From NCBI GenBank assembly GCA_900473045.1, contig UCKS01000004.1:62001-126000 (forward strand): DNA of 64,000 nucleotides. The letters are read 5' to 3'. This DNA is from Hyphomicrobiales bacterium. Its GTDB lineage: Bacteria; Pseudomonadota; Alphaproteobacteria; Rhizobiales; Rhizobiaceae. Made by a program: the position numbers and the translations under genes. Positions 1-64,000 of the stretch are shown here, piece by piece. Each line of letters begins with the position of its first letter. The stretch's first letter is position 1. The notes beneath the pieces were generated by a model. It was not told the origin of the DNA. It did no database searches and worked only from the letters and a program-made list of their open reading frames with translations.

Positions 1-92
1 CTGACCTGGACGACATGATTTTGACGGCTGTGTACCGGCGCGGGCTGGTGGACTTTGTTCTTGGACCGGTGCCCGATGACGCGCGCGAATAA
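1..92 (+). CDS. 3' end of an unidentified upstream gene of element 1
   Basis: Reading from base 3 there is an open frame of 29 codons ending in TAA at 90-92, including the stretch AVYRRGLVDFVLGPVPDD. It has no start in the window, so only a C-terminus is seen. Its stop overlaps the start of the next gene (ATG at 76), which fits the overlapping style of this operon. The family is not recognisable from this fragment. Confidence 0.5.
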   Translation, partial: DLDDMILTAVYRRGLVDFVLGPVPDDARE

Positions 93-645
93 TTTCGGTG
101 TCGCCGTCGCAGGCGGTGGGGATCAATCCAAGCGATCCGAGAACGATTTCTACGGTACGCCGCCCGAGCCGACCGAAGCAGTGTTACAACATTACATCGA
201 CGTTATTCCGCGCGTTGTGGCTGAACTGTCCTGTGGCAAGGGTCACATGTCCCGCGTGATCGCGGCGAACGGTTTCACGGTCCTGTCAGCCGATAAGTTC
301 CACCGTGGCTATGGATGGGGCGGGGTGGACTTCCTGACCCTGCCGGAACTGCCTTGCTGGCGTCGGATGGGGTTGATTATGAACCCGCCGTTCAACCTTG
401 CCGACGAGTTTATCAGCCAGGCGCACCGGCTCGGGTTTCCGTTCATCGCCATGTACCTGAAATCGACCTACTGGAACGCAGCGAAACGTTACGCGCTGTG
501 GGAACGATATCCACCGAAAGCGTGTCATCCGTTGACGTGGCGGGTCGATTTCACCGGGGGAGGAAACGCAACAATGGATTGCCAGTGGGTCATATGGGGC
601 GATATGGTGCCTGTATCAAATGAACCGTTACGGAGGCCGAAATGA
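76..645 (+). CDS. Phage-type DNA N-6-adenine methyltransferase-like protein
   Basis: A 189-residue protein. It has a SAM-binding-like segment ELSCGKGHMS (residues 50-59) and an NPPF motif (103-106), the catalytic (D/N)PP(Y/F) signature of amino-methyltransferases. The N-terminal NDFYGTPPEPTEAVL resembles the start of phage Dam-like enzymes, which recur in prophages without a restriction partner. An in-frame ATG lies at 55, but 76 is preferred because it gives a 17-nt overlap with the upstream gene and removes a non-conserved leader. It is likely to methylate element DNA. An alternative is a methyltransferase fold that acts on another nucleic-acid substrate. Its place in an operon with base-modification genes fits a DNA-protection role. 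Confidence 0.7.
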   Translation: MTRANNFGVAVAGGGDQSKRSENDFYGTPPEPTEAVLQHYIDVIPRVVAELSCGKGHMSRVIAANGFTVLSADKFHRGYGWGGVDFLTLPELPCWRRMGLIMNPPFNLADEFISQAHRLGFPFIAMYLKSTYWNAAKRYALWERYPPKACHPLTWRVDFTGGGNATMDCQWVIWGDMVPVSNEPLRRPK

Positions 646-812
646 AACGTCTCGTTATCATCGACGCGCCGGGAAACCGCACGGCGGCGCTTTTGGCGCT
701 ACTTGCGAAAACCCCTTCAGCACCCGTGGTTGTTGACGTCTTGAACGTCGGGTCACTCGACAACACTCCGAACCACATAGATCCGTCGAAGCGAGGATTT
801 CAACCGCGATGA
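642..812 (+). CDS. Small hypothetical protein (56 aa)
   Basis: ATG at 642 follows a good ribosome-binding site (GGAGG at 631-635) and overlaps the previous gene by 4 nt (ATGA). The stop overlaps the next ATG by 4 nt as well. The product begins MKRLVIIDAPGNRTAALLAL. It has a hydrophobic, beta-strand-like start followed by a helix, and no recognisable motif. The strict overlaps on both sides are the main reason for calling it. Confidence 0.6.
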   Translation: MKRLVIIDAPGNRTAALLALLAKTPSAPVVVDVLNVGSLDNTPNHIDPSKRGFQPR

Positions 813-1033
813 CCACCACACCACGATTCAAGTCATTCACAGGTGAGAAAAACGCTCATGCAGCCGTTGCCAAATCACCGGCCCGTGCGATCCGCTATGT
901 GACGCTACTGGAGGGTGTGACCCTTCGTGACGGTACACGGGCGATTCAGTACGTGCCGACGTTCAAGCCAGCAACGGAAGCTGAACGGGCGATCGTGGTC
1001 GCGGCAAGGTTCAGGTGTGCCGATGCTGAATAA
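809..1033 (+). CDS. Small hypothetical protein (74 aa)
   Basis: Starts with ATG overlapping the upstream stop (ATGA) and ends 11 nt inside the following gene. The protein is basic at its N-terminus and has one predicted beta-rich stretch (IRYVTLLEGVTLRDGTRAIQ). No family is recognised. Its place in the operon between the methyltransferase-like gene and the DUF1937 gene is the only functional hint. Confidence 0.55.
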   Translation: MTTTPRFKSFTGEKNAHAAVAKSPARAIRYVTLLEGVTLRDGTRAIQYVPTFKPATEAERAIVVAARFRCADAE

Positions 1034-1394
1034 GCTGAAAACGGAAAGCTTCTGGTATCTCGCTTCGCCTTACTCGCACGATGACGGCCGGGTGAGGGAC
1101 GCGCGGGCAATGGCTGTCAACGATTTCGCGGGGAACCTGTTGGCGCTCGGTGTGCACGTCTATTCCCCGATATGGGCGACCCACCGCGCGTGCATTAACT
1201 TCGAACTGCCGAAAGATCATCTGTTCTGGTTGGCGTTCAATAAGGATTTCATCGACCCGGCGTCGGGCGTGATCGTCTGCGATATCGACGGTTGGCGCGA
1301 ATCGAAGGGGTGTCAGCAAGAAATCGAGTACGCCCGCGATACCGGCAAACCCCTGTGGTTGTGCGACGATCGCTTGAACCTGAAGGCTCTGTGA
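1023..1394 (+). CDS. DUF1937 family protein, nucleoside 2-deoxyribosyltransferase-like
   Basis: A 123-residue protein with WYLASPYSHDD (residues 11-21) near the N-terminus and a DIDGWRESKGCQQE block (87-100). This pattern is typical of DUF1937 and related to the nucleoside 2-deoxyribosyltransferase fold, where the N-terminal strand and a later acidic residue form the base/sugar pocket. Family members occur often in phages and their substrate is generally unknown. An in-frame start upstream (927) would run through the preceding gene and is rejected. Because the next two genes handle 7-deazaguanine-type bases, a role in nucleotide or base exchange for DNA modification is a reasonable inference, not a demonstrated one. 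Confidence 0.75.
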   Translation: MLNKLKTESFWYLASPYSHDDGRVRDARAMAVNDFAGNLLALGVHVYSPIWATHRACINFELPKDHLFWLAFNKDFIDPASGVIVCDIDGWRESKGCQQEIEYARDTGKPLWLCDDRLNLKAL

Positions 1395-1405
1395 AAGGAA
1401 TGACT

Positions 1406-2026
1406 ATGAAATACTTTATTCTTGCTGCCTTTATGGCAACCATCCCCGCCGCAAACTGGCTGATAGGAAACGTCGGGACCGTCTGCATTCCGAACGGACC
1501 GTGCCTGTTACCGGTCGGGTTCGGTCTCACAGCTCCGAGCGGGGTTTTGATGGTCGGTCTTGCGCTCGTGTTGCGTGATGCTGTGCATGAACGTTTCGGG
1601 GCGTTAGTGGCAATCGTGGCAATTCTCGTCGGTGCCGTTCTGTCGGCTTTCTTTGCTGTGCCTGCGTTGGCCGTCGCATCAGCCGCGGCATTCCTCTTTT
1701 CTGAGCTTGCGGACCTAGTCGTATACGCCCCACTGCGAAAGCGTCGGCTGTACGTGGCGGTATTGTTATCAGGGATCGCCGGGGCAGTTGTCGATAGTGC
1801 CGCTTTCCTTCTCCTAGCGTTCGGTTCCTTGGATTTCATGAGCGGTCAAGTGGTCGGCAAATTGTGGATGACGATCGCCGCGCTCCCTGTAATTTGGATC
1901 ATCCGTAACCGCTGCCGTATCGGTTCACATGATTGGCGGACGTTCAAAGACTACGGCTATGGCTTTACCGAAAAGTGCAAGCGGTGCGGGGCGGTGGTCG
2001 ATCGCGGAACAACCATTGGGAATTAA
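1406..2026 (+). CDS. VUT/YhhQ family transporter (queuosine-precursor importer type) with C-terminal zinc-knuckle-like tail
   Basis: A 206-residue integral membrane protein with about five to six hydrophobic helices between residues 1 and 165. It carries VUT-family landmarks: LRDAVHERFG (56-65), FLFSELADLVVYAPLRKRR (97-115) and VDSAAFLLLAFGSLDF (129-144). YhhQ/QueT-type members import preQ0 or preQ1, precursors of queuosine and of phage 7-deazaguanine DNA bases. The ATG at 1406 is chosen because AAAGGA sits 7 nt ahead; ATG 1400 is possible. Residues 171-206 leave the membrane and contain CKRCG (191-195) plus H175, an unusual add-on for this family. The next gene is a DpdA-like transglycosylase, so import and use of the base appear coupled. 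Confidence 0.8.
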   Translation: MKYFILAAFMATIPAANWLIGNVGTVCIPNGPCLLPVGFGLTAPSGVLMVGLALVLRDAVHERFGALVAIVAILVGAVLSAFFAVPALAVASAAAFLFSELADLVVYAPLRKRRLYVAVLLSGIAGAVVDSAAFLLLAFGSLDFMSGQVVGKLWMTIAALPVIWIIRNRCRIGSHDWRTFKDYGYGFTEKCKRCGAVVDRGTTIGN

Positions 2027-2029
2027 CGC

Positions 2030-2758
2030 GTGACGATTCATTACCACGGTTTGCCGCTCACCCCTGAAGTGATGTTATTCGACCTTGCGGGACGAAACGT
2101 CTGCATTTCATATGCGACCAAGCGTACCGCTCAGGTCGAAATTGCGCTGCGTATCATGCAGTCGATCATGTTCGATAACGGGGCATTCACAGTGCACCAG
2201 CAAGGCGGGGAACTCGACATCCAAGCGTTCTATGCTTGGATTGCGCCGATGCTCGGTCATCCACATTGGGCGGTAGTGCCGGACAGGATCAACGGGACCG
2301 TTGCCGACCAGCGCGAATTGACAAAAACCTGGCCTTTCCCTCGTGATTTCGGTGCGCCGGTCTGGCATTTGCATTTGCCGATCGATTATTTATTAGAGTT
2401 GACTGATGAATGGCCGCGCGTTTGTCTCGGTTCAAGTCAAGAGTTTTGGAACGTTGGTTCTCCGGTTTGGCGTAAACGCATGGACGAGGTCGAAGAAGCC
2501 TTATTGAAGCACCGCAGGCATATGCCGTGGCTTCACGGTTTGCGGATGATGGCACAGATCGGGAAACGGCGTCTGCTTGCATCGGGCGACAGTGTGAACG
2601 TGGCGCGGAACTACAAAGACTATGAGGAAATGCCAAGCATGGTTGCGCACCGTATCGACCGGGTGAACAATCTAACCGCGCGACCGATCGAAACACCGGA
2701 AGACATGTTCAATCGTATGAGCAACGCCGCGCTCACGCATCGGAGCGCAGCCGCATGA
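2030..2758 (+). CDS. DpdA-like tRNA-guanine-transglycosylase-fold protein (probable 7-deazaguanine DNA transglycosylase)
   Basis: A 242-residue protein starting with GTG three bases after the transporter stop. Its motif order fits a TGT-type TIM barrel: FDNGAF (48-53, matching the substrate-binding DSGGF of TGT), VVPDRI (83-88), VCLGSS (131-136), LHGLRMM (168-174) and SGDSVNVARN (185-194). In the last motif D187 would be the nucleophilic aspartate. The C-terminal zinc-binding Cys3His site of bacterial tRNA TGT is absent, as in phage and island DpdA proteins that act on DNA. The likely reaction is exchange of guanine in DNA for preQ0 or a derivative. The assignment rests on motif order read by eye. 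Other TGT paralogs or an archaeosine-type activity are alternatives. Confidence 0.75.
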   Translation: MTIHYHGLPLTPEVMLFDLAGRNVCISYATKRTAQVEIALRIMQSIMFDNGAFTVHQQGGELDIQAFYAWIAPMLGHPHWAVVPDRINGTVADQRELTKTWPFPRDFGAPVWHLHLPIDYLLELTDEWPRVCLGSSQEFWNVGSPVWRKRMDEVEEALLKHRRHMPWLHGLRMMAQIGKRRLLASGDSVNVARNYKDYEEMPSMVAHRIDRVNNLTARPIETPEDMFNRMSNAALTHRSAAA

Positions 2759-5031
2759 GCATCTTCAGCCTGAAACAATTCGTCTGCTGGCAAGAGCTGC
2801 CGCCGATTCCGCCATCGACCAAGCCGCGTAAGGTTCCGCACGACCCGCGGACCGGCCGTCCGTGCGATCACCTCGATCCGGCCATGTGGATGACCCACGC
2901 CGAAGCCGTCGCGACCGGCTGGCCGATCGGGTTCGTTTTCACCGCTGCAGATCCGTATACGTTCTTCGACCTAGACGGTTGCCGCGATCCGGTGACGGGT
3001 ACATGGCACCCTGAAGCGCTCCGCATCGCTGGACTATTCCCCGGCGCGGCTATGGAGGTTTCTATCAGCGGCACCGGCCTGCATATCGTCGGGTATGGTG
3101 ACGCGCTTGCACTCGGTCCACGCAAACATAAATTTGGTACTGCGATTGTACCCGGCAATTGGTTGGAATTTTACACGGACCGGCGTTTTATGGCGCTCGG
3201 GCACGGGTTCAATGGTGATTTCAATCTCGATTGGACCTCTACACTTGCCGCGATTGTACCCGTATCGAGCGACCCCGCCGACGCGGTACCGTTCGTTGAT
3301 GTCACGGATCCGGCATGGAATGGACCGACCGACGATGACGAACTGATAAAAACCATGTGCGCGTCAAAGGGTGGTATCGGTGCTGCGTTCGGTGAAAGCG
3401 CAACTGTGGCGGACCTGTGGGAAGCACGGCCGGATATTCTCGGCAAGGTGTACCCATCAACCACAGGTGACGCGTTCGACCATTCCAGCGCCGACCAGGC
3501 ATTGTTTAACCATCTGGCGTTCTACACCGGCAAGAACACGGCCCGTATGGACCGGCTGTTCCGTCGCTCGGGGTTGATGCGTGAGAAGTACGACAAGCGC
3601 CCCGACTATCGCGCCGAAACCATGTCGAAGGCCGTCAGGTCCACCCGGAACGTCTACGCACGCCCTCGTCAGCTGACCGTACCGCTTGCCGTGCCAGGAA
3701 CCGCACCTGTGGCTGTGGCGGGCGACGGTCGGGAATTTGTCGGTATCGGTGATCTGCCGGACTATTTTAAAGGCTGCGTTTATGTCGAGCTTGACGAACG
3801 GGTGATGATTCCCGGTGGTCGGCTGCTGAAGAAAACGCAATTCGATGTGGTCTATGGTGGTCATCAGTTTGCCATGTCATTCGACGGCAGCAAACCGACG
3901 ATGTCCGCTTGGGAGGCTTTCACGGTCAACCGAGCCGTTCGGTTCCCCAAGGTGCAACGGACCTGTTTCAAGCCTATGTCGCCGTCAGGTGTGATCATTG
4001 GCGAAGCGGTCAACATATACCATTGCGAGGAAATCCGAACGCTGCAGGGCGACCCGGCACCGTTCCTCGACCTCTTGCGCCGATTGCTGCCGAACGCTCG
4101 AGACCGTGACATATTGCTGTCATGGATGGCGGCGCTCGTTCAGTATCAGGGAAAGAAATTCTTCTGGTCGCCGGTTCTCCAGGGAACCAAGGGCAACGGT
4201 AAATCGACCATAGGGGAGGTGCTGTCATACGCAATCGGGGACCGGTACTCATGGACCCCGGAAGCCGAATCGATCACCAAGCAATTCAACCCGTTTCTCG
4301 GGAACCGCATCTTTATCAACGTCGAAGAAATTCACATGTTCGAAAAGATGGAAATGCTGGAGAAGCTGAAAAACTACATCACCGGCAAGAAAGTCGAAAT
4401 CGAGAAAAAGGGTATCGACGCCGGAATGAACCGCGACTATTGCGCGAACTGGTTTTTCTGTACCAACCACAAGGACGCAATTATCAAGGAACGCGACGAC
4501 CGTCGTTTTTCCATCTTCTACACGGCGCAACAATCGCGGGAAGACATGGAACGCGACGGGATGCTGACGGACAACTACTTCCCGCACCTGTGGAATTGGC
4601 TGGAGACGGACGGTTTCGCGATCATGCGTCATTATCTGCTGAACTACTCGATACCGCCCGAATTCAACCCGGCAACGCAATGCATGATCGCCCCGCGCAC
4701 CTCCAGCACTGACGAGGCTGTGGCTTCATCGTACGGCGTGGCGGAACAATACATCCTGGAGGCGGTCGGCAGCGACGTTCAAGGATTCCGGGGCGGCTGG
4801 CTGTCATCGTGGGCCGTGACGAAACTGTTGCGCGACAACGGTCTGAAGCGCGCCCCACGGAAAATCGCTTCGATCTGTGAATCGCTCGGGTATATCGCGA
4901 CAGGGAAGGCGACGACCACGATCATGCAGGAAGAGAATTCACGACCCACATTGTACGCGCGGCCGGGTACGGTCATGGCGTATGATGTGGCACAGGGGTA
5001 TGTTTCCCCGGCTATGCGGGCGGTCAACTGA
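2755..5031 (+). CDS. Phage-type primase-helicase (N-terminal prim-pol-like, C-terminal SF3/D5-like helicase)
   Basis: A 758-residue protein overlapping the previous gene by 4 nt. The N-terminal ~300 residues show the archaeo-eukaryotic primase style: FFDLDGC (metal-binding acidic pair) and ISGTGLHIVGYG. This N-terminal layout recalls NrS-1-like phage primase-polymerases. The C-terminal half has a Walker A loop GTKGNGKST (477-485), a following NVEEIHMFEKMEMLEKL block resembling Walker B, and FFCTNHKDA (sensor-like). This matches phage DUF5906/D5-like helicases. A single protein could therefore prime and unwind element DNA. Downstream of it only one small plus-strand gene remains before the integrase. 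Confidence 0.85.
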   Translation: MSIFSLKQFVCWQELPPIPPSTKPRKVPHDPRTGRPCDHLDPAMWMTHAEAVATGWPIGFVFTAADPYTFFDLDGCRDPVTGTWHPEALRIAGLFPGAAMEVSISGTGLHIVGYGDALALGPRKHKFGTAIVPGNWLEFYTDRRFMALGHGFNGDFNLDWTSTLAAIVPVSSDPADAVPFVDVTDPAWNGPTDDDELIKTMCASKGGIGAAFGESATVADLWEARPDILGKVYPSTTGDAFDHSSADQALFNHLAFYTGKNTARMDRLFRRSGLMREKYDKRPDYRAETMSKAVRSTRNVYARPRQLTVPLAVPGTAPVAVAGDGREFVGIGDLPDYFKGCVYVELDERVMIPGGRLLKKTQFDVVYGGHQFAMSFDGSKPTMSAWEAFTVNRAVRFPKVQRTCFKPMSPSGVIIGEAVNIYHCEEIRTLQGDPAPFLDLLRRLLPNARDRDILLSWMAALVQYQGKKFFWSPVLQGTKGNGKSTIGEVLSYAIGDRYSWTPEAESITKQFNPFLGNRIFINVEEIHMFEKMEMLEKLKNYITGKKVEIEKKGIDAGMNRDYCANWFFCTNHKDAIIKERDDRRFSIFYTAQQSREDMERDGMLTDNYFPHLWNWLETDGFAIMRHYLLNYSIPPEFNPATQCMIAPRTSSTDEAVASSYGVAEQYILEAVGSDVQGFRGGWLSSWAVTKLLRDNGLKRAPRKIASICESLGYIATGKATTTIMQEENSRPTLYARPGTVMAYDVAQGYVSPAMRAVN

Positions 5032-5219
5032 TGTGGCGACTGTGGAAGATGCTCGGTTTTGAAATGTATCGAGTTTGCTACCGATTCCCGTCGCGTTCGG
5101 TGCCGGGACGGTTTGTTGAGGGTCGAAGCGAACCAATGTTCCGTTCAACTGCCGAATTCACAGTTGCATACGGCAATGTTCACTGGAGCGGGACGCACTG
5201 GATCGAGCCTGTTGGTTAG
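5031..5219 (+). CDS. Small hypothetical protein (62 aa)
   Basis: The ATG overlaps the primase-helicase stop by one base (TGATG), suggesting coupled translation. Basic product with a C-terminal AYGNVHWSGTHWIEPVG, no recognised family. It ends 4 nt inside the convergent integrase gene. Called on its position at the end of the operon; a chance frame cannot be excluded. Confidence 0.45.
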   Translation: MWRLWKMLGFEMYRVCYRFPSRSVPGRFVEGRSEPMFRSTAEFTVAYGNVHWSGTHWIEPVG

Positions 5220-6517
5220 TCGAATATCGACTTATCAAACGGCAACGCTATTCCCGCCATCTGTTCCGCGCGCCACGTCAGCGACCCGCCGTCGCCGTAT
5301 TCCGGCCGGTTCGTGTCGTGCCCGAGCGTGCGACGGCGGAACTCGTCGTCCATCCCGCCTTCAAGCATTCTTTTCTCGAAGCTGTGCCGCAACGAATAAA
5401 CCCGGTGGTTGACGGTCGGCAGTAATTCATTTTCCCGTAAGAACTTCATCGTTGCCGCTGAAAAGTTCCCCTCTTTGTCCAGGTACCGCGGAAAACCGTT
5501 CTTTGCCAGCTTCATCGCCTCCAGCGACACGCCGACCAACGGCACCTTGCGGATACTGTTTTCCGTCTTCAGTCGGCGGTCATCCACGAACGTGACCGAC
5601 AGGTACGGCACCGCGGCGTCAAGGTGGATATTCTCGGGGCGTATGTTGCACAGCTCGGATGGTCTGCAGCCAGTTTCCACCATAGCCAGGAAGATCAAGC
5701 GCGCCTCACGATTCAGGCCGCGCAACGCTTCACCCTTCAGGAACTTGTCGCGGATATAGGCTGTTTCGAACGGGGGAACGATTTTCCGGTGCCGCTTCGG
5801 ATCCGCATAGGACAGCTTTTCGAACGGGTTCTGCGTGTCGATCTGCATATATTTCGTATACTCGCGGAACAGCTTGCGCATGTTCCCGAACTGCCGGTTA
5901 GCTGTGTTCCCCGACAGATCACGAGACTTCACCCGGTCCAGATAATGCCGGTGGAACTTATGGGCGTCGTCGCGGGTGATATCGAGCAACGCCTTATCCC
6001 CGACGATCGTGCAAAACTGTTCGACGGCGTTCGATTTGATTTCGCCCCATTTACGGATTTGCGTTTCGCTCATCCCCTGCAGTTCGTCGGCCGCTATCTC
6101 TTCACTGTAGAGGGTCAGGACTTGCCGCACGGTCAGCCGTGGTTCATCCGCCCCACCAAGAGCGGCTATCTCGTCACGCGGTGCCGCTGCAGCTGCTGTG
6201 ATCCGTCGTATGATTTCCTCAACTGTGGATGATGCGGCGATATCGGCAGCGGCCTTGTATTCGAACCCGAGAGCGATGGCCCGAGCCTTTGCCGCGGCGT
6301 ATTGAGCATGGGACGCTTGCGCCTGGTCATTGATCGCCAGACCTTGCCAGAACAGATCATCCGCCCGTTCCAGCGCGTCCCGTCGAAGCTTCGCCACGTC
6401 CACAGATGACGTCTTGAGCGATACGCGGATAGTTCCCCGACCGTCCAGCAAGGCGAAGTGACCGGGCACGCGCCGGACATAGCTCCATTTCGACCCGCGC
6501 GCCATCAGGTACCGCAT
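5216..6517 (-). CDS. int: Tyrosine recombinase / phage integrase of element 1
   Basis: About 433 residues from the ATG at 6517. A GTG at 6589 would add 24 residues but neither start has a clear Shine-Dalgarno. The N-terminal MRYLMARGSKWSYVRRVPG is the SAM-like arm-binding start common in alphaproteobacterial integrases. Catalytic landmarks are VETGCRPSELCNI (first Arg), KTENSIRKVPL (Lys), YSLRHSFEKRM (box II, with Tyr in place of the usual first His), LGHDTNRPEYGDG (His and the nucleophilic Tyr). It should integrate and excise the element at the neighbouring tRNA-Leu. Only ~155 nt separate it from the tRNA, the expected arrangement. Confidence 0.95.
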   Translation of the reverse strand: MRYLMARGSKWSYVRRVPGHFALLDGRGTIRVSLKTSSVDVAKLRRDALERADDLFWQGLAINDQAQASHAQYAAAKARAIALGFEYKAAADIAASSTVEEIIRRITAAAAAPRDEIAALGGADEPRLTVRQVLTLYSEEIAADELQGMSETQIRKWGEIKSNAVEQFCTIVGDKALLDITRDDAHKFHRHYLDRVKSRDLSGNTANRQFGNMRKLFREYTKYMQIDTQNPFEKLSYADPKRHRKIVPPFETAYIRDKFLKGEALRGLNREARLIFLAMVETGCRPSELCNIRPENIHLDAAVPYLSVTFVDDRRLKTENSIRKVPLVGVSLEAMKLAKNGFPRYLDKEGNFSAATMKFLRENELLPTVNHRVYSLRHSFEKRMLEGGMDDEFRRRTLGHDTNRPEYGDGGSLTWRAEQMAGIALPFDKSIFD

Positions 6518-6671
6518 GGGGTCAAGCTTCGGTTGGGTGATTCGCAATTCGCACCTTATTTCGTTGGTTTGTATCGCGATTTGTTGCACAAAACGAAGGA
6601 AGATGTCAATAATGCGAAATTTTGCGTTGTAATTTATGTAATTAAATCAAATACTTATGGTGTAAATCTGT

Positions 6672-6700
6672 TGGTGCGGACGACGGGGGTCGAACCCGTA
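6672..6700. other. Probable attachment site of element 1 (3' end of tRNA-Leu)
   Basis: Inferred. The integrase gene lies directly beyond the tRNA 3' end, and elements of this type recombine inside the T arm/acceptor region so that the tRNA stays intact. The exact core cannot be set because the second copy is left of the window. The 80 bp between integrase and tRNA are AT-rich and contain a near-palindrome (GCGAAATTTTGCG, about 6615-6630), possibly an arm-type or excisionase site. Confidence 0.6.
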
Positions 6701-6756
6701 CAGATCTCTCCGAGGGATTTTAAGTCCCTTGCGTCTACCAGTTTCGCCACGTCCGC
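6672..6756 (-). tRNA. tRNA-Leu (anticodon UAA)
   Basis: On the minus strand the sequence folds as a class II tRNA: acceptor GCGGACG pairs with CGTCCGC, CCA is encoded (6672-6674), the T arm contains GGGTTCGACCCCC, and the anticodon loop CTTAAAA gives UAA. A TTGACC box about 30 nt upstream could be the -35 of its promoter. Its 3' end faces the integrase of element 1. Confidence 0.95.
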
Positions 6757-6914
6757 CTGCTTTCCCTTTCAAACACTCGGGCTTGAAGGTCAATAGGCTG
6801 TTTTTTAAAACATGATCCGGATGACGAGTTTAGGTTCAGCAATAATCGTCGATTTCCAAAAACCCCTCAAACGGCAGGGTTATGCCAAGCGGGCGGCGGC
6901 CTTATATTTATCAC

Positions 6915-7202
6915 ATGAATCAATGCTGGAGCGTGATCGACGTGTTGCAGGAAATCCCATTGACGTGGAAGCCGATCCGGAACCGCTCGTTTGCCGGCAT
7001 GCTTGGCCAGCAGGAACTGGCCTATGTGTTGCAGCATGACGGTCAGACCAGTTGGAGATGGATGGTGTCCGGTTGCAACGGCACGATACGATACGATTTC
7101 CAACTGGCCGAAACGCTGGATGAGGCCAAGGCCGCCGTACAGGCTAGCGTCGAGGAATGGTTCCGGCTGGCGGGCCTGCTAAACAAGGCCGCATCGACGT
7201 AA
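6915..7202 (+). CDS. Hypothetical protein (95 aa)
   Basis: Begins MNQCWSVIDVLQEIPLTWKP and ends in a helical EAKAAVQASVEEWFRLAGLL segment. The internal TSWRWMVSGCNGTIRYDFQLAE looks like a small beta sheet, so the protein is probably a soluble alpha/beta fold. No family recognised. The ATG at 6915 was chosen over an in-frame ATG at 6882 because the protein-like composition begins there; neither has a strong ribosome-binding site. Confidence 0.6.
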   Translation: MNQCWSVIDVLQEIPLTWKPIRNRSFAGMLGQQELAYVLQHDGQTSWRWMVSGCNGTIRYDFQLAETLDEAKAAVQASVEEWFRLAGLLNKAAST

Positions 7203-7309
7203 ATTGTTTCTCTGAAGTTGGCGCTACATAGCGTGTATTAGCAAAAAAATCAACTGACGAGAATAATCGGCAAGAACTTGCAGTTGAATGATTAAAACGG
7301 AATATTACT

Positions 7310-7495
7310 ATGGGTACTGCAATCGTTGAAAAAGTGAGGCTTCCGATGTCGGACAAAACGCATGTCACGGATCTCCTACAGGCTGCAAAACTGCTGGCCG
7401 ACGCTGAGCAGAATGTGATGCTCAGCTATCTGATCTGCATGGCCATTCTCGAGGCCCGGCAAATCCCCAGGGAAAGAACCGCGAAGGCGGCGTAA
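7310..7495 (+). CDS. Small conserved-looking hypothetical protein (61 aa)
   Basis: Helical acidic protein with AKLLADAEQNVMLSYLICMA in its centre, resembling small proteins widespread in Rhizobiaceae (from memory). ATG 7310 gives 61 residues; an internal ATG at 7346 (MSDKTHVTD) is a possible alternative. Codon use is normal for the region. No motif reveals a function. Confidence 0.55.
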   Translation: MGTAIVEKVRLPMSDKTHVTDLLQAAKLLADAEQNVMLSYLICMAILEARQIPRERTAKAA

Positions 7496-7611
7496 GAACC
7501 ATTCTCAAGCCATTGGCTGCCGAAGACAAAAATAGCGGCAGCCTTGCCTCGAAAACAAAAATCGCAGCCTGAATCTGCACCTGCTGCCTTCCGGCGGCAT
7601 CTGTGGCCATT

Positions 7612-7708
7612 AACCCTACCTGTGAAGGTTAACCAACTGTTTCAGTTGATGCCTCGGTGCAATGACGCTTTAACCAGCGGCGCCGAGGGAGGGAAACTCG
7701 GCATTTTT
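7612..7708 (+). ncRNA. Candidate small RNA ending in an intrinsic terminator
   Basis: A stem-loop CAACTG-TTT-CAGTTG (7634-7648) is followed 33 nt later by the terminator hairpin at 7682-7708, and no plus-strand coding gene ends close enough to need that terminator (the 61-aa gene stops 187 nt upstream). The loop region GGGAGGG is purine-rich. The 5' end is a guess. It may simply be a long 3' untranslated region of the upstream gene. Confidence 0.3.
7682..7708 (+). terminator. Intrinsic terminator
   Basis: GCCGAG (7682-7687) pairs with CTCGGC (7697-7702) around a 9-nt loop and is followed by ATTTTT. Confidence 0.6.
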
Positions 7709-7724
7709 CAGCACCAAACTATAA

Positions 7725-7750
7725 GCCCCTCTTCGGCGCCGGAGAGGGGC
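7725..7750 (-). terminator. Hairpin, possible terminator of the minus-strand DUF2188-like gene
   Basis: GCCCCTCT (7725-7732) pairs with AGAGGGGC (7743-7750). Read on the minus strand it lies 57 nt past the stop of the gene at 7807-8049 and is followed by TTATAGTTT, a weak T tract. Confidence 0.4.
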
Positions 7751-7806
7751 ATTGTGGTCTGGCTGGTCAGCGGGGCAAATACGTTGCGCCAATGAGGATT
7801 GCTGGT

Positions 7807-8049
7807 CTATTGATCTTCGACGACGGCTTCCGGCCGGTCGCCGCCATCCGCATGTTCAAAATGCCATCGACCGCTTTGGTCCTGAAAACTGATTTCCTCG
7901 TCGTCACCGCCAACCTGCTGTTCTGCCGCTGCGGCTTTGGCCGCCGCTACAGCCATGTCGCGGTTCGGGAAGGCCTCGGAAAACACGTCGGCGAGCTTAT
8001 AGGCCCATCCGCCGTCATGCTCGACGATTGCATAGATCACTTTGGTCAT
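7807..8049 (-). CDS. DUF2188-like small protein (80 aa)
   Basis: Start ATG at 8049 follows AGGGAG; a longer frame upstream lacks a ribosome-binding site. The MTKVIYAIVEHDGGWAYKLA opening, and a helix rich in alanine carrying regular aromatic/charged spacing, resemble DUF2188, a small beta-beta-alpha family where h-dgW-vk motifs are conserved. Function of the family is unknown. The C-terminal tail is acidic and probably unstructured. It stands alone between hairpins on both sides. Confidence 0.6.
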   Translation of the reverse strand: MTKVIYAIVEHDGGWAYKLADVFSEAFPNRDMAVAAAKAAAAEQQVGGDDEEISFQDQSGRWHFEHADGGDRPEAVVEDQ

Positions 8050-8289
8050 TTCGTACTCCCTGGAGTGCGCCGCATTCCAATATTTCATGGAGCCGACGTG
8101 ACCGGACAGGAACGGCCGATACCGGCAATCGTTCCCGTCGCCCAAATCCGCGGTGCGAATTGCTTCCGTGCGTCGCGGCACCTCAAGGTAGCACGAAATC
8201 GGATGGGTTTTCCATTCTTCCGGTGGGCGCGATGGATCCTCCGGCTATCCAACTGTTATCGCCGTCGTCCGGCCTTCCGGCACAGACGT

Positions 8290-8313
8290 AAAAGGGCGAC
8301 CTCACGGCCGCCC
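8290..8313 (-). terminator. Intrinsic terminator after wrbA
   Basis: On the minus strand GGGCGGCC-GTGA-GGTCGCCC is followed by TTTTA, 32 nt downstream of the wrbA stop. Confidence 0.7.
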
Positions 8314-8345
8314 TCGACGTTCACCAGATTGGTGTGGCTTGCACC

Positions 8346-8945
8346 TCAGGCCGACAGCTTGGCCGCGATCTTGGCAACATGTGCGCCCTGGTAGCGCGCA
8401 GCTTCCAGTTCGTTTGCCGATGGCTGGCGCGAGCCGTCACCATCTGTGATCGTCGACGCACCATAGGGGGAACCGCCCTTGATCTCATCGACGCCCATCT
8501 GTCCCTGGAAAGCATAGGGAAGGCCGACAACGACCATGCCCTGGTGCATCAGAGTGGGGATGAAGCCGAGGATGGTGGATTCCTGGCCGCCGTGCTGTGT
8601 TGCCGAGGATGTAAAGACCGAGCCGACCTTGCCGACAAGCGCACCCTTCATCCACAGACCGCCGGTCTGATCGACAAAATTGCGCATCTGTGATGCAACG
8701 GTGCCGAAACGCGTACCGGCGCCGAAGATGATGGCATCGTAATCGGCCAGTTCATCCGGAGTGGCGATTTCGGCGGCCTGATCGACCTTGAAATGGGAGG
8801 CCTTGGCAACATCGGCCGGCACCAGTTCCGGTACACGCTTGACGGTGACATCGGCACCTGTGGACTTGGCGCCTTCGGCGACCGCATAGGCCATGGTTTC
8901 GATATGTCCGTATGCCGAATAGTAAAGCACCAATACCTTAGCCAT
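8346..8945 (-). CDS. wrbA: NAD(P)H:quinone oxidoreductase, WrbA type
   Basis: A 199-residue flavodoxin-fold protein, the normal length for WrbA. The FMN phosphate loop is [12 protein letters not shown] (8-19), followed by [16 protein letters not shown] and [15 protein letters not shown], which are family signatures lining the flavin. It performs two-electron reduction of quinones with NAD(P)H, preventing redox cycling, in the cytoplasm as a tetramer. The start is fixed by AAGGAG six bases ahead of ATG. It is single, with a terminator behind it. WrbA enzymes are commonly stress-induced, but no specific regulatory site is visible here. Confidence 0.97.
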
Positions 8946-9108
8946 CGTATTCTCCTTTCACTTGGCAATTCCGCTTGATTGCCACTGAGGAGAAGATTTA
9001 TCAGTTTACCTCTCCGTTGTCCGAAGCGAAGCGGGCGACAGACTGTTCGAGAATAAGAGACAGTCGGGTTTTTGACTGAACGATCCCAGTTTTACACAGG
9101 ACCTTCCG

Positions 9109-9864
9109 ATGACCAGCGAAAAAATCGTCACCGCCGCCATGCTCGCCATCGGCGACGAATTGCTTTCCGGACGAACCAAGGACAAGAATATCGGCCATCT
9201 GGCAGATGTGCTGACGCTCGCCGGTATCGACCTGAAGGAAGTCCGCATCGTTGCCGACGACGAACCGGCGATCGTGGCAGCCCTCAACGGGTTGCGGACC
9301 GGGTATGACTACGTCTTCACTTCGGGTGGCATCGGCCCGACCCATGACGACATTACTGCCGATGCGGTGTCGCGGGCGTTCGGCGTCGAATGTATTCACG
9401 ACCCGGATGCGATGAGCCTGCTTGGCGCCATGTATGAGCGGCGCGGCCTTGAGTTCACCGAAGCGCGGCGGCGCATGGCGCGCATGCCGAACGGCGCGTG
9501 TCATATTCCCAACGCCGTATCGACAGCACCGGGGTTTATCATTGGCAATGTTCATGTGATGGCCGGTGTGCCGCAGGTCTTCCAGGCCATGCTGGATGCA
9601 CTCCTGCCGCAGCTTGAAAGCGGTACCGTGGTCAAATCACGTACCGTGCGCTCTCCTTTCGGGGAAGGCGATATCGGCGGACCGCTTGGCGAGGTGCAGA
9701 AGGCACATCCCCTGACCAGCATCGGATCCTATCCGAAATTCGACGGCACGGCGTTTTCGACCGACCTCGTGATCCGCGCCCGCGACGAAGCCCTGCTCGA
9801 TGCGGCGGAGGCGGATGTAAAGGCGATGATCGACACGATCGCAGCGTTGAAGAACAAGGCTTGA
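9109..9864 (+). CDS. CinA-like molybdopterin-binding domain protein
   Basis: A 251-residue protein with AIGDELLSGRTKDKN (13-27) and FTSGGIGPTHDDITADAV (70-87), hallmarks of the MoaB/MogA-like fold in the N-terminal half of CinA. The C-terminal nicotinamide-nucleotide amidohydrolase domain of full CinA is missing, so this is the short form common in alphaproteobacteria. It may act as an ADP-ribose-type pyrophosphatase or in cofactor handling; annotations as competence/damage protein are historical. The start ATG follows a weak GACCTTCCG stretch. It is divergent from wrbA. Confidence 0.9.
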   Translation: MTSEKIVTAAMLAIGDELLSGRTKDKNIGHLADVLTLAGIDLKEVRIVADDEPAIVAALNGLRTGYDYVFTSGGIGPTHDDITADAVSRAFGVECIHDPDAMSLLGAMYERRGLEFTEARRRMARMPNGACHIPNAVSTAPGFIIGNVHVMAGVPQVFQAMLDALLPQLESGTVVKSRTVRSPFGEGDIGGPLGEVQKAHPLTSIGSYPKFDGTAFSTDLVIRARDEALLDAAEADVKAMIDTIAALKNKA

Positions 9865-9868
9865 GCCG

Positions 9869-10483
9869 CTACGGCGCTGGAGATGCGGCAGCGATCGTGA
9901 ACTTCTGATCGACGCTTGCGGACTTGCCGCTGTTCAGATCGTTGAAATGAAACCGGAGCACATAATCGCCCGCCGCAGCACCGCTGACGTCCGTGGTCAA
10001 CGTGGCGTAGATTTCCTGGTTGCGGAAGAAACTGGTGAATGTGAAGTTGCCGAAAGCCTTCTGGTTGGCCAGCACTTCGCCCGAAGCGCTGAGAATGTCC
10101 AGATCGACCGTGAAGTGGGTTTCCACCTTTCCTTCGGCGTCCGCCGCTTTCCAGGTCAGGCCGATCGGCTCGACATAGGAGACGAGGGCTTCGCCCGGCT
10201 TGAACACCGGTTGCTGCTTGGGCTCATACATGGCGTAGCCGATGGGCGGGGCTGCCACGAACACCGCCGTGCCTATCGAAAAGGGAAGCGTCGCTGAAAA
10301 GGAGCCTGTTGCCGCGCGCAAGAGATCATGAGCCCCCCGCGTATCGCCGGAGGCCGCCAGCGCCTCGGCTTTCGTTGCCGCGTCTGCGAGCGGCCCAGCG
10401 AGGGCGGGGCCTGTCAGCAGCAAGAGCAGCGGGATCGCGCTGACTGCGGCCGTCAGACCGCTTCTTCGATTGCCGGTGCGCAT
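9869..10483 (-). CDS. Secreted protein of unknown function (204 aa)
   Basis: The start at ATG 10483 follows AGGGGAGAGA and gives an N-terminal MRTGNRRSGLTAAVSAIPLL then a hydrophobic core ending GPALAG, a clear Sec signal peptide (cleavage near residue 29). The mature part is beta-rich (FTVDLDILSASGEVLANQK, GDYVLRFHFND), like an immunoglobulin-type sandwich with a conserved-looking YVEPIGLTWK. No family is recognised with confidence. It is probably periplasmic. Its stop lies 4 nt from the convergent CinA-like gene end. Confidence 0.75.
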   Translation of the reverse strand: MRTGNRRSGLTAAVSAIPLLLLLTGPALAGPLADAATKAEALAASGDTRGAHDLLRAATGSFSATLPFSIGTAVFVAAPPIGYAMYEPKQQPVFKPGEALVSYVEPIGLTWKAADAEGKVETHFTVDLDILSASGEVLANQKAFGNFTFTSFFRNQEIYATLTTDVSGAAAGDYVLRFHFNDLNSGKSASVDQKFTIAAASPAP

Positions 10484-10663
10484 TGTCTCTCCCCTGATCC
10501 TGCGTTGCTTCCGGATGTTCTGTATTTGCGGGATGGAGTCAAGGCGGGGCACCATCGCAAAAGGTGAGTTATAGACTCCACTTAATGACGAATAGCTGTG
10601 GTTTAGCCAACTGTGATGTGGCATAGGCAGGGCGATACGAACCCGAACGAAAGACCGCATTCC

Positions 10664-11911
10664 ATGAAGCAGGACGTTGATAATGCCGTCGAGGCTTTGC
10701 GCACATTGTTTCCGGCAACGCCGTTACAGCTTAACGAGCATCTGAGCGCGCGTTATGGCGCGACGATCTATCTGAAGCGCGAGGACCTTTCGCCGGTGCG
10801 CTCCTACAAGATCAGGGGCGCGTTCAACTTTTTCCGCAAGGTGATTGCCGCCGGTGGCACCGGCAAGACCTTTGTCTGCGCATCCGCCGGCAATCACGCA
10901 CAGGGATTTGCCTTCGTCTGCCGGCATTTTGGCGTGCCGGGTGTGGTTTTCATGCCGGTGACGACACCACAACAGAAGATCGACAAGACCCGGATATTCG
11001 GCGGTGAGTTCATCACCATCAAGCTGGTCGGCGACTTTTTCGATCAGTGCTATCAGGCGGCACGCGAGCATGTGGGGCGGATCGACGGTGTCATGGTGCC
11101 GCCATTCGATCATGCCGATATCATCGAGGGGCAGGCGACAGTCGCGGCCGAGATGATCGAGCAATTGCCTGTAGGCGTCGTTCCGGACCTGGTGATCATG
11201 CCCGTCGGCGGCGGCGGCCTATCCGCCGGTATGACCGGCTACCTCAAAGACGTTGTTCGGCCCGAAGCGTTCATTTTCTGCGAGCCGGAAGGTGCGCCGA
11301 GCCTGCGCCGGAGCTTGGAGACAGGATCGGTGGTGACCCTCGATCAGGTCGACAATTTTGTCGATGGTGCCGCCGTCGGGCGTATCGGTGACCTTAATTT
11401 CGCGGCGCTGAAGCATTTCTCAACGGATCAGGTTTTGCTTCTGGCGGAAAATGCCATCTGCGTCACGATCACCGACATGCTGAACGTCGAAGGCGTCGTG
11501 CTGGAACCGGCAGGGGCCTTGTCAATCACGGCGCTGGAAACGCTGGGGCGCGAAGCCCTGGAGGGGAAGACCGTTGTCGCGGTCGTTTCGGGGGGCAATT
11601 TCGACTTCGAACGCCTGCCTGATGTCAAAGAACGCGCCATGCGGCACGCGGGCCTGAAAAAATACTTCATCCTGCGGATGCCGCAGCGCCCGGGCGCGCT
11701 GAAAGACTTCCTTGGCCTGCTCGGCGAGGAGGATGACATCGCCCGGTTTGAATACCTGAAGAAATCGGCGCGAAACTTCGGCTCGATCCTGATCGGCATC
11801 GAAACCAAACATCCGGAGAACTTTCCAAGGCTGAAGGCGGCCTTCGACAGTGCGGGTCTGCATTACCAGGATATCACCAACAACGAAATATTAGCCAACC
11901 TAGTTATCTGA
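10664..11911 (+). CDS. ilvA: Threonine dehydratase (threonine ammonia-lyase)
   Basis: A 415-residue fold-type II PLP enzyme. The cofactor lysine is K49 in RSYKIRGAF; CASAGNHAQG and PVGGGGLSAGM bind the PLP phosphate. The C-terminal ~90 residues (FILRMPQRPGALKDFLGLL onward) form one ACT-like regulatory domain, as in the shorter Bacillus-type IlvA rather than the two-domain E. coli form. It converts threonine to 2-oxobutanoate and ammonia, the first step of isoleucine synthesis, and should be feedback-inhibited by isoleucine. The start at 10664 is preferred over an in-frame ATG at 10613 because homology-like sequence begins there. Confidence 0.95.
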   Translation: MKQDVDNAVEALRTLFPATPLQLNEHLSARYGATIYLKREDLSPVRSYKIRGAFNFFRKVIAAGGTGKTFVCASAGNHAQGFAFVCRHFGVPGVVFMPVTTPQQKIDKTRIFGGEFITIKLVGDFFDQCYQAAREHVGRIDGVMVPPFDHADIIEGQATVAAEMIEQLPVGVVPDLVIMPVGGGGLSAGMTGYLKDVVRPEAFIFCEPEGAPSLRRSLETGSVVTLDQVDNFVDGAAVGRIGDLNFAALKHFSTDQVLLLAENAICVTITDMLNVEGVVLEPAGALSITALETLGREALEGKTVVAVVSGGNFDFERLPDVKERAMRHAGLKKYFILRMPQRPGALKDFLGLLGEEDDIARFEYLKKSARNFGSILIGIETKHPENFPRLKAAFDSAGLHYQDITNNEILANLVI

Positions 11912-11913
11912 TA

Positions 11914-12819
11914 TTATGTTTCAATATCTGAATGTTGAGATAATTTATTAAACCAATTTATGATGTCTTTCGTGATCTGCGCTGTCGTTTGTGGTGACAG
12001 GGCAGCGCCCGCGACGACATGTCCGTAGGGATCGCCGACTGCACCCGGGTCGAGCATGGTGGCGGGGCCGCCCCAGCGCGCCACGACAGCAGCCGTTTGC
12101 CGCGCATCGACAACCTGATCGCCCGGCGACTGAACGAACAGCGTCGGAGTTGGTATCGTTTCGAAGGGCAGAGACCGGGCTTTCGCGACCAGTGATGCCA
12201 TCGGCAGGAGCGCGCAGACCGGATAATCCGTGCTCCAATAGGCAGCATGAAGGTCGTTCAGCGGGGCAAAAGAGCGGCGGTGGCCAAGGATGAGGCGGGC
12301 GCTCAAACGGGCGAGCGGCGCAGTCAGCAGGAAAGCGCCACGCCCTTTGATCCGGAAATTCGGGCTGAGAAAAACGGCGCCTTCGACGCCTGCGGCCAAT
12401 GCGGGCTGCGAAAGCGCCCAGGTGGCCAGTGTCGCGCCGGTCGATGTTGCGATGATCAGCGTCCGTTCACCCAACAGGGCGGCAATAGACAGCGCCTCGC
12501 GCATGTCATGCTGCCAGTCGGCCACAGAGACCTCAGCCATCGCGTCATCACTGCGGCCATGTCCGGCGAGCCGCGCATAAAACAGGTTGGCATCAAGCGC
12601 TGCCGCCACCAGGTCGGGCAGCGGACGAACCTCTTCTTTGGAAGCGGAAAATCCATGGATATAGACAATGGCAAGCGCTGTCCGGCGCTTGGCGGCAGGA
12701 TCGGCCCAGACGACCTGCTTGGCCAAGCCCGGCCTGATATCGGGGAAGGCCGATTCACCGGCATCAAGATATGCTTCGACACCGTCGATGCATCCGATAG
12801 CCGAAAAGCCCGAGGTCAT
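11914..12819 (-). CDS. Alpha/beta hydrolase (lysophospholipase-like)
   Basis: A 301-residue protein with the oxyanion strand VYIHGFSASKEEV (52-64), RLAGHGRSDD and the nucleophile elbow ATSTGAT in place of the usual GxSxG (serine flanked by Thr). Near the C-terminus, FVQSPGDQVVD supplies the acid and YGHVV the histidine. This places it with the serine-hydrolase/monoacylglycerol-lipase-like group. The substrate cannot be told. It ends 2 nt from the ilvA stop, so the two are tightly convergent with no terminator between them. Confidence 0.85.
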   Translation of the reverse strand: MTSGFSAIGCIDGVEAYLDAGESAFPDIRPGLAKQVVWADPAAKRRTALAIVYIHGFSASKEEVRPLPDLVAAALDANLFYARLAGHGRSDDAMAEVSVADWQHDMREALSIAALLGERTLIIATSTGATLATWALSQPALAAGVEGAVFLSPNFRIKGRGAFLLTAPLARLSARLILGHRRSFAPLNDLHAAYWSTDYPVCALLPMASLVAKARSLPFETIPTPTLFVQSPGDQVVDARQTAAVVARWGGPATMLDPGAVGDPYGHVVAGAALSPQTTAQITKDIINWFNKLSQHSDIET

Positions 12820-12928
12820 GATCGCGACAATGCCCTTGTCATTCCATTGTCCTCCTACCTGCGAGCCGATTGCCGATGGAAGAACTTAGCCTTTGACAGC
12901 TCTGTTTGCCATGAGTTAAGTCTTTCGC

Positions 12929-13246
12929 ATGGCTTCTTTTCTGTCAAAACTGTTCGGCTTTTCCAATGGCTCCGGCACCGAGACGGCTGCGTCTTTCGGC
13001 AAGACGGAGACCTATGGCGACTGCCTGATCCGCGCAACCCCCCTCAAAGAGGGTTCCCAATTCAGGCTGGCCGGTTCGGTTGAAAAGGAGATCGACGGCG
13101 GCGTTCGCGTTCGCACGTTCATCCGCGCTGACGTTTTCACATCGGAACAGGATGTGATCGACGCGACTTTGCGCAAAGCGCATCAAATCATCGACCAGCA
13201 CGGCCCATCGCTGTTTGCCGATGATATCGCCTCGCGGCAGGTATAA
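12929..13246 (+). CDS. HlyU family protein
   Basis: 105 residues. It begins MASFLSKLFGFSNGSG and continues with YGDCLIRATPLKEGSQFRLA, EKEIDGGVRVRTFIRADVF and a final helix ending GPSLFADD, the arrangement of the alphaproteobacterial HlyU (PF10115) family. Members are small predicted regulators named after a Vibrio haemolysin activator, but rhizobial members lack a demonstrated target. There is no classical helix-turn-helix by eye. It is divergent from the hydrolase and stands alone. Confidence 0.85.
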   Translation: MASFLSKLFGFSNGSGTETAASFGKTETYGDCLIRATPLKEGSQFRLAGSVEKEIDGGVRVRTFIRADVFTSEQDVIDATLRKAHQIIDQHGPSLFADDIASRQV

Positions 13247-13441
13247 TTCCAGACATTGCATCTGTGTTGTTTGGTCTGCCAATGGCGGAGGTCTTCATCA
13301 AACGTTGAAAGACCCGCACGCGATCGGCTCTTAGAGCTCCCATTGGAGCGATTTTAAAAAACCCAGACAACTGCCCATAAACGTTTCTTTAAATTTGCCG
13401 TTTATAGATTCGGACATTGAAATCCGAGTGAATGTCCGGCG

Positions 13442-14686
13442 ATGACCAACGTAATCCTGTTTTTCTGCGAAGGCCTTGTCTACGTCGCAGTCATGGTCAC
13501 GCTGCTGCATCTGCGCCATCGCCTGGGCCTTGGCGTCTTCATCGCAGCACTCGGCGTCCTGCATTTCATCGAAACCTATCTGGCAGCCGTGTTTTACGTG
13601 CAATTGCCGTTCGGCGTGATTTCGCCGGGCTCTGCCGTGCTGTTTGCCGGCAAGTTGATGATGATCCTGCTCCTTTACGTGAAAGAGGATGCGGCAACGG
13701 TCCGCCAGCCGATCTACGGCCTTCTGGCTGGCAATTTTCTCACCGTGGCCCTCAGTCTGCTCCTGCAGATGCACCAGACCGTTTCAGCCGTGCCCAATCG
13801 CAGCGCCGACCTTGCCTTCATCGACGAGATGGGCTGGCTGATGCTGTGGGGGACATTGCTGCTCTATCTTGATTCGTTGCTGATCATCCTGCTTTACGAG
13901 CGGATCGGCCGCCGGATGCGCGGAATGCTCACCTTACGGTTCCTCCTCTGCGGCGTCGTGGTCCTGACCTTCGACCAGGCCGGGTTCTATCTCGCGCTGC
14001 ATGCGCTCAACGATGCACCGGCCGAAGTGTTTTGGGGCGGCTGGATTGCCAAGATGGGGGCTGCGGTTGTCTATTCACTGATTCTCGGCGCCTATCTGCA
14101 TTTTTCCAGTCATTCGGTGCTTGCCGTGGCGCGGCAACCGATCGGCGACATTTTCAACACGCTGACATTCCGGGAGCGTTACGAGGATCTGTTGTCCAAG
14201 TCGGGGCGCGACATGCTGACCGGCGTGCTCGATCGTAGCCGTTTCGAATTCGAAGCCCCACGATTGATCCGCCACGCGGTGGCGTCGGGCAGTGTCATCA
14301 GCCTGATCATGATCGATGCCGATCACTTCAAGAGCATCAACGATCGCTTTGGCCATCTTGAAGGCGACCGTGTGTTGAAATCCATTACCGACGCCATTCA
14401 GGCGGGGCTTCGCCCGAGCGATCACCTTTTCCGCTATGGCGGAGAGGAATTCGTCATCCTGTGCGATGGACTTGCCCACGCCAGTGCATTGTCCCGGGCT
14501 GAACAATTGCGGTTACGTGTTCTGAGCGACGTGACAGCATCCGATCAATCTGCCGTTACCGTCAGCATCGGTATTGCCTCGACGCCTGTCGACGGAACGA
14601 CAACGCGCGATCTGCTGTCGAAGGCCGATATGCGGCTGTATGAAGCCAAGCGCAGAGGACGCAATTGCGTGGTCGGAAACGTTTGA
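13442..14686 (+). CDS. Membrane diguanylate cyclase (GGDEF)
   Basis: 414 residues. Residues 1 to about 225 contain about seven hydrophobic helices. The GGDEF domain follows, with the active-site motif GGEEF (333-337) preceded by RPSD, an inhibitory I-site (RxxD five residues upstream). It should make c-di-GMP from two GTP at the inner membrane, with product feedback, and so tune motility and attachment. No sensor domain of known type is recognisable in the membrane part. There is no obvious co-transcribed partner. Confidence 0.93.
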   Translation: MTNVILFFCEGLVYVAVMVTLLHLRHRLGLGVFIAALGVLHFIETYLAAVFYVQLPFGVISPGSAVLFAGKLMMILLLYVKEDAATVRQPIYGLLAGNFLTVALSLLLQMHQTVSAVPNRSADLAFIDEMGWLMLWGTLLLYLDSLLIILLYERIGRRMRGMLTLRFLLCGVVVLTFDQAGFYLALHALNDAPAEVFWGGWIAKMGAAVVYSLILGAYLHFSSHSVLAVARQPIGDIFNTLTFRERYEDLLSKSGRDMLTGVLDRSRFEFEAPRLIRHAVASGSVISLIMIDADHFKSINDRFGHLEGDRVLKSITDAIQAGLRPSDHLFRYGGEEFVILCDGLAHASALSRAEQLRLRVLSDVTASDQSAVTVSIGIASTPVDGTTTRDLLSKADMRLYEAKRRGRNCVVGNV

Positions 14687-14706
14687 GGCCAGCCTGGCGG
14701 CCGGGT

Positions 14707-15168
14707 TCAAATGCCGACATTGGGCCGGTCGATGATCTCGCGCAGCGAGAAGCTGGAATTGATCTTGACCACATGGGGAAGGGCCGAAAGCCAGTCCCGG
14801 TGAATGCGCTCATAATCCTCAAGGTCCTTGGCGGCGACGCGCAGGATATAGTCGTATTCTCCTGACATCAGATAGCAGACCAGCACATTCGGACAGAGTT
14901 TCACCGCCGCCTCAAATTCCGTCAAAGTCTTGGCAAACTGGCCAGACAGCGAGATGTGGACAATGACCATGATGCGGTAGTCGAGGGCCTTGTGTGAAAG
15001 GCGCGCATGATAGCCGCTGATGACGCCGGATTTTTCGAGAATATCGACCCGGCGTGAGCAGGCGGAAGCGGAAAGGCCAATTTTCTCGGCCAGTTCTGCA
15101 TTGGCGATCCGGCCATTCTGCTGCAGAATCCGCAGGATCGCAGCATCAATTGCATCCATTGCCGACAA
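14707..15168 (-). CDS. Lrp/AsnC family regulator (AldR-like, for alanine dehydrogenase)
   Basis: 153 residues. An N-terminal winged helix (LRILQQNGRIANAELAEKIG then SACSRRVDILEKSGVISGYH) is followed by the RAM ligand domain (DYRIMVIVHISLSGQF and YDYILRVAAKDLEDYERI). The TTG at 15168 is favoured because AAGGA lies 7 nt before it; ATG 15159 is the alternative. It is divergent from ald, the classic layout of an Lrp-type activator of alanine dehydrogenase that responds to alanine. Confidence 0.92.
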   Translation of the reverse strand: MSAMDAIDAAILRILQQNGRIANAELAEKIGLSASACSRRVDILEKSGVISGYHARLSHKALDYRIMVIVHISLSGQFAKTLTEFEAAVKLCPNVLVCYLMSGEYDYILRVAAKDLEDYERIHRDWLSALPHVVKINSSFSLREIIDRPNVGI

Positions 15169-15198
15169 TCGAATATCCTTCGAATTTTTTGAGAAAAA

Positions 15199-15224
15199 CG
15201 CAATAATCTACGAAATATTACGCG
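15199..15224. promoter_or_regulatory. Possible Lrp/AldR binding site between regulator and ald
   Basis: CGCAATAAT (15199-15207) and ATTACGCG (15217-15224) form an imperfect AT-rich inverted repeat in the 154-bp divergent region, about 100 bp before ald and 31 bp before the regulator start. Fits the loose palindromes bound by Lrp proteins; prediction only. Confidence 0.35.
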
Positions 15225-15322
15225 ATAAGCCCTTCATTTTGCAAGGACATGCTGTGATCTTTCTGTTTCGCTACGCGGGTCAAACAACGACAGCGAAAGC
15301 TGCATAGGAGAGGAACGCGAAG

Positions 15323-16441
15323 ATGCGTGTCGGTTGCCCGAAGGAAATCAAAAACCATGAATATCGTGTCGGTTTAACACCCGGATCGGTGAGAGAATAT
15401 GTGGCGCACGGCCACGAGGTGATCATCGAAACCAAGGCGGGCGCCGGCATTGGCGCCGAAGACGACAGCTATCGCGCGGCTGGGGCGAAAATCGTCGCCA
15501 CCGCCAAGGACATCTTTGAAAAATCCGACATGATCGTCAAGGTCAAGGAGCCGCAGCCCGCCGAATGGGCGCAGCTTCGCGATGGTCAGATCCTCTACAC
15601 CTATCTGCATCTTGCTCCCGACCCCGAACAGACCAAGGGACTGCTTGGCTCCGGCGTCACGGCCATCGCCTATGAAACCGTCACCGACGATCGCGGCGGG
15701 CTGCCGCTTCTGGCGCCGATGTCGGAAGTTGCCGGACGCCTGGCCATCCAGGCCGGCGCCACGTCACTGCAAAAGGCCAATGGCGGCCGCGGTATCCTGC
15801 TCGGCGGCGTTCCGGGCGTGCTGCCCGCAAAGGTCACGGTGATCGGCGGCGGCGTCGTCGGGCTGCATGCCGCGCGCATGGCGGCTGGTCTTGGCGCTGA
15901 CGTGAGTATCCTCGACCGCTCCATTCCTCGACTGCGCCAGCTCGACGATCTCTTCGCCGGGCGCGTCCACACCCGGTTCTCGACCATCGACGCGCTGGAA
16001 GAGGAGGTCTTCTCGGCGGATCTGGTGATTGGCGCCGTGCTAATCCCCGGTGCCGCCGCGCCAAAGCTCGTGACTCGAGAAATGCTGTCCGGCATGAAGA
16101 AGGGCGCAGTTATCGTCGATGTTGCCATCGACCAAGGCGGCTGCTTCGAGACCTCGCATGCGACGACGCATTCCGATCCGACCTATGAAGTCGATGGCGT
16201 CGTGCATTATTGCGTCGCCAACATGCCCGGCGCCGTTCCGGTGACCTCGGCGCATGCGCTCAACAATGCGACATTGTTCTACGGCCTGCAGCTTGCCGAC
16301 CGTGGCCTGAAGGCGATTGCCGAGGACCGGCATCTGCGGGCCGGCCTCAACGTTCACCGGGGCCGCGTGACCAACAAGGCGGTCGCCGAGGCGCTTGGTT
16401 ATGAGAGCTACGCCCCGGAAGCCGTGTTGATGATCGCCTGA
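15323..16441 (+). CDS. ald: Alanine dehydrogenase
   Basis: 372 residues, the standard length. Begins MRVGCPKEIKNHEYRVGLTP; substrate-contacting residues lie in this strand and in KVKEPQPAEW. The NAD-binding Rossmann loop is VIGGGVVGLHAARMAAGLGA. The enzyme interconverts alanine and pyruvate + ammonia with NAD, for alanine catabolism (and in rhizobia also ammonium assimilation). The start follows AGGAGAGG. It is controlled most likely by the divergent Lrp-type gene and ends at a strong terminator. Confidence 0.97.
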   Translation: MRVGCPKEIKNHEYRVGLTPGSVREYVAHGHEVIIETKAGAGIGAEDDSYRAAGAKIVATAKDIFEKSDMIVKVKEPQPAEWAQLRDGQILYTYLHLAPDPEQTKGLLGSGVTAIAYETVTDDRGGLPLLAPMSEVAGRLAIQAGATSLQKANGGRGILLGGVPGVLPAKVTVIGGGVVGLHAARMAAGLGADVSILDRSIPRLRQLDDLFAGRVHTRFSTIDALEEEVFSADLVIGAVLIPGAAAPKLVTREMLSGMKKGAVIVDVAIDQGGCFETSHATTHSDPTYEVDGVVHYCVANMPGAVPVTSAHALNNATLFYGLQLADRGLKAIAEDRHLRAGLNVHRGRVTNKAVAEALGYESYAPEAVLMIA

Positions 16442-16468
16442 CCCACCCCAAGAAGCTATTGATGTATG

Positions 16469-16498
16469 CGGGGCCGGTAACTTCCGGCCCCCGTTTTT
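16469..16498 (+). terminator. Intrinsic terminator of ald
   Basis: CGGGGCCGG and CCGGCCCCCG pair around TAACTT and are followed by TTTTTA. It also overlaps the stop of the convergent DUF1203 gene by 2 nt, so it may serve only the plus strand. Confidence 0.85.
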
Positions 16499-16970
16499 AT
16501 GGCCGCTCGATACGGCACTGATAACAATTGTTGCGGGCCGAGCGAACGTGAACATAGGCGACCTCGGGGCGTTGCAGCAGCTCGGTTGCCCGGGCATCGA
16601 TGCCATCAACCGGGGTTATGGCACCGGTGCCGTAGACGATCCGGTCGTCCGCACCGTAGCCTCGCAAAAGATAATCCTTGCTGGTGGTCAGGATCGGCGG
16701 AACGGCCTCGCCACCGTCATAGGCATCGCATTGTTCCGCGTGCAGAAAAATGGGTCCGGTTTCCGCATAGGGCTGAAGCTCGGGAAAGGGGCGATAGGCA
16801 AGAATGAGATAGCCATCGCCCTTGGCGATATTGGCTAGGCAATGGCGGCAGGGCATGCCCTGGCCATCGGAGACGTGCAGCTCCGGTGGCAGGCCATAGG
16901 CATCCGGCTCGCGGCGCCGGTAGCGCGCAGCGAGACCGCTCGGCATCGGTTTGTAACGCAGGTTGCTCAT
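16497..16970 (-). CDS. DUF1203 domain protein
   Basis: 157 residues from the ATG at 16970, which sits behind GGAGGAACCG; a longer frame to 17006 has no such signal. The protein contains MPCRHCLANIAKGDGYLILA (a CxxC pair near residue 40), FLHAEQCDAY and a final YVHVRSARNNCYQCRI, the cysteine-bearing landmarks of DUF1203. Function of the family is unknown. The conserved Cys/His suggest metal binding or a redox role. It is probably cytoplasmic. Confidence 0.8.
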   Translation of the reverse strand: MSNLRYKPMPSGLAARYRRREPDAYGLPPELHVSDGQGMPCRHCLANIAKGDGYLILAYRPFPELQPYAETGPIFLHAEQCDAYDGGEAVPPILTTSKDYLLRGYGADDRIVYGTGAITPVDGIDARATELLQRPEVAYVHVRSARNNCYQCRIERP

Positions 16971-17048
16971 CGGTTCCTCCTTGTTCGACAGCGGAGGAAC
17001 TAACATTTGCGCAAAATGCGAAACACCCGATTCTTGCCAACCTGAACG

Positions 17049-17624
17049 TCAGAGACTGTGGGCGAATGCCAGGAGTTCGTCGTTGCTGAGCGGTTGAACC
17101 GAAGCGTCATGGGTAGACACCGGAGAAAAGCCGAAGCGCTGGTAGAGTTGCAGCGCGCGGGGGTGATCGAGCGTGTTGGTCGCGACACGCACCGTCTTCG
17201 GGTTTGAGTTCCACGCGGCATAAAGCGCCTGCAGCAGGAACCATTTGCCGAGCCCAAGGCCAAGCGCATGTTCGAACATGCCAAAATGAGAAAGTTCGAC
17301 AGTATCCGCATCCACCTGCAGCAGTTCGAAAAAACCAGCAGGGGCGCCGTTGACATACAGCACCGTCACGGCATTGCGCTTGTCATGCAGGACGGCGGTC
17401 AGGTCCACGTCGGCCATCCGCAGCCGGTCGACCCAGTTCCAGCGCTTGCCGACCTGCAGATAGAGGAAACGATAGAAGGGGAGCGGAATTTCCGGCACGC
17501 GCATGATCGCGGTCTGGATATTGACCGGCACCGGCAGGCTCTGCTTGGGTGGTGCGGTCATTTCCAGTTCGGTGACGCGGACGTCGAGCGATTCGACTGT
17601 TTTATCATCGGCCATGCTGATCAT
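17049..17624 (-). CDS. GNAT family N-acetyltransferase
   Basis: About 191 residues, starting at the ATG at 17624 that overlaps the upstream sulfurtransferase stop by 4 nt (ATGA), with GGGAAAG just ahead. The acetyl-CoA loop region HALGLGLGKWFLLQALYAAW and the following RVATNTLDHPRALQLYQRFGF, with the late tyrosine, are typical of GNAT enzymes. The N-terminal ~60 residues precede the fold. Substrate unknown; many rhizobial members are annotated the same way. It is the last gene of the cysteine synthase-AlaX-sulfurtransferase-GNAT run. Confidence 0.85.
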   Translation of the reverse strand: MISMADDKTVESLDVRVTELEMTAPPKQSLPVPVNIQTAIMRVPEIPLPFYRFLYLQVGKRWNWVDRLRMADVDLTAVLHDKRNAVTVLYVNGAPAGFFELLQVDADTVELSHFGMFEHALGLGLGKWFLLQALYAAWNSNPKTVRVATNTLDHPRALQLYQRFGFSPVSTHDASVQPLSNDELLAFAHSL

Positions 17625-18475
17625 TCTTTCCCGGTAACGACGGGTGTGTCTGCCCGGCTGCCCCATTCGGACCAGGAGCCATCATAGAGCGTATTATCGG
17701 CATGACCCAGCGATTGCAGCGCCAGCATGATGATCGCGGCGGTCACGCCAGAACCGCAGGAGGTGACGACCGGCTTTTCGAGATCGATACCGGCCGCCTC
17801 GATCGTTTCGCGCAGCGCGTCGAGCGATTTGAGCTTGCCACCGGTCGAAAAGACGCCGGAGGGCAGGCTCTTGGCACCGGGCATGTGGCCGGAGCGCATG
17901 CCAGCCCTGGGTTCGGCTTCCTCGCCGGTAAAGCGTGCGGCACCGCGTGCGTCGGCAATCTGGCGAGAGCCGGCAGCGACGATGTCGCGCATCTGCGTAA
18001 ACGAGGTTACGGCTTCAGCGTTGAATTTTGGATGGAATCTAACGGGCTCCGGCTGCGGGACGTCGGTGGTGACCGGGCGGCCCTCGGCCTTCCAGCCATC
18101 GATGCCGCCGTCGAGCACGAAGACAGACTGTGCACCCATGGTACGCAACAGCCACCAGACCCGCGGTGCGGTGAAGATGCCGGGGCCGTCATAGACAACG
18201 ATCGTGTCGGTCTCGCTGATTCCAAGCTTGCCGACCGATTCTGCAAACGATTCGGGCGAGGGGATGGTGTGCGGCAGGCCGCTTGCCGTGTCGGCGATGG
18301 CATCCTGATCGTAGAATACGGCGCCCGGAATGTGGCCTGCCGCATATTCGGCCTTCGGATCCCGTTTCTGCGCCGGCAGGTACCAGGCGGCATCGAGGAT
18401 TTTGACAGAAGAATCGGCGAGCCGCTGCTCAAGCCAATATGCGGAAACGACAAAAGCGCTTTTCTGTTCGGTCAT
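17621..18475 (-). CDS. sseA: 3-mercaptopyruvate sulfurtransferase (two-rhodanese-domain)
   Basis: 284 residues forming two rhodanese domains. The N-terminal inactive one contains YAAGHIPGAVFYDQD. The C-terminal one has MRSGHMPGAKSLPSGVF and the active-site loop CGSGVTAAII. CG(S/T)GVT is the loop of mercaptopyruvate sulfurtransferases, as opposed to CRKGVT of thiosulfate sulfurtransferases. It moves sulfane sulfur from 3-mercaptopyruvate to acceptors such as cyanide or thiols. Close linkage with a cysteine synthase and a tRNA-editing protein suggests a sulfur/cysteine-metabolism context. Confidence 0.92.
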   Translation of the reverse strand: MTEQKSAFVVSAYWLEQRLADSSVKILDAAWYLPAQKRDPKAEYAAGHIPGAVFYDQDAIADTASGLPHTIPSPESFAESVGKLGISETDTIVVYDGPGIFTAPRVWWLLRTMGAQSVFVLDGGIDGWKAEGRPVTTDVPQPEPVRFHPKFNAEAVTSFTQMRDIVAAGSRQIADARGAARFTGEEAEPRAGMRSGHMPGAKSLPSGVFSTGGKLKSLDALRETIEAAGIDLEKPVVTSCGSGVTAAIIMLALQSLGHADNTLYDGSWSEWGSRADTPVVTGKE

Positions 18476-18478
18476 CGA

Positions 18479-19225
18479 TTATTCTCCGGTGGACGTGGCG
18501 TCCGGCGTACCGAAACGGATGCGGAAGCGCCTGTTTTCCTTGCCCTTTTTTTCGATCTTGGCAATATAGATAGGGCCAACTTCCTGGGTTTCGGAGACAT
18601 GGGTGCCGCCGCAGGGCTGGCTGTCGACCGAGGCGTTCTCGCCGATGCAGACAAGGCTGACACGGCCGAGGCCCATCGGCGGACGGACATTCTTCGATTT
18701 GACGATGTCGGGATTGGCTGCCAGTTCCGCGTCGGTGATCCATTGCAGGTAGATCGGGTGATTGCCGCTAACCAGCGTCATCATCGCCGCCGTGACCGCG
18801 TCCTTGTCGATGGTTTCACTCATGTCGAAATCGACGCGGCTTTCGTCCTCGCCAACCGCTGCGCCCGTGATTGGATACTGGCAGACGACCGACAGGAGAT
18901 GGCAGGCTGTGTGCATGCGCATCAGCTTGTAGCGGCGCGGCCAGTCGATATGCAACACCAGCTTTTCACCGACCAGTACAGCGGGCTGATCGGCTGCCGG
19001 GACATGAATGACGATGTCCTTGGTGTCACCGTGACGGGTGGTCTCAATCGCGATTCGGCTGCCATCGGCGCGCTCGAAAAAGCCGTTATCGCCGGGCTGA
19101 CCGCCAGACGTTGCGTAAAAACACGTCTGGTCCAGCTCGATGCCACCGTCTTCCCGTATTCCCGTGACGATTGCTTCCGTGGTTGAAAGATAGAAATCGT
19201 CGCGAAAAAGAGGAAGTGTGGTCAT
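18479..19225 (-). CDS. alaX: Alanyl-tRNA editing protein (AlaX family)
   Basis: 248 residues from the ATG at 19225. Contains FYATSGGQPGDNGFF (editing-domain entrance), HTACHLLSVVCQY (the HxxxH zinc/editing motif of AlaRS and AlaX) and QPCGGTHVSETQEVG (second zinc half-site). It hydrolyses mischarged Ser- or Gly-tRNA-Ala in trans. Lies 8 nt behind the cysteine synthase stop. It ends 3 nt before the sulfurtransferase start, so the four genes 20274 to 17049 are likely one operon. Confidence 0.93.
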   Translation of the reverse strand: MTTLPLFRDDFYLSTTEAIVTGIREDGGIELDQTCFYATSGGQPGDNGFFERADGSRIAIETTRHGDTKDIVIHVPAADQPAVLVGEKLVLHIDWPRRYKLMRMHTACHLLSVVCQYPITGAAVGEDESRVDFDMSETIDKDAVTAAMMTLVSGNHPIYLQWITDAELAANPDIVKSKNVRPPMGLGRVSLVCIGENASVDSQPCGGTHVSETQEVGPIYIAKIEKKGKENRRFRIRFGTPDATSTGE

Positions 19226-19233
19226 GATATGCT

Positions 19234-20274
19234 TTATCCGGCTGGTTCGTATGGCACCGTTATTCCGGAATTCCGCGTCAGCCAAGCCGGAACAGGAAGG
19301 CCCTTGGACTTCAGAAAAGCGGGATTGAACAGTTTCGACTGATAGCGGTTACCATAGTCGCAGAGGATCGTCACGATGGTATGTCCCGGTCCCAGATCTT
19401 TTGCCAGCCGAATGGCGCCGGCAATGTTGATGCCGGAGGAACCGCCAACGCAGATGCCCTCCTTGTCAACAAGATCGAACACCAGCTGCACCGCTTCGGC
19501 GTCCGGTATCTGATAGGCAAAGTCCGGGGTGAAACCTTCGAGATTGGCCGTGATGCGTCCCTGGCCGATGCCTTCGGTGATCGAGCTGCCGGATGATTTC
19601 AACTCGCCATGGGCGTAAAATTCGTAGAGGGCGGCGCCCTCCGGATCGGCGATCCCGATCTTGATGTCCGGGTTCTTCGCCTTCAGGCCAAGGGCGACGC
19701 CGGCCAGCGTACCACCGGACCCAACAGCGCAGACGAAGCCATCGACCCCGCCATCGGTATCGCGCCAAATTTCCGGCGCGGTCGTTTCCACATGGGCATC
19801 GCGGTTGGCGACGTTGTCGAACTGGTTGGCCCAGATCGCGCCGTTCGGCTCCGTCTTTGCCAGTTCCGCAGCGAGACGGCCTGACAGTTTTACATAGTTG
19901 TTGGGGTTCTTGTAAGGAACGGCGGGAACCTCGATGAGTTCGGCACCCAGAAGCCGCAACGCATCCTTCTTTTCCTCGCTCTGCGTCTCCGGAATGACGA
20001 TGACCGTACGGTAACCGAGCGCCTGGGCAACCAGCGCCAGGCCGATGCCGGTATTGCCGGCAGTCCCCTCGACGATGACGCCTCCCGGCTTCAGCTGGCC
20101 GGATTTTTCAGCGTGACGGATGATCGACAGCGCGGCGCGATCCTTGACCGACTGGCCCGGATTGAGAAACTCCGCCTTGCCGAGAATGGTGCATCCGGTC
20201 ACATCCGAGGCACCCTTGAGGCGGATCAGCGGCGTATTGCCGATGGCATCGAGAACGGAGGGCAGAACGGGCAT
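19234..20274 (-). CDS. cysK: Cysteine synthase A (O-acetylserine sulfhydrylase)
   Basis: 346 residues, a little longer than the usual 310-325 because of a C-terminal extension (SKGLPVPAWLTRNSGITVP). The PLP lysine is K44 in GQSVKDRAAL, the substrate loop is EGTAGNTGIG (69-78), and GSGGTLAGVALGLK plus GGSSGINIAGAIRLA complete the family pattern. It forms cysteine from O-acetylserine and sulfide. First gene of the operon with alaX, sseA and a GNAT gene. It could alternatively be a cystathionine-beta-synthase-like paralog, but the lack of extra domains favours CysK. Confidence 0.92.
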   Translation of the reverse strand: MPVLPSVLDAIGNTPLIRLKGASDVTGCTILGKAEFLNPGQSVKDRAALSIIRHAEKSGQLKPGGVIVEGTAGNTGIGLALVAQALGYRTVIVIPETQSEEKKDALRLLGAELIEVPAVPYKNPNNYVKLSGRLAAELAKTEPNGAIWANQFDNVANRDAHVETTAPEIWRDTDGGVDGFVCAVGSGGTLAGVALGLKAKNPDIKIGIADPEGAALYEFYAHGELKSSGSSITEGIGQGRITANLEGFTPDFAYQIPDAEAVQLVFDLVDKEGICVGGSSGINIAGAIRLAKDLGPGHTIVTILCDYGNRYQSKLFNPAFLKSKGLPVPAWLTRNSGITVPYEPAG

Positions 20275-20584
20275 GAGTAAACCTCTTGGCTGCGGATAAT
20301 TGCGTCAGGCAGGAACCTGACGCCGATGGCGATTGAACAGGAAATGGGAAACTGCATAAACGGTGAAAGCTCCTGCCGTTCAACAGTCCGAAATCCTAGC
20401 GTCTTTTCAACCCACGCTCCTGTTGAAGCAAGAAATAGCGTTTCAACTCGGCGCTGTCGTGGACAAAAATTGACCCAAAAGTGGCAGGTGGGGTTTCACA
20501 ACCGGGGTGATCCATTTCTTGACCCTTGGCGTACTGAGGCGATAGTTTCCGCTGCGCTATCCAGCAAGACAGGTTTGAAAATGA
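20275..20584. other. 310-bp divergent intergenic region with a candidate ECF-type promoter
   Basis: No gene is seen. It should hold the cysK operon promoter (minus) and the ChrR-like gene promoter (plus). The only distinctive element is TGATCC at 20508-20513 and TAC at 20532, described separately. No ECF sigma gene is present here although ChrR proteins usually sit right behind one. An inverted repeat GTTGAA...TTCAAC around 20424-20442 has no clear role. Confidence 0.5.
20508..20537 (+). promoter_or_regulatory. Candidate sigma-E (ECF11-like) promoter of the ChrR-like gene
   Basis: TGATCC (20508-20513), 18-nt spacer, then TACTGA (20532-20537). The -35 equals the TGATC core known for the singlet-oxygen sigma factor of Rhodobacter; the -10 only shares TA with its TAAGA. 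An identically spaced TGATCC-N18-TAGAC precedes the photolyase gene. Confidence 0.35.
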
Positions 20585-21232
20585 ATGGCTGATATTCAGC
20601 TCGATACGGTTGATGCCTTGATGGCACGATATGCTGCCGGCATCCTGCCGGAACCGGCGCGTGTGCTGGTCGAAGCACATCTGGAGATGCAAGCCACCAA
20701 TCGGGCAAAAGTCGCCGAGTATGAAATGGTTGTTGGAGACATGCTCGAATATATGGAGCCGGTTTCCCTCCAATCCAGAGACGTAACACTGAAAGCCATT
20801 TTTGCGGCCGCTGCATTGCCCATCGCAGATCTGGCATCCGTGCAGCCCAAAAACCCTCTTTTCCCAAAAGCCATTCGCGATTTTGCCGGGCTGGACGAGG
20901 CTGAAATACCCTGGAAACGAAAGCTGCCGGGTTTCAAGGAATACAGCCTTGGAAAAATCGACGGTTGCGATGTCAGCTTCTTCTGGCTGAAGCCGGGACG
21001 GGTGATTCCTTCCCATACCCATGAAGGCTACGAGATTTCTCTTGTTCTCGATGGAGCCTTCAACGATACACGCGGACGTTTCACAAAAGGTGACATATCG
21101 GTGGCCGACGAAAGCATCGACCACCGCCCGGTGGCAGAAGCCGAATGCCCCTGTATCGGCTTTGCCGTCTCCCAGGCACCGGTCAAGCTGACCGGCTCAT
21201 GGAGACAACTGCTCGGTGACATGATCGGTTGA
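20585..21232 (+). CDS. ChrR-like cupin protein (anti-sigma-factor family) lacking the N-terminal zinc cysteines
   Basis: 215 residues in two parts like ChrR. The N-terminal anti-sigma helix domain is DALMARYAAGILPEPARVLV (10-29), and a C-terminal cupin carries SHTHEGYE (143-150) and DH (179-180), matching the H-x-H, E, H metal ligands. In ChrR the N-terminal zinc is held by His, His, Cys, Cys; here H32 remains but the two cysteine positions are Q36 and N39 and the first histidine is absent. It therefore probably does not bind zinc there. No sigma gene is next to it. It may still sense through the cupin, or have drifted to another job. The neighbouring genes are the classical ChrR/sigma-E targets. 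Confidence 0.8.
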   Translation: MADIQLDTVDALMARYAAGILPEPARVLVEAHLEMQATNRAKVAEYEMVVGDMLEYMEPVSLQSRDVTLKAIFAAAALPIADLASVQPKNPLFPKAIRDFAGLDEAEIPWKRKLPGFKEYSLGKIDGCDVSFFWLKPGRVIPSHTHEGYEISLVLDGAFNDTRGRFTKGDISVADESIDHRPVAEAECPCIGFAVSQAPVKLTGSWRQLLGDMIG

Positions 21233-21339
21233 GATCCTGCCGAATAATGGCCCGAATGCGGGAACAAACTACATTTCAATGCGTATTGTTTGGTGATCCC
21301 GGTTACCGGGATCGGCGATGGAGCAGCGAAAGGAAACCC

Positions 21340-22182
21340 ATGACCGATTTTGTCGCACACCCCGAGTTGGGTCTGGCTTGGGTCACGGGAGCAAGCTCCG
21401 GCATCGGCCGCGCATTGGCGCTGCGGTTGGTCAGGGACGGTTTCAATGTTGTCGTCACCGCGCGCGACCACGAGAAACTGGTCGAGTTGCAGCATGAATC
21501 ACCCGGGCCGGGCAAGATAATCGTGCTTGACGGCGACGTTACCGATCCGCGCGACATGGAACGGATACTGGCCGCCATCGAGTACGAACATGGTTCAATG
21601 GTGCTCGCAGTTCTCAATGCCGGCCTTTACGTTGCGGTTCACGGCGAAGACTTGCACCGTGAGGATTTCGAAAAGACGTTTGCGGTGAACCTGAACGGCA
21701 CGGTCAACTGTCTATTGCCGGCCGTGCGCCATATGAAGGCGAGGGGGCATGGCCAGATTGCTATCGTGTCATCCGTCACCGGATATGGTGGCCTGCCGAC
21801 AAGCGCGGCCTATGGCGCCACCAAGGCAGCACTGATCAACATGGCGGAGAGCCTGAAGTTTGATCTCGATAAAGTCGGTGTGCGCCTGCAGATCATCAAT
21901 CCCGGTTTCGTTGAAACGGCAGCAACGGCAAAGAACGCATTTCCGATGCCGGCTCTCGTCAGTGCCGAGGTGGCGGCGGATCGCATTGCAGAGGGTTTGA
22001 AATCCAGCGGCTTCGAGATCACCTTCCCAAGACGCTTCACCTACGTCATGAAGCTGCTCAAGCTCTTGCCCTATCGCCTCTATTTCTTGCTGATCAATCG
22101 GGCAACCGGATGGAAAACAAGGCCTCTGGTCACCGGTGGGCATGCCGTCGATGTGCTTAAGCGGGATCCTCAGGCGGTGTGA
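21340..22182 (+). CDS. Short-chain dehydrogenase/reductase
   Basis: 280 residues from ATG 21340, behind AAAGGAA; an upstream in-frame ATG (21229) overlaps the previous gene and is rejected. Nucleotide loop TGASSGIG (16-23), LNAG-type motif VLNAGLYV, catalytic Y158-x3-K162 in AAYGATKAAL. The C-terminus has a hydrophobic stretch (LLKLLPYRLYFLLIN), suggesting membrane association as in lipid-linked SDRs. It follows the ChrR-like gene on the same strand, 107 nt behind. A homologous SDR occurs in the Rhodobacter sigma-E/ChrR-controlled cluster, so a role in modifying lipids after photo-oxidative stress is plausible. Confidence 0.88.
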   Translation: MTDFVAHPELGLAWVTGASSGIGRALALRLVRDGFNVVVTARDHEKLVELQHESPGPGKIIVLDGDVTDPRDMERILAAIEYEHGSMVLAVLNAGLYVAVHGEDLHREDFEKTFAVNLNGTVNCLLPAVRHMKARGHGQIAIVSSVTGYGGLPTSAAYGATKAALINMAESLKFDLDKVGVRLQIINPGFVETAATAKNAFPMPALVSAEVAADRIAEGLKSSGFEITFPRRFTYVMKLLKLLPYRLYFLLINRATGWKTRPLVTGGHAVDVLKRDPQAV

Positions 22183-22228
22183 CATCGGCGGGTAACGCGC
22201 CGAGGGTCGCCTTCTTCCTGGACCGCAG

Positions 22229-23569
22229 TTATGGGCGGATACGCGACTGCAGTTTTTTCTGCGCCGTCTCGTCCAGTGGGAAATTCCACATCAGGGCGAT
22301 CGCGCTAAGCTTCAATACAACAGGAACCCAGGCATAGATCGCAGCGAGTGCGAACAGCGCAGATGCGCCATTGTGCGCTTCCGGTGCCGGATCAAAGCCG
22401 AAAAAGCCCAGCAAGGGAAAGACGATGCCGACGCCGGCTGCAAGTGAGAGTTTGGTGGCAAGGCCCCATGCCGCAAAGTAGAAACCGCTGCGCTGATCGC
22501 CGGAGGCTGCCGTATCGGCATCGATGACATCGGCCTGGATCGACGGCGGCAGCGTCAGGTCGAAACCAAGCAAAAGCCCGGTCGAAGCGCAGATCAATGC
22601 AAACGGCACCAGAGCGCCAGACGAGAGCATTGGCGCAGCCGCAAATATGGCGCAGGCGACGATCATCGCCGTTGCCCATGCGCGATGCTTGCCGAGCTTT
22701 CGCGCCACCCACGACGCAAGCGGTATGCCGGCGACGGCACTGAGGAAGTAGAGAAACAGCAGTGGTCCGCGCATATCCGGTAGCTGCAGCCGCGCCGAAA
22801 CAAAATACAGGAACAGTGTCGCCGGAATGCCGTTGGCAAGGCCATTCAAAAAGAAGGCCGCGATCAAACGCAGGAATGGTTTGTTGCGAGCAAGACAGGA
22901 CAGTGCCTCCCCCAACGGCAAGGGGTTTTTCGTCAGGTTGGTCGGCTCCGGAACGAGCCAGACGGTCAATCCGCCGAAAACAAGCAGTGAAACTGCGACG
23001 GTAATGCCAAGGACCGCCAGGCCTGAAAATCCTTGCCGTTCGAACCCGATGGCAAAGGGGAGCACGATGGCGATCAGCGTCCCGGCCAGCGTCAGGCCTT
23101 CGCGCACTGACGTTAGCCGCGTGCGGCCATGATAGTCCGAGATCAGTTCGGCGCCCCAGGCGGAATAGGGCACGACCGCCAGCGTAAAGCCCAGCGAAGT
23201 CAGCATGCCCCAGAGCGCGAGCCAGGCAATGCCAGCACCATCGGCAGGCCAATACAGCATGAGTGCCGACAGGGCTGCGATAGGCAGAGACAGGAGAAAG
23301 AGCAGCCGGCGCCGGCCAAAACCCGGATTGATCCGGTCTGCCGCATAGCCTGCCAGCGGATCGGTGATGGCATCGAAAAGCCGCACCAGCAACAGCGCCC
23401 ACCCCACCGAGGCAATCGGCAGGCCGAGTGTTTCGGTATAGTAGGTCGGCACCAGCGAGTAGAGCGGCAGGCCGAGGGCTGCCAAAGGTGCTGCAGGAAG
23501 GGCGTAGGCAAAAAGCATCCGGCGGCTGATCTGCGTCCCGACACCGCCGCCGGTTGCTGGCTTATTCAT
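22229..23569 (-). CDS. MFS transporter (GPH/sugar:cation-symporter-like)
   Basis: 446 residues, twelve predicted membrane helices. MNKPATGGGVGTQISRRMLF precedes the first helix; DAITDPLAGYAADR and GRRRLLFLLSLP form the conserved loop between helices 2 and 3, as in glycoside-pentoside-hexuronide carriers. Start at 23569 overlaps the methyltransferase stop by 8 nt. Last gene of the photolyase-to-MFS operon. Carriers of this type recur in the cyclopropane-synthase/DUF1365/FAD-oxidase clusters; a lipid or lipid-precursor substrate has been suggested by that association, but nothing in the sequence proves it. Confidence 0.88.
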   Translation of the reverse strand: MNKPATGGGVGTQISRRMLFAYALPAAPLAALGLPLYSLVPTYYTETLGLPIASVGWALLLVRLFDAITDPLAGYAADRINPGFGRRRLLFLLSLPIAALSALMLYWPADGAGIAWLALWGMLTSLGFTLAVVPYSAWGAELISDYHGRTRLTSVREGLTLAGTLIAIVLPFAIGFERQGFSGLAVLGITVAVSLLVFGGLTVWLVPEPTNLTKNPLPLGEALSCLARNKPFLRLIAAFFLNGLANGIPATLFLYFVSARLQLPDMRGPLLFLYFLSAVAGIPLASWVARKLGKHRAWATAMIVACAIFAAAPMLSSGALVPFALICASTGLLLGFDLTLPPSIQADVIDADTAASGDQRSGFYFAAWGLATKLSLAAGVGIVFPLLGFFGFDPAPEAHNGASALFALAAIYAWVPVVLKLSAIALMWNFPLDETAQKKLQSRIRP

Positions 23570-24815
23570 ACACGATCTGTCGGACGTCGATGTTTTTGGC
23601 GCGGAAGCCGGCTTCGCAATAAAACAGGTAGAACTCCCAGAGCCGCTTGAAGCGGATATCGAAACCGAGCGGTTCGACCTTGTCCCAGACGCTCCAGAAT
23701 CGTTCGCGCCATTCTGCAAGCGTGCGGGCATAATCCAGTCCGAAACCGAAATCGCCGCTGATCTTCAGACCTACTTTGCGGCCAAGGTCGATCAGATGTT
23801 GCGGGGTCGGCAGCATGCCGCCCGGAAAGACGTATTTCTGGATGAAATCCGGATTGGCGCGATATTCCTCATAGGCTTCCGGCTTGATGGTGATGATCTG
23901 CAGCCCGGCCTTGCCGCCCGGCTTCAGGCAACGCTGCAACTGCGAAAAGTAAGCGGGCCAGTATTTTTCGCCGACGGCCTCGAACATCTCGATGGAGACG
24001 ATCCGGTCGTAGAGCCCGGCCTCGTCGCGATAATCCTGGAACTTGATCTCGACCTTGTCGGACAGGCCTGCGTTCTTCATGCGCTCATTGGCGAAGGCCA
24101 GCTGTTCGCGGCTGATCGTCAGTCCCGTCACCTTGCAGCCGATTTCGGCCGCCGCATATTCTGCGAACCCACCCCAGCCGCAGCCGATCTCCAGCACATG
24201 ATGGCTGGCATTGATGCCGACTGCATCCGCCAGGGCCTTGTACTTGGCGCGCTGGGCCGATTGCAGGTCATTGGCGCCCGTCGAATAGAGGGCCGAGGAA
24301 TAGGTCATCGTCGGATCGAGCCACTGCTTGTAGAAGGCATTGCCGAGATCGTAATGGGCGGAAATGTTCTTCTTGGAGCCGGATTTCGTGTTGGCGTTCA
24401 TCCAGTGGCGGAACTTTTCGACGAGCCGCAACACGCCTCGCGCACCGTTGGAGAAATTCCTGCCGACATCGGTGTTGACGAGGAAGAGTTCCAGAAACGC
24501 GCCGACATCCGGGCTGTCCCAGTCGCCATCCATGTAGCTTTCGGCGACGGCAATGGTGCCGCCGGTCAGTGCCCTTTGCGGCAGGTTCCAGTTGTGCAGC
24601 GTCACGGAGGCGACCGGCCCCTGCGCCTTGCCTTTGACGATGACGGTGCGTCTGTCCGGCAATGTCAGCTTCAGACAACCGGCCTGCATATGGACAAGAC
24701 CACGCAAAACCATCTGAGCTTTTGCCGGTAAGCCTTTGACAAGGCGCGATAAGTTTTCGGTGGAAAGACGCTCTCCGTCGTTCGGATCACAATAACCGGT
24801 GCCCGCTGTGCTCAT
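23562..24815 (-). CDS. Cyclopropane-fatty-acid-synthase-family methyltransferase
   Basis: 417 residues from ATG 24815, behind GGAGGATC. Contains the SAM loop VLEIGCGWGGFAEYAA, IVSIEMFEAVGEKYW, and YCEAGF near the C-terminus with the conserved cysteine of CFA synthases. It transfers a methyl(ene) group to unsaturated phospholipid acyl chains at the membrane face. In Rhodobacter the paralog inside the sigma-E/ChrR cluster takes part in making methylated and furan fatty acids, which scavenge singlet oxygen. Given identical neighbours that product is more likely here than a housekeeping cyclopropane fatty acid, but this is inference. Confidence 0.9.
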   Translation of the reverse strand: MSTAGTGYCDPNDGERLSTENLSRLVKGLPAKAQMVLRGLVHMQAGCLKLTLPDRRTVIVKGKAQGPVASVTLHNWNLPQRALTGGTIAVAESYMDGDWDSPDVGAFLELFLVNTDVGRNFSNGARGVLRLVEKFRHWMNANTKSGSKKNISAHYDLGNAFYKQWLDPTMTYSSALYSTGANDLQSAQRAKYKALADAVGINASHHVLEIGCGWGGFAEYAAAEIGCKVTGLTISREQLAFANERMKNAGLSDKVEIKFQDYRDEAGLYDRIVSIEMFEAVGEKYWPAYFSQLQRCLKPGGKAGLQIITIKPEAYEEYRANPDFIQKYVFPGGMLPTPQHLIDLGRKVGLKISGDFGFGLDYARTLAEWRERFWSVWDKVEPLGFDIRFKRLWEFYLFYCEAGFRAKNIDVRQIVYE

Positions 24816-24858
24816 TCGACAGATCCTCCGCAATCATTGTTCTTGACGCAAAATAACC

Positions 24859-25737
24859 TCATTCCGCCGGACCGCCAACTTGAGATTCATGAGAAAAACC
24901 GTTCTTCGTTCTGCGGCCTTCTCTCCAGACACTTGTCGGCTCCGGCGCTTGCGGCCGTGGGATATAGCGGACGCCTTTGATCCAGAGCTTCAGCGCCTCC
25001 CAATGAATCCCTGCAACGATCTTGAGTGTAAGATGTGGAATGCGGGCAACAAGACGCAAAATCTTGCCTGTCTGGAGCGGCACCTGAACGCCGGAGAAGG
25101 TTGCAGCCAGCAATGGCCCCTCCGTGTCGGTCTCGAGAATACGCCAGCGTATTTCCTCTCCCGGCGGCAGCATGCGGAACTGGTAGCGCATGGCCATGGG
25201 GATGAAGGGCGAGACGTGAAACAGCTTGTCGCACTGCTGTCGCACACCCGCATCGGATACATCGTCCGGCCCGATCGGGCAGACGTAGGTGTGGCGCTCG
25301 CCGAATGTGTTGCGGACCTCGTAGACCATGGCGCTCAACGCTCCACCGTCGTCATAGGCATAATAGACGGCCAGAGGATTGAACACGAGACCGAGGATGC
25401 GCGGATAGCAGACCAGAAGCACGCGGGCGGGCCGCACCGGCAAGCCGTTCTGCGCCAGTAACGCATCGATATAGCTGCGCAGCAATACCCTGCTATCGCC
25501 AGAATGGTCCTTTTCGTGAAACGACAGCAGGTTGCGGCGATTGACCGAGAAAACCCTGCTCATGCTATCCGCCTCATTCAACCGATCGAGATCGATCATC
25601 AGCGAAAAGACGTCATAGCTGAAACGATGGCCAACCGGCTTCATCCGCTGGTGCATGACCTGGCCGGCATAAAGCGCCGCCGCTACCTGCGGAGGCGCGC
25701 CGTTCTTCGCCATGTCCGATCCGGATGACGCACGCAT
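24859..25737 (-). CDS. DUF1365 domain protein
   Basis: 292 residues. Begins with AALYAGQVMHQRMKPVGHRF, followed by NPLAVYYAYDDGGALSAMVYEVRNTFGE and HVSPFIPMAMRYQFRM, the DUF1365 landmarks. Conserved histidines (HRF, HTY, HVSPF) hint at metal use. The ATG directly follows the TAG stop of the FAD gene, so the two are translationally linked. The family always clusters with CFA-like methyltransferases and FAD oxidoreductases and is thought to act in modified fatty-acid synthesis; the exact reaction is not known to me. Confidence 0.9.
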   Translation of the reverse strand: MRASSGSDMAKNGAPPQVAAALYAGQVMHQRMKPVGHRFSYDVFSLMIDLDRLNEADSMSRVFSVNRRNLLSFHEKDHSGDSRVLLRSYIDALLAQNGLPVRPARVLLVCYPRILGLVFNPLAVYYAYDDGGALSAMVYEVRNTFGERHTYVCPIGPDDVSDAGVRQQCDKLFHVSPFIPMAMRYQFRMLPPGEEIRWRILETDTEGPLLAATFSGVQVPLQTGKILRLVARIPHLTLKIVAGIHWEALKLWIKGVRYIPRPQAPEPTSVWREGRRTKNGFSHESQVGGPAE

Positions 25738-27081
25738 CTATTCCGCTGCCTCCTTGAACACCGACGATATCTGCTGGCGCCAGGGGATGATACCGCCAAG
25801 TGCCTCGGCAGCAGCAAGCCCTGATGCCAGGCCATCCTCATGAAAGCCGTACCCGGTCCAGGCACCGGCAAAGAACGTGTCGTTGTCGCCCTGGATTGCC
25901 TGCAGCGCGCGCTGCGCAGCCATGGATGCTGCGTCGAACTGCGGATGATCGTAGGAGAATTCCGCAAACACGGTCCCGGGGGCCGGTTCCCGCTCCGGGT
26001 TCAACGTCACAAACAAGGGATGTTGAGGTGCGATACCCTGAAGGCGGTTCATCCAGTAGCTGACAGCGACCCCCTGCGAGCCGCAGGGCTTGGTCGAACG
26101 CAGGTAATTCCAGGAAGCCCAGACTTTTTTCCGTTTCGGCATCAATGCCGTGTCGCGGTGCAGGATGACCCGGTTGGGATGGTAGGGAACCGCCGACAGC
26201 AACGCACTTTCCGTTGGTGTCGGATCGGAAAGCATCGCCAGCGCCTGGTTGCTGTGGGCGGCGATGATCACCTTGTCGAAGACTTTTGTCGTGCCATGCG
26301 CGTCGGTGATGATGACCCTGCCGTCCTCACGCCGGATCGATGTCACACCGCAGCCAAGGCGGACGCGATCGCCAAGCGGTCGCAACAGCTTGCGCAGATA
26401 GTTGCGGCTGCCGCCGGTAACCGTGCGCCACGGGTGCGGCTTGGAATAGATCAGCCGGTGATTGTCAAAAAACTGGATGAAGTTTTCGGCCGGAAAATCC
26501 AGCATCTTGGCTGTCGGCGACGACCAGATCGCCGCCGCCATCGGGGCCAGGTAATTGTTGGTGAATCCCGGCGAGAAACCACGCCAGTTGAGATAGTCGC
26601 CGATGGACATGGCCTTGAGCAGGCCGGCACTGCGATCTTCCAGGCAGATGCGGTTGAAGCGGAGGATTTCGCGCAGCATCATCAGGAAGGAGGGCCGGAC
26701 GAGATTGCGCTTCTGGGCGAAGACGGTGGCCAGATTGTCGCCGCTCCATTCCAGCCGCCCCTGATCGAGCGACACCGAAAAGCTCATGTCGCTCTTGTGT
26801 GTCGTGACGTCCAGTTCGGAAAGCAGGGCTTTAAGATTAGGATAATTGGCCTCGTTATAGACGATAAAACCGGTATCGACGGAGATCGGCGTGCCGTCAT
26901 AGTCGATATCGACCGTCGCCGTGTGGCCGCCGGGACGATTATCCTTTTCATACAGCGTGACGTCGTGGACAGGATTGAGCGCCCAGGCGGCGGAACTGCC
27001 GGAAACGCCGGAACCTATGACCGCGATCGACAGACGGCGGCCAGGAAGATGATGGGGGCCTTGGGCAAAGGGGGCGTTCAT
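25738..27081 (-). CDS. FAD-dependent oxidoreductase (amine-oxidase-like, lipid-modification cluster type)
   Basis: 447 residues. FAD dinucleotide motif AVIGSGVSGSSAAWAL (20-35), then YEKDNRPGGHTATVDIDYDG and DTGFIVYNEANYPN; the C-terminus carries FFAGAWTGYGFHEDGLASGL, the second FAD contact. The start codon overlaps the photolyase stop by 4 nt. Family members neighbour CFA-like methyltransferases throughout Proteobacteria and are proposed to desaturate or oxidise methylated acyl chains. Cytoplasmic or membrane-peripheral, no signal peptide. Confidence 0.92.
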   Translation of the reverse strand: MNAPFAQGPHHLPGRRLSIAVIGSGVSGSSAAWALNPVHDVTLYEKDNRPGGHTATVDIDYDGTPISVDTGFIVYNEANYPNLKALLSELDVTTHKSDMSFSVSLDQGRLEWSGDNLATVFAQKRNLVRPSFLMMLREILRFNRICLEDRSAGLLKAMSIGDYLNWRGFSPGFTNNYLAPMAAAIWSSPTAKMLDFPAENFIQFFDNHRLIYSKPHPWRTVTGGSRNYLRKLLRPLGDRVRLGCGVTSIRREDGRVIITDAHGTTKVFDKVIIAAHSNQALAMLSDPTPTESALLSAVPYHPNRVILHRDTALMPKRKKVWASWNYLRSTKPCGSQGVAVSYWMNRLQGIAPQHPLFVTLNPEREPAPGTVFAEFSYDHPQFDAASMAAQRALQAIQGDNDTFFAGAWTGYGFHEDGLASGLAAAEALGGIIPWRQQISSVFKEAAE

Positions 27082-28547
27082 GCGGCGTCCTTGATCTTGT
27101 TATAAGCGGCCAGTGCGCGATCGCGCGCCTTTGCATGGTCGACGATCGGCTTCGGGTACTTGACGTCCAGCGTCAGACTGGCGGCATCTAGAACGCTCTG
27201 AGGCGCCTCGAAGGGGCGGTGCACGAATTTTACCGGCAGGTCGGCCAGTTCCGGTACGAAGGTCTTGACGTAGATGCCATCAGGATCGAACTTTTCGCCC
27301 TGCAGGACCGGATTGAAAACCCGGAAGAACGGCGAGGCATCGGCGCCGCTGCCGGCCACCCACTGCCAGCTTGCCGCATTGGAGGCTGGATCGGCATCCA
27401 CCAACGTATCGCGGAACCAGGCTTCACCCCGACGCCAGTCGATCAGAAGGTCCTTGATCAGGAAGGATGCGGCGATCATGCGGACGCGATTGTGCATCGT
27501 GCCGTGCCGCCAGAGCTGGCGCATGCCGGCATCGACGATCGGATACCCGGTTTGGCCCTTCGTCCAGCGCTTGAAATCGTCGTCGGTTCCGATCCAGGCG
27601 AAGGCGTCATATTTCCGGTTGAGATTTTCTCGCGGCAAATCCGGATTATGAAAGAGCAGATGGTAGGAGAAATCACGCCAGACAAGTTCCTTGCGAAAGG
27701 TGATCACGTCCTCGGCCGGAACATTCCTGAGTTTGCGCGTGGCGTGCCAAATGCGGGCAGGGGAGATTTCGCCCATGGCCAGATGCGGCGAGAGCCGCGA
27801 TGTGCCATCGGTTCCCGGCAGGTCCCGCCTCGTCTTGTAGCCGGACAAATCATCCTCGACGAATGCCTCCAGCCGTTCAAGTGCTGCTTCCTCACCCGGT
27901 GTCCAGATCTCGGAAAAAGCCTGTGCCCAATCCGGAGCGGTCGGCAAAAGCGTCCATGATGCCAGATCATCGCTCTCAGGCCATTGGGCTGGAGAAACCA
28001 GCGAATCCGGCCGGTCAAGCGGCTGATCCGGCTCGCCGGATGCCTCAAGGGCTCGCCAGAACGGCGTATAGACGCGGTAAGGCGTGCCCGAACCCGTCTT
28101 CAGCCGCGTCGGCTCGTGGAGAAGCTGTCCGGCAAAACTCTTGACGGTTACTCCCGTGGACGCCAACGCGTCTTTCAGCGGCCCATCGACGGCGATGCCG
28201 TTCGGGTCATAGCGGCGATTCCAGTGAACGGTCGATGCGCCGGTCTTGGTGATCAGCTTGGCCAGAACGCTATCCGGCTCACCGCTGCGCAGGATCAGCC
28301 GGCTTCCGAGGGCGCCGAGGGTCTCTTTCAGCCCCGTCAGCGAATGATGCAGCCACCAGGCTTGTGCGGCGCCAAGTGGCCCGGTGCCGTGCCGGGAAGG
28401 TTCACGGATATAGACGGGAATGACAGCGCGGCCGGTTTCCGCTGCGGCGTGAAGCGCATGATTGTCGTCCAGCCGCAGGTCCTTGCGAAACCAGACGATG
28501 ATAGCGTTTTCGAGGGGGAGGCCGTTATTCTTCATGTTCATCCGCAT
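27078..28547 (-). CDS. phrB: Deoxyribodipyrimidine photolyase (cryptochrome/photolyase family)
   Basis: 489 residues from ATG 28547. Antenna domain begins IIVWFRKDLRLDDNHALHAA. The FAD domain has TGYPIVDAGMRQLWRHGTMH, NRVRMIAASFLIKDLLIDWR and DADPASNAASWQWVAGSGAD, typical of class I CPD photolyases. It repairs cyclobutane pyrimidine dimers with blue light. First gene of an operon continuing into the FAD oxidoreductase, DUF1365, methyltransferase and MFS genes; photolyase is also a member of the Rhodobacter singlet-oxygen regulon. Confidence 0.96.
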   Translation of the reverse strand: MRMNMKNNGLPLENAIIVWFRKDLRLDDNHALHAAAETGRAVIPVYIREPSRHGTGPLGAAQAWWLHHSLTGLKETLGALGSRLILRSGEPDSVLAKLITKTGASTVHWNRRYDPNGIAVDGPLKDALASTGVTVKSFAGQLLHEPTRLKTGSGTPYRVYTPFWRALEASGEPDQPLDRPDSLVSPAQWPESDDLASWTLLPTAPDWAQAFSEIWTPGEEAALERLEAFVEDDLSGYKTRRDLPGTDGTSRLSPHLAMGEISPARIWHATRKLRNVPAEDVITFRKELVWRDFSYHLLFHNPDLPRENLNRKYDAFAWIGTDDDFKRWTKGQTGYPIVDAGMRQLWRHGTMHNRVRMIAASFLIKDLLIDWRRGEAWFRDTLVDADPASNAASWQWVAGSGADASPFFRVFNPVLQGEKFDPDGIYVKTFVPELADLPVKFVHRPFEAPQSVLDAASLTLDVKYPKPIVDHAKARDRALAAYNKIKDAA

Positions 28548-28565
28548 ATCGTATCCAACGTCGTC

Positions 28566-28594
28566 GTCTACGCAGATACGGGGGCGGCGGATCA
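28566..28594 (-). promoter_or_regulatory. Candidate sigma-E (ECF11-like) promoter of the photolyase operon
   Basis: On the minus strand TGATCC (28589-28594), an 18-nt spacer and TAGAC (28566-28570), 18 nt before the photolyase ATG. Same -35 and spacing as the element before the ChrR-like gene. The -10 deviates from TAAGA, so confidence is modest. Confidence 0.4.
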
Positions 28595-28645
28595 AAGGTT
28601 TCGCGGAGAAAGCTTTTTATTTCATCGTTTTGCGGGGAATTTCGA

Positions 28646-28673
28646 ACTGCCGCTTCTTTTAGAAAGCGGCAGT
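28646..28673 (-). terminator. Strong hairpin after the LysE gene
   Basis: ACTGCCGCTT pairs with AAGCGGCAGT around an 8-nt loop, 26 nt beyond the LysE-family stop on the minus strand. The following TTCGAAATTCC is not a good T tract. Confidence 0.45.
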
Positions 28674-28698
28674 CGCAGCCATCAAAGACCGGGAGGGA

Positions 28699-29331
28699 TC
28701 AGCTCTTCTGGAAAGCCAGATGCGCACCAAGACCGACCAGCATGGTGCCACCGGCGCGCTGCATCAGGCGTTGTGCGGCGCTCGAACGGCGCAGCTTGGC
28801 CATCACGGCACCGGCCAGAAACACGCAGACGATATCCGCCGACGAAAACATCAGGTTGTCGATCGTGCCGAGGATTGCCAGCTGCAGCCAGACCGGGAAG
28901 GCGGCCGACGCATCGACGAACTGCGGCAGGAAAGCCACGAAGAAAATCGCCGTCTTGGGGTTGAGAACCTCGACGGTGACACTTTCAAAAAAGGCACGGC
29001 GGCCTGACTTCGGCTCGATGCCGGGCAGCGCGGCATCCCCCTCGACCTTGGCCCGAAACAGCGAAATACCCAGCCAGATCAGATAGGCGGCGCCGGCAAA
29101 TTTCACGATCATGTATAGGGTCGGCACGGCATGAAACAGGATCGACAGACCTGCGGCCGCAGCAATCACATGGAAATAACCGCCGAGGTGAATACCCAGC
29201 GTGGCCATCAGTCCCGACCAGCGGCCACGCGCAATCGTCTGAGCGGCCGCATAGAGCATTGCCGGACCGGGAATATAGGCAAAGACCGCCGTGGTGGCGA
29301 TGAAGGCGATAAGCAACTCGATCGATGGCAT
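28699..29331 (-). CDS. LysE/RhtB family amino-acid exporter
   Basis: 210 residues, six hydrophobic helices. The N-terminal IPGPAMLYAAAQTIARGRWSG is the LysE signature (PGP then G-R); the middle LNPKTAIFFVAFLPQFVD is equally typical (NPK near the second half). Exports an amino acid or homoserine-lactone-like compound across the inner membrane; the substrate cannot be read from sequence. Monocistronic by spacing. Confidence 0.93.
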   Translation of the reverse strand: MPSIELLIAFIATTAVFAYIPGPAMLYAAAQTIARGRWSGLMATLGIHLGGYFHVIAAAAGLSILFHAVPTLYMIVKFAGAAYLIWLGISLFRAKVEGDAALPGIEPKSGRRAFFESVTVEVLNPKTAIFFVAFLPQFVDASAAFPVWLQLAILGTIDNLMFSSADIVCVFLAGAVMAKLRRSSAAQRLMQRAGGTMLVGLGAHLAFQKS

Positions 29332-29415
29332 TGTCTGCTCCTGTCTCCGGTCCTGACTGTGAACCTGATCTATACAACAGGATTTTCAGAAAGTCGCGCG
29401 TACGTTGTGATTGGC

Positions 29416-30234
29416 TTAGCCCCATGTCAACGGGTCGAGACGCAGATAGAAATCGAGCCGTGCCCGGTCCGCAGTCGCGATCGCATGTATGTCGAACAGA
29501 CGAGTGTGCGCTGACTGCGCTTCGTCGGCCGTGCGCCATGTTTCGCGGGTGTTGCCGACAAGCAGGGCAAAGTCGACATAGCGATCCGCAGTACCCAACC
29601 GTCCGAGATCGATCATTCCCGTGCAGCGAAGCGTTTCCGGATCGATCATGAAGTTCGGCATGCAGGCATCGCCATGGCAAACAACGCGATCACGGTTTTC
29701 CTGCACCAATCGCTCGGAGAGTTCAGCCTCTACCCGGTCGAGCAAGGCCTGCGGCGGCGTGTCGTGATCGTCGGGATCGAGAAAATCCGGATTGACGCCG
29801 TCACGGCCGACCACGTCGGCTGCCCGGTCGAACATGGTTTGCAGGCCGCGATCGAACGGGCATTCTCCTGCCGGAATGGCATGGAGATCGCGCACCCGCG
29901 CCGCAATAGACGGCCAGGCCTTGAGCAGCTCTGACGCTTCAAGCTGATCTGCCGGAATACCAGGTACGGCGCTTGTTACGAGGCACGCCACGTCGTCCGA
30001 CACCTGCCAATCGAGAACTGCGGGAGATCCGAGTTTGTAGGGGGAAAGCCATGCCGTCCGCCGCCGCTCGTCATCCAGCAACGCCACGCCACTGCCGGTA
30101 GCGACCTTTGCGTAGGCGCTGCCATCGGCGCGCCGAAACAGCGCATCACCCGATTCGCCGTGATGATAGGCAATCCATTGGCTTCCGGGAGGAAAGCTCT
30201 CCAACCGGGCTGCACCGGATCGGTCGTCAGTCAC
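29416..30234 (-). CDS. APH(3')-like aminoglycoside phosphotransferase
   Basis: 272 residues, the length of APH(3') enzymes. ATP-binding K43 follows GSAYAK. Catalytic loop VVCHGDACMPNFMID (Brenner-type HGDxxxxN) and GMIDLGRLGTADRYVDFALL (metal-binding IDxGRxGxAD) match APH(3') closely. It may phosphorylate kanamycin-type drugs, or be one of the intrinsic chromosomal kinases of rhizobia with another hydroxyl substrate. There is no transposon or integron around it, so recent acquisition is not indicated. Confidence 0.88.
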   Translation of the reverse strand: MTDDRSGAARLESFPPGSQWIAYHHGESGDALFRRADGSAYAKVATGSGVALLDDERRRTAWLSPYKLGSPAVLDWQVSDDVACLVTSAVPGIPADQLEASELLKAWPSIAARVRDLHAIPAGECPFDRGLQTMFDRAADVVGRDGVNPDFLDPDDHDTPPQALLDRVEAELSERLVQENRDRVVCHGDACMPNFMIDPETLRCTGMIDLGRLGTADRYVDFALLVGNTRETWRTADEAQSAHTRLFDIHAIATADRARLDFYLRLDPLTWG

Positions 30235-30389
30235 GCATCATCCCCCATTGGCTGGCTCGGCAAAGGCGAATTTGCGCCTCCGCCCCACATAGATATTGAG
30301 ACCCGCGATTTCACTATCACCGGACAGAAAACGACCTGCTTTTTGCGCGGGATTCGTTTTTTGCCGACGAAAGCCGGCGAGGGCGGGGG

Positions 30390-30950
30390 TTATTGGCAGA
30401 GTTCGGCGAGAAACTCTTGGAGCTGCGATTCCACATAGGGCACCACAGGTCCATCCGCTTCAAATCCCCACCAGAGAAGAGAGCCCTGCCACTGGGCAAG
30501 CATCAGCCGTGCTGTCACTTCCGGCCGGCCGGCATTTGCAAAACAGCCACTGACGGCCTTGACGAGTGCTCGACGCCAGGCGGCTCCCCGGGCCCGCAGC
30601 ACGGGATCACGGAAATCCTCGCGTAACAAACGCAAGCCGTCGGCATAGACGGCAGCGCTGTCGCCATAATTTCCCGACAGACCGGCAAGCAAGGCGACGG
30701 CACCTTGCGGCGTGCTGGGGATTGTTTCGAACAGCTGCGCCGTCTCGGCATCCAGTTGGTCCCAGGCATGCAGCAACGCCTGACGCAGCATCGCCGCCTT
30801 GGTCGAAAACCGTTGCACCAGTGTCGAGCCGGACAAGCCGCTCACCTTGGACACAGCCGCAAACGTCGCAGCCTCCGGCCCCTCGGCATGGATTAGCTTC
30901 AGCACCAGATCCAGAAGGTGCTGGTCGGTCAGCGTGCGTGGGCGCGGCAT
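30390..30950 (-). CDS. TetR family transcriptional regulator
   Basis: About 186 residues starting at ATG 30950 (or the adjacent ATG 30953), behind GGGGAAAAA. N-terminal helix-turn-helix: LIHAEGPEAATFAAVSKVSG then SGSTLVQRFSTKAAML. The ligand domain is typical in length. Divergent from an SDR gene with a perfect palindrome between them, so it most likely represses that gene and itself, released by a small ligand. Confidence 0.92.
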   Translation of the reverse strand: MPRPRTLTDQHLLDLVLKLIHAEGPEAATFAAVSKVSGLSGSTLVQRFSTKAAMLRQALLHAWDQLDAETAQLFETIPSTPQGAVALLAGLSGNYGDSAAVYADGLRLLREDFRDPVLRARGAAWRRALVKAVSGCFANAGRPEVTARLMLAQWQGSLLWWGFEADGPVVPYVESQLQEFLAELCQ

Positions 30951-30981
30951 CATTTTTCCCCTTGTGTCCAATTTATTTATG

Positions 30982-30995
30982 AACGAACGTTCGTT
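30982..30995. promoter_or_regulatory. Operator palindrome of the TetR regulator
   Basis: AACGAACGTTCGTT is a perfect 14-bp palindrome in the 90-bp divergent region, lying 31 bp from the regulator start and 45 bp from the SDR start. Size, symmetry and position are typical for TetR operators. Confidence 0.7.
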
Positions 30996-31040
30996 TATTA
31001 TCAATGCTGTTTTGATTCCGATTTCAAAGGAGACAATGAC

Positions 31041-31955
31041 ATGACACCTGACCTGCAGGGGAAAATCGCACTTGTGGCCGGAGGCACGCGCGGTGCGGGT
31101 CGCGGCATCGCCGTGGAATTGGGGGCTGCCGGTGCAACCGTCTACGTGACCGGGCGCACGACACGAACACAGCAATCGGAGTATGGCCGCCCGGAAACGA
31201 TCGAAGAGACCGCGGAACTCGTGACCAAGGCCGGCGGCAAAGGCATTGCCGTGCGGGTGGATCATCTTGTCCACGCCGACGTCGAGGCATTGGTCGCCCG
31301 CGTCCGACGGGAGGAATCACGCCTCGATATTCTCGTCAACGATATCTGGGGCGGCGAGCATTTGACTGAGTGGAACAAACCGGTCTGGGAGCACTCGCTT
31401 GAAAAGGGCTTGAAGCTGCTGCGGCTGGCGATCGACACCCATCTGATCACCGCCCATTACGCATTGCCGCTGATGATCGAAAGCCCCGGTGGCCTGCTGG
31501 TGGAGATGACCGATGGTACGGCGCAATACAATGCCACTCACTATCGGCTCAGCCCGTTCTACGATCTTGCCAAGACCAGCGTTACCCGCATGGCCTGGGC
31601 GCACGCGCGGGACCTCGCACCGCATTCAGCGACCTCTGTTGCCATCTCGCCCGGCTGGATGCGCTCCGAAATGATGCTCGATATCTTTGGCGTCAGCGAG
31701 GAAAACTGGATGGAGGCAACGAAAGCCGAGCCGCATTTCGTGATTTCCGAAACACCGCGCTTTACCGGCCGGGCCGTTGCGGCCCTCGCTGCAGATCCGG
31801 AGCGGAGCCGCTTCAACGGCCAGTCGACGTCAAGCGGTGATCTGGCCAAACTCTACGGATTTACCGACCTCGATGGATCGCGGCCTGACTGCTGGCGCTA
31901 CATAACGGAGATACAGGATGCAGGCAGACCGGCAGATGCCAACGGTTATCGATAG
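31041..31955 (+). CDS. Short-chain dehydrogenase/reductase controlled by the divergent TetR
   Basis: 304 residues from ATG 31041 behind AAAGGAG. Nucleotide loop AGGTRGAGRGIA (13-24), TGRTTRT following strand 2 (NADP preference), and catalytic Y174-x3-K178 in FYDLAKTSV. The C-terminal part is longer than in classical SDRs and includes FNGQSTSSGDLAKLYGF. Substrate unknown; single target of the divergent TetR by layout. Confidence 0.88.
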   Translation: MTPDLQGKIALVAGGTRGAGRGIAVELGAAGATVYVTGRTTRTQQSEYGRPETIEETAELVTKAGGKGIAVRVDHLVHADVEALVARVRREESRLDILVNDIWGGEHLTEWNKPVWEHSLEKGLKLLRLAIDTHLITAHYALPLMIESPGGLLVEMTDGTAQYNATHYRLSPFYDLAKTSVTRMAWAHARDLAPHSATSVAISPGWMRSEMMLDIFGVSEENWMEATKAEPHFVISETPRFTGRAVAALAADPERSRFNGQSTSSGDLAKLYGFTDLDGSRPDCWRYITEIQDAGRPADANGYR

Positions 31956-31977
31956 GGGATGAAACGGCCCTGATACC

Positions 31978-32007
31978 AAAAAGGCCTTGCTTTTCAGCAA
32001 GGCCTTT
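31978..32007 (-). terminator. Terminator of tRNA-Asn (also lies behind the SDR gene)
   Basis: AAGGCCTTGC and GCAAGGCCTT form a 10-bp stem with loop TTTTCA. On the minus strand it is followed by TTT, seven bases downstream of the tRNA 3' end. On the plus strand it lies 22 nt after the SDR stop but with only a short T run. Confidence 0.75.
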
Positions 32008-32013
32008 GGAAAT

Positions 32014-32088
32014 TGGCTCCCCGGGCCGGATTCGAACCGGCGACCTGTCGATTAACAGTCGAATGCTCTACCGCTGAGCTACCAGGGA
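32014..32088 (-). tRNA. tRNA-Asn (anticodon GUU)
   Basis: On the minus strand: acceptor TCCCTGG/CCGGGGA, D arm AGCTCAGCGGTAGAGC, anticodon loop CTGTTAA giving GUU, T arm CCGGTTCGAATCCGG, encoded CCA (32014-32016). Confidence 0.96.
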
Positions 32089-32309
32089 TAATCTGCGGCG
32101 CTGTGTGCTGCAGAAGTGAGGCTGCTAATACAAATGCTTTTCCGATTTGCCAAGCGGTTTTTCAAAAAAAACGCACAATCTTGTCTGATTGTGGACAACT
32201 CCCCATGTGAGAGGTTGAAGCATGCTGTTGATCTGCCGGGTATCGGCCTGCACGATGGCAGCGATCCCGGACATTGGTGCGCGGTAAAGATTTGGCAGGT
32301 GGAGATTTG

Positions 32310-32588
32310 ATGGCAGAACAGCGGAAAACCAAAAAATTCGGAATTGATGCCCGCACGCATGAGCTGATTATTGGCAAATGGCGCATGCGGCTGCCGCAGT
32401 CGCGCCTTTTGCGTATTACCATTGGCTGCGGGCTGATTTTCGGTGGCATTTTGGGATTCCTGCCGATTCTCGGTTTCTGGATGGTGCCGCTCGGCCTGAT
32501 CGTGCTGTCGCATGATCTTGCCTTCGTGCGCCGCCGCCGCCGCCGGTTTCACGTCTGGTGGGCCCGCAAGTGGCAGACGCCCAACTAG
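32310..32588 (+). CDS. Small membrane protein (92 aa)
   Basis: ATG 32310 follows GGTGGAG. Residues 1-35 are soluble and basic (FGIDARTHELIIGKWRMRLP), two hydrophobic segments follow (ITIGCGLIFGGILGFLPILG and FWMVPLGLIVLSHDLAFV), then an arginine cluster RRRRRR. The pattern (short loop with PILGFW, then arginines) is common in small rhizobial inner-membrane proteins of unknown function. Isolated gene after tRNA-Asn (divergent). Confidence 0.75.
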   Translation: MAEQRKTKKFGIDARTHELIIGKWRMRLPQSRLLRITIGCGLIFGGILGFLPILGFWMVPLGLIVLSHDLAFVRRRRRRFHVWWARKWQTPN

Positions 32589-32623
32589 AACACCCAGCGT
32601 GTTAGAACACACAGAGTGTCCGG

Positions 32624-32649
32624 AAAAACCTCTCGCCATCCGCGAGAGG
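32624..32649 (-). terminator. Intrinsic terminator of the gene at 32679-33011
   Basis: On the minus strand CCTCTCGCGGATGGCGAGAGG is followed by TTTTT, 30 nt after the stop. Confidence 0.85.
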
Positions 32650-32678
32650 CCTACGTCGAAAATCAGGATTCGAATACT

Positions 32679-33011
32679 TTATCCGCCTGAGCCTGTCTGC
32701 GGCGTCGGATCTCTGTCGGCGGGCACCGGCTGCGCCGGCAAGTTGCCTGGAGCTTCCTGTTTCGACACGGCATCGCTGTTCGGGGCAGAGGACTTTTCCT
32801 CGACTTTCGTCGCGGCATCATTGTCGGTGCTCTCACCATAGATTTCGACGCCGGCCCAAGCCAGCGCAGCGAGGACCAGACCGCCGACCAGAACCATCAG
32901 CACTGGACGGCCCAGAAAGCCTTGGCGGGACTGCACACCACTCAACTCCACCGTTTTCGTCGTGTCGGCATCGGAAATGCGGTCGCCGCGCTCATCAATA
33001 TATTTCGCCAT
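32679..33011 (-). CDS. Single-pass membrane protein (110 aa), function unknown
   Basis: ATG 33011 follows AAGGAGG. N-terminal MAKYIDERGDRISDADTTKT is soluble, one helix (PVLMVLVGGLVLAALAWAGV) spans the membrane, and the rest is a low-complexity acidic/proline tail (SSAPNSDAVSKQEAPG). Topology suggests a periplasmic disordered tail. Divergent from lexA; whether it shares the SOS control region cannot be told since the SOS box is about 190 bp away. Confidence 0.7.
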   Translation of the reverse strand: MAKYIDERGDRISDADTTKTVELSGVQSRQGFLGRPVLMVLVGGLVLAALAWAGVEIYGESTDNDAATKVEEKSSAPNSDAVSKQEAPGNLPAQPVPADRDPTPQTGSGG

Positions 33012-33199
33012 CAAAGCCTCCTTGGGCGGCGTTTGGATTACGCCGCCCGTTGCACAGTTCTAAGATCGGCAACGGCTCCGACCGTGCAAAGGTTCCAGCG
33101 GGCTGTCTGCGGCGATCGATAGCCCGTGCTCCTCGGCGTACCGTTCGGTGAGAATGTTTGCTCGCCTTGAAAACACTGGCTGAATTTTTGGGACTTGCG

Positions 33200-33229
33200 G
33201 AACACATATGGAACAGATAGTGTTCGTTC
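33200..33229 (+). promoter_or_regulatory. SOS box(es) of lexA
   Basis: GAAC (33211-33214)-N7-GTTC (33222-33225) is the alphaproteobacterial LexA site, 38 bp before the lexA start. A further GAAC half-site sits exactly 11 bp upstream (33200-33203) and a GTTC overlaps just after (33226-33229), giving a row of half-sites. Confidence 0.85.
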
Positions 33230-33262
33230 TTGATTTGTTTCTCGATTCTGGAGTGATCGTTC

Positions 33263-33973
33263 ATGCTGACCCGCAAGCAACAGGAACTGCTTCTGTTCAT
33301 TCACGAAAGAATGAAGGAATCGGGCGTACCGCCATCATTCGACGAGATGAAGGATGCGCTGGATCTGGCCTCAAAGTCCGGCATTCACCGGCTGATCACG
33401 GCGCTTGAGGAGCGGGGCTTCATCCGCCGCCTGCCAAACCGGGCGCGGGCATTGGAAGTGATCAAGCTGCCGGAGGCCTATTCGATGAGCCTACAGCCCA
33501 AGCGCGGCTTTTCGCCCAGCGTCATTCAGGGCAGTCTCGGCGCGCAACCGGCACCTCCCGCACCCGCCAAGACCGCTGCAAACAGCGACACCGTCTCGAT
33601 ACCGGTGATGGGCAGGATTGCCGCCGGTGTTCCAATCTCGGCAATCCAGAACAACACCCATGATATTTCCGTGCCTATCGAAATGGTCGGCGCCGGAGAG
33701 CACTACGCGCTTGAAGTCCGTGGCGATTCGATGATCGAGGCGGGCATTCTCGATGGCGACACGGTTATTATCCGCAATACCAACAGTGCCAGCCCCGGCG
33801 AAATCATCGTCGCCCTGGTTGATGACGAGGAAGCAACGCTGAAACGGTTTCGCCGCAAAGGGGCCTCGATCGCACTGGAAGCCGCCAACCCGGCCTACGA
33901 GACGCGGATCTTTGGACCGGACCGGGTCAAGATACAGGGCAAACTCGTCGGACTGATCCGCCGCTATCATTGA
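33263..33973 (+). CDS. lexA: LexA repressor
   Basis: 236 residues, the length usual in rhizobia. N-terminal winged helix ([20 protein letters not shown]; helix [20 protein letters not shown]). Self-cleavage bond A121-G122 in GRIAAGVP, catalytic S156 (RGDSMIEAG) and K194 (ATLKRF). Represses DNA-damage genes and itself; cleaved with RecA* after damage. Autoregulation is supported by the SOS box upstream. Start at 33263 (ATG, behind weak GGAGTG). Confidence 0.98.
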
Positions 33974-34268
33974 TCTGAAAGCATTGCGTTTCCGGTCTGC
34001 TTCCGAGTGAAATATGGCCGCCTGGTCTAAGGATGCGACCGCATCACACCGCGCGGCACAATGTTATCGCGTGCCACAGGGCATGCCGGCGCTCATGCTG
34101 AATGGCCCATATAGGAATGGGACAGCCGCTGCGGTTTTGTGAGCGGACTGGAAGCACTGAAACTTACCTGTGATCCAATGAACAAGGACGTTTTTCGGAA
34201 ATATCCTCTTGCGGTTTGTCTAGGATCATTCTAAACCGCCGCCACAGTTCGATTATTTGAACTCGTGA

Positions 34269-34342
34269 GGCCTCGTGGCGGAGTGGTGACGCAGAGGACT
34301 GCAAATCCTTGCACCCCGGTTCAATTCCGGGCGAGGCCTCCA
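34269..34342 (+). tRNA. tRNA-Cys (anticodon GCA)
   Basis: Acceptor GGCCTCG/CGAGGCC, anticodon loop CTGCAAA giving GCA, T arm CCCGGTTCAATTCCGGG, encoded TCCA end at 34342. It is the insertion target of the second prophage, whose integrase lies 118 bp downstream. Confidence 0.96.
34320..34342. other. Probable attachment site of prophage 2 (3' end of tRNA-Cys)
   Basis: Inferred from the integrase directly beyond the tRNA 3' end. The matching copy would lie right of the window, so core length is unknown. Confidence 0.6.
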
Positions 34343-34393
34343 AACCTTTCTTGCAGCACCGGCAAGATGTTGAAATCAATCCATTATATCTTG

Positions 34394-34449
34394 GGTGTGG
34401 CAATCTGGACTTGAACCGTTCCGCCACACTAAATGCCGGTGTGGCAATC
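34394..34449. repeat. Integrase arm-type repeat candidates
   Basis: GGTGTGGCAATC occurs at 34394-34405 and again at 34438-34449, with the inverted core GCCACAC at 34423-34429 between them. They lie between the tRNA-Cys att site and the integrase gene, where arm sites for tyrosine integrases are expected. Confidence 0.55.
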
Positions 34450-34459
34450 GGTTCCTATT

Positions 34460-35596
34460 TCACCCCTCAGTGCCGTCCTTGCTATCGAGCAATTTCGTGC
34501 CCATCCCATCCCAATTGATCTTTGAAACGGCCTGCCTTGCCAGCCGCGCACGGTCTGCGTTGCGTGTGTAGATCTTGGATGTCTTCCCGTCTTTCCAGCC
34601 GAACATCGCCTCAAGCATATTGTCAGTGGCCTCGTTGTGCGCTTGATCGGTTGCCAACCCCTTGCGCACCGAGTGCGCCGTGCAATGCGGCAATCCTGCC
34701 TGGCTGAACCATGCAGACACTCTGTTCCCAAGCCCCTTCATGGTGAACGCTTTATCGAACTCTGTCCTGACATAGGTGAGCCCGGTGACGGGGTGCAGCG
34801 CCATGACGGCTTCAAGGATCGGGTGAATGGCAATCTCGATATCCACCGGCGTCCGGTTGCGATTCTTGAATAGCCGTAGCTTGAGAATATCGCCACGCCG
34901 ATGCTGCGGGCCGATAACAGCCAGGTCCGATACGCGGAAGCCGGTAAACATGAGCAGCGACAGAGCGAGGACCGCCTTTGACTTCTGCCCGTGGTGATCG
35001 ATAAATTGGCCGATCTCGTCCGGGGTGATGGTGTGGTGCCCGTCACTATAGGCGCGGAAAGGGTCCACCATCCGCGCAATGTTCGGCACGATCGGTTTGC
35101 CGTCCTTCTTTGTGTCGAAGATCTGTCGCAACACCTTTAGCCGTTCATCTGCGGCAAACGGCACCTCTTTCTTGCGATCGCGGAGGACCTCCAAATTCCC
35201 CACATCCATTTTTGTTACCGGCATATCGGCGAATAGTCGGCCGTCTTTCTCGCTCAACGGCTCCAGCCACATTGCTTCCATGATATTCCGCCGGCGGTCC
35301 TGCGTCGTCTTATCGAGCGTGGTGAAGGCGTTGCTGCGCATGTACTCCATGCACAGCCATCGGAATGTGTTTGGCTTCACGATGAACGATAGCAGCTTGG
35401 GTGTATCGGCGCGCTCTAAGACCGGCTGGGCGGTCTTTCGCGCCCTCCAGTATTCCATCGAGAACTGCTCGCTCTGGATATCATCGGGGAGGCGGCAGAT
35501 CCGCGCGCCATCGATGCGCAGATAATAGCGCATCGTGCCGTGACGGCTCCTGTTCTTCTCAACATAGGGCAGATCGATATTGGCCACGTCTGTCAT
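34460..35596 (-). CDS. int: Tyrosine recombinase / integrase of prophage 2
   Basis: 378 residues. N-terminal arm-binding region (YVEKNRSRHGTMRYYLRIDG), then the catalytic domain with MFTGFRVSDLAVI (Arg I), TAHSVRKGLATD (HxxR) and FGWKDGKTSKIYTRN (Trp instead of His, nucleophilic Tyr). Unrelated in detail to the integrase of element 1. Start overlaps the excisionase stop by 4 nt, so it is the last gene of the leftward early operon as well as next to its att site. Confidence 0.95.
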   Translation of the reverse strand: MTDVANIDLPYVEKNRSRHGTMRYYLRIDGARICRLPDDIQSEQFSMEYWRARKTAQPVLERADTPKLLSFIVKPNTFRWLCMEYMRSNAFTTLDKTTQDRRRNIMEAMWLEPLSEKDGRLFADMPVTKMDVGNLEVLRDRKKEVPFAADERLKVLRQIFDTKKDGKPIVPNIARMVDPFRAYSDGHHTITPDEIGQFIDHHGQKSKAVLALSLLMFTGFRVSDLAVIGPQHRRGDILKLRLFKNRNRTPVDIEIAIHPILEAVMALHPVTGLTYVRTEFDKAFTMKGLGNRVSAWFSQAGLPHCTAHSVRKGLATDQAHNEATDNMLEAMFGWKDGKTSKIYTRNADRARLARQAVSKINWDGMGTKLLDSKDGTEG

Positions 35597-35856
35597 GCAG
35601 ACGCCCGCCAGTCTTCACCGTCGTCAGCGTCTTCCCTCTGCTTCGTGATCCCGTCCTCGGGCCACTCATTCATAGCGGCAGCGATCTCGGAGACAAGCCA
35701 GACCTTGCGGCTATGCCATTTCCTCGGCCTCGGAAGAACGCCTTCCGTCACCATCAGATCGACCGTATTCACACTTACACCAATTGCCAGCGCAACTTCG
35801 GCCCGGTTCAATCCAAGGCGCGGCACGCTCCGGCTGATGTCAACGGTTGCGGCCAT
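35593..35856 (-). CDS. xis: Excisionase-like helix-turn-helix protein (AlpA/MerR type)
   Basis: 87 residues. LNRAEVALAIGVSVNTVDLM is a winged-helix/MerR-like DNA-binding segment, followed by GVLPRPRKWHSRKVWLVSEI, the wing typical of AlpA/Xis proteins (choose a position, then bind from residues 'R-W'). It is 4-nt coupled to the integrase. Likely directs excision; a regulatory role is the alternative. Confidence 0.75.
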   Translation of the reverse strand: MAATVDISRSVPRLGLNRAEVALAIGVSVNTVDLMVTEGVLPRPRKWHSRKVWLVSEIAAAMNEWPEDGITKQREDADDGEDWRASA

Positions 35857-35858
35857 GG

Positions 35859-36308
35859 TTATCCCCGATCTCCTCGTTGTTCATCCACAGTGCCGCGAAG
35901 CATGCCCAACGCCCGCCGATACTTCTCCACTCGCTCGGTCGCCTTGACGTCGGATGGTAGGCAGCGGCTCGGATCGAGGTTGTCGCCGATATCGGCGATC
36001 TTGACCGCGCGCGCGATCGGGTTCGGCGACAGCCGTCCGATGAAATCGAAATAGTCCTCGTTCTTCCCACGGGTGAGCGCGGCAACAGCCATGACGATCT
36101 CTGGCTTGAAGCCGTGCTGCCAATAGAGGTCATCGCAGGTCCAAGGGCTGTCTTCGACCACATCGTGCAGGACGGCGACAATTCGCTCGTCTTCCGTCTT
36201 CGTGGCCAGCATGACCCGGAGCGGGTGGAGGATATACGGCGCGCCCGCCTTATCCACCTGGCCGGCATGCGCGTCGGTGGCGAGCTTGATTGCGATGTCG
36301 AGGTTCAT
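35859..36308 (-). CDS. Small HD-domain hydrolase, (p)ppGpp-hydrolase (MESH1/SpoT) like
   Basis: 149 residues. AHAGQVDKAGAPYILHPLRV (13-32), VLHDVVED (47-53, the HD pair H48-D49 and ED), ALTRGKNEDY (77-86) and VKIADIGDNLD (102-112) follow the order of the SpoT/RSH hydrolase domain. Probably removes the 3' pyrophosphate of the alarmone or acts on a related nucleotide. There is no synthetase domain. In a phage early operon it may keep host translation and replication running. Confidence 0.8.
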   Translation of the reverse strand: MNLDIAIKLATDAHAGQVDKAGAPYILHPLRVMLATKTEDERIVAVLHDVVEDSPWTCDDLYWQHGFKPEIVMAVAALTRGKNEDYFDFIGRLSPNPIARAVKIADIGDNLDPSRCLPSDVKATERVEKYRRALGMLRGTVDEQRGDRG

Positions 36309-36452
36309 GTCGCTTCTCCTGTCAGGACAATAACGCCAGTGGCGCTCGACCCAAGAGAGCTAGATGCAATTTCCTTATTTTTAGCATCTTGCGCAGTCGA
36401 AAAATTCTTCCAATATTCTTCCGATGATGTGGTTTCACTGGGGAGTGAGGAC

Positions 36453-36659
36453 ATGTTCGATTTTCTCGATTCTGGAGATATGGAGAAACTGACCCGTGCA
36501 ATCGATGCGCGCTGTCGGGACCTGAACATTCGTCCCGACAGTCTTGAGGGGCAGATGGTCGCCAGCCAGCTCTTGGATTTATTCCAGAGCGGTGTGACGG
36601 ACCAGGAAGAGCTGTGCGCGCGACCGATCGCGCTCGAAATTGTCCAGCGCAATGCCTGA
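36453..36659 (+). CDS. Small hypothetical protein (68 aa)
   Basis: ATG 36453 behind GAGTGAGGAC. Helical, acidic product (MEKLTRAIDARCRDLNIRPD) with sensible codon use, on the opposite strand to the surrounding operon. The neighbouring minus-strand frames over this interval look non-coding. No family recognised. Confidence 0.5.
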   Translation: MFDFLDSGDMEKLTRAIDARCRDLNIRPDSLEGQMVASQLLDLFQSGVTDQEELCARPIALEIVQRNA

Positions 36660-36738
36660 TGGGATTGTGCTGCCAAATTTGCCCGCTGTGAGGGCAAGGG
36701 AGTAGCGCCCATGGCGACAGATTCGCGTTCTTGCTCGA

Positions 36739-37122
36739 TCATGACACGACCTCTCCTGTCCGGCGGTCAACGACGTCGCCGTTCATCAGCTTTTTGAAAC
36801 GAGGGTTGGACAGGCTCGATTTCGGCTTCTCAATGCCGCGGTGCTTCTTCCGGGTCCGATTGCACTTGGCGCGGACCTTGGCCTCGGTGGCGGTCTTCCG
36901 CTTGTGGGCTTCGGACGTCACAGCCTGGAGATTGCTTTCCGAGTTCGAGCCGCCGAGCCAGAGCGGAACGATGTGATCGTATTGGACCACAGCATCAGAG
37001 CCGAGGGCGGCGCCTGACAGGGCGCAGACGTTGCGCTGCCTGTCGCGGATTCGATCTTTGACGCGCGCCGGCGGGGGAGTGTCGTCGGTCCGGCCGTGCC
37101 ATTCTTCCACTGTGCGGGCCAT
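36739..37122 (-). CDS. HNH endonuclease domain protein
   Basis: 127 residues from ATG 37122, overlapping the upstream stop. Contains VCALSGAALGSDAVVQYDHI, then PLWLGGSNSESNLQAVTSEAHKRKT: the DH-x-x-P-L, N and H...K pattern of HNH nucleases, with one zinc-type Cys retained. Located in the early recombination operon, far from the terminase, so a packaging role is unlikely; DNA processing or host DNA attack is possible. Confidence 0.85.
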   Translation of the reverse strand: MARTVEEWHGRTDDTPPPARVKDRIRDRQRNVCALSGAALGSDAVVQYDHIVPLWLGGSNSESNLQAVTSEAHKRKTATEAKVRAKCNRTRKKHRGIEKPKSSLSNPRFKKLMNGDVVDRRTGEVVS

Positions 37123-37538
37123 TAGATAGCCCTCCGGTATGCCAGAGTGAACGGCAGACGGCTCGACAGCACCCACATATGATACATGTCGGCCTCGTCG
37201 ATCAGCTCCGATGATGGCGGCATGACCTGAACGGCGGTAGCCTCAGCGCCGCAGATTTCGTTCTTGATGCGCTGCATATCGCGCCACGGCGGCTCAAGGT
37301 TCGATGCCGTGCGAATGGCAAGGTGGATCACTCCATTGCCCTCATCGTCAAGGAACGGCCGGATCAGAACGACATAGAGGTTATTGGCCCATGTCTCGCG
37401 GACCTCTTGGCACCAACCGCCGATGCGGCTGCCGGGGATGCCAGCGGGGAGAGGAGACTTGCGCCATTCTCCCCAATGACCTCGAAGGCCGCGACGCTGG
37501 AAGGATTTTGCGGCTTGGCGCTGTTGACGGCTGCTCAT
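37122..37538 (-). CDS. Phage protein of unknown function (138 aa)
   Basis: Alpha/beta protein with NNLYVVLIRPFLDDEGNGVI, HLAIRTASNLEPPWRDMQRI and a tail ADMYHMWVLSSRLPF. This pattern recurs in rhizobial phage early regions (DUF7694-like from memory). Overlaps both neighbours by about 4 nt. No catalytic motif is obvious. Confidence 0.7.
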   Translation of the reverse strand: MSSRQQRQAAKSFQRRGLRGHWGEWRKSPLPAGIPGSRIGGWCQEVRETWANNLYVVLIRPFLDDEGNGVIHLAIRTASNLEPPWRDMQRIKNEICGAEATAVQVMPPSSELIDEADMYHMWVLSSRLPFTLAYRRAI

Positions 37539-38272
37539 GCTGCCACCTTCGCGATCTGGTCAATGTTCCCGTGCTGGACCGAGAAGGTGTAGGCCGTGAC
37601 CCATGGATTGGCTTCCCATGCGCCTTTACCGTTGATGCGGTCCCAGAGTCGGGCATACTGATCGACGTAGGCATCCCCGCAACCAACCTCAGTGCATTGC
37701 CATCCACCGTCAGGGCCTGAATTGATCCATCCCACGTCATTGCAGGCAGGGCACGGTGGGCAACCTTCAGCTTCGGCATCATAAGGGCTGATATCCTGCA
37801 GCCGCTCCACCTTCACGCCGGTGACGGTTAACGTGAGGCGCGATGCCCAGCGAGGCATGTGCATGGCACGGCGATCTTTTCCTGCAAGCTCTCGGTCGCC
37901 GTCAGCTAGATATTCAATCGCCGTCGTCTTGGGGTCGAACTCTCGTGGCTTCAACGGGCGGCCAAGTTCTTCCGCTGCCCAGTCCAAGCCATAGGTCGTG
38001 CGCCATGCTTCCCGAACATACAGACGGTCGCCCACGCTTATACGCGGCTCAAAGATTTCTCCGAGGATGGCATCCCCACCGACAGCATCGGCGTTGAATC
38101 GGAATGCTTTTGGCCATTGGTCATTCGCTGGGATGACGGTCAATTCAATATCGCCATCGAAATATCCACTTTCGAATGGCTGCGGCTTCATGACCCGCCG
38201 CGTCTGCGTCTTCGTCCCGGCGAGCAAGGCGCGAACCATCGGCGCCGAAAACAGGATAGGTCTGTCAGCCAT
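37535..38272 (-). CDS. ASCH-domain-like phage protein (245 aa)
   Basis: Start MADRPILFSAPMVRALLAGT at 38272; the frame upstream is open but has no ribosome-binding site. KTQTRRVMKP and RISVGDRLYVREAWRTTYG are the landmarks of phage ASCH-type proteins (PUA-related fold). A CxxC...C pair (CPPCPACNDVGW, QCTEVGCG) may bind zinc. Often annotated 'morphogenetic' by old analogy. The fold suggests RNA or modified-nucleotide binding. Confidence 0.75.
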   Translation of the reverse strand: MADRPILFSAPMVRALLAGTKTQTRRVMKPQPFESGYFDGDIELTVIPANDQWPKAFRFNADAVGGDAILGEIFEPRISVGDRLYVREAWRTTYGLDWAAEELGRPLKPREFDPKTTAIEYLADGDRELAGKDRRAMHMPRWASRLTLTVTGVKVERLQDISPYDAEAEGCPPCPACNDVGWINSGPDGGWQCTEVGCGDAYVDQYARLWDRINGKGAWEANPWVTAYTFSVQHGNIDQIAKVAA

Positions 38273-38472
38273 TACTTGCTCCTCCGAACGCCAAGCGCTT
38301 CGTGAATGTCCTGGTAGTTTTCGGCTATGATCGGCTTTGTCGGCTTGTGCTGGCGACGGAGCGTGGCGATCTTCTGCTTTCGCTCGGCGACGGCGGGCAG
38401 GGCTCGGGCCAGCTTCCGTGCCTCGATGCGACCTTTCCACCAGTCGCAGATTTGTCGGACGATCCGGTTCAT
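38272..38472 (-). CDS. Small basic protein (66 aa)
   Basis: ATG 38472 overlaps the previous stop. MNRIVRQICDWWKGRIEARK then a basic helix to the end (KIATLRRQHKPTKPIIAEN). No family recognised; positive charge suggests nucleic-acid binding. Confidence 0.6.
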   Translation of the reverse strand: MNRIVRQICDWWKGRIEARKLARALPAVAERKQKIATLRRQHKPTKPIIAENYQDIHEALGVRRSK

Positions 38473-39128
38473 GATGACGCCTCCGCGAGGTATTCCCTTG
38501 CAGCGGCGACCTCGGCTTCGTACCGAGCTCGGTCGATAACCACGATCCTCTGAGTGTCGATGAAGTAGCTGGTGAGCTTGCTCTGCTTGGCGGACCATGC
38601 CGCCCAGAAGTCCCAGAGTTCCTTTTGATCAACCAGCCAATCACGGGCGTCTTCGTGGTGATTGTCGGAGAGATAGTTGTCGATCACGTCCTCGAGGTCG
38701 AAATCGAAACCATCTTCACGGCAGCAAAACGCCCATGCCGGTAGCTGGGCCGGAATATCGTCAATCGGAACGCCAGCCCAAGCTAGGTTGTCGCCATGCT
38801 TTTCGAGAAGCTCGGCCACATCAGCGGCGTAGTCGTCTTCATCGCCGGTTGTCGTCACCCATCCCGTGTAGTTCTCGACCACCTCGGCTCGTACGAGACG
38901 AGACGCCTCTATGCGCTTGCGTGAGTTTTCTTTGTACTCGGGCGTGTCCATTTCCATGGACTTGAGCGCCCATTCTTCTGAATTGAAGACGCGCTTGCCG
39001 TCGCCGGTGGCCCACAGGTTCGGATTTTTGGTATCCCGCTTCAGGCGCAACGGGACTGGCTTGGTCACATCGTGCTTGCAGGTGACCTTTACGGTGATGA
39101 ACTGGCAGTTGGCTTGGATCTCGGTCAT
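38469..39128 (-). CDS. Hypothetical phage protein (219 aa)
   Basis: Begins with a beta segment (CQFITVKVTCKHDVTKPVPL) and a short KRVFNSEEWALKSME stretch, then is strongly acidic and helical (DDYAADVAELLEKHGDNLAW; FDFDLEDVIDNYLSDNHHED). The acidity may mimic DNA, as in many anti-restriction proteins, but no specific family is recognised. Overlaps neighbours by 4 nt. Confidence 0.65.
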   Translation of the reverse strand: MTEIQANCQFITVKVTCKHDVTKPVPLRLKRDTKNPNLWATGDGKRVFNSEEWALKSMEMDTPEYKENSRKRIEASRLVRAEVVENYTGWVTTTGDEDDYAADVAELLEKHGDNLAWAGVPIDDIPAQLPAWAFCCREDGFDFDLEDVIDNYLSDNHHEDARDWLVDQKELWDFWAAWSAKQSKLTSYFIDTQRIVVIDRARYEAEVAAAREYLAEASS

Positions 39129-39547
39129 ACCGCCCTCACTCGTGCGTGCTTGGCAAAATCAATGAAACGGAGGTCGTTCCAGCAATCGGATATCTCCAGC
39201 CACCACGAATACTTCGCAGCGCTACGGGACTGGGCCGGGACGATCTTGGTGTAGCCATCGAACGATACGACGAACGCCTTCCAAGGATTCTCGATGGTCT
39301 TAAGATGATCGACCAGAGCGTGCCTGCCGAGATCGGTGACGCTGAAGAAGGCCATGTCGTCGCGTTGGCCCGTCTTCTTCCAGTTCGGAGAAGCCGTGAA
39401 GGCCCGGGCTTGGGGGCCATTCGCGTCGGTGGCGAAATAGTTCCGGTATGATTCCCGAAGAGGAAAGATCGGCCGGCCAAGGGCATGATCGATATGATCC
39501 ATGGTCTTGTCCTTTAGGGATCGGTTTACGCTTGGGTTCTCGCTCAT
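39125..39547 (-). CDS. Hypothetical phage protein (140 aa)
   Basis: ATG 39547 (behind GGAGGG, 4-nt overlap upstream) is preferred to an internal ATG at 39502. Contains HALGRPIFPLRESYRNYFAT, a winged-helix-like DMAFFSVTDLGRHALVDHLK and YTKIVPAQSRSAAKYSWWLE. No family recognised; the middle segment resembles a DNA-binding wing. Confidence 0.65.
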   Translation of the reverse strand: MSENPSVNRSLKDKTMDHIDHALGRPIFPLRESYRNYFATDANGPQARAFTASPNWKKTGQRDDMAFFSVTDLGRHALVDHLKTIENPWKAFVVSFDGYTKIVPAQSRSAAKYSWWLEISDCWNDLRFIDFAKHARVRAV

Positions 39548-40047
39548 GACGCCCTCCGCTCTGCCTGCCGGTCGGAACCGACGAGCGCATGGCACCAGTT
39601 CAAAACTGCCTCTTTGCTTTCCTCAAATGTCTTCTTGTCCATGGATTTCATGTCCTGGCTGAGAGCATGGTGGACCGTGACGATGCAGCCTTCACGCTCG
39701 ACGATCTGATAGGTGTCGTAGGGACGGACGGCTGCTTCCAGCCGCTCCGCCTCTTCCGGCGTCTTGCAGTAGTGATGGGTGGTGGACCGGTAGCCCGTCC
39801 TGATCAGGGCATGCTTGCGAAAGTGGTCCTCGCTCGGCATGGCCTCGGCCATATATTCCGGCAGGCTCTGAAAAAGATCATGCAACTCAGCGAAGTAATG
39901 CGCGTGACTGGCAAGGCTGCGCTGGTGGACCTCGTCCATGACGTAGCCCTGACCAACGATGAATCGTTGGTCACACTTCCCGGCCCAGAATTTGTTGGCG
40001 GGCCGGAAGGCCTCGCCATCCCAGAAAAGGTTGATCGGGCTTGTCAT
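39544..40047 (-). CDS. Hypothetical phage protein (167 aa)
   Basis: MTSPINLFWDGEAFRPANKF then QRSLASHAHYFAELHDLFQS and HALIRTGYRSTTHHYCKTPE. The histidine-rich centre and YQIVEREGCIVTVHHALSQD tail recur in phage recombination-region proteins that resemble NinB/DUF1367 types, but the match is not firm. Lies immediately downstream of the YqaJ/ERF genes. Confidence 0.65.
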   Translation of the reverse strand: MTSPINLFWDGEAFRPANKFWAGKCDQRFIVGQGYVMDEVHQRSLASHAHYFAELHDLFQSLPEYMAEAMPSEDHFRKHALIRTGYRSTTHHYCKTPEEAERLEAAVRPYDTYQIVEREGCIVTVHHALSQDMKSMDKKTFEESKEAVLNWCHALVGSDRQAERRAS

Positions 40048-40050
40048 GGC

Positions 40051-40725
40051 TTAGCCCGCCGTCAACGGATGTTGACGTAGAGCCGCGACATCGTTCTCGC
40101 TCACAGATTCCGGTGGTGTGCCGTAGCGGCGAACCTTTTCAACGATCTCGGCCAGTTCCTCGTTGAACTGCTTCACGGCGGATGCCATCTTCACGATGTA
40201 GGGGCTATCCCTATATGCACGCTTCACGAAGAGCGGCATCTTTGGCCAGTAGACAACAATGTCGATCCACTCGCGTTCGGCCACCCAGAGCGCACCCTGG
40301 CACTGTGCTTTATGTTCGGGCGGGACTTCGTCACGCATCAAGCTTTTGATCAGCAATCGGGGCAATTTCGACTTAGCCTCGAACATTCCGCTATCGCCGA
40401 TAAGCCCATCAGGGCTCGCGCCCTTGTCGCCGTTCCGAATGAAACCCGTTAGCTGAATTTCAGCGTCAGTGATAAAAGAGTACATCTCACGCGCTTTTGG
40501 CTCGTGGACGTGACCACGTTCCATGTGCGCGTTCGAGTAGCTTTCGGTCGGCTCCCCGGTGATGATTTCCCCGGCAAGGTCATAAAGATAATCTTCGCGG
40601 GTTTTGCTCTCGCCACCGCCACGGCCGGAAGCCATGACGGTGTGAAATTTGGAAGCTGTGGGAATTCCGGATCTGCAAGCGTACCATTCGGGCGAATTCT
40701 GTTCGCAATCGAAAATCTGAATCAT
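40051..40725 (-). CDS. YqaJ/lambda-exonuclease-family recombination nuclease
   Basis: 224 residues. SPEWYACRSGIPTASKFHTV (N-terminal Arg/Ser), HMERGHVHEPKAREMY (catalytic Glu), ASPDGLIGDSGMFEAKSKLP (D, then ExK) is the PD-(D/E)xK core of YqaJ nucleases. Digests one strand from DNA ends to produce single strands for annealing by the neighbouring ERF protein; start overlaps the ERF stop by 4 nt. Confidence 0.93.
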   Translation of the reverse strand: MIQIFDCEQNSPEWYACRSGIPTASKFHTVMASGRGGGESKTREDYLYDLAGEIITGEPTESYSNAHMERGHVHEPKAREMYSFITDAEIQLTGFIRNGDKGASPDGLIGDSGMFEAKSKLPRLLIKSLMRDEVPPEHKAQCQGALWVAEREWIDIVVYWPKMPLFVKRAYRDSPYIVKMASAVKQFNEELAEIVEKVRRYGTPPESVSENDVAALRQHPLTAG

Positions 40726-41522
40726 CGGCCCTGCCTCTCGTGGAGGCGGCGCTTGAGCATGGTCATGGCGCTGTCAAAATCTGCGGCCGGCATGTCGGGC
40801 AGACGCTCAATCTTTCCCATCGAACATACGCGAGTTTCGTCCGCTTCCGCGGCTTCGATCATCTCGCGAAGCTCGATAAGCTGATCCTCCGAGATTGTAT
40901 CAACCTCTGGCTTGGACTGATTGCCGTCGCGATCGTCCATGAAGGCAAGATCAAGAGCGCTAGCTTTGAGATACCTCCGGGCATAGGTCTGGGTACTGCC
41001 CTTGGCTTGGATGGCTGTCTTGTTGACCTTGCCGCCTGATCCGGTGGCATCCAGCGGGAAATCGTCCTCATAGGTCTTCTCATGTCCGCCGGAATGACCA
41101 ATCGTCAGGCGCATACGGATATGCCCGGCGACATCGCAAGGGACGGGCGCGGATGTGGTTGAAAACCCGTTCTTGGTCAGGATCGGCGTGACGATGCGCT
41201 CGATATCCGCAAGGTCCGCGTATTTCGATTTTGTATGCTCGTTGTCGTTTGTGCGGAAGATTGGCCCGATTTCGGACTGAACGGCAGAAAAGGCAGCAAG
41301 CCATTCGCGGCGGGCAGCGTCTTCTCTGTCTTCACGGTCGATACGACGAAGTCTGTCTTCCTCATCGGCCCTCATCTTGAGGAGCGCCGACATCTTCTCA
41401 ACGTCAAAGTCGGGGTTGACCGCTACCCGCTCAATGACACCGAGAAGGCCGGTTGTGTGCGGAACGGGGCCATCGTACCGGCTGACTTCTGCATCTTCCC
41501 TTACTGCTGCAATCTGGTTCAT
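40722..41522 (-). CDS. erf: ERF family single-strand annealing protein
   Basis: 266 residues. RREWLAAFSAVQSEIGPIFR, TKSKYADLADIERIVTPILT and HSGGHEKTYEDDFPLDATGS then YARRYLKASALDLAF are ERF landmarks (P22 Erf/phi-type). Anneals complementary single strands in phage homologous recombination. Works with the YqaJ nuclease gene directly behind it. Confidence 0.93.
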   Translation of the reverse strand: MNQIAAVREDAEVSRYDGPVPHTTGLLGVIERVAVNPDFDVEKMSALLKMRADEEDRLRRIDREDREDAARREWLAAFSAVQSEIGPIFRTNDNEHTKSKYADLADIERIVTPILTKNGFSTTSAPVPCDVAGHIRMRLTIGHSGGHEKTYEDDFPLDATGSGGKVNKTAIQAKGSTQTYARRYLKASALDLAFMDDRDGNQSKPEVDTISEDQLIELREMIEAAEADETRVCSMGKIERLPDMPAADFDSAMTMLKRRLHERQGR

Positions 41523-41524
41523 GG

Positions 41525-42739
41525 TTACATCCTCACGGTGGTGTGCGGAATTTTTCCTTCGATGAGGGATTCCGCGATGGCTTCGGGAGTTGCGCGGCCG
41601 GACATGGTGCGCAGGGCGTCGGCAATGTCGGTGGCTATCTTGGCGCGGTGGGTTGCGTCGGCTTCCCGCTTGGCACGGGCAGATTCTTCAGCCTTGCGGT
41701 CGCTTTCGATCTTGTCGCGTTCCGCCTGTGCAGCCGCTTCGAGTTCGACCTTGTGTCGCGCCTCGTCATCAGCCTTCTGTTTGGCAGCGGCTTCCTTCGC
41801 TGCAGCTTCCGCTTGTTCGGCGGACGCCTTGCGGTCTTCCTCAGCCCTTGCGGCATCGGCAGCCGCCTGTTGTTGCATCGACAGGGTGACGCTGCGGAGC
41901 GCGGTTTCCCGCAGGATGTGGAGCTCTTCGGCGTAGGCACCGAGCTCGTCGATCAGGGGCGGAAGCTTGCGGTCCAGTTCGTAAATCAGGATGCCGTACG
42001 GCTGCGGTTCGCCGCCGATGAAGCCCTTTTCGACTTCGCCGATATACTGCCTTGCCTTGACGGCGCGCTCGCGCAGCTTGGCAGCGGCTTCCTCTGTCTC
42101 GCGCCGTTGGCGATCCTCTTCCTCTTTCGCTGCCTTAAGAGCGCGAAGCTCTTCCAGTTCGAGGGCGTCGGTTTCCCGCTGCTCGGCAATCACGAGGTTC
42201 TGACGTAGGGCGTTGAGAACCCGATCCTTGGCGATCCGGGCCTCGTCCTGATATTCCTCCCAATCCTCGCCGATATCGGTAGCTTCGATCTCAGCCAATA
42301 CCGATTTGATCTGTTCGGACGGGCAGTGGGCATCGGCGCGGCCAGCGTCAAGGGCGGAGAAGCGCACCTTCAACGCTTCGATGCGAGCGGTCTCAGCCGC
42401 TTCCCAATCGTTCAGCGGCTTGCGCACTTCGTCTCGGAGCGCGTCCAGCTTTGCTTCAATCGTATTGCAGGCGGCATTGACCTTCTTCGTCTGGTCTCGC
42501 CAGCCTTCGGTCAGCTTCTTGCCCTGAGCAATCAGCGCTGTCTTGGTGCGGGCGACCTTATAGGCGGTCGATGCAATCGCATCCCGGCCGCCTTTCGTGG
42601 TCAGGTCCGGAATGTGTTTGTCTACGGCTTCTTTGACCTGGCTGTAGAGCTTTTCAAACTCTGCATCGTCGGTGAAGGTCGCGGCCGTCATGGTGGCTGG
42701 CAGCTTGATAATCAGGTCGGTGGATACTTCGGTGCTCAT
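41525..42739 (-). CDS. Long coiled-coil phage protein (404 aa)
   Basis: ATG 42739 behind GAGGAACCC. Helical throughout: an N-terminal domain (DDAEFEKLYSQVKEAVDKHI; TKGGRDAIASTAYKVARTKT) and an Ala/Glu/Lys-rich coil (residues about 210-380) with many EEDRQ/AEQAE repeats. DUF1351-like proteins beside ERF genes share this layout. Could assist recombination; the coil may simply hold the protein together. Confidence 0.75.
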   Translation of the reverse strand: MSTEVSTDLIIKLPATMTAATFTDDAEFEKLYSQVKEAVDKHIPDLTTKGGRDAIASTAYKVARTKTALIAQGKKLTEGWRDQTKKVNAACNTIEAKLDALRDEVRKPLNDWEAAETARIEALKVRFSALDAGRADAHCPSEQIKSVLAEIEATDIGEDWEEYQDEARIAKDRVLNALRQNLVIAEQRETDALELEELRALKAAKEEEDRQRRETEEAAAKLRERAVKARQYIGEVEKGFIGGEPQPYGILIYELDRKLPPLIDELGAYAEELHILRETALRSVTLSMQQQAAADAARAEEDRKASAEQAEAAAKEAAAKQKADDEARHKVELEAAAQAERDKIESDRKAEESARAKREADATHRAKIATDIADALRTMSGRATPEAIAESLIEGKIPHTTVRM

Positions 42740-42749
42740 GTCGGGTTCC

Positions 42750-42890
42750 TCAAAGCGGGACTGCGACGGCCAAGCCGAGCGCAAAGAAGATCGTGGCGGC
42801 GATGGCCAGCCAGTTGTTCGGATCGCGAGGGCTGATTACCGACGGCGTGAGCGGGATAAAGGGGCGGATGATCGGATCCGGACGGGTCAT
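42750..42890 (-). CDS. Small single-pass membrane protein (46 aa)
   Basis: MTRPDPIIRPFIPLTPSVIS, then DPNNWLAIAATIFFALGLAV as the membrane helix. ATG overlaps the upstream stop by 4 nt (42887-42890) and the stop lies 11 nt before the next start, so it is an ordinary member of the operon despite its size. Function unknown. Confidence 0.7.
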   Translation of the reverse strand: MTRPDPIIRPFIPLTPSVISPRDPNNWLAIAATIFFALGLAVAVPL

Positions 42891-43069
42891 GCTTCACCGC
42901 CGATGGTGCGACGGATCGGTCGGCACATGACCTTTTCCTGCAGCCGGTGAATGCCGTGACGGAACTCGGTAACGTCGTCGTTATGCTCTCTCGGCAGTTC
43001 AACGAACGCGTTCCAAGCCTCCACAAGACGGTCGACCACACGGCGTTCAGCTGGTGTGAGCTTGTCCAT
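42887..43069 (-). CDS. Small helical protein (60 aa)
   Basis: MDKLTPAERRVVDRLVEAWN start at 43069, then HNDDVTEFRHGIHRLQEKVM. Resembles small phage proteins of early operons with no known role. Start overlaps the previous stop by one base. Confidence 0.65.
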   Translation of the reverse strand: MDKLTPAERRVVDRLVEAWNAFVELPREHNDDVTEFRHGIHRLQEKVMCRPIRRTIGGEA

Positions 43070-43290
43070 CAAACACCTGCCTTCCGGGCGACGATCATTG
43101 CGTCGGCCATGGTGTAGGCCATAGTGGCAATCTCGTTGATGCTGCGAGAGCCCCAATCGGCATAGTGTCCGGCAAGCGCCTGACCAGCGAACCAATCGCG
43201 CATCGTCATTCCGCTTTCCGAGTGCCAGCCTGCCTTTTCATCGGAGGGGCTTGGGAACGCGTAGCCGCCATCTTCAATCTTGGTAGTCAT
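43069..43290 (-). CDS. Small phage protein (73 aa)
   Basis: KIEDGGYAFPSPSDEKAGWH then GMTMRDWFAGQALAGHYADW and IATMAYTMADAMIVARK: a layout repeated in many prophages (G-MtlRDyFAa...Y.ADAMl.aR). Function unknown. Confidence 0.75.
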   Translation of the reverse strand: MTTKIEDGGYAFPSPSDEKAGWHSESGMTMRDWFAGQALAGHYADWGSRSINEIATMAYTMADAMIVARKAGV

Positions 43291-43295
43291 CGGCG

Positions 43296-43493
43296 CTACT
43301 CCGCAGCCACGGCGAAGACACGAGCCTTCATCCGTTCGTTTTCAGCCATGACGGTTTCATGAAGGCCTGTAAGGCGCATGCGGGTGAGGTAGGCGGTAAT
43401 TGCCGCCTCGACGCCCTTGTCGTTGCCCGGTTCGGCATTCCAGAAGGCTTCCATCGCGTCAAAGAGCGCGGATTTGTCGAGAGCGACCTTCAT
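43296..43493 (-). CDS. Small phage protein (65 aa)
   Basis: MKVALDKSALFDAMEAFWNA then an amphipathic helix (AAITAYLTRMRLTGLHETVM). Start overlaps the upstream stop. No family recognised. Confidence 0.65.
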   Translation of the reverse strand: MKVALDKSALFDAMEAFWNAEPGNDKGVEAAITAYLTRMRLTGLHETVMAENERMKARVFAVAAE

Positions 43494-43720
43494 GCCGCCA
43501 CCTGCAGAGCGTGGCGCTCAGACTGTGCCGAGATCAGCATCTGGATTAGTTCGGTATGCTTGCCAAGCGTCCAGCCGGAAGGCTTCCTCGACGAGCGAAC
43601 GATCGTTGCGCACTTGTCTTGATGGAAGCGGATGTTCTCTGCGAGGTAGATCGAAGCCGCGCCCGGGCTGCGAGTGTTCGCCTCGTCGATGATCTTCTTT
43701 GCTGCTGCCTGGATGTCCAT
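43490..43720 (-). CDS. First gene of the leftward early operon, small protein (76 aa)
   Basis: MDIQAAAKKIIDEANTRSPG, then IRFHQDKCATIVRSSRKPSG. No family recognised. It lies 34 nt downstream of the predicted leftward promoter, so it would be the first lytic protein made from that side. Confidence 0.65.
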   Translation of the reverse strand: MDIQAAAKKIIDEANTRSPGAASIYLAENIRFHQDKCATIVRSSRKPSGWTLGKHTELIQMLISAQSERHALQVAA

Positions 43721-43753
43721 GTCTCAACTCCGGTGAAGCGGTTCGTTGAGATG

Positions 43754-43783
43754 ACTATGCGATAATCGCACAAACAAAGTCAA
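43754..43783 (-). promoter_or_regulatory. Leftward early promoter (PL-like)
   Basis: On the minus strand TTGACT (43778-43783), 18-nt spacer, CATAGT (43754-43759). The same hexamers and spacing form the rightward promoter at 45886-45915. The operator TGCGATAATCGCA at 43758-43770 covers the -10. Confidence 0.7.
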
Positions 43784-43805
43784 GCGTTATTATGCGATAA
43801 TCGCA
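43758..43805. promoter_or_regulatory. Repressor operators OL1 and OL2
   Basis: Two perfect copies of the palindrome TGCGATAATCGCA (43758-43770 and 43793-43805), 35 bp centre to centre, both followed by CAAA. They bracket the -35 and overlap the -10 of the leftward promoter, so repressor binding would block it and could bridge the two sites. Confidence 0.8.
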
Positions 43806-43888
43806 CAAAGCGAAAAAGCGGATGGCGCCAAAGAATCGATTCGACTCTCCGCCGCTGTTCTGGTTTCATAGAACGAAAGGAGAACAAA

Positions 43889-44128
43889 ATGGGCTATGCA
43901 GTTCTGAAATCAGCCGCGCCGTTCACGCTCCACATTCGGTGCGAGAACTGCCTTCGGGACAGTTTCAAGGTCGTGGAGATGCCGGTCGGCGACGACGTTC
44001 CGCGCGATGCCGACGAGCTGATCGAGAGTGTTTATCTGGAAAAAATCCCGTTCCGTTGCCGACCCTGCGACAGCGTCATTGGCCGGCTAGTTGGAATCAG
44101 CGGAGGAGGAGACCCTTATGCGTACTGA
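43889..44128 (+). CDS. Small zinc-ribbon-like protein (79 aa)
   Basis: ATG 43889 behind AAAGGAG. HIRCENCLRDSFKVVE and PFRCRPCDSVIGRL provide two CxxC pairs about 38 residues apart, a zinc-ribbon pattern. First gene of a short plus-strand pair inside the immunity region. Function unknown; no homolog recognised. Confidence 0.7.
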   Translation: MGYAVLKSAAPFTLHIRCENCLRDSFKVVEMPVGDDVPRDADELIESVYLEKIPFRCRPCDSVIGRLVGISGGGDPYAY

Positions 44129-44426
44129 GAGAGACGTAATTCAATACATTGTGGTCCCGCCATTCGAGCGGCGGGATAAGGTCATCGCAGCGAAAGAACG
44201 GCTTGAGCATTACCTGGGCGACCGGTTCCCCGGCAACTCTTTCAAAGTCGCTCGGTTCGCCCCGATCGGCGATGACGAGGAGTTCTGTGTGCTGCCAATC
44301 ATGAACTTTGTCGGCGACGACGGAAAATCCTACATGTGCAAAGAGCCGAAACGGTGGCTCATGCAGGAGATAGCGCAGGCTTGCAGGGAGTTTGACTCAT
44401 CGGGTCGCCAGAGCTTTGCTGCGTAA
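44118..44426 (+). CDS. Hypothetical protein (102 aa)
   Basis: ATG 44118 behind GGAGGAGGAG, overlapping the previous gene by 11 nt. MRTERDVIQYIVVPPFERRD, then KERLEHYLGDRFPGNSFKVA: an alpha/beta fold; no family recognised. Convergent with the immunity operon (3 nt apart). Confidence 0.65.
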   Translation: MRTERDVIQYIVVPPFERRDKVIAAKERLEHYLGDRFPGNSFKVARFAPIGDDEEFCVLPIMNFVGDDGKSYMCKEPKRWLMQEIAQACREFDSSGRQSFAA

Positions 44427-44429
44427 AGA

Positions 44430-44783
44430 TTATCCGAACATGGTCTTTAGCTCGACCCACTTCGTCGCAATGGTAACCAATACGCCTAAAATCCCAAGGA
44501 GAGTTGCGACCTTGGCTGTCGTCGGAAGACTGTCAACCCGCCCCTTCAGTTCTCCGAAGCTCTGAGCCGACGGCATGCCCTTGAGCATACCTTTCATTTC
44601 GGCACTGTCGATCAAGAGAGTTTTCAGGTCTTTCCTGATTTCACTCATATCGTCTTCCAGGCGTTTTACACGGGCTTCCATACCGTCAAATGTGCCCCCT
44701 CCGCTGCCGGAACTCAACCCCCCGCTTCCAATTTGGCCGGGGTCACCTTTGCTAGGAAAAGCCAAGATCTTATCGTCAGCCAT
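44430..44783 (-). CDS. Coiled-coil protein with C-terminal membrane helix (117 aa), immunity operon
   Basis: ATG 44783 behind GGGGGACC. Gly/Ser-rich N-terminus (PGQIGSGGLSSGSGGGTFDG), a coiled coil (MEARVKRLEDDMSEIRKDLK), and a C-terminal hydrophobic helix (KVATLLGILGVLVTIATKWV). Resembles XhlA-type haemolysin/holin accessory proteins in outline. Because it sits downstream of the repressor it would be made in the lysogen, which makes superinfection exclusion a possible role. Confidence 0.7.
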   Translation of the reverse strand: MADDKILAFPSKGDPGQIGSGGLSSGSGGGTFDGMEARVKRLEDDMSEIRKDLKTLLIDSAEMKGMLKGMPSAQSFGELKGRVDSLPTTAKVATLLGILGVLVTIATKWVELKTMFG

Positions 44784-45126
44784 TTGGGTCCCCCAAACCG
44801 AATAGCGATCCCATCGCATTGCCCTCTCGACGTAGTTTAGCCTCGCGCCACTTCGCTACTGCAAACATTGAGTAAAAATCCATGTGACCGCAATGCATAC
44901 ATGTAATCCGTACAACGGGCACATGGCGGCTGTCCGACATGTTAACGAAACCCTCGGCTGTGGAGTTGAAAGAGCTTGATCGAGGCACGTAGCCGTCGTC
45001 ATTGCCTGTATCGCAGTAGTAATTCTTTGGCATTGAGACACACTTGCTACACCAAAGGTTCAGGCCAACTTCTTGAGCGAAGTTAGCAAAAACGGGATGC
45101 GTGAGCCATTCGTATGGATTGCTCAT
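44776..45126 (-). CDS. Zinc-ribbon-like protein (116 aa), immunity operon
   Basis: Contains LNLWCSKCVSMPKNYYCD and VRITCMHCGHMDFYSMFAVA, two CxxC pairs. Its start lies 1 nt after the repressor stop, and it overlaps the coiled-coil gene by 8 nt, so the three are one transcript. Somewhat lower GC than its neighbours. No family recognised. Confidence 0.65.
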   Translation of the reverse strand: MSNPYEWLTHPVFANFAQEVGLNLWCSKCVSMPKNYYCDTGNDDGYVPRSSSFNSTAEGFVNMSDSRHVPVVRITCMHCGHMDFYSMFAVAKWREAKLRREGNAMGSLFGLGDPNG

Positions 45127-45127
45127 A

Positions 45128-45829
45128 TCAAAAACCTGGCATTTCGTTCATCACGCGCCGGACCAGCGCGATAATCTCGACTGACACGCCGTCATCAGCC
45201 TCACTGTCATGATGCACGACAATCGGCTTATGCTTCGGGTTAGACGATCGCGGGTGAAATTCAGCCCGATCATTGTAAAGCTCGATCTGCTTCACCGACC
45301 ATTCACGGAAATGCCCGCCGTCGCGGGTTCGCTGCACTACGACGACCATCAGGTCACGCAACTCCACTTCATGGGCCACATCCTCATAGGCGAGGCAAAC
45401 CAGTCGGTCACCGGAGAGGATAGGGCGGGGGCGCAGCTCGTTCAGTGAATCCCCGGCGACATCAAACACCAATTGCCTAGCGTAGGGAAATTTCTCATCG
45501 CGCGGCAACAGGATCTCGACAGGCTCCGACTGATCGAACTCGTCGACCTCGCGGAATGTCCCTGCCTCGACCACGCCCGCAACGCGCCCGGCCACAAGCC
45601 CGGAGGTGTTCAGCGTCAGTTCTGGCGCGGAAGCAGCCCCGCCTGGCGGGTTGGTGCCAAAGTAATCCGCAGCGCCTGCCACCTCATGCGACTTAAGCTG
45701 CCGCTTCCCATTGACGACCTTATTGATGGCTGATGGGTGTAACCCGAGCGCGTTCGCAAGGCCGGTCTGAGACATTCCCGGCCGGTCAAGGTTTTCCAAA
45801 ACCCATTTTTTGTAAGGATCTTCAAGCAT
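45128..45829 (-). CDS. Phage repressor, S24 peptidase type (CI-like)
   Basis: 233 residues from ATG 45829 (no clear Shine-Dalgarno; in-frame ATG at 45844 is an alternative). Helix-turn-helix MSQTGLANALGLHPSAINKV (19-38), linker with the cleavable bond A84-G85 (VAGVVEAG), catalytic S128 in VAGDSLNE and K180. Keeps the lytic promoters shut in the lysogen and may be cleaved with RecA*. The palindromes TGCGA-N3-TCGCA on both sides are its probable operators. Confidence 0.92.
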   Translation of the reverse strand: MLEDPYKKWVLENLDRPGMSQTGLANALGLHPSAINKVVNGKRQLKSHEVAGAADYFGTNPPGGAASAPELTLNTSGLVAGRVAGVVEAGTFREVDEFDQSEPVEILLPRDEKFPYARQLVFDVAGDSLNELRPRPILSGDRLVCLAYEDVAHEVELRDLMVVVVQRTRDGGHFREWSVKQIELYNDRAEFHPRSSNPKHKPIVVHHDSEADDGVSVEIIALVRRVMNEMPGF

Positions 45830-45864
45830 ATGGCATTTTCGCATAACGAAAATGCGCGGTCTCG

Positions 45865-45915
45865 TGCGATTTCGGCACAAAATGCTTGACTGGCACTGTG
45901 CGAATATCGCATAGT
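45865..45915 (+). promoter_or_regulatory. Rightward early promoter (PR-like) with operators
   Basis: TTGACT (45886-45891), 18-nt spacer, CATAGT (45910-45915). The palindrome TGCGAATATCGCA (45899-45911) overlaps the spacer/-10. An imperfect copy TGCGATTTCGGCA lies at 45865-45877, and a partial one (TATGCGAAAATGCC on the minus strand) near 45832-45845 next to the repressor start. The layout mirrors the leftward side. Confidence 0.75.
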
Positions 45916-45921
45916 GAGCAA

Positions 45922-46179
45922 ATGGAAACGAGCGCACCCACCGAAACACTTGAGCCCGCCGCCACGATCATCGATCGGTTTGGCGGTCCCGATGCTGTCC
46001 AAGAGATCACCGGCGCCAGCCGGACCCGAGTGTATCGGTGGACCCAGCCAAAAGCCAAGGGCGGGACTAACGGAATCATCCCGTTCCCGCAGGCTGTGAA
46101 GCTCATTTCCCACGCCAAAAAGCACGGCCTTGCCATCAACGCCGATAGTTTTCTGCCAGCCACGGAGCCTGCACTATGA
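45922..46179 (+). CDS. Cro-like helix-turn-helix protein (85 aa)
   Basis: ATG 45922, six bases after the -10 of the rightward promoter, so it may be translated from a nearly leaderless message. [20 protein letters not shown] then [20 protein letters not shown] is a Cro/YdaS-type DNA-binding domain. Divergent from the repressor and first of the rightward operon: the expected Cro position. Confidence 0.82.
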
Positions 46180-47081
46180 GCGATGCCCACGGAGTAGCCC
46201 GCGACCAACTGCGCTCTTTCATAGAGCGGATCGAACGTCTCGAAGAAGAGAAGAAGACGATCGCCGACGACATCAAGGATGTTTACGGCGAAGCGAAGGG
46301 AATGGGCTTCGATGCGAAAATCCTGAAAGAGGTCATCAAGATCAGAAAGATGGACCGCGACGAGCGTATGGAGCGCGAGGCGATTCTCGACACCTACCTC
46401 GCTGCCCTGGGCATGATCGAGCAGCCCGATTTCTTTGCTGGCGAAAGCTATGATCGGTCCACTGGCGAATTGAGCCCCAAGCTGGCTCACACCATCGTCA
46501 CCGGCATGCAAACACAAGCCGGTCGCGCCGCGCTGGTCGCGGCCGTCGATATCATGATCGACCGCGAAGAAAAGAATACCCGATCCGACGCCCCTGCCGC
46601 GTCGGCCGCTTCTGTCATCTCCTCCAATGACACAGCTAAAGGGGAGGCCGGGTCTCCGGTCGGTCTCCCCGCAAATTCCGAGATGGACCGCGCCATGGAA
46701 GGCTCTTTTGAGACCGGAAGTGTGGCAGCGGAAAACGCCCGTAAGGCAATCCCTGATGTAGGCCTCATGCCTCAGGAAGACGGTGACGTGACCCATGCTG
46801 GCGCGGGTGAAATCCCCGCAACCATTCCCGACCCGGACGGCGGCGCAATCTCTGAAGTGAAGGGCAAGGCCCGACTTGAGAACGCCGATGGTGTTGAACC
46901 GCCGCCGTCCGTCACCATTCCGAAGCCCGCGCCGTCCATGGACGAACTGCGGACCGCGAACGCTCTGATTTTGAGACCGAACTGCCGTCACCCCGGCGAA
47001 GACATCTGCGGCGGTCATGGCAGAAGCCATTGCCAGAACTGCAAGGTTGCGCCGGCCGAGCGTGAAAGTGAGGACGCATGA
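46176..47081 (+). CDS. GapR (DUF2312) domain protein with a long C-terminal extension
   Basis: 301 residues; host GapR is about 80-90. Residues 1-87 match Gap[60 protein letters not shown]. GapR binds overtwisted AT-rich DNA. Residues 95-132 form another helix pair, 135-260 look disordered (PA-, DG-rich), and 266-293 hold C270, C278, C286, C289 with H272, H281, H285, a possible zinc finger. Overlaps the Cro-like gene by 4 nt. The extension could add a second partner or target to the DNA clamp. Confidence 0.85.
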
Positions 47082-47269
47082 GCGCGCCTCGGCTTTCCCC
47101 CGACACCAAGCGAGCAATCCTCGACGCGTATCTGGCTGGCGACAAAATCGCGGTGATCGCTTCGAAATTCGGTGTCGATCCGAGCTACCCCCGAATTCTC
47201 TTCCGCCGCCATTGCATCGCGGAAGACACGAAATTCTTGAAACCAAAAAGCGAGAGGGCGTCCGCATGA
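47078..47269 (+). CDS. Small helix-turn-helix protein (63 aa)
   Basis: [34 protein letters not shown] segment: an Hin/transposase-like helix-turn-helix (residues 8-40) with little else. Coupled at both ends by 4-nt overlaps. Probably a phage DNA-binding regulator. Confidence 0.7.
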
Positions 47270-47613
47270 GCACCTGGTGGAAGAACGCATCAACCGAAGA
47301 TCGCCTGAAGCAGATCGACGCCGGTATCTCGCTGGGGATGACCGCCCGTCAGGTCGCGATGAACCTGCGCGTCCAGATGTATCCCGGTAGCCGGGAGAGC
47401 GCGGTGTCGAGGTTCGCCAATAATCACGGCCGGTACTTCAATGGCCGTTCGGCGAAATCTCCCGCCAAGGCGGCGGCCGGTAAAGCTGGTGGTCTCGTCT
47501 CGGCACGTCGCCGCGGTGTGATGAACCTCAGCATCTCCAGCGCCTTTTCGATCTTCGGAGACGACCAGCCCGAACGGTTGGCATCTGACGCCCTCAACTT
47601 CGAGGGAGCCTGA
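47266..47613 (+). CDS. GcrA-like DNA-binding phage protein (115 aa)
   Basis: [20 protein letters not shown], then ISLGMTARQVAMNLRVQMYP and GSRESAVSRFANNHGRYFNG follow the pattern of the N-terminal GcrA domain (W..e....l.....G.SA.qIA..L..t.R.AV..k). GcrA is an alphaproteobacterial cell-cycle regulator that senses adenine methylation at GANTC; phage copies occur. The C-terminal half is basic, then variable. Resemblance is moderate. Confidence 0.55.
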   Translation: MSTWWKNASTEDRLKQIDAGISLGMTARQVAMNLRVQMYPGSRESAVSRFANNHGRYFNGRSAKSPAKAAAGKAGGLVSARRRGVMNLSISSAFSIFGDDQPERLASDALNFEGA

Positions 47614-47616
47614 GCC

Positions 47617-47820
47617 ATGCGGGATTTCGAGAAAGACTTCGCCCGCATCTTCGGTGATCCGATCGATGTACAGGCGCAGGTGGCCGTCGAGAACGGGACA
47701 GGCATTCGTGCGGCGGTACCGCGTCCCGTTCTCGACCGGCCGGCAAGCGAGTGGACAGAAGCCACGAGGATAGCTGCCGTCGATGAACTCGCTCACATCT
47801 TTGGAGGCCCGCATGTCTGA
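47617..47820 (+). CDS. Small hypothetical protein (67 aa)
   Basis: MRDFEKDFARIFGDPIDVQA and a matching C-terminal DELAHIFGGPHV. No family recognised; ordinary codon use and an 8-nt overlap with the next gene. Confidence 0.55.
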   Translation: MRDFEKDFARIFGDPIDVQAQVAVENGTGIRAAVPRPVLDRPASEWTEATRIAAVDELAHIFGGPHV

Positions 47821-48010
47821 TCTCTTGTTCTGGAGCCTGGTTGGGTTCGCGACGATCGTTTCGCTCGTGCTGCTGTTCGTCGTGTGGATCGCCTGCAAAG
47901 AGCGGCAGTTTCGTCGCCGGACTCCTGCGCAGTGGAAAGCAAACCGCGAAGTTATTGCCCGCTACCGGGCGCTCCGGTCCGATACCGAGCGCATGGCGGG
48001 CATGCAGTAA
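47813..48010 (+). CDS. Small membrane protein (65 aa)
   Basis: ATG 47813 behind GGAGG. One helix (SLVGFATIVSLVLLFVVWIA) and a basic cytoplasmic tail (RRRTPAQWKANREVIARYRA). Function unknown. Confidence 0.65.
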   Translation: MSDLLFWSLVGFATIVSLVLLFVVWIACKERQFRRRTPAQWKANREVIARYRALRSDTERMAGMQ

Positions 48011-48206
48011 CGCAATCTCCCGGCTCCCAGGTCGCTGACGATAACCGCGACGATCTGGCCCAGCAGTAAAGGCCCGCATGCGGCGGACCTCTGAGACGAC
48101 GGGACAAGCCCGGCAAGGCTCAACTCGTCGTCTCTCTTTTGAATGCCTGAGGTCATGTTTTCGGTCCCGTTGAACAAGGATCATTCAGCCACAGGAGTTG
48201 TCGGAA

Positions 48207-48578
48207 ATGTCCGAAAAGGCGTCGGAGAAATCAGAAATGAGTACAGCAGTATTCTGCCAAAAAGCTTTGAGGAACGATATCGCACCGCCGACGCTGGGCA
48301 GCGTCAGCAATCGCATTCGCTACGCGGCATCCAAGCTGGGCTGGTCTTACACCCGCACAAAAGATGCTTGGTACGCGGATCCCCGAATTTCCATCAGTCC
48401 CAAGGAGCTGTTTCGCGTCGAAGCGGTCAGCGGCCTTCAATACGCACGGCAGGAGGTGCGCGCCAATGACGAAGCAATCGAACGGGCCACAGCTCTCCTG
48501 GGTGGCGAAGACGCGCATCTCTTTCGCTCGTTCTTTGCTGCGGTCCTCAAGGTGGTTGGCTTTCAAGATCGCCCCTGA
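48207..48578 (+). CDS. Hypothetical protein with helix-turn-helix-like segment (123 aa)
   Basis: ATG 48207 lies 9 nt after AGGAG. SVSNRIRYAASKLGWSYTRT then KDAWYADPRISISPKELFRV: resembles DNA-binding phage proteins of the rightward operon in this group. The C-terminus is helical. Precise family unknown. The 196 bp before it contain no gene. Confidence 0.6.
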   Translation: MSEKASEKSEMSTAVFCQKALRNDIAPPTLGSVSNRIRYAASKLGWSYTRTKDAWYADPRISISPKELFRVEAVSGLQYARQEVRANDEAIERATALLGGEDAHLFRSFFAAVLKVVGFQDRP

Positions 48579-48674
48579 GCTTCGCGACGATCCGGCTCCC
48601 CCAAGCGGCTAGCCCCTCCCGGCCGCCCAACTGGCCGCGAATGGCCTTTTTATTCCCAGCACGAAGGACAAGCA

Positions 48675-50732
48675 ATGTTTAGGCAACCGCTCACCGATGA
48701 TGTTCTGTCCTTCAACCCGGCGACTGTCGGCCGTGGCGCGCCGCTGATCGTCGATAGCTTTGCCGGTGGCGGCGGAGCCTCGACCGGGATCGAGATGGCG
48801 CTCGGCCGTTCGCCGGACATCGCCATCAACCACAATGCCGACGCGCTGGCACTCCATGCTGCCAATCATCCCGATACGCTCCACCTCTCGGAGAACATCT
48901 TCAAGGTCGATCCGCTCGATTATGTCGCCGGTCGCCATGTCGGGCTGGCGTGGTTCTCGCCCGACTGCAAACACTTCTCCAAAGCCAAGGGCGGCAAGCC
49001 GGTAGAGCGCAACATCCGAGACCTGGCTTGGATCATCGTGCTCTGGGCGGAGCGGGCAAAGCCTGACGTCATCATCATGGAGAACGTCGAGGAGTGGAAG
49101 GAATGGGGACCACTGCTGGAAACAGAGCGCGGCCTTATGCCTTGCCCCGACAGTCGTGGCCAGACATTCCAGAAATGGTGCAAGGCTATGCGCCGGGCCG
49201 GATACAAGTTGCAGCACCGCGAGCTTCGCGCCTGCGACTATGGAGCCCCGACGATCCGCAAGCGCTTGTTCGTCATTGCCCGCCGCGACGGTCTGCCAAT
49301 CGTCTGGCCAGAGCCGACGCATGGCAAGCCGACCGACAGCGACGTCATCGCCAGGAAAAAGCTGCCTTGGCGCACGGCTGCCGAGTGCATCGACTGGTCG
49401 CTGGCTTGCCCTTCCATCTTCGACACGTCGCCACAGATCATGGCGAAGCACGCGCTGCGCGCCGTTCGTCCGCTGGCCGACGCCACAATGTCCCGTGTTG
49501 CCCGAGGCATGAAGCGGTATGTGCTGGATGCCGAACGGCCGTTCATCGTGAACCTGACGCATGGCGCGCGGATCGAAGACGTCGACCAGCCGTTCAATAC
49601 GATCACGGGCGCAAACCGTGGTGAGAAGGCTGTGGTCGCGCCGACAATCATCAGAACAGACATGACTAGTGCTGCGAAGCGTAACGGCATTTATCCACCA
49701 ACGGAGCCTTTGCGCACTCAAGCCACGGCTCAGTCCTTTGCAACTGTAGCTCCGCATCTGATGACGATGCGGAATTCCGGAAAGCCGTTCAATGGAGCCG
49801 ACGAGCCAGCGCACACGATTACAGCTGGCGGCGCAGGCCTGACACTGGTGGCCCCGGTCCTGACCGCTGCCCAGCATGGTGGCTCGAACCGTTCTGTCGA
49901 GGACCCGCACCACACCATCACGGCCAGCAAGAAAGACCAGAACGCGGTCATCGTGCCTACGCTGATCGGATGCGGTGGCCGGGCAGGGCAAAGCCGCCCT
50001 CGAGGCGGCGACGAGCCGTCGGCAACTATCACGGCCAAGGCTGATACCTGTGCAGCGGTCGCGTTCGTCGCCCAGCATAATAACGACAGCCGCCGAATCG
50101 GTGGCGTCAATCCGGGCCGCGCGGCGAATGATCCGCTTTCTACCGTCACCGCTTCTGGGTCGCAGCAGGGAACCGTCTCAGCCTTCATTGCTCGCCAGTT
50201 TGGGACTTCGACCGGCCATGGCGTCGATCAGCCGTCGGCAACCGTTATGGCTGATGGCGCTGGCAAGTCGCAGCTCGTCGCGCCTTTCCTGCAAGCCTAC
50301 TACGGGACCGGCGACGGCGGCGAGGAGAACCAGCCCGCTCGCACGATCACCACAAAGGACCGTCACGGGCATGTCGAGGCTGCAATCTCGGCCCCGCCAT
50401 TCACAGACGATCAGGCCGACCGGGCGCGCGAAGTCGCCGAATTCATGCGTTCCCATGGCTTCTGGGATGATCGCGAGTTCGTCACCCTCGATATCGGTTC
50501 GCAGACATTCGTCATCATCGACATCGGCATGCGGATGCTGACCCCGCGCGAACTCTATAACGCGCAGGGTTTCCCCAATGATTACCGGATTGATTCCGAC
50601 ATCGACGGCAAGCCGTTCAGCAAGAGCGTCCAGGTGTCATGCGTCGGCAATTCCGTATCGCCGCCGGTGGCGCGCGCCCTTGTCGCCGCCAACTGCCAGC
50701 AGCTCGTGGAGTATCGCGAGGCTGCCGAATGA
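48675..50732 (+). CDS. DNA (cytosine-5) methyltransferase with an eight-copy repeat array in its target region
   Basis: 685 residues. Motif I FAGGGGASTGIE (29-40), motif IV SPDCKHFS with catalytic C98 (PC replaced by DC), ENVE (136-139), QxRxR-like RKRLFVIAR (195-203), motif IX MLTPRELYNAQGFPNDY (621-637), motif X GNSVSPPVARAL (658-669). Between VIII and IX, residues about 303-565 repeat a unit of the form 'DxP..TITA......VAP.l' eight times. The enzyme methylates cytosine in phage DNA; no restriction partner is nearby, so it is an orphan, probably anti-restriction, enzyme. Confidence 0.93.
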   Translation: MFRQPLTDDVLSFNPATVGRGAPLIVDSFAGGGGASTGIEMALGRSPDIAINHNADALALHAANHPDTLHLSENIFKVDPLDYVAGRHVGLAWFSPDCKHFSKAKGGKPVERNIRDLAWIIVLWAERAKPDVIIMENVEEWKEWGPLLETERGLMPCPDSRGQTFQKWCKAMRRAGYKLQHRELRACDYGAPTIRKRLFVIARRDGLPIVWPEPTHGKPTDSDVIARKKLPWRTAAECIDWSLACPSIFDTSPQIMAKHALRAVRPLADATMSRVARGMKRYVLDAERPFIVNLTHGARIEDVDQPFNTITGANRGEKAVVAPTIIRTDMTSAAKRNGIYPPTEPLRTQATAQSFATVAPHLMTMRNSGKPFNGADEPAHTITAGGAGLTLVAPVLTAAQHGGSNRSVEDPHHTITASKKDQNAVIVPTLIGCGGRAGQSRPRGGDEPSATITAKADTCAAVAFVAQHNNDSRRIGGVNPGRAANDPLSTVTASGSQQGTVSAFIARQFGTSTGHGVDQPSATVMADGAGKSQLVAPFLQAYYGTGDGGEENQPARTITTKDRHGHVEAAISAPPFTDDQADRAREVAEFMRSHGFWDDREFVTLDIGSQTFVIIDIGMRMLTPRELYNAQGFPNDYRIDSDIDGKPFSKSVQVSCVGNSVSPPVARALVAANCQQLVEYREAAE

Positions 50733-50737
50733 TCCGG

Positions 50738-50914
50738 TTAGCTCAAATCGCTCAGGACGTCACTGATGCTCGGCTCATCCGGTCCGGGTCCCGGCTTGTC
50801 GTCAGGAACGCGATCCGGGTTGGTGTCGCCTGGTATCGGATCGGGTACATCGATGGGCGGAACGGGCGGGGTCGGGCCGGGAAAATCTGGGCCGGGATTT
50901 ACGGGAATCGTCAT
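50738..50914 (-). CDS. Small proline-rich protein (58 aa)
   Basis: ATG 50914 behind AAGGAGGACT. MTIPVNPGPDFPGPTPPVPP, then PDPIPGDTNPDRVPDDKPGP: almost entirely Pro/Gly/Asp. Opposite strand to the operon, own strong ribosome-binding site. Probably disordered; function unknown. Confidence 0.65.
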   Translation of the reverse strand: MTIPVNPGPDFPGPTPPVPPIDVPDPIPGDTNPDRVPDDKPGPGPDEPSISDVLSDLS

Positions 50915-50982
50915 GGTCAGTCCTCCTTGGTTGATCACGTCCAACACGTCTCCGGCCACATTGTTCCGACGGGGAGGGCGGC

Positions 50983-51183
50983 ATGACCGAACCTACCGAG
51001 ATGATTGACTGGCTAGACCGCCGTATCGCCAGCGCAAACCTATGGCTTGAAGACCATGGCAGGGAGGCGAAGAAGCCGCGCCCTGAAAACGAGATTTCCA
51101 CCAAGGAATATGACGTCGCTCGGTTCGAGGAAATCCGTGCGGCCTATGTGAAGGCGCTCGAGCGGCGGGGGCAGGCGGCATGA
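50983..51183 (+). CDS. Small helical protein (66 aa)
   Basis: MTEPTEMIDWLDRRIASANL then VARFEEIRAAYVKALERRGQ. No family recognised. Plausible coding composition, between two minus-strand genes. Confidence 0.55.
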   Translation: MTEPTEMIDWLDRRIASANLWLEDHGREAKKPRPENEISTKEYDVARFEEIRAAYVKALERRGQAA

Positions 51184-51218
51184 TCCAGGTTCTCCCCCAG
51201 ACCCTGCCTCCATCACAC

Positions 51219-51452
51219 TTATCGCAGGATGCCGGCTTCCTTCGCCGCAGCCTCAAACGCGGCCCGCGCCTCTGCGTTCGGGACAACTCCCTTCGCGGCA
51301 TCCAGGCATGCCTTTCGCGCTGCAGCGTAACTCGGGCTCTTGGTCTCTGGCCAGGACTTCTTCAGGAGCGCGACCGCCTCTCGGGCGTTCCTGATGACGA
51401 GAAAACGATCCTCAATCTTCAACTCAACGTTCGCATCCCAGATGCTGATCAT
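51219..51452 (-). CDS. DUF982 protein (77 aa)
   Basis: MISIWDANVELKIEDRFLVI, AREAVALLKKSWPETKSPSY and AEARAAFEAAAKEAGIL follow the DUF982 consensus (v-w-x-pV.i, A..L...WP.....y..A...C..A..G....e.AR.aF..Aa..A). DUF982 is almost restricted to Hyphomicrobiales, often in many copies; function unknown. A second member lies at 52123-52386. Confidence 0.8.
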   Translation of the reverse strand: MISIWDANVELKIEDRFLVIRNAREAVALLKKSWPETKSPSYAAARKACLDAAKGVVPNAEARAAFEAAAKEAGILR

Positions 51453-51541
51453 AGCGTCCTCCGAAGGTCCGGCGTTCCACAAACGTATTTTAGCGAGAAC
51501 TGTTCCACTCGAATGCTTCTGACACAATTTTTGGTGGCAGC

Positions 51542-52120
51542 ATGAGGCTCTTCCAAGACACATGGCCCTTCGGCGACCTGCACCCGCACAGCTTCGATTT
51601 CATCATGGCGGATCCGCCGTGGCGTTTTGCCGTGCGCTCGGAGAAGGGGGAGGGCAAGTCTGCCCGGGCTCATTACAAAACCATGCCGCTCGACGAGATC
51701 AACGCTATGCCGGTCCTCGACCTTGCTGCGCCGAACTGCACGCTCTGGCTTTGGTGCACAGCGCCGATGCTTCCGCAACAGCTGACGACCGTTCGCGCCT
51801 GGGGCTTCACATATTGCACTGAAGGCGTCTGGGTGAAGATGACCAAGCACGGCAAGGTATCGTTCGGTACAGGCTATGGCCTGCGAGGTTCACATGAGCC
51901 GTTCATTATCGCCAAGCGGGGCGAACCGAAGCTGACCAAATCCACCCGGTCGGTCATCCATGGCAAAGTTCGCGAACACTCAGAGAAACCTGAAGAGGCC
52001 TATCAAGAGGCCGAACGATTGATGCCGCGCGCCAATCGCCTCGACCTGTTCAGCCGGACTGATCGCAAGGGCTGGACAGCGTGGGGCGATGAGGCTGGCA
52101 AGTTCGGAGCTGCTGCATGA
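51542..52120 (+). CDS. MT-A70 family adenine methyltransferase
   Basis: 192 residues. FIMADPPWRF (20-29) holds the catalytic DPPW. HYKTMPLDEINAMPVLDLAA, LWLWCTAPMLPQQLTTVRAW and YGLRGSHEPFIIAKRGEPKL are family landmarks; the C-terminus RANRLDLFSRTDRKGWTAWG is the typical end. N6-methylates adenine in phage DNA (or RNA). Flanked on both sides by minus-strand DUF982 genes, 89 bp divergent from the first and 2 bp convergent with the second. Confidence 0.92.
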   Translation: MRLFQDTWPFGDLHPHSFDFIMADPPWRFAVRSEKGEGKSARAHYKTMPLDEINAMPVLDLAAPNCTLWLWCTAPMLPQQLTTVRAWGFTYCTEGVWVKMTKHGKVSFGTGYGLRGSHEPFIIAKRGEPKLTKSTRSVIHGKVREHSEKPEEAYQEAERLMPRANRLDLFSRTDRKGWTAWGDEAGKFGAAA

Positions 52121-52122
52121 CG

Positions 52123-52386
52123 TTAGTTCGCTCGCAACTCTTGATCCATTGTGGCGGCAATGAATGCCTGCCGGGCCTGTTCCGGCGTCATCTTCCGCTC
52201 CAGCGCCAGACGACAGCACCGTGCAGCATTCGCGCAGATATTGCTGTTCGGACTGACCATGTGCCGGCTAAGTATTTCGAAGCCCTGAAGTGGGCCGCAT
52301 ACCGTCTTTTCGATGCCGCCACGAAGTGTGACGGTCACCGGCTGCCAACGAATTTCCGTTGGATTGCAGATCTCATTCGGGTGCAT
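52123..52386 (-). CDS. DUF982 protein (87 aa), second copy
   Basis: WQPVTVTLRGGIEKTVCGPL, then QGFEILSRHMVSPNSNICAN and ERKMTPEQARQAFIAATMDQ match DUF982 (v.v..rggi.k.v.g..qa...L......... A...C..Al.g.....e.AR.aFi.A). Sequence clearly different from the copy at 51219, so an old duplication or two acquisitions. Function unknown. Confidence 0.78.
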   Translation of the reverse strand: MHPNEICNPTEIRWQPVTVTLRGGIEKTVCGPLQGFEILSRHMVSPNSNICANAARCCRLALERKMTPEQARQAFIAATMDQELRAN

Positions 52387-52475
52387 TTTCTTACTCCCAG
52401 ATTACTACCGGGCCCGAAACTTGTGTTGGCAAATTTTGTTCCAGCAAAGGGACGAAACCACGAAATGGTGATCCG

Positions 52476-53003
52476 ATGAGTGGCGTCGTCTGGTCAAAAT
52501 TCTTCTGGCAGGATTGGGAAACCGATCCTGCTGTCCGTCTCTGCTCCCTTGCGGCGCAGGGGCTTTGGATGCGGATGCTCTGCATCGCGTCAGCGCACGA
52601 CCCGATCGGCTACGTCGCGGTAGCAGGCAAGGGCCTCGATGAAACCTCACTCGCTCGACTGACCGGGTGCCAGGAATCCGAGATCGCTTCCCTTCTTGGC
52701 GAGCTAGACCGAAACGGCGTGTTCTCTCGCGATCGGCAAGGCCGCATCTATTCCAGGCGGATGACAAGAGACGCGCGTAACGCTGCAACCGCCAAGAAAA
52801 ACGGAAAGAAGGGAGGCAACCCAACCCTCTCAAATAGCAGCGGAAATTCGAACTGGGATAAGGGGTCGGTTAAGGCGGGGGATAACCCCCATAAGCCAAG
52901 AGCCAAGAGCCAGTTCGAAAAATCAATGGATTTTTCTCAGGGCGCTTGCGCGCAAAAAAAGTCAACCCGTCAGACAATTCTAGAGGTTTTTAACGATGCA
53001 TGA
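52476..53003 (+). CDS. Phage replication protein, winged-helix/DUF1376-like N-terminus (175 aa)
   Basis: ATG 52476. SKFFWQDWETDPAVRLCSLA, QGLWMRMLCIASAHDPIGYV, and CQESEIASLLGELDRNGVFS resemble the N-terminus of phage replisome organisers/DUF1376 proteins (xDl.aT..Ls..erGay..Ll...). The C-terminal part is basic and low in complexity (KKNGKKGGNPTLSNSSGNSN). Eight-nt overlap with the next gene. Likely acts at the phage origin. Confidence 0.7.
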   Translation: MSGVVWSKFFWQDWETDPAVRLCSLAAQGLWMRMLCIASAHDPIGYVAVAGKGLDETSLARLTGCQESEIASLLGELDRNGVFSRDRQGRIYSRRMTRDARNAATAKKNGKKGGNPTLSNSSGNSNWDKGSVKAGDNPHKPRAKSQFEKSMDFSQGACAQKKSTRQTILEVFNDA

Positions 53004-53640
53004 CCTCGTTCCGAAAGACATCTTCGATCGCCTTCCAGAGCAGTATCGCCGTAGGGCCAGACAGATCGCGGCAAGGGTCGCCGAGATCGACAGGCTTCTT
53101 GAGCCGGGAAAGCCCATTGCCGTCCGTGACGCCGCGCTGCGCATTTGTGGCCAGCTGCGGCCGCAGCCGGAAATCAAGGTCGACGAGTTCGCCGCGGAGT
53201 TCCGCGCGGCCTGTGCCGATCTGCCGGAATGGGTCGTATCCGAAGCGGCCAACGATTACCTGGCGGGCCGGGTCGAGAACCATACCGGCCAATTCGTGCC
53301 GACCTGCGCGGAGTTCGCCAGGCACGCCCGGTCAATCGTCCGGCCATTCGCTGCCGAGCGGGCAGGGCTCCGCAACGAAGCCGAGCGGCTATTCCAACGC
53401 GCCGAGGATGACCGCCGCCGCGAGTTGATCGCGATAGAGCGGGCCGACCCGTCCGTGAGGAAGCGGGTGGCCGCCATGGTCAGGAAGGCAACCGCTGGCG
53501 CTTCGGTCATCTCCACCGATCATCGCCACGGCGGTACGGACGACGAGACGCAAGCACGCCTCGACGCACTGAAGCGCCAGCCAGCCGAACCGAAATCCAA
53601 GATTTCCCAGAGCCGGATTGCGAAAGGAGCGTCCAGATGA
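52996..53640 (+). CDS. Phage replication-region protein (214 aa)
   Basis: RLPEQYRRRARQIAARVAEI then PEIKVDEFAAEFRAACADLP, EWVVSEAANDYLAGRVENHT, and FVPTCAEFARHARSIVRPFA. Helical, basic; the 'GRFVPTpaElarhaR' pattern is common in phage replication gene neighbourhoods of rhizobia. Not a helicase (no Walker motif). Exact role unknown. Confidence 0.65.
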   Translation: MHDLVPKDIFDRLPEQYRRRARQIAARVAEIDRLLEPGKPIAVRDAALRICGQLRPQPEIKVDEFAAEFRAACADLPEWVVSEAANDYLAGRVENHTGQFVPTCAEFARHARSIVRPFAAERAGLRNEAERLFQRAEDDRRRELIAIERADPSVRKRVAAMVRKATAGASVISTDHRHGGTDDETQARLDALKRQPAEPKSKISQSRIAKGASR

Positions 53641-54191
53641 ACATCCGAAACAGTGAACTGCACCGGCAAAGCTCTGAAGCACAGGCAGTCAGAGCCCGCC
53701 TCATGGATCCTGCTGCCTGGGTAAAGCAGGCCGACGTCGAGCGCCTTCGCGTCGCCCTCCAAACCGAGACCGAAAGAGCGCAGAAGGTGCTGGCAGAAAA
53801 CGAGGCGTTGAAAGCGCGCGTGATGCGCCAAGGCTACCTTGTTTCGAGACTTGAGCTCGACCTAGCCGATCGCGATGCCCGCATACTGGCCCAGGCCGAT
53901 CGGATATGCCTGCTCGAGAACGTTGGGATGACCGTGCGACAGGACAAGAAACCGGTAGCCGACATCATCGCCGAGGTTCTGGCCGATTTCCCAGATGTGA
54001 CCTGGCAGGAGATATGCGGCATTCGCCGAGCTCGCCGGCTCATCGCCCCGCGGCAGAGGTGCATGTTCGAGGTTTCCCGACAGCGGCCGGACTTATCCTT
54101 TCCAGCCATAGGCCGGATATTCGGCGGCCGGGACCATACCACCATCATTCATGCCGTTCGGAAGCTGAAGTCTCAGGAGGGGACGCAATGA
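53637..54191 (+). CDS. Coiled-coil protein with a DnaA domain IV (184 aa)
   Basis: Residues 33-95 form a coiled coil (RVALQTETERAQKVLAENEA). The C-terminus is a clear DnaA DNA-binding domain: helix RRLIAPRQRCMFEVSRQRPD, then LSFPAIGRIFGGRDHTTIIH, with the DnaA signature GGRDHTTIIHAVRK (164-177). There is no AAA+ ATPase. Could bind DnaA boxes and bring the phage replication proteins or compete with host DnaA. Overlaps neighbours by 4 nt. Confidence 0.88.
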   Translation: MNIRNSELHRQSSEAQAVRARLMDPAAWVKQADVERLRVALQTETERAQKVLAENEALKARVMRQGYLVSRLELDLADRDARILAQADRICLLENVGMTVRQDKKPVADIIAEVLADFPDVTWQEICGIRRARRLIAPRQRCMFEVSRQRPDLSFPAIGRIFGGRDHTTIIHAVRKLKSQEGTQ

Positions 54192-54562
54192 AAACGAGGG
54201 ATGATGGTTGGAAGCAAGAGGCGGATGAGTTCGGCCGGGCACTCCGGCGCCTACCTCAAGCGGTATCGTGTTTTTCGAATGGCGCTTGTTGCCCATGGTG
54301 CGGCGGGCTCAACAAGACTGTGACGTTCGGCATGAACAATTGTGAGGAATGCGTCCAGCCCTACGCCTTCGGCTATCCCGACTGGCACGAAGGCAAAGAC
54401 CCGGTGAGTTGGGTGCCATTTCCATTCACCGAATTCTCGGCTCTTGGGGGCCGGGCCGATGTCATCCCCGAATTCAAACCGAATGACCGCCTGAAGGCGA
54501 TCTACTTCCAAAAGGCAGAAGAGCATCTCGGCGTTCATGCCGACACCACGACAGCAAATTGA
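54188..54562 (+). CDS. Zinc-binding phage protein (124 aa)
   Basis: MKTRDDGWKQEADEFGRALR then CFSNGACCPWCGG and NNCEECVQPYAFGYPDWHEG: three cysteine pairs, a zinc-ribbon pattern. Lies between the DnaA-domain gene and the NusG-like gene, overlapping the former by 4 nt. Function unknown. Confidence 0.65.
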   Translation: MKTRDDGWKQEADEFGRALRRLPQAVSCFSNGACCPWCGGLNKTVTFGMNNCEECVQPYAFGYPDWHEGKDPVSWVPFPFTEFSALGGRADVIPEFKPNDRLKAIYFQKAEEHLGVHADTTTAN

Positions 54563-54599
54563 GCGCGGCGGCGGCTCAAACATACATCGAGGAAAGACC

Positions 54600-55148
54600 A
54601 TGACCACAGCAGCAGAAGCAGCACAGAACTTCCACTGGTTCGCCTTGCGCGTGCCGCCACAGAAAGAGCAGGTGGCTCAGGTCATCCTCCGTCGAAAGGG
54701 ATTGGCTACCTTCCTACCAGTCCACCGCGAATGGCGCCGGCGGAATAAGTACACGAAGGTCAAGGAGCTGCGGACCTATCCGCTCATGCCCCGCTACGTC
54801 TTCACCGGGTTTTCGAAGCGCGTGCCGATGTGGTTCGACGTTTTCAATTTGCCGCTGATTACAGGCGTCGTCGGCATTGGCGGCCGCCCGATGAAGCTCG
54901 ACCAGGACGGCATGGAGCGGATCATGGGGCTCTATCAGAACGCCATCGACGCCCCGAAAGAGCAGAAGTGGATGGAGACCCACAAGGAGTTTTCCGAAGG
55001 CGATACCGTCCAGATCCTCGGCGGCTCTTTTGATGGTCTTGTGGTCCCGGTTCTCGGCATCGACGGGCCGAATGCAAAGGTGTTGATATCGCTCTTCGGA
55101 GGAGAACGTTCCGTGAATATAGCTGTTGATCAACTTGTTGCCGCGTAG
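54600..55148 (+). CDS. NusG/RfaH-like antiterminator of the phage
   Basis: 182 residues from ATG 54600. N-terminal NGN domain: FHWFALRVPPQKEQVAQVIL, RRKGLATFLPVHREWRRRNK, LRTYPLMPRYVFTGF. C-terminal KOW: FSEGDTVQILGGSFDGLVVP, GERSVNIAVDQLVAA. It is the last gene before the late region, so it probably lets RNA polymerase read through into the late genes, replacing a Q-type factor. Host NusG paralogs are longer and sit with rpl genes, so a misplaced host copy is unlikely. Confidence 0.88.
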   Translation: MTTAAEAAQNFHWFALRVPPQKEQVAQVILRRKGLATFLPVHREWRRRNKYTKVKELRTYPLMPRYVFTGFSKRVPMWFDVFNLPLITGVVGIGGRPMKLDQDGMERIMGLYQNAIDAPKEQKWMETHKEFSEGDTVQILGGSFDGLVVPVLGIDGPNAKVLISLFGGERSVNIAVDQLVAA

Positions 55149-55290
55149 TATAAACGGGGCAGGGCGACTTCGGCTGATTTGCGTCAACTCGGCGCCGACG
55201 AAATCCAGAGAACGCAGATATGCGTTCTTCCATCTGGTGAAGTATGTCTTTTCAAACCGGACGTTTGCAGTCCCGCCTGAACGGCCGTGC

Positions 55291-55464
55291 CTATTGGGAA
55301 TAGAAAATCCCGTACATCATGATGATGGCGTAAAGAATGAACGCGCCAACTGCGATACTACCGATCACCATAACTGCACCCCGACCGGCTACAACCTTGC
55401 GGCGGTTCTGCGCAGGAGTGTCAGCCGAAGGTGCAACTCCCGTTGGTATTTCACGTGTTTCCAT
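55291..55464 (-). CDS. Small single-pass membrane protein (57 aa)
   Basis: ATG 55464 behind AAAGGA. Basic start (NRRKVVAGRG), then helix GAVMVIGSIAVGAFILYAII. First of several minus-strand small genes between the antiterminator and the terminase. Function unknown. Confidence 0.6.
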   Translation of the reverse strand: METREIPTGVAPSADTPAQNRRKVVAGRGAVMVIGSIAVGAFILYAIIMMYGIFYSQ

Positions 55465-55502
55465 AGTGGTGTCCTTTCGCAACGGCCTGAATAGTGCGGT
55501 TT

Positions 55503-55637
55503 CTACTGAGACTGATCGATTGCATGTGGCGATGGTTGTCCAGGCGTTAATTCACCGTCGCCGGGCAGTAGTAGGACAAGCACAACGAGGACGACTAGAG
55601 CGACGACAATGGCTATTATTGCGGTGCTAGCGTTCAT
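55503..55637 (-). CDS. Very small membrane protein (44 aa)
   Basis: MNASTAIIAIVVALVVLVVL then LLLPGDGELTPGQPSPHAID. ATG at 55637 behind AAGGA; one valine-rich helix followed by a soluble tail. Upstream neighbour of the 57-aa membrane gene on the same strand (38 nt apart). Confidence 0.6.
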   Translation of the reverse strand: MNASTAIIAIVVALVVLVVLVLLLPGDGELTPGQPSPHAIDQSQ

Positions 55638-55710
55638 TGTGAAATTCCTTCGAACAACGAACTTAGACTTCCCACAAAGGTTCCGTGGGCAGTCCTATAG
55701 TGCACAGTTT

Positions 55711-55787
55711 GTCGGAGTAGAGCAGCCCGGTAGCTCGCCAGCCTCATAAGCTGGATGTCGCAGGTTCAAATCCTGCCTCCGCAACCA
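55711..55787 (+). tRNA. Phage tRNA-Met-like gene (anticodon CAU)
   Basis: 77 nt with encoded CCA. D arm GAGCAGCCCGGTAGCTC, anticodon stem CCAGC/GCTGG with loop CTCATAA, T arm GCAGGTTCAAATCCTGC, all well paired. The acceptor stem GTCGGAG/CTCCGCA has G-A at 1-72 and T-C at 2-71. A 1-72 mismatch and the AGCCCGGTAGCTC D arm recall initiator tRNA, but the three G-C pairs of the anticodon stem are not present. A hairpin at 55797-55814 follows it. Confidence 0.8.
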
Positions 55788-55838
55788 GACCAGCCCGCCA
55801 CCCTAACCGGTGGCAGGCTTCCCGTGCCTTCGTTGGCC

Positions 55839-56063
55839 TTACGCTCGTCCGGGTGCCACGACACCTGGATTAGCCGTAAATAGGCGAACGACCTCCCCAG
55901 CCGACTCTGTAACATCGTACATAATGGCCACTCCATGTTTACTGGTGGCGGTCGTGACGATCGATGTACGGTCAGGGAGAGCGACCAGGGACACCACCTG
56001 ATCCGGGTTTATGAAAACTGGTACTGCACTCTGTCCAATCAGGGTCAATTGCACAAGCCTCAT
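55839..56063 (-). CDS. Small hypothetical protein (74 aa)
   Basis: ATG 56063 behind AGGAGGG. Beta-rich (LTLIGQSAVPVFINPDQVVS; SIVTTATSKHGVAIMYDVTE), perhaps a small SH3- or LSm-like barrel; no family recognised. Confidence 0.6.
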   Translation of the reverse strand: MRLVQLTLIGQSAVPVFINPDQVVSLVALPDRTSIVTTATSKHGVAIMYDVTESAGEVVRLFTANPGVVAPGRA

Positions 56064-56241
56064 GTCATCCCTCCTGCATACGAGGTTTGCATGGCGGTAT
56101 AACGCAAAAGACGTGGAAAAGTTTAGGGGGCGCCGGCGATACCTGGCACTCGCTGCGCACGCTCGGCGTCACCGCATATCGCAAGGTCGCCGTTCTTCGG
56201 CCGGTCTACCGCCCCCGCAGTCCTGCAATGGAGAGCCGGGC

Positions 56242-56484
56242 TTAACCGCCCGGTTCGCCGATATGGCTCTTCTGTTCTGCAAAGACGTCGCAGTAGGTGC
56301 AACTGATTTCTGTGGTGACCGCAGCGTCCGTGAGCTCTGACACATAGAAACCCTTCGTGACGTGTTCGACGTGGAAAAGTAGCTGGTTCGTGAGTTCATC
56401 ACTCGTCTGCGCCACATCCGCTATACCTCGGGACCCGCATCGACGACAATGCAAATCGATCTGGTAGGTATACCGCAAAACCAT
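56242..56484 (-). CDS. Small zinc-binding-looking protein (80 aa)
   Basis: MVLRYTYQIDLHCRRCGSRG, then CTYCDVFAEQ near the end: two CxxC pairs. AGGAGG is only 2 nt from this ATG, so an alternative start is possible. The hairpin CCGGGC-GGTTAA-GCCCGG at its stop lacks a T run. Confidence 0.55.
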   Translation of the reverse strand: MVLRYTYQIDLHCRRCGSRGIADVAQTSDELTNQLLFHVEHVTKGFYVSELTDAAVTTEISCTYCDVFAEQKSHIGEPGG

Positions 56485-56557
56485 CGCCTCCTGGGTGTTA
56501 GTGGTAATCCGCTGACTTCGCTCAGGCACTCGTCAAAGGCAAGCTTACCGGAGCCAT

Positions 56558-56773
56558 CTATTCGTTTTCATAAGCAGCAATAATGACATCGTACTTAGCG
56601 ACGAGGTCGGCGTACAATTCGACCTGCAATTTTAGCGCCGCTAATGTTCCGACGGAATTGCGAGCGTCGCTTTGCTGCTGCAAATCCGCATCGGCCTCGC
56701 TCAGGTTACTTCTCGCTTCGTCCCGGCGTTTGCGGGCTCGTGCTACAGCAATTGCCACAAATTCACTCGACAT
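56558..56773 (-). CDS. Small coiled-coil protein (71 aa)
   Basis: ATG 56773 behind GGAGAACG (an ATG at 56785 is also in frame). MSSEFVAIAVARARKRRDEA, then SNLSEADADLQQQSDARNSV: two helices, likely coiled coil. Function unknown. Confidence 0.55.
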   Translation of the reverse strand: MSSEFVAIAVARARKRRDEARSNLSEADADLQQQSDARNSVGTLAALKLQVELYADLVAKYDVIIAAYENE

Positions 56774-56885
56774 CGCGTTCTCCATATCGTCCCACCATGA
56801 TGGTGGACCGCGGTACGATACCACAACGCATGAGTGGACCCGATGTCCCTATCTTTGTCCTCTGATGAGGACAGAGATTGAGACA

Positions 56886-57065
56886 TCACTTCGCCTGGCA
56901 TGCATCAACTATGACCGTTTCGCGGTTATTACCGCCATAGCCAGCTGGTAATGTTGCCTCAGTCATTCGCACGCAGGTCTGAAAGTCATTCTCTTTAGTG
57001 TGGATTGCGGCGCTCAGCATCGCGAAGCCCAACAGTATTGATACAGGAAGGGCCACTTCACGCAT
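56886..57065 (-). CDS. Small exported protein (59 aa)
   Basis: MREVALPVSILLGFAMLSAA then IHTKENDFQTCVRMTEATLP and a second Cys near the end (VDACQAK). ATG 57065 behind TAGGAGAACG. The N-terminus is a signal peptide, the two cysteines could form a disulfide, so a periplasmic protein: superinfection exclusion and lysis control are possibilities. Confidence 0.6.
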   Translation of the reverse strand: MREVALPVSILLGFAMLSAAIHTKENDFQTCVRMTEATLPAGYGGNNRETVIVDACQAK

Positions 57066-57146
57066 TCGCGTTCTCCTAAAGCTAGAAAATTCATATCGCG
57101 AAGTGAGGGTGGCTCACCGGCTGGTAGGAATGGTTTTGCGCACCTG

Positions 57147-57323
57147 TCAGTTTTCGGCCCGAACCAGGGCGTACTGCTGCAACAGGTAGGCGTCGGCCTC
57201 AGCTTCACTGTGGAAATACCGCTCTTGTTTCGAGTGTCCGCCCACGTTGAGCGTGGTAACGAGCCAACTTTCGCGGATTTTCTCTTTCGACGCGGAAGCC
57301 ATCGGCTTATCTGGAAAACCCAT
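57147..57323 (-). CDS. Small hypothetical protein (58 aa)
   Basis: ATG 57323 behind GGAGGAATG. MGFPDKPMASASKEKIRESW, then GGHSKQERYFHSEAEADAYL. Short beta hairpin and helix; no family recognised. Divergent from the terminase genes (25 bp). Confidence 0.55.
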   Translation of the reverse strand: MGFPDKPMASASKEKIRESWLVTTLNVGGHSKQERYFHSEAEADAYLLQQYALVRAEN

Positions 57324-57348
57324 ATCATTCCTCCATAGGTTCAACTTC

Positions 57349-57963
57349 ATGCCAGTCCTGAAAAACGCCCGGCACGAGAAGTTTGCACAGTTGCTCGCGC
57401 AAGGCAAAACAGCCGACGACGCTTATGCACAGGCAGGCTTTAAAGCGAACAGGGGAAATGCTGCGACTTTAAAGCAGAAACAAAGCATTCAAGAGCGCGT
57501 AACGCAGCTTTTGGAGTGGGAGCAAACGGTTGAGCGAAAGGCCACCGAGAAGGCCATAGACAAGCTCGCCATCACGAAAGAGCGCGTCTTAGTAGAGCTT
57601 GCCAAGATCGGGTTCGCTGACATTCGCAAGGCCATCAAGTGGCAGGGCACACTGGTGACCGAGGAAGACAACCCGGACGGCGGCGATGTCCTCGTGATCA
57701 AGAACGTCGTCACCAACAACGTGACGCTCATCTCAAGCGACGAGATCGATGACGACACGGCCGGGGCGATCGCGGAGATCAGCCAGAACAGCACGGGCGG
57801 CATCAAGATCAAGCTTCACGACAAGAAGGGCGCGCTGGTCGATATCGGCAAGCACCTGGGCATGTTCGTTGAACGGCACGAGCACTCAGGACCAGACGGC
57901 GCTCCGATACAGACCGAGACGAGGACATGGCGAGAGGTGCTGCGGCAAGAGACGAAGGGCTGA
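57349..57963 (+). CDS. terS: Terminase small subunit
   Basis: 204 residues from ATG 57349. N-terminal DNA-binding part: NARHEKFAQLLAQGKTADDA, YAQAGFKANRGNAATLKQKQ; then a long helix (VTQLLEWEQTVERKATEKAI). Typical of P27/Terminase_2-like small subunits, which recognise the packaging site. Overlaps the large subunit by 37 nt. Confidence 0.9.
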   Translation: MPVLKNARHEKFAQLLAQGKTADDAYAQAGFKANRGNAATLKQKQSIQERVTQLLEWEQTVERKATEKAIDKLAITKERVLVELAKIGFADIRKAIKWQGTLVTEEDNPDGGDVLVIKNVVTNNVTLISSDEIDDDTAGAIAEISQNSTGGIKIKLHDKKGALVDIGKHLGMFVERHEHSGPDGAPIQTETRTWREVLRQETKG

Positions 57964-59366
57964 TTGCTGCCGCCACGCTGACCAACCCGGCGTTGTTCGA
58001 GTTCTGGGAGAAGGTATTCTTCGGAGAGAACGATATCGCCGTCCTGCATGGCGGCCGGTCGAGCTCGAAGACCCGGGATACAGCTTGCCAGTTGGTCCGG
58101 CTTGTCGACCATGTCGGCGTCAAGATGCGTGTCATGTGCATCCGGCGGTTCCAGAACCGAATTCAGGAATCGGTCTATACCGAACTGAAGTGGGCGATCA
58201 GCCACCTTGGCTTGACCGACGCCTTCGACGTCCAGAAGACGACGATCATCCACCGGCGGAGCGGCGCGGAGTTCATCTTTTACGGCATCGAGCGCAACCT
58301 TGAGGAAATCAAGGGAACGTCCGATATCGACATTCTTTGGGTGGAAGAGGCGGAAAAGCTTACCGGCGACCAATGGGACGTGATCGCGCCGACGATCCGC
58401 AAGGAAGACAGCCTTGCGATCCTGCTCTTCAACCCGAAGATGGTCACCGACTACGTCTGGAAGAACTTCGTCATCAACACGCCGCCACACTGCGTCGTGC
58501 ACCAGATCAACTACACGTCTAACCCCTTCCTTTCGGAGAAGGCTAAACGTGACATTGCCGCAATGCAGGAGCGCGATCCCGAGACGTTTGAGCACATCTA
58601 CGGCGGCGTGCCGCTGGGCGACAGCGAGCTGTCCATCTTCAAGCGCCGCTGGCTCGACGCATGTGTCGATGCCCACAAGCATCTGAAGATCGAACTGACC
58701 GGCCGGAACATCATCGGCTTCGACCCGGCCGACGACGGCGAGGACAAGAGCGCAACCGCCGACAAGATCGACGGCATCTTCACCGATGCCGAGGATTGGT
58801 CATCCGGCAAGGATGAGTTGGTGCAGAACGCCAAGCGCGTCTGGGCCAAGGCAAAGATAGCCGGCGCGACAGTGTCTTATGACACGATCGGGGTAGGGGC
58901 TTTCGTAGGGGGCTACATCGATGAGCAAAACGAGGTCAACGCCACTAGCGTAAAGCATTTCGCTTTTCACGCCGGTGGGTCTGTGATGGACCCCGACATG
59001 CCGAGCGACCCGCATAACGGCAATAGTCCGCTCAACAAGAACGAATACCTCAACCTCAAGGCTCAGTCGTGGGCCAATACCGCGCGCCGGGCGATGCTGA
59101 CGTTCAATGCCGTCACGCGCGGGCAGCCGATCAAGCCAGAGCACGTTCTTTCGTTCTCGTCAGCGATCGGCAAAGAAAAGCTCGACGCTCTCTTCACCGA
59201 GCTTTGCGTCCCGTGGTGGGTCGAGACCGAGGGCAAGAAGCGTGTCGTGCCGAAGGTGAAGCTGAAAAAGGATCTGGGCGTGAAATCGCACAACCTGGCT
59301 GACGCCGTGATCGCGGCCGACAATGTGAATATTGGTTACAACTACGGTATGTTGGATGTTCTCTGA
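57927..59366 (+). CDS. terL: Terminase large subunit (PBSX type)
   Basis: 479 residues. Walker A GGRSSSKT (42-49), Walker B region DIDILWVEEAEKL, IGFDPADDGEDKSATADK and the nuclease-domain acids (DAVIAADNVN at the end). ATP-driven packaging motor and DNA cutter; the PBSX family is usual for headful packagers. Confidence 0.95.
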   Translation: MARGAAARDEGLIAAATLTNPALFEFWEKVFFGENDIAVLHGGRSSSKTRDTACQLVRLVDHVGVKMRVMCIRRFQNRIQESVYTELKWAISHLGLTDAFDVQKTTIIHRRSGAEFIFYGIERNLEEIKGTSDIDILWVEEAEKLTGDQWDVIAPTIRKEDSLAILLFNPKMVTDYVWKNFVINTPPHCVVHQINYTSNPFLSEKAKRDIAAMQERDPETFEHIYGGVPLGDSELSIFKRRWLDACVDAHKHLKIELTGRNIIGFDPADDGEDKSATADKIDGIFTDAEDWSSGKDELVQNAKRVWAKAKIAGATVSYDTIGVGAFVGGYIDEQNEVNATSVKHFAFHAGGSVMDPDMPSDPHNGNSPLNKNEYLNLKAQSWANTARRAMLTFNAVTRGQPIKPEHVLSFSSAIGKEKLDALFTELCVPWWVETEGKKRVVPKVKLKKDLGVKSHNLADAVIAADNVNIGYNYGMLDVL

Positions 59367-60754
59367 TGATGTTTCTTGACCGCCTACAGAACTTTGTGAG
59401 CGGCTTGGGCTCTTCGAAGGACAAGAAGACCGCGACTGTCTATGGCTTCTTGCCGATCGACGTGACGCAGCTCAACGCGATGCATCGCTCCGACTGGATG
59501 GCCCGCAAGATCGTGGACATCATCCCCGACGACATGACGCGCGAGTGGCGCGAGTGGAAGGCAGACGAAGACACCGTCGAGCTGATCGAAAAGGTCGAGC
59601 GCGCGCCGCAGATTAGCATTCAGGCCAAGGTCAACGAGGCTATGCAGTTGGCCCGGCTTCGCGGTGGTGCTGCTCTCATGCTGGGCATGAAGGACGCGCA
59701 GCCAGGCGAAGAGCTTGTCCTCGACCGGGTGAAGGAAGGCGATCTCCTTTACGTCCATGTGCTTGGCAGGGATGACGTCAGCTATACCGAAATCGACCGG
59801 GACGTGCTGTCACCTTATTTCGGCGAACCGAAGATGTACCAAGCGAGGAGCAAGGACGGCGCTCAGGTCGAAGTCCACCCGTCGCGCGTCGTCCGGTTCA
59901 TCGGAGCGCCGATCCTCGATCGATCGATTTCGGAATACGACTGCTGGGGGGATTCGATCCTGCTGGTGGTCCATGACGCGATCCAGAACGCCGCATCTTC
60001 CCAAGAGCATATCGCTTCGTTGATCCCCGAAGCGAAGACGGACGTCATTTATATCCCGAACCTGTCGCAGCACCTTGCCAGTGCGGCATCCACGTCGAAG
60101 CTGACCGAGCGTTTCGCCTACGCGAACAGCCTCAAGAGCATGTTCAACATGCTCCTGCTCGAAGGCAATGGCGGCACGGGCCCGAACGGCGCCGGTGAAA
60201 AGTGGGAACAGAAGACCATCAATTTCGGGCAATTCCCCGAGCTGATGCGCCAGTATCTGCAAGTCGCCGCCGGCGCGGGGGATATCCCGCTTGCTCGGTT
60301 CCTACAGGACGCCCCGTCGGGGCTTGGATCAAACGGTGAGAGCGCACTTCGCAACTACTACGACAAGATCAGCGCAGACCAGCGCAACAAGCTGACCCCG
60401 AACCTCTGGCGCTTCGACGAAGTCTGCATCCGGTCAGCAACCGGCAAGCGCGATCCGGCCATTTTCTACGAGTGGGCGCCACTTTATACCCAGAGCGAGA
60501 AGGAACGGGCCGAAACTTTCAAAATCTACGCCGATGGCGCGCGGACAATCGTCGGCAGTGGCCTCGGGCAGGAGATCATCACCCGCGAGGCCATCTCGAA
60601 GTCGTTGACCAACCGCATTGTTGAGGACGGCATCCTGCCAGGTCTGGCGGAAGCGATTGCCGAATATGGCTCGATCGAGCAGCAAGAACCCTCGGAAGAG
60701 GAACTTGCAGCAATTACTGTTCAATCACGACCTTCAAACGTGGACGCTGGGTAA
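59366..60754 (+). CDS. Portal protein (DUF1073 type)
   Basis: 462 residues. SDWMARKIVDIIPDDMTREW (43-62) and DSILLVVHDAIQNAASSQEH are DUF1073 portal landmarks; PLARFLQDAPSGLGSNGESA marks the region that contacts DNA in portals. Last residues (after EEELAAIT) are read from sequence antisense to the putAbiC-like gene, so the natural C-terminus may have been lost there. Databases sometimes name this family after anti-CBASS Acb1; see rejected items. Confidence 0.92.
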   Translation: MMFLDRLQNFVSGLGSSKDKKTATVYGFLPIDVTQLNAMHRSDWMARKIVDIIPDDMTREWREWKADEDTVELIEKVERAPQISIQAKVNEAMQLARLRGGAALMLGMKDAQPGEELVLDRVKEGDLLYVHVLGRDDVSYTEIDRDVLSPYFGEPKMYQARSKDGAQVEVHPSRVVRFIGAPILDRSISEYDCWGDSILLVVHDAIQNAASSQEHIASLIPEAKTDVIYIPNLSQHLASAASTSKLTERFAYANSLKSMFNMLLLEGNGGTGPNGAGEKWEQKTINFGQFPELMRQYLQVAAGAGDIPLARFLQDAPSGLGSNGESALRNYYDKISADQRNKLTPNLWRFDEVCIRSATGKRDPAIFYEWAPLYTQSEKERAETFKIYADGARTIVGSGLGQEIITREAISKSLTNRIVEDGILPGLAEAIAEYGSIEQQEPSEEELAAITVQSRPSNVDAG

Positions 60755-61569
60755 TGCAACATTAGCCTCTTCCTTCCAAACTCATCAGGCAAATACTTTG
60801 CAAGACGAAATTCGACTATCAAACCTTTGAATCTGCCAGAAATCGCTGCTAGCCCATTATAACAGCAAAGCGCAACCTCGTGGCTCGTAAGTTGGCTCCG
60901 CACGACATTGCCGTAACGGTACTTTTGGGCCTGAGTAAGAATCGTGTCTTCCTCAATACGTAGTAGAAGAGTGTATAGAAGTCGATAGTATGGCGCAAAA
61001 GTACTCTCATATCGAGAGTGGATATGTTTCAAATAGAGCTCAGCAAGAACCTCTGAGTTTATCTCAATCCTAGCCTGATCTAGAGCTCCGATCCAGTGGC
61101 GTAATTCCATGTTCGCTCGCTTGAAGGACTCTGTTCCTTCAACTCTGTTGGTAGAGCTGGAACTACGCTCTCTAGGGTCACCAATATAGCTATGGCTATA
61201 TCGAAATTCGACGTCATTCCGCGCCTCGCGTAGTAACCGCAGTAGCTCGTAAAATGTTCGTTCGAAACGTTGGAGGTGTTGGTCGGTCTCGTTTGCTGTG
61301 ATTTGACGTTGTTGCCGCGCGAGATCTTCCCGTTGTTGTGCCAGCTGTCTGGAAACGTCGTCTCGCTGCTGCTTTAGGGTAAAAAGAACCGCTATAAAAG
61401 CAAGTGCCGAAAACAGAGCGTTGAGCGCTCCGAACGAGTCTCCCCATTGGCCGACAGTCTCGGGCTTCCACGGTATTATCATGCGCTTAGCCAGCAGCGG
61501 ATGAACCGCCCAAATTACCCATAAGCAGAAGGCAGCGACACCAGCTCGCTTCACAAACTTATCTTTCAT
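60721..61569 (-). CDS. Putative abortive-infection membrane protein (putAbiC-like)
   Basis: 282 residues. Two membrane helices (about 8-25, 46-66), a glutamine-rich coil (QQRDDVSRQLAQQREDLARQ), then RFERTFYELLRLLREARNDV (101-120) and YYRLLYTLLLRIEEDT (194-209) with YGNVVRSQLTSHEVALCCYN (219-238). This order matches putative phage abortive-infection proteins of the AbiC-like family (PF16872 from memory). Antisense in the late operon, overlaps portal by 34 nt, lower GC than neighbours, own ribosome-binding site AAGGGG. It may defend the lysogen from other phages; mechanism not known. Confidence 0.82.
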   Translation of the reverse strand: MKDKFVKRAGVAAFCLWVIWAVHPLLAKRMIIPWKPETVGQWGDSFGALNALFSALAFIAVLFTLKQQRDDVSRQLAQQREDLARQQRQITANETDQHLQRFERTFYELLRLLREARNDVEFRYSHSYIGDPRERSSSSTNRVEGTESFKRANMELRHWIGALDQARIEINSEVLAELYLKHIHSRYESTFAPYYRLLYTLLLRIEEDTILTQAQKYRYGNVVRSQLTSHEVALCCYNGLAAISGRFKGLIVEFRLAKYLPDEFGRKRLMLHYPASTFEGRD

Positions 61570-61604
61570 GCCCGAATCCCCTTACCCCTCAGGACAGGCA
61601 TACC

Positions 61605-62753
61605 ATGAACTTCACCGACACTGTAACCGTCGCGGGAACGCGCCGGACCGAAGACGGCTATCTGATTGCCGAAGCAAAGGCGGTTCGCACGGGCATCCAG
61701 CTTTATTTGGGCGACGAGGTGGGCAAGCCAGATCTCAGGATCGTGCGCGTCCATCGCCCTGCCGAAGAAGTGTTTTCCGACAAGAGCTTGCAGTCGTTTA
61801 CTCATGCGCCGGTTACGGTCAATCACCCGGACGAGGCGGTCAACGCTGGCAACTGGAAAGACCTGGCCGTTGGCGAGGTCAGCACGGCCGCGAAGAAGGA
61901 TGGCGACTGGGTTTGGCTGCCGCTGATCCTCAAGGACAAGGACGCCATCGCATCAGTAGAGAGCGGCAAGCGCGAGCTGTCGGCCGGCTACGAATGCCAG
62001 CTCGATTGGACGCCCGGCACGTCCCCCGATGGCCAGCAGTTCGATGCCGTCCAGCGCAACATCAAGATCAACCATCTCGCGATCGTGGATAGCGCGCGGG
62101 CCGGTTCTCAAGCTCGCATCGGTGACGGTGCGGGAAACTGGGGTGTTTCCCCTGTCACCAGTGATCAGAAACCGAAGGAAAAGATCATGACCCTGAAGAC
62201 GGTTACCGTCGATGGCATCCCGGTTGAAGTAACCGACCAGGGTGCGATCGTCATCACCACGCTGCAGACTCGGCTTGCCGATGCTGTCGCAAAGATCACC
62301 GCCACCGAAACGGCACACCAGACGGTGATTGCCGCCAAGGATGCCGACCTGGCCAAGAAGGACGCCGAAATCGACGCCTTGAAGGGCAAGGTTCTCTCCG
62401 ACGCCGATCTCGACAAGAAGGTGCAGGCTCGCGCCGATCTGATCGCGGTCGCCAAGACCATCGCCAAGGACGTCAAGACCGAAGGCCTCACGGACGCCGG
62501 CATTCGCAAGGCTGTCGTGGTTGCCAAGATTGGTGATGCCGCCATTGCCGGAAAGGCCGACGCCTATATCGACGCCCGCTTTGACCTGCTGGTCGAAGAT
62601 GCCGCCAAGGGCGCCGCGGATCCATTCGCCACCGTCGTCAAGGGCGGCCTCAAGGCGCAGGACGGCAATCCCGCTGATTCCGACGCCGCCTACCGACAGA
62701 TGCTGGCGCGCGACGCCAACGCCTGGATGGGCAATCAGAAGGAGAACGCATAA
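61605..62753 (+). CDS. DUF2213 head maturation protease with scaffold C-terminus
   Basis: 382 residues. LYLGDEVGKPDLRIVRVHRP, FTHAPVTVNHPDEAVNAGNW and SAGYECQLDWTPGTSPDGQQ (the substrate pocket; N-terminal ~185 residues = DUF2213 protease). Residues about 195-382 are helical and coiled coil (AKITATETAHQTVIAAKDAD), the scaffold. ATG 61605 behind AGGACAGG. Confidence 0.88.
   Translation: MNFTDTVTVAGTRRTEDGYLIAEAKAVRTGIQLYLGDEVGKPDLRIVRVHRPAEEVFSDKSLQSFTHAPVTVNHPDEAVNAGNWKDLAVGEVSTAAKKDGDWVWLPLILKDKDAIASVESGKRELSAGYECQLDWTPGTSPDGQQFDAVQRNIKINHLAIVDSARAGSQARIGDGAGNWGVSPVTSDQKPKEKIMTLKTVTVDGIPVEVTDQGAIVITTLQTRLADAVAKITATETAHQTVIAAKDADLAKKDAEIDALKGKVLSDADLDKKVQARADLIAVAKTIAKDVKTEGLTDAGIRKAVVVAKIGDAAIAGKADAYIDARFDLLVEDAAKGAADPFATVVKGGLKAQDGNPADSDAAYRQMLARDANAWMGNQKENA
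62187..62753 (+). CDS. Internal scaffold start within the DUF2213 gene (188 aa)
   Basis: In-frame ATG at 62187 with AAGGAAAAG 6-12 nt ahead gives a product that begins MTLKTVTVDGIPVEVTDQGA and spans just the scaffold half. Nested scaffold genes of this kind are known in lambda (C/Nu3). Inference from signal and domain border, not certain. Confidence 0.55.
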   Translation: MTLKTVTVDGIPVEVTDQGAIVITTLQTRLADAVAKITATETAHQTVIAAKDADLAKKDAEIDALKGKVLSDADLDKKVQARADLIAVAKTIAKDVKTEGLTDAGIRKAVVVAKIGDAAIAGKADAYIDARFDLLVEDAAKGAADPFATVVKGGLKAQDGNPADSDAAYRQMLARDANAWMGNQKENA

Positions 62754-63217
62754 TGGCTTTCCCGACCGTATCCTATTCGCGCGACACGCCGGCCGGCTAT
62801 CCCGGCATGATCGCCACCACTGAGCCTGGCTGGAACATCTCCGCCATCGTCGAGGCAGGCTCGGGTGATATCCCGTTCGGCCGCGGTGTGATCTTCGGCA
62901 CCATCGAGGATACAGTGAAGCTGCCAACGGCGCTGGGCAAGTTTGCTGGTGTCGCCATCGCCGACCGTACCGTTCCTGCCGCCAATGGTGAGGTGTTCAA
63001 GCCTTACGACCAGCTCAGCGTTCGCAAGAACGGCTCCATCTGGGTCACCGCGCTCGTCGCGGTCGCGCAGGGCGATCCGGTCTACATGACGCCGACGGGC
63101 ACGTTCACGAACGTAGCGAACTCGGCCGCCAACCAACTCATCGAAAATGCCGAATGGGCAAGCGTCACGAGCGGTACCAACCAGCTCGCGCGTCTCCGCC
63201 TTGGCGTCACCAAGTAA
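62753..63217 (+). CDS. Head cement/decoration protein (DUF2190-like)
   Basis: 154 residues, overlapping the protease stop by one base. MAFPTVSYSRDTPAGYPGMI, DIPFGRGVIFGTIEDTVKLP, GVAIADRTVP and SVRKNGSIWVTALVAVAQGD. Beta barrel repeatedly found between the DUF2213 protease and DUF2184 capsid genes, proposed to brace the capsid. Confidence 0.85.
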   Translation: MAFPTVSYSRDTPAGYPGMIATTEPGWNISAIVEAGSGDIPFGRGVIFGTIEDTVKLPTALGKFAGVAIADRTVPAANGEVFKPYDQLSVRKNGSIWVTALVAVAQGDPVYMTPTGTFTNVANSAANQLIENAEWASVTSGTNQLARLRLGVTK

Positions 63218-63228
63218 GGAGAACGAGC

Positions 63229-64000
63229 ATGTTCACCACTGACGCGCCTTCACTGGCGCTGAACTTCCTGCGCACGGCTCAGAATTACATCGAGCCCGTG
63301 ATTTACAAGCGCGAGTATCCGGATTTCCAGTACCGGGAACTCGTACCGGTCGATAACTCGGCGCCCGAATGGACGACCGCGATCGATTTCTTCTCCATGG
63401 GCGATGACGTCGGCGAGGCCAGCGAGTTTTCGGCGGATGGCGATGACATCCCGTTCGTCGACTTCAAGCTCGACAACGGCAACAGCCGCGTCTTCATGGC
63501 TGGTATCGGCTATCGCTATAACCTGCAGGAGTTGGGCCACGCTCAGGCTTACGGCATCACGCTAACGAATGACCGTGCCGACGCTGCCAAGCGCAAGTAC
63601 GAGCAGTTCGTCGACGGCGTGGCCTTCCTCGGCCGCTCGAAGCTCGGCATGACCGGTCTGTTGAATACGGTATCGGTCACCGCGCTCACCGCCGCGAACG
63701 GCGCCGGCGGCACAGCAACCTGGACCACGAAAACGGCAGATGAAATCCTGAAGGACGTCAACGACGTTCTCAGCGTCATCTTCACCGCCTCGAACGGCAT
63801 CGAGCAGGCTGACACGATCCTTCTTGATCAGGACCGTTACGCGCTCATCGCGACCAAGCGCCTCGACGCTACCATGACCACGACCATTCTGGAGCACATC
63901 CAGCGTGCGAACATCTACACGATCCGGACCGGCCGCCCGCTTACGATCCGCGCGGTTTTCGGTCTGGAAAATCTCGGCGCCGGCGCCACCCACCGCATGG
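63229..64000 (+). CDS. Major capsid protein (DUF2184 type), partial
   Basis: ATG 63229 behind AAGGAG; runs off the window with no stop (257 codons). MFTTDAPSLALNFLRTAQNY, EYPDFQYRELVPVDNSAPEW, FSADGDDIPFVDFKLDNGNS and FMAGIGYRYNLQELGHAQAY are DUF2184 landmarks (also called encapsulin-like capsid). The N-arm and E-loop are present; the C-terminus is beyond the window. Confidence 0.9.
   Translation, partial: MFTTDAPSLALNFLRTAQNYIEPVIYKREYPDFQYRELVPVDNSAPEWTTAIDFFSMGDDVGEASEFSADGDDIPFVDFKLDNGNSRVFMAGIGYRYNLQELGHAQAYGITLTNDRADAAKRKYEQFVDGVAFLGRSKLGMTGLLNTVSVTALTAANGAGGTATWTTKTADEILKDVNDVLSVIFTASNGIEQADTILLDQDRYALIATKRLDATMTTTILEHIQRANIYTIRTGRPLTIRAVFGLENLGAGATHRM

Follow-up and report, generated by a model that had tools for sequence, protein, structure and literature searches.

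A soil bacterium of the order Hyphomicrobiales harbours a dormant virus in which a membrane transporter gene is followed directly by a gene for a small transglycosylase-like protein, which raises the question of whether two genes may suffice for a phage to bring a 7-deazaguanine base into the cell and place it in DNA. The window analysed here, a stretch of 64,000 nucleotides, is G000:C50:62001-126000 of the 6.78-Mb host genome.

A transporter and a small DpdA-like enzyme

The first gene (positions 1406..2026 of the window, + strand) opens with an ATG at 1406 and closes with a TAA at 2026, and three bases (CGC) separate it from the second (2030..2758, + strand), which opens with a GTG at 2030. 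This start appears sound, because most aligned relatives of the second protein begin at the same place, with MT(I/L)HYHG. A preliminary description, made from the letters alone, had named a transporter followed three bases later by a TGT-like gene; its coordinates are exact, and matches to Vut_1 and phrog_887 bear out both names.

The product of 1406-2026 matches Pfam Vut_1 (PF02592) at 3.4e-11 with 44.2 bits against a cut-off of 27.2, and phrog_4899 at 5e-35, placing it in the VUT/COG1738 family of membrane transporters, as had been proposed. It scores below the curated cut-offs of the queuosine precursor transporter equivalog TIGR00697 (40.5 versus 50.95 bits) and of the YhhQ model NF008406 (27.3 versus 252 bits). 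E. coli YhhQ, for which genetics is reported to back preQ0 transport (PMC5372724), belongs to the same Pfam family but to a deeply separate branch, in which it pairs with the second VUT of our host, apart from the window VUT and those of the bacterial islands described below (support 100/99). On the strength of its family and its gene linkage, we predict the window protein to be a preQ0/preQ1 transporter that would import preQ0 or a related 7-deazaguanine base. At its C-terminus a tail of some 36 residues (1916-2023), bearing a C-x2-C pair, is absent from the six relatives aligned beside it and weakly resembles small phage families in PHROGs; some metagenomic relatives probably have the tail, since close ones (205-218 aa) cover 96-100% of the query.

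The product of 2030-2758 matches phrog_887, named 'queuine tRNA-ribosyltransferase', at 1.3e-37 over residues 1-195, and has no match in Pfam or NCBIfam. Five residues, D49, D85, G134, H169 and D187, are the same in all 18 sequences of one alignment and in all 50 of another, and they follow the TGT order (D..GAF, D, G, H, D); presumably they serve the catalytic and binding roles that TGT chemistry would assign to them. The motif order set out in the preliminary description stands for these five residues but not for G170, which is on neither invariant list. A structure model (pLDDT 91.2) has TGTs as most of its best VIA-align rows, while Foldseek returned no match at E 0.001 or better, PDB sequence searches with the single protein and with a 50-row profile returned no TGT, and profile-profile comparison with tRNA-TGT gave weak support. 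A placement outside the TGT superfamily, which the earlier reading had named as fatal to it, is thus opposed by phrog_887 and the model, with the profile-profile comparison adding little.

The tRNA-TGT zinc site (C-x-C-x2-C/H) is absent, as had been noticed, and with no Pfam TGT match either, a classification as tRNA-TGT (PF01702) was rejected. The absence is no hallmark of DpdA, however, because the family of the host's own bacterial DpdA keeps C383, C385, C388 and H410, its Cys/His site, in 13 of 13 sequences. A bacterial-type DpdA was also rejected: bacterial DpdA is about 455 aa long, with that Cys/His site and the partners DpdB and DpdC, whereas the prophage enzyme is small and matches no PADLOC DpdA model. 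The protein is a new member of an already known phage family, and it is predicted to exchange guanine in DNA for a 7-deazaguanine base.

The prophage and its neighbouring genes

The pair sits in a tailed-phage prophage integrated at a tRNA-Leu(TAA) gene, in line with the integrated element suggested earlier. The right end of the prophage (1..6693) has lower G+C than the flanks and terminates in the right attachment repeat (6672..6693), 22 bp that form the 3' end of the tRNA-Leu(TAA) gene (6672-6756, - strand). The identical 22 bp recur at G000:C50:21436-21457, so that the left end lies outside the window, at 21436, and the length of the element is about 47.3 kb. The stretch bounded by the repeats has genes for the large and small terminase, portal, head protease, tail fibre, endolysin, DNA polymerase, exonuclease and helicase. 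A tyrosine integrase (5216..6589, - strand; phrog_1 integrase, 5e-31) lies next to the tRNA gene, and a phage primase/helicase (2755..5031, + strand; phrog_1829 DNA primase, 3.2e-123) directly follows the pair as context outside the module.

Compared with QueC, QueD, QueE, DpdA, DpdB and DpdC of the host's modification island, the prophage yielded no match, and only its VUT gene has a counterpart there, which agrees with the earlier proposal of a minimal set of a transporter and a DpdA-like enzyme. That proposal had also tied the pair to a methyltransferase-like gene (55-645; phrog_799, no Pfam match) and a DUF1937 gene (1005-1394; Pfam DUF1937, 1.6e-15), a link that was not supported. Single-sequence searches of viral loci carrying the enzyme (the best 80 of 557) found the methyltransferase-like gene in 1 and the DUF1937 gene in 0, and both were rejected as parts of the system; the corresponding counts were 0 for a 74-aa frame at 809-1033, 2 for the primase and 0 for the integrase. 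The DUF1937 protein is related to nucleoside 2-deoxyribosyltransferases.

Linkage of transporter and enzyme across phages

Searching with the enzyme profile alone confirmed 557 of 600 viral stretches, of which we took the best 80 (some of them near-copies of one another), and gave 63 genome loci; a viral scan with the single small-enzyme protein as query gave only 2 loci. VUT genes were identified with a profile built from five seeds and then widened by its own matches. A same-strand VUT lies within 1.5 kb of the enzyme in 63 of these best 80 viral loci (50 downstream, 13 upstream) and in 14 of the 63 genome loci (12 downstream, 2 upstream), and none was found elsewhere in the approximately 554 kb of the viral or 677 kb of the genome loci. 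The reciprocal search, with the window VUT alone as query, returned 16 viral loci, 14 of them with the enzyme adjacent. The pairing of VUT and small DpdA is beyond chance.

The other two VUT-found loci comprise one cut at a contig edge and one (L245) in which a phrog_15826 protein lies some 0.4 kb off, on the strand of the VUT gene. This protein (L245:6874-7557) looks TGT-like by eye (D-N-G-C-F, P-D, G-G, D-S), weakly matches the small DpdA too and may represent another transglycosylase family. In Sinorhizobium phage phiLM21 (L258:4123-5474), the VUT gene overlaps a gene annotated as hypothetical that matches phrog_1279, 'queuine tRNA-ribosyltransferase'.

In a tree of 96 VUTs, with very long branches between lineages, the window VUT groups with those of rhizobial phages, and two further deep lineages also adjoin the enzyme. 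A quickly built tree of 151 enzymes has 22 changes of VUT type, versus 71 with shuffled labels. Of 143 loci, none of the 77 with VUT has queD next to the enzyme, whereas 7 of the 66 without VUT do (L069, L080, L091, L118, L133, L137 and L153, with queE as well in L080 and L118). Such mutual exclusion is as expected if import and synthesis are alternative supplies of the base. A variant of this test that omitted L079 placed that genome on the VUT-less side, and L123, which bears a VUT, shows a weak QueC-like match in addition.

Among named phages, a tblastn search with the enzyme gave 102 phage records, 60 of them listed. The closest of the matches listed is Rhizobium phage RHph_X2_30 (enzyme 70% and VUT 71% identical), and VUT is close to the enzyme in three of the four best listed, the others being Pseudanabaena phage Pam5 (41% and 57%) and Rhizobium phage RHph_N3_2 (41% and 73%); the fourth, Mae-JY30, has no VUT annotated in the stretch examined. 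Like the prophage, these three phages have both genes about 1 kb apart or less, but the gene order differs, with VUT downstream in RHph_N3_2 and Pam5 and two small genes in between in RHph_X2_30. The literature searches carried out gave no DNA-modification data for the three. E. coli phage vB_EcoD_Opt-719 and Flyfo siphovirus Tbat1_6 have an annotated VUT directly before a DpdA-like gene, as here, but their enzymes are 32-34% identical and their VUTs belong to another lineage, missed by the window VUT search. Vibrio phage D309 has no VUT annotated beside the enzyme, and Caulobacter phage DMCA has a QueD gene in its place.

With 86% of its sequence covered, the small enzyme shares 37.7% identity with the gp38 region of Pantoea phage MED16, whose DNA is reported to contain dADG at about 0.13% of G and in which no preQ0 synthesis genes were reported found (PMC8306585). 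MED16 and Salmonella phage 7-11, DpdA-only ('group 3', singleton) phages, resemble the prophage in having a small TGT-like DpdA without preQ0 synthesis genes, so that the precursor is expected from host or environment, as here. They differ in that the accessible text of the reports mentions no transporter (PMC8306585, PMC6884629), whereas the prophage has a VUT directly upstream, and in that their DNA chemistry has been measured, whereas the prophage is known from its genes. In EC151, a Seuratvirus-type phage, a preQ0 transporter is reported alongside dpdA and the full pathway (PMC8310023); unlike the prophage it also has folE, queD, queC and queE, so that import there adds to synthesis. According to Hutinet et al. 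(2019), DpdA-only phages form the largest group of predicted 7-deazaguanine phages, and their modification status is hard to predict (PMC6884629). The literature searched, in titles, openings of abstracts and the passages cited here, gave no account of a VUT-DpdA linkage or of co-occurrence with Dpd islands, and we claim no priority for either.

Host preQ0 genes and a Dpd island

The host genome has a full-length tRNA TGT and two queC genes above the curated cut-off, with queD and queE in the island described next, so that genes for the host preQ0 on which the preliminary description relied are present and a host without the pathway, which would have spoken against it, is not what was found. 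Absent from that earlier reading was a Dpd modification-restriction island with dpd and que genes and a VUT of its own (G000:C111:96513-123056, loci L024 and L020). PADLOC models identify DpdA (1.3e-167), two DpdB (4.7e-122 and 1.6e-130) and DpdC (4.1e-96), and among restriction genes DpdF, DpdH and DpdJ strongly and DpdG weakly; DpdD, DpdE, DpdI and DpdK were not found among the 16 host ORFs scanned. QueC, also recognized by PADLOC, adjoins the frames read by eye as QueD and QueE, and the VUT gene that follows queC encodes a protein 65% identical to the prophage VUT. The island also holds a DndB-family gene and a PD-(D/E)XK protein beside DpdJ. An apparently damaged DpdJ was dropped as a candidate: the half-gene look came from the locus edge, and the contiguous contig has DpdJ as one open segment of 2104 residues.

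VUT genes occur in 9 of the 16 island loci fetched, and 8 of these 9 VUTs form one clade (support 100/92) inside the lineage of the window VUT. A YhhQ-type transporter is reported in about 9% of Dpd islands, and so is not new there, and dADG is a known product of these islands (PMC11888242). Bacterial islands (dpdA-K) are like the prophage pair in that they place 7-deazaguanine into DNA, as is proposed for the prophage.

The order sample contained the phage enzyme in the window's own genome only (1 of 397), and co-occurrence was therefore tested on the 63 genome loci, which represent 60 genomes (the L086 genome lies outside the set and two locus pairs share a genome). Strong bacterial DpdA (E < 1e-100) is present in 11 of the 60 genomes with the phage enzyme (10/49 plus 1/11), against 2/396 in the order, 2/397 in the phylum and 6/345 in the family, counted without the window's own genome (Fisher p 5e-9 versus order and 5e-9 versus phylum), these samples being unmatched for prophage carriage or genome size. 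Within Rhizobiaceae the figures are 2/4 with the enzyme versus 4/342 (p 0.0015). The family, order and phylum samples overlap partly, and identical coordinates show two members of the family sample, G975 and G851, to be the genomes that carry L055 and L058. Only matches below 1e-100 were counted because weaker ones (E 5e-9 or worse; 48 of 51 order genomes and 14 of 24 matching enzyme-carrying genomes), nearly always short and near model positions 130-265, were taken for tRNA-TGT cross-matches. In all 10 genomes checked, enzyme and island lie on separate contigs or 2.8 Mb apart.

A queC gene above cut-off is present in 54 of 61 genomes. It is absent from 5/14 VUT-bearing versus 2/46 other genomes (p 0.006), and outside a Dpd island from 7/14 versus 2/46 (p 0.0002), a difference that is suggestive only, because only one of the five VUT-bearing genomes without queC, that of Rhizobium subbaraonis, comes from an isolate and the other four are MAGs.

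What the pair may do

The most probable reading, in which we have considerable confidence, is that the pair serves a temperate tailed phage as a module for both precursor supply and insertion. Through the VUT, a 7-deazaguanine base, most likely preQ0, would enter the cell, where the small DpdA-like enzyme would swap guanine in DNA for it, thereby marking the phage DNA with dPreQ0 or with dADG, the form measured in MED16, to the presumed benefit of the phage. Since the prophage shows no synthesis genes related to those of the island, the sources of the base would be the surroundings of the cell and the pathway of the host (its tRNA queuosine genes and Dpd island).

As an extension of import and insertion, the module might forge the Dpd self-mark of its host, a counter-defence and not a general shield, and we offer this tentatively. 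The small DpdA would insert preQ0, host DpdC or another activity would convert it to dADG, and the Dpd restriction proteins would then take the phage for self. Consistent with this, the host combines DpdA, both DpdB, DpdC, DpdF, DpdH, DpdJ, a weak DpdG, QueC/QueD/QueE and a VUT of the prophage's lineage; strong bacterial DpdA is in excess in enzyme-carrying genomes, with enzyme and island unlinked in the 10 checked; and MED16 and 7-11, which are DpdA-only, hold the island product dADG sparsely (0.13% and 0.02% of G; PMC8306585, PMC6884629). Against it, such an island is missing from 49 of the 60 enzyme-carrying genomes, islands are not clearly commoner with VUT-bearing loci than with others (5/14 versus 6/46, p 0.11), the excess comes from the unmatched samples described above, and Dpd islands could act just as a source of preQ0 or favour modified phages of any kind. 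Generalized beyond this prophage, VUT and small DpdA might possibly be a counter-measure that is widespread among phages, has been assembled repeatedly and copies the Dpd chemical self-mark, with the phage's own importer allowing the mark even at low host precursor; if so, lysogens would be over-represented in Dpd-positive bacteria, because the phage writes the copied mark. A 7-deazaguanine mark has a cost as well, because bacteria are reported to restrict phages that bear it, through GrwAB (PMC12137116).

It is rather doubtful that bulk guanine replacement guards the phage DNA against ordinary restriction enzymes, as in CAjan and other full-pathway phages, where about 30% of G is modified and the modification is reported to protect (PMC6884629). 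Modified G in DpdA-only phages is reported at 0.13% in MED16 and 0.02% in 7-11, with none in Orion (PMC8306585, PMC6884629), and the dADG of MED16 had no noticeable effect on the restriction enzymes tested (PMC8306585), so that the shielding from host restriction put forward in the preliminary description is not demonstrated. Import could raise the level here, since MED16, 7-11 and Orion are not reported, in the text available, with a transporter.

We regard as very unlikely a role in host tRNA queuosine or another nucleic acid, with the enzyme a tRNA or other transglycosylase and the VUT aiding precursor salvage. PHROGs names both enzyme families queuine tRNA-ribosyltransferase, and phages with only queuosine genes are proposed to boost host Q (PMC6884629), but the host already has a full-length TGT, the small protein is without zinc site and Pfam TGT match, and its relative in MED16 belongs to a phage whose DNA is modified (PMC8306585). 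Accidental adjacency of unrelated accessory genes, which do shuffle freely in phages and leave the other window neighbours unlinked, is refuted for this pair by 63 of the best 80 of 557 viral loci against 0 elsewhere in them and by 14 of 16 reciprocally.

Two things go beyond the known enzyme family: the enzyme is tightly and recurrently paired with an importer, and genomes that carry it hold an excess of Dpd islands. The pairing recurs in many viruses, and is unusually frequent in bacteria whose defence uses the same kind of DNA mark. The importer and inserter together offer a concrete way for DpdA-only phages to obtain their base, and the island excess a concrete, testable reason for placing a mark so sparse. 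Imitation of the host Dpd mark as the purpose of the import-and-insertion module is plausible and directly testable, and as the present host holds both systems, a single organism would suffice for the test.
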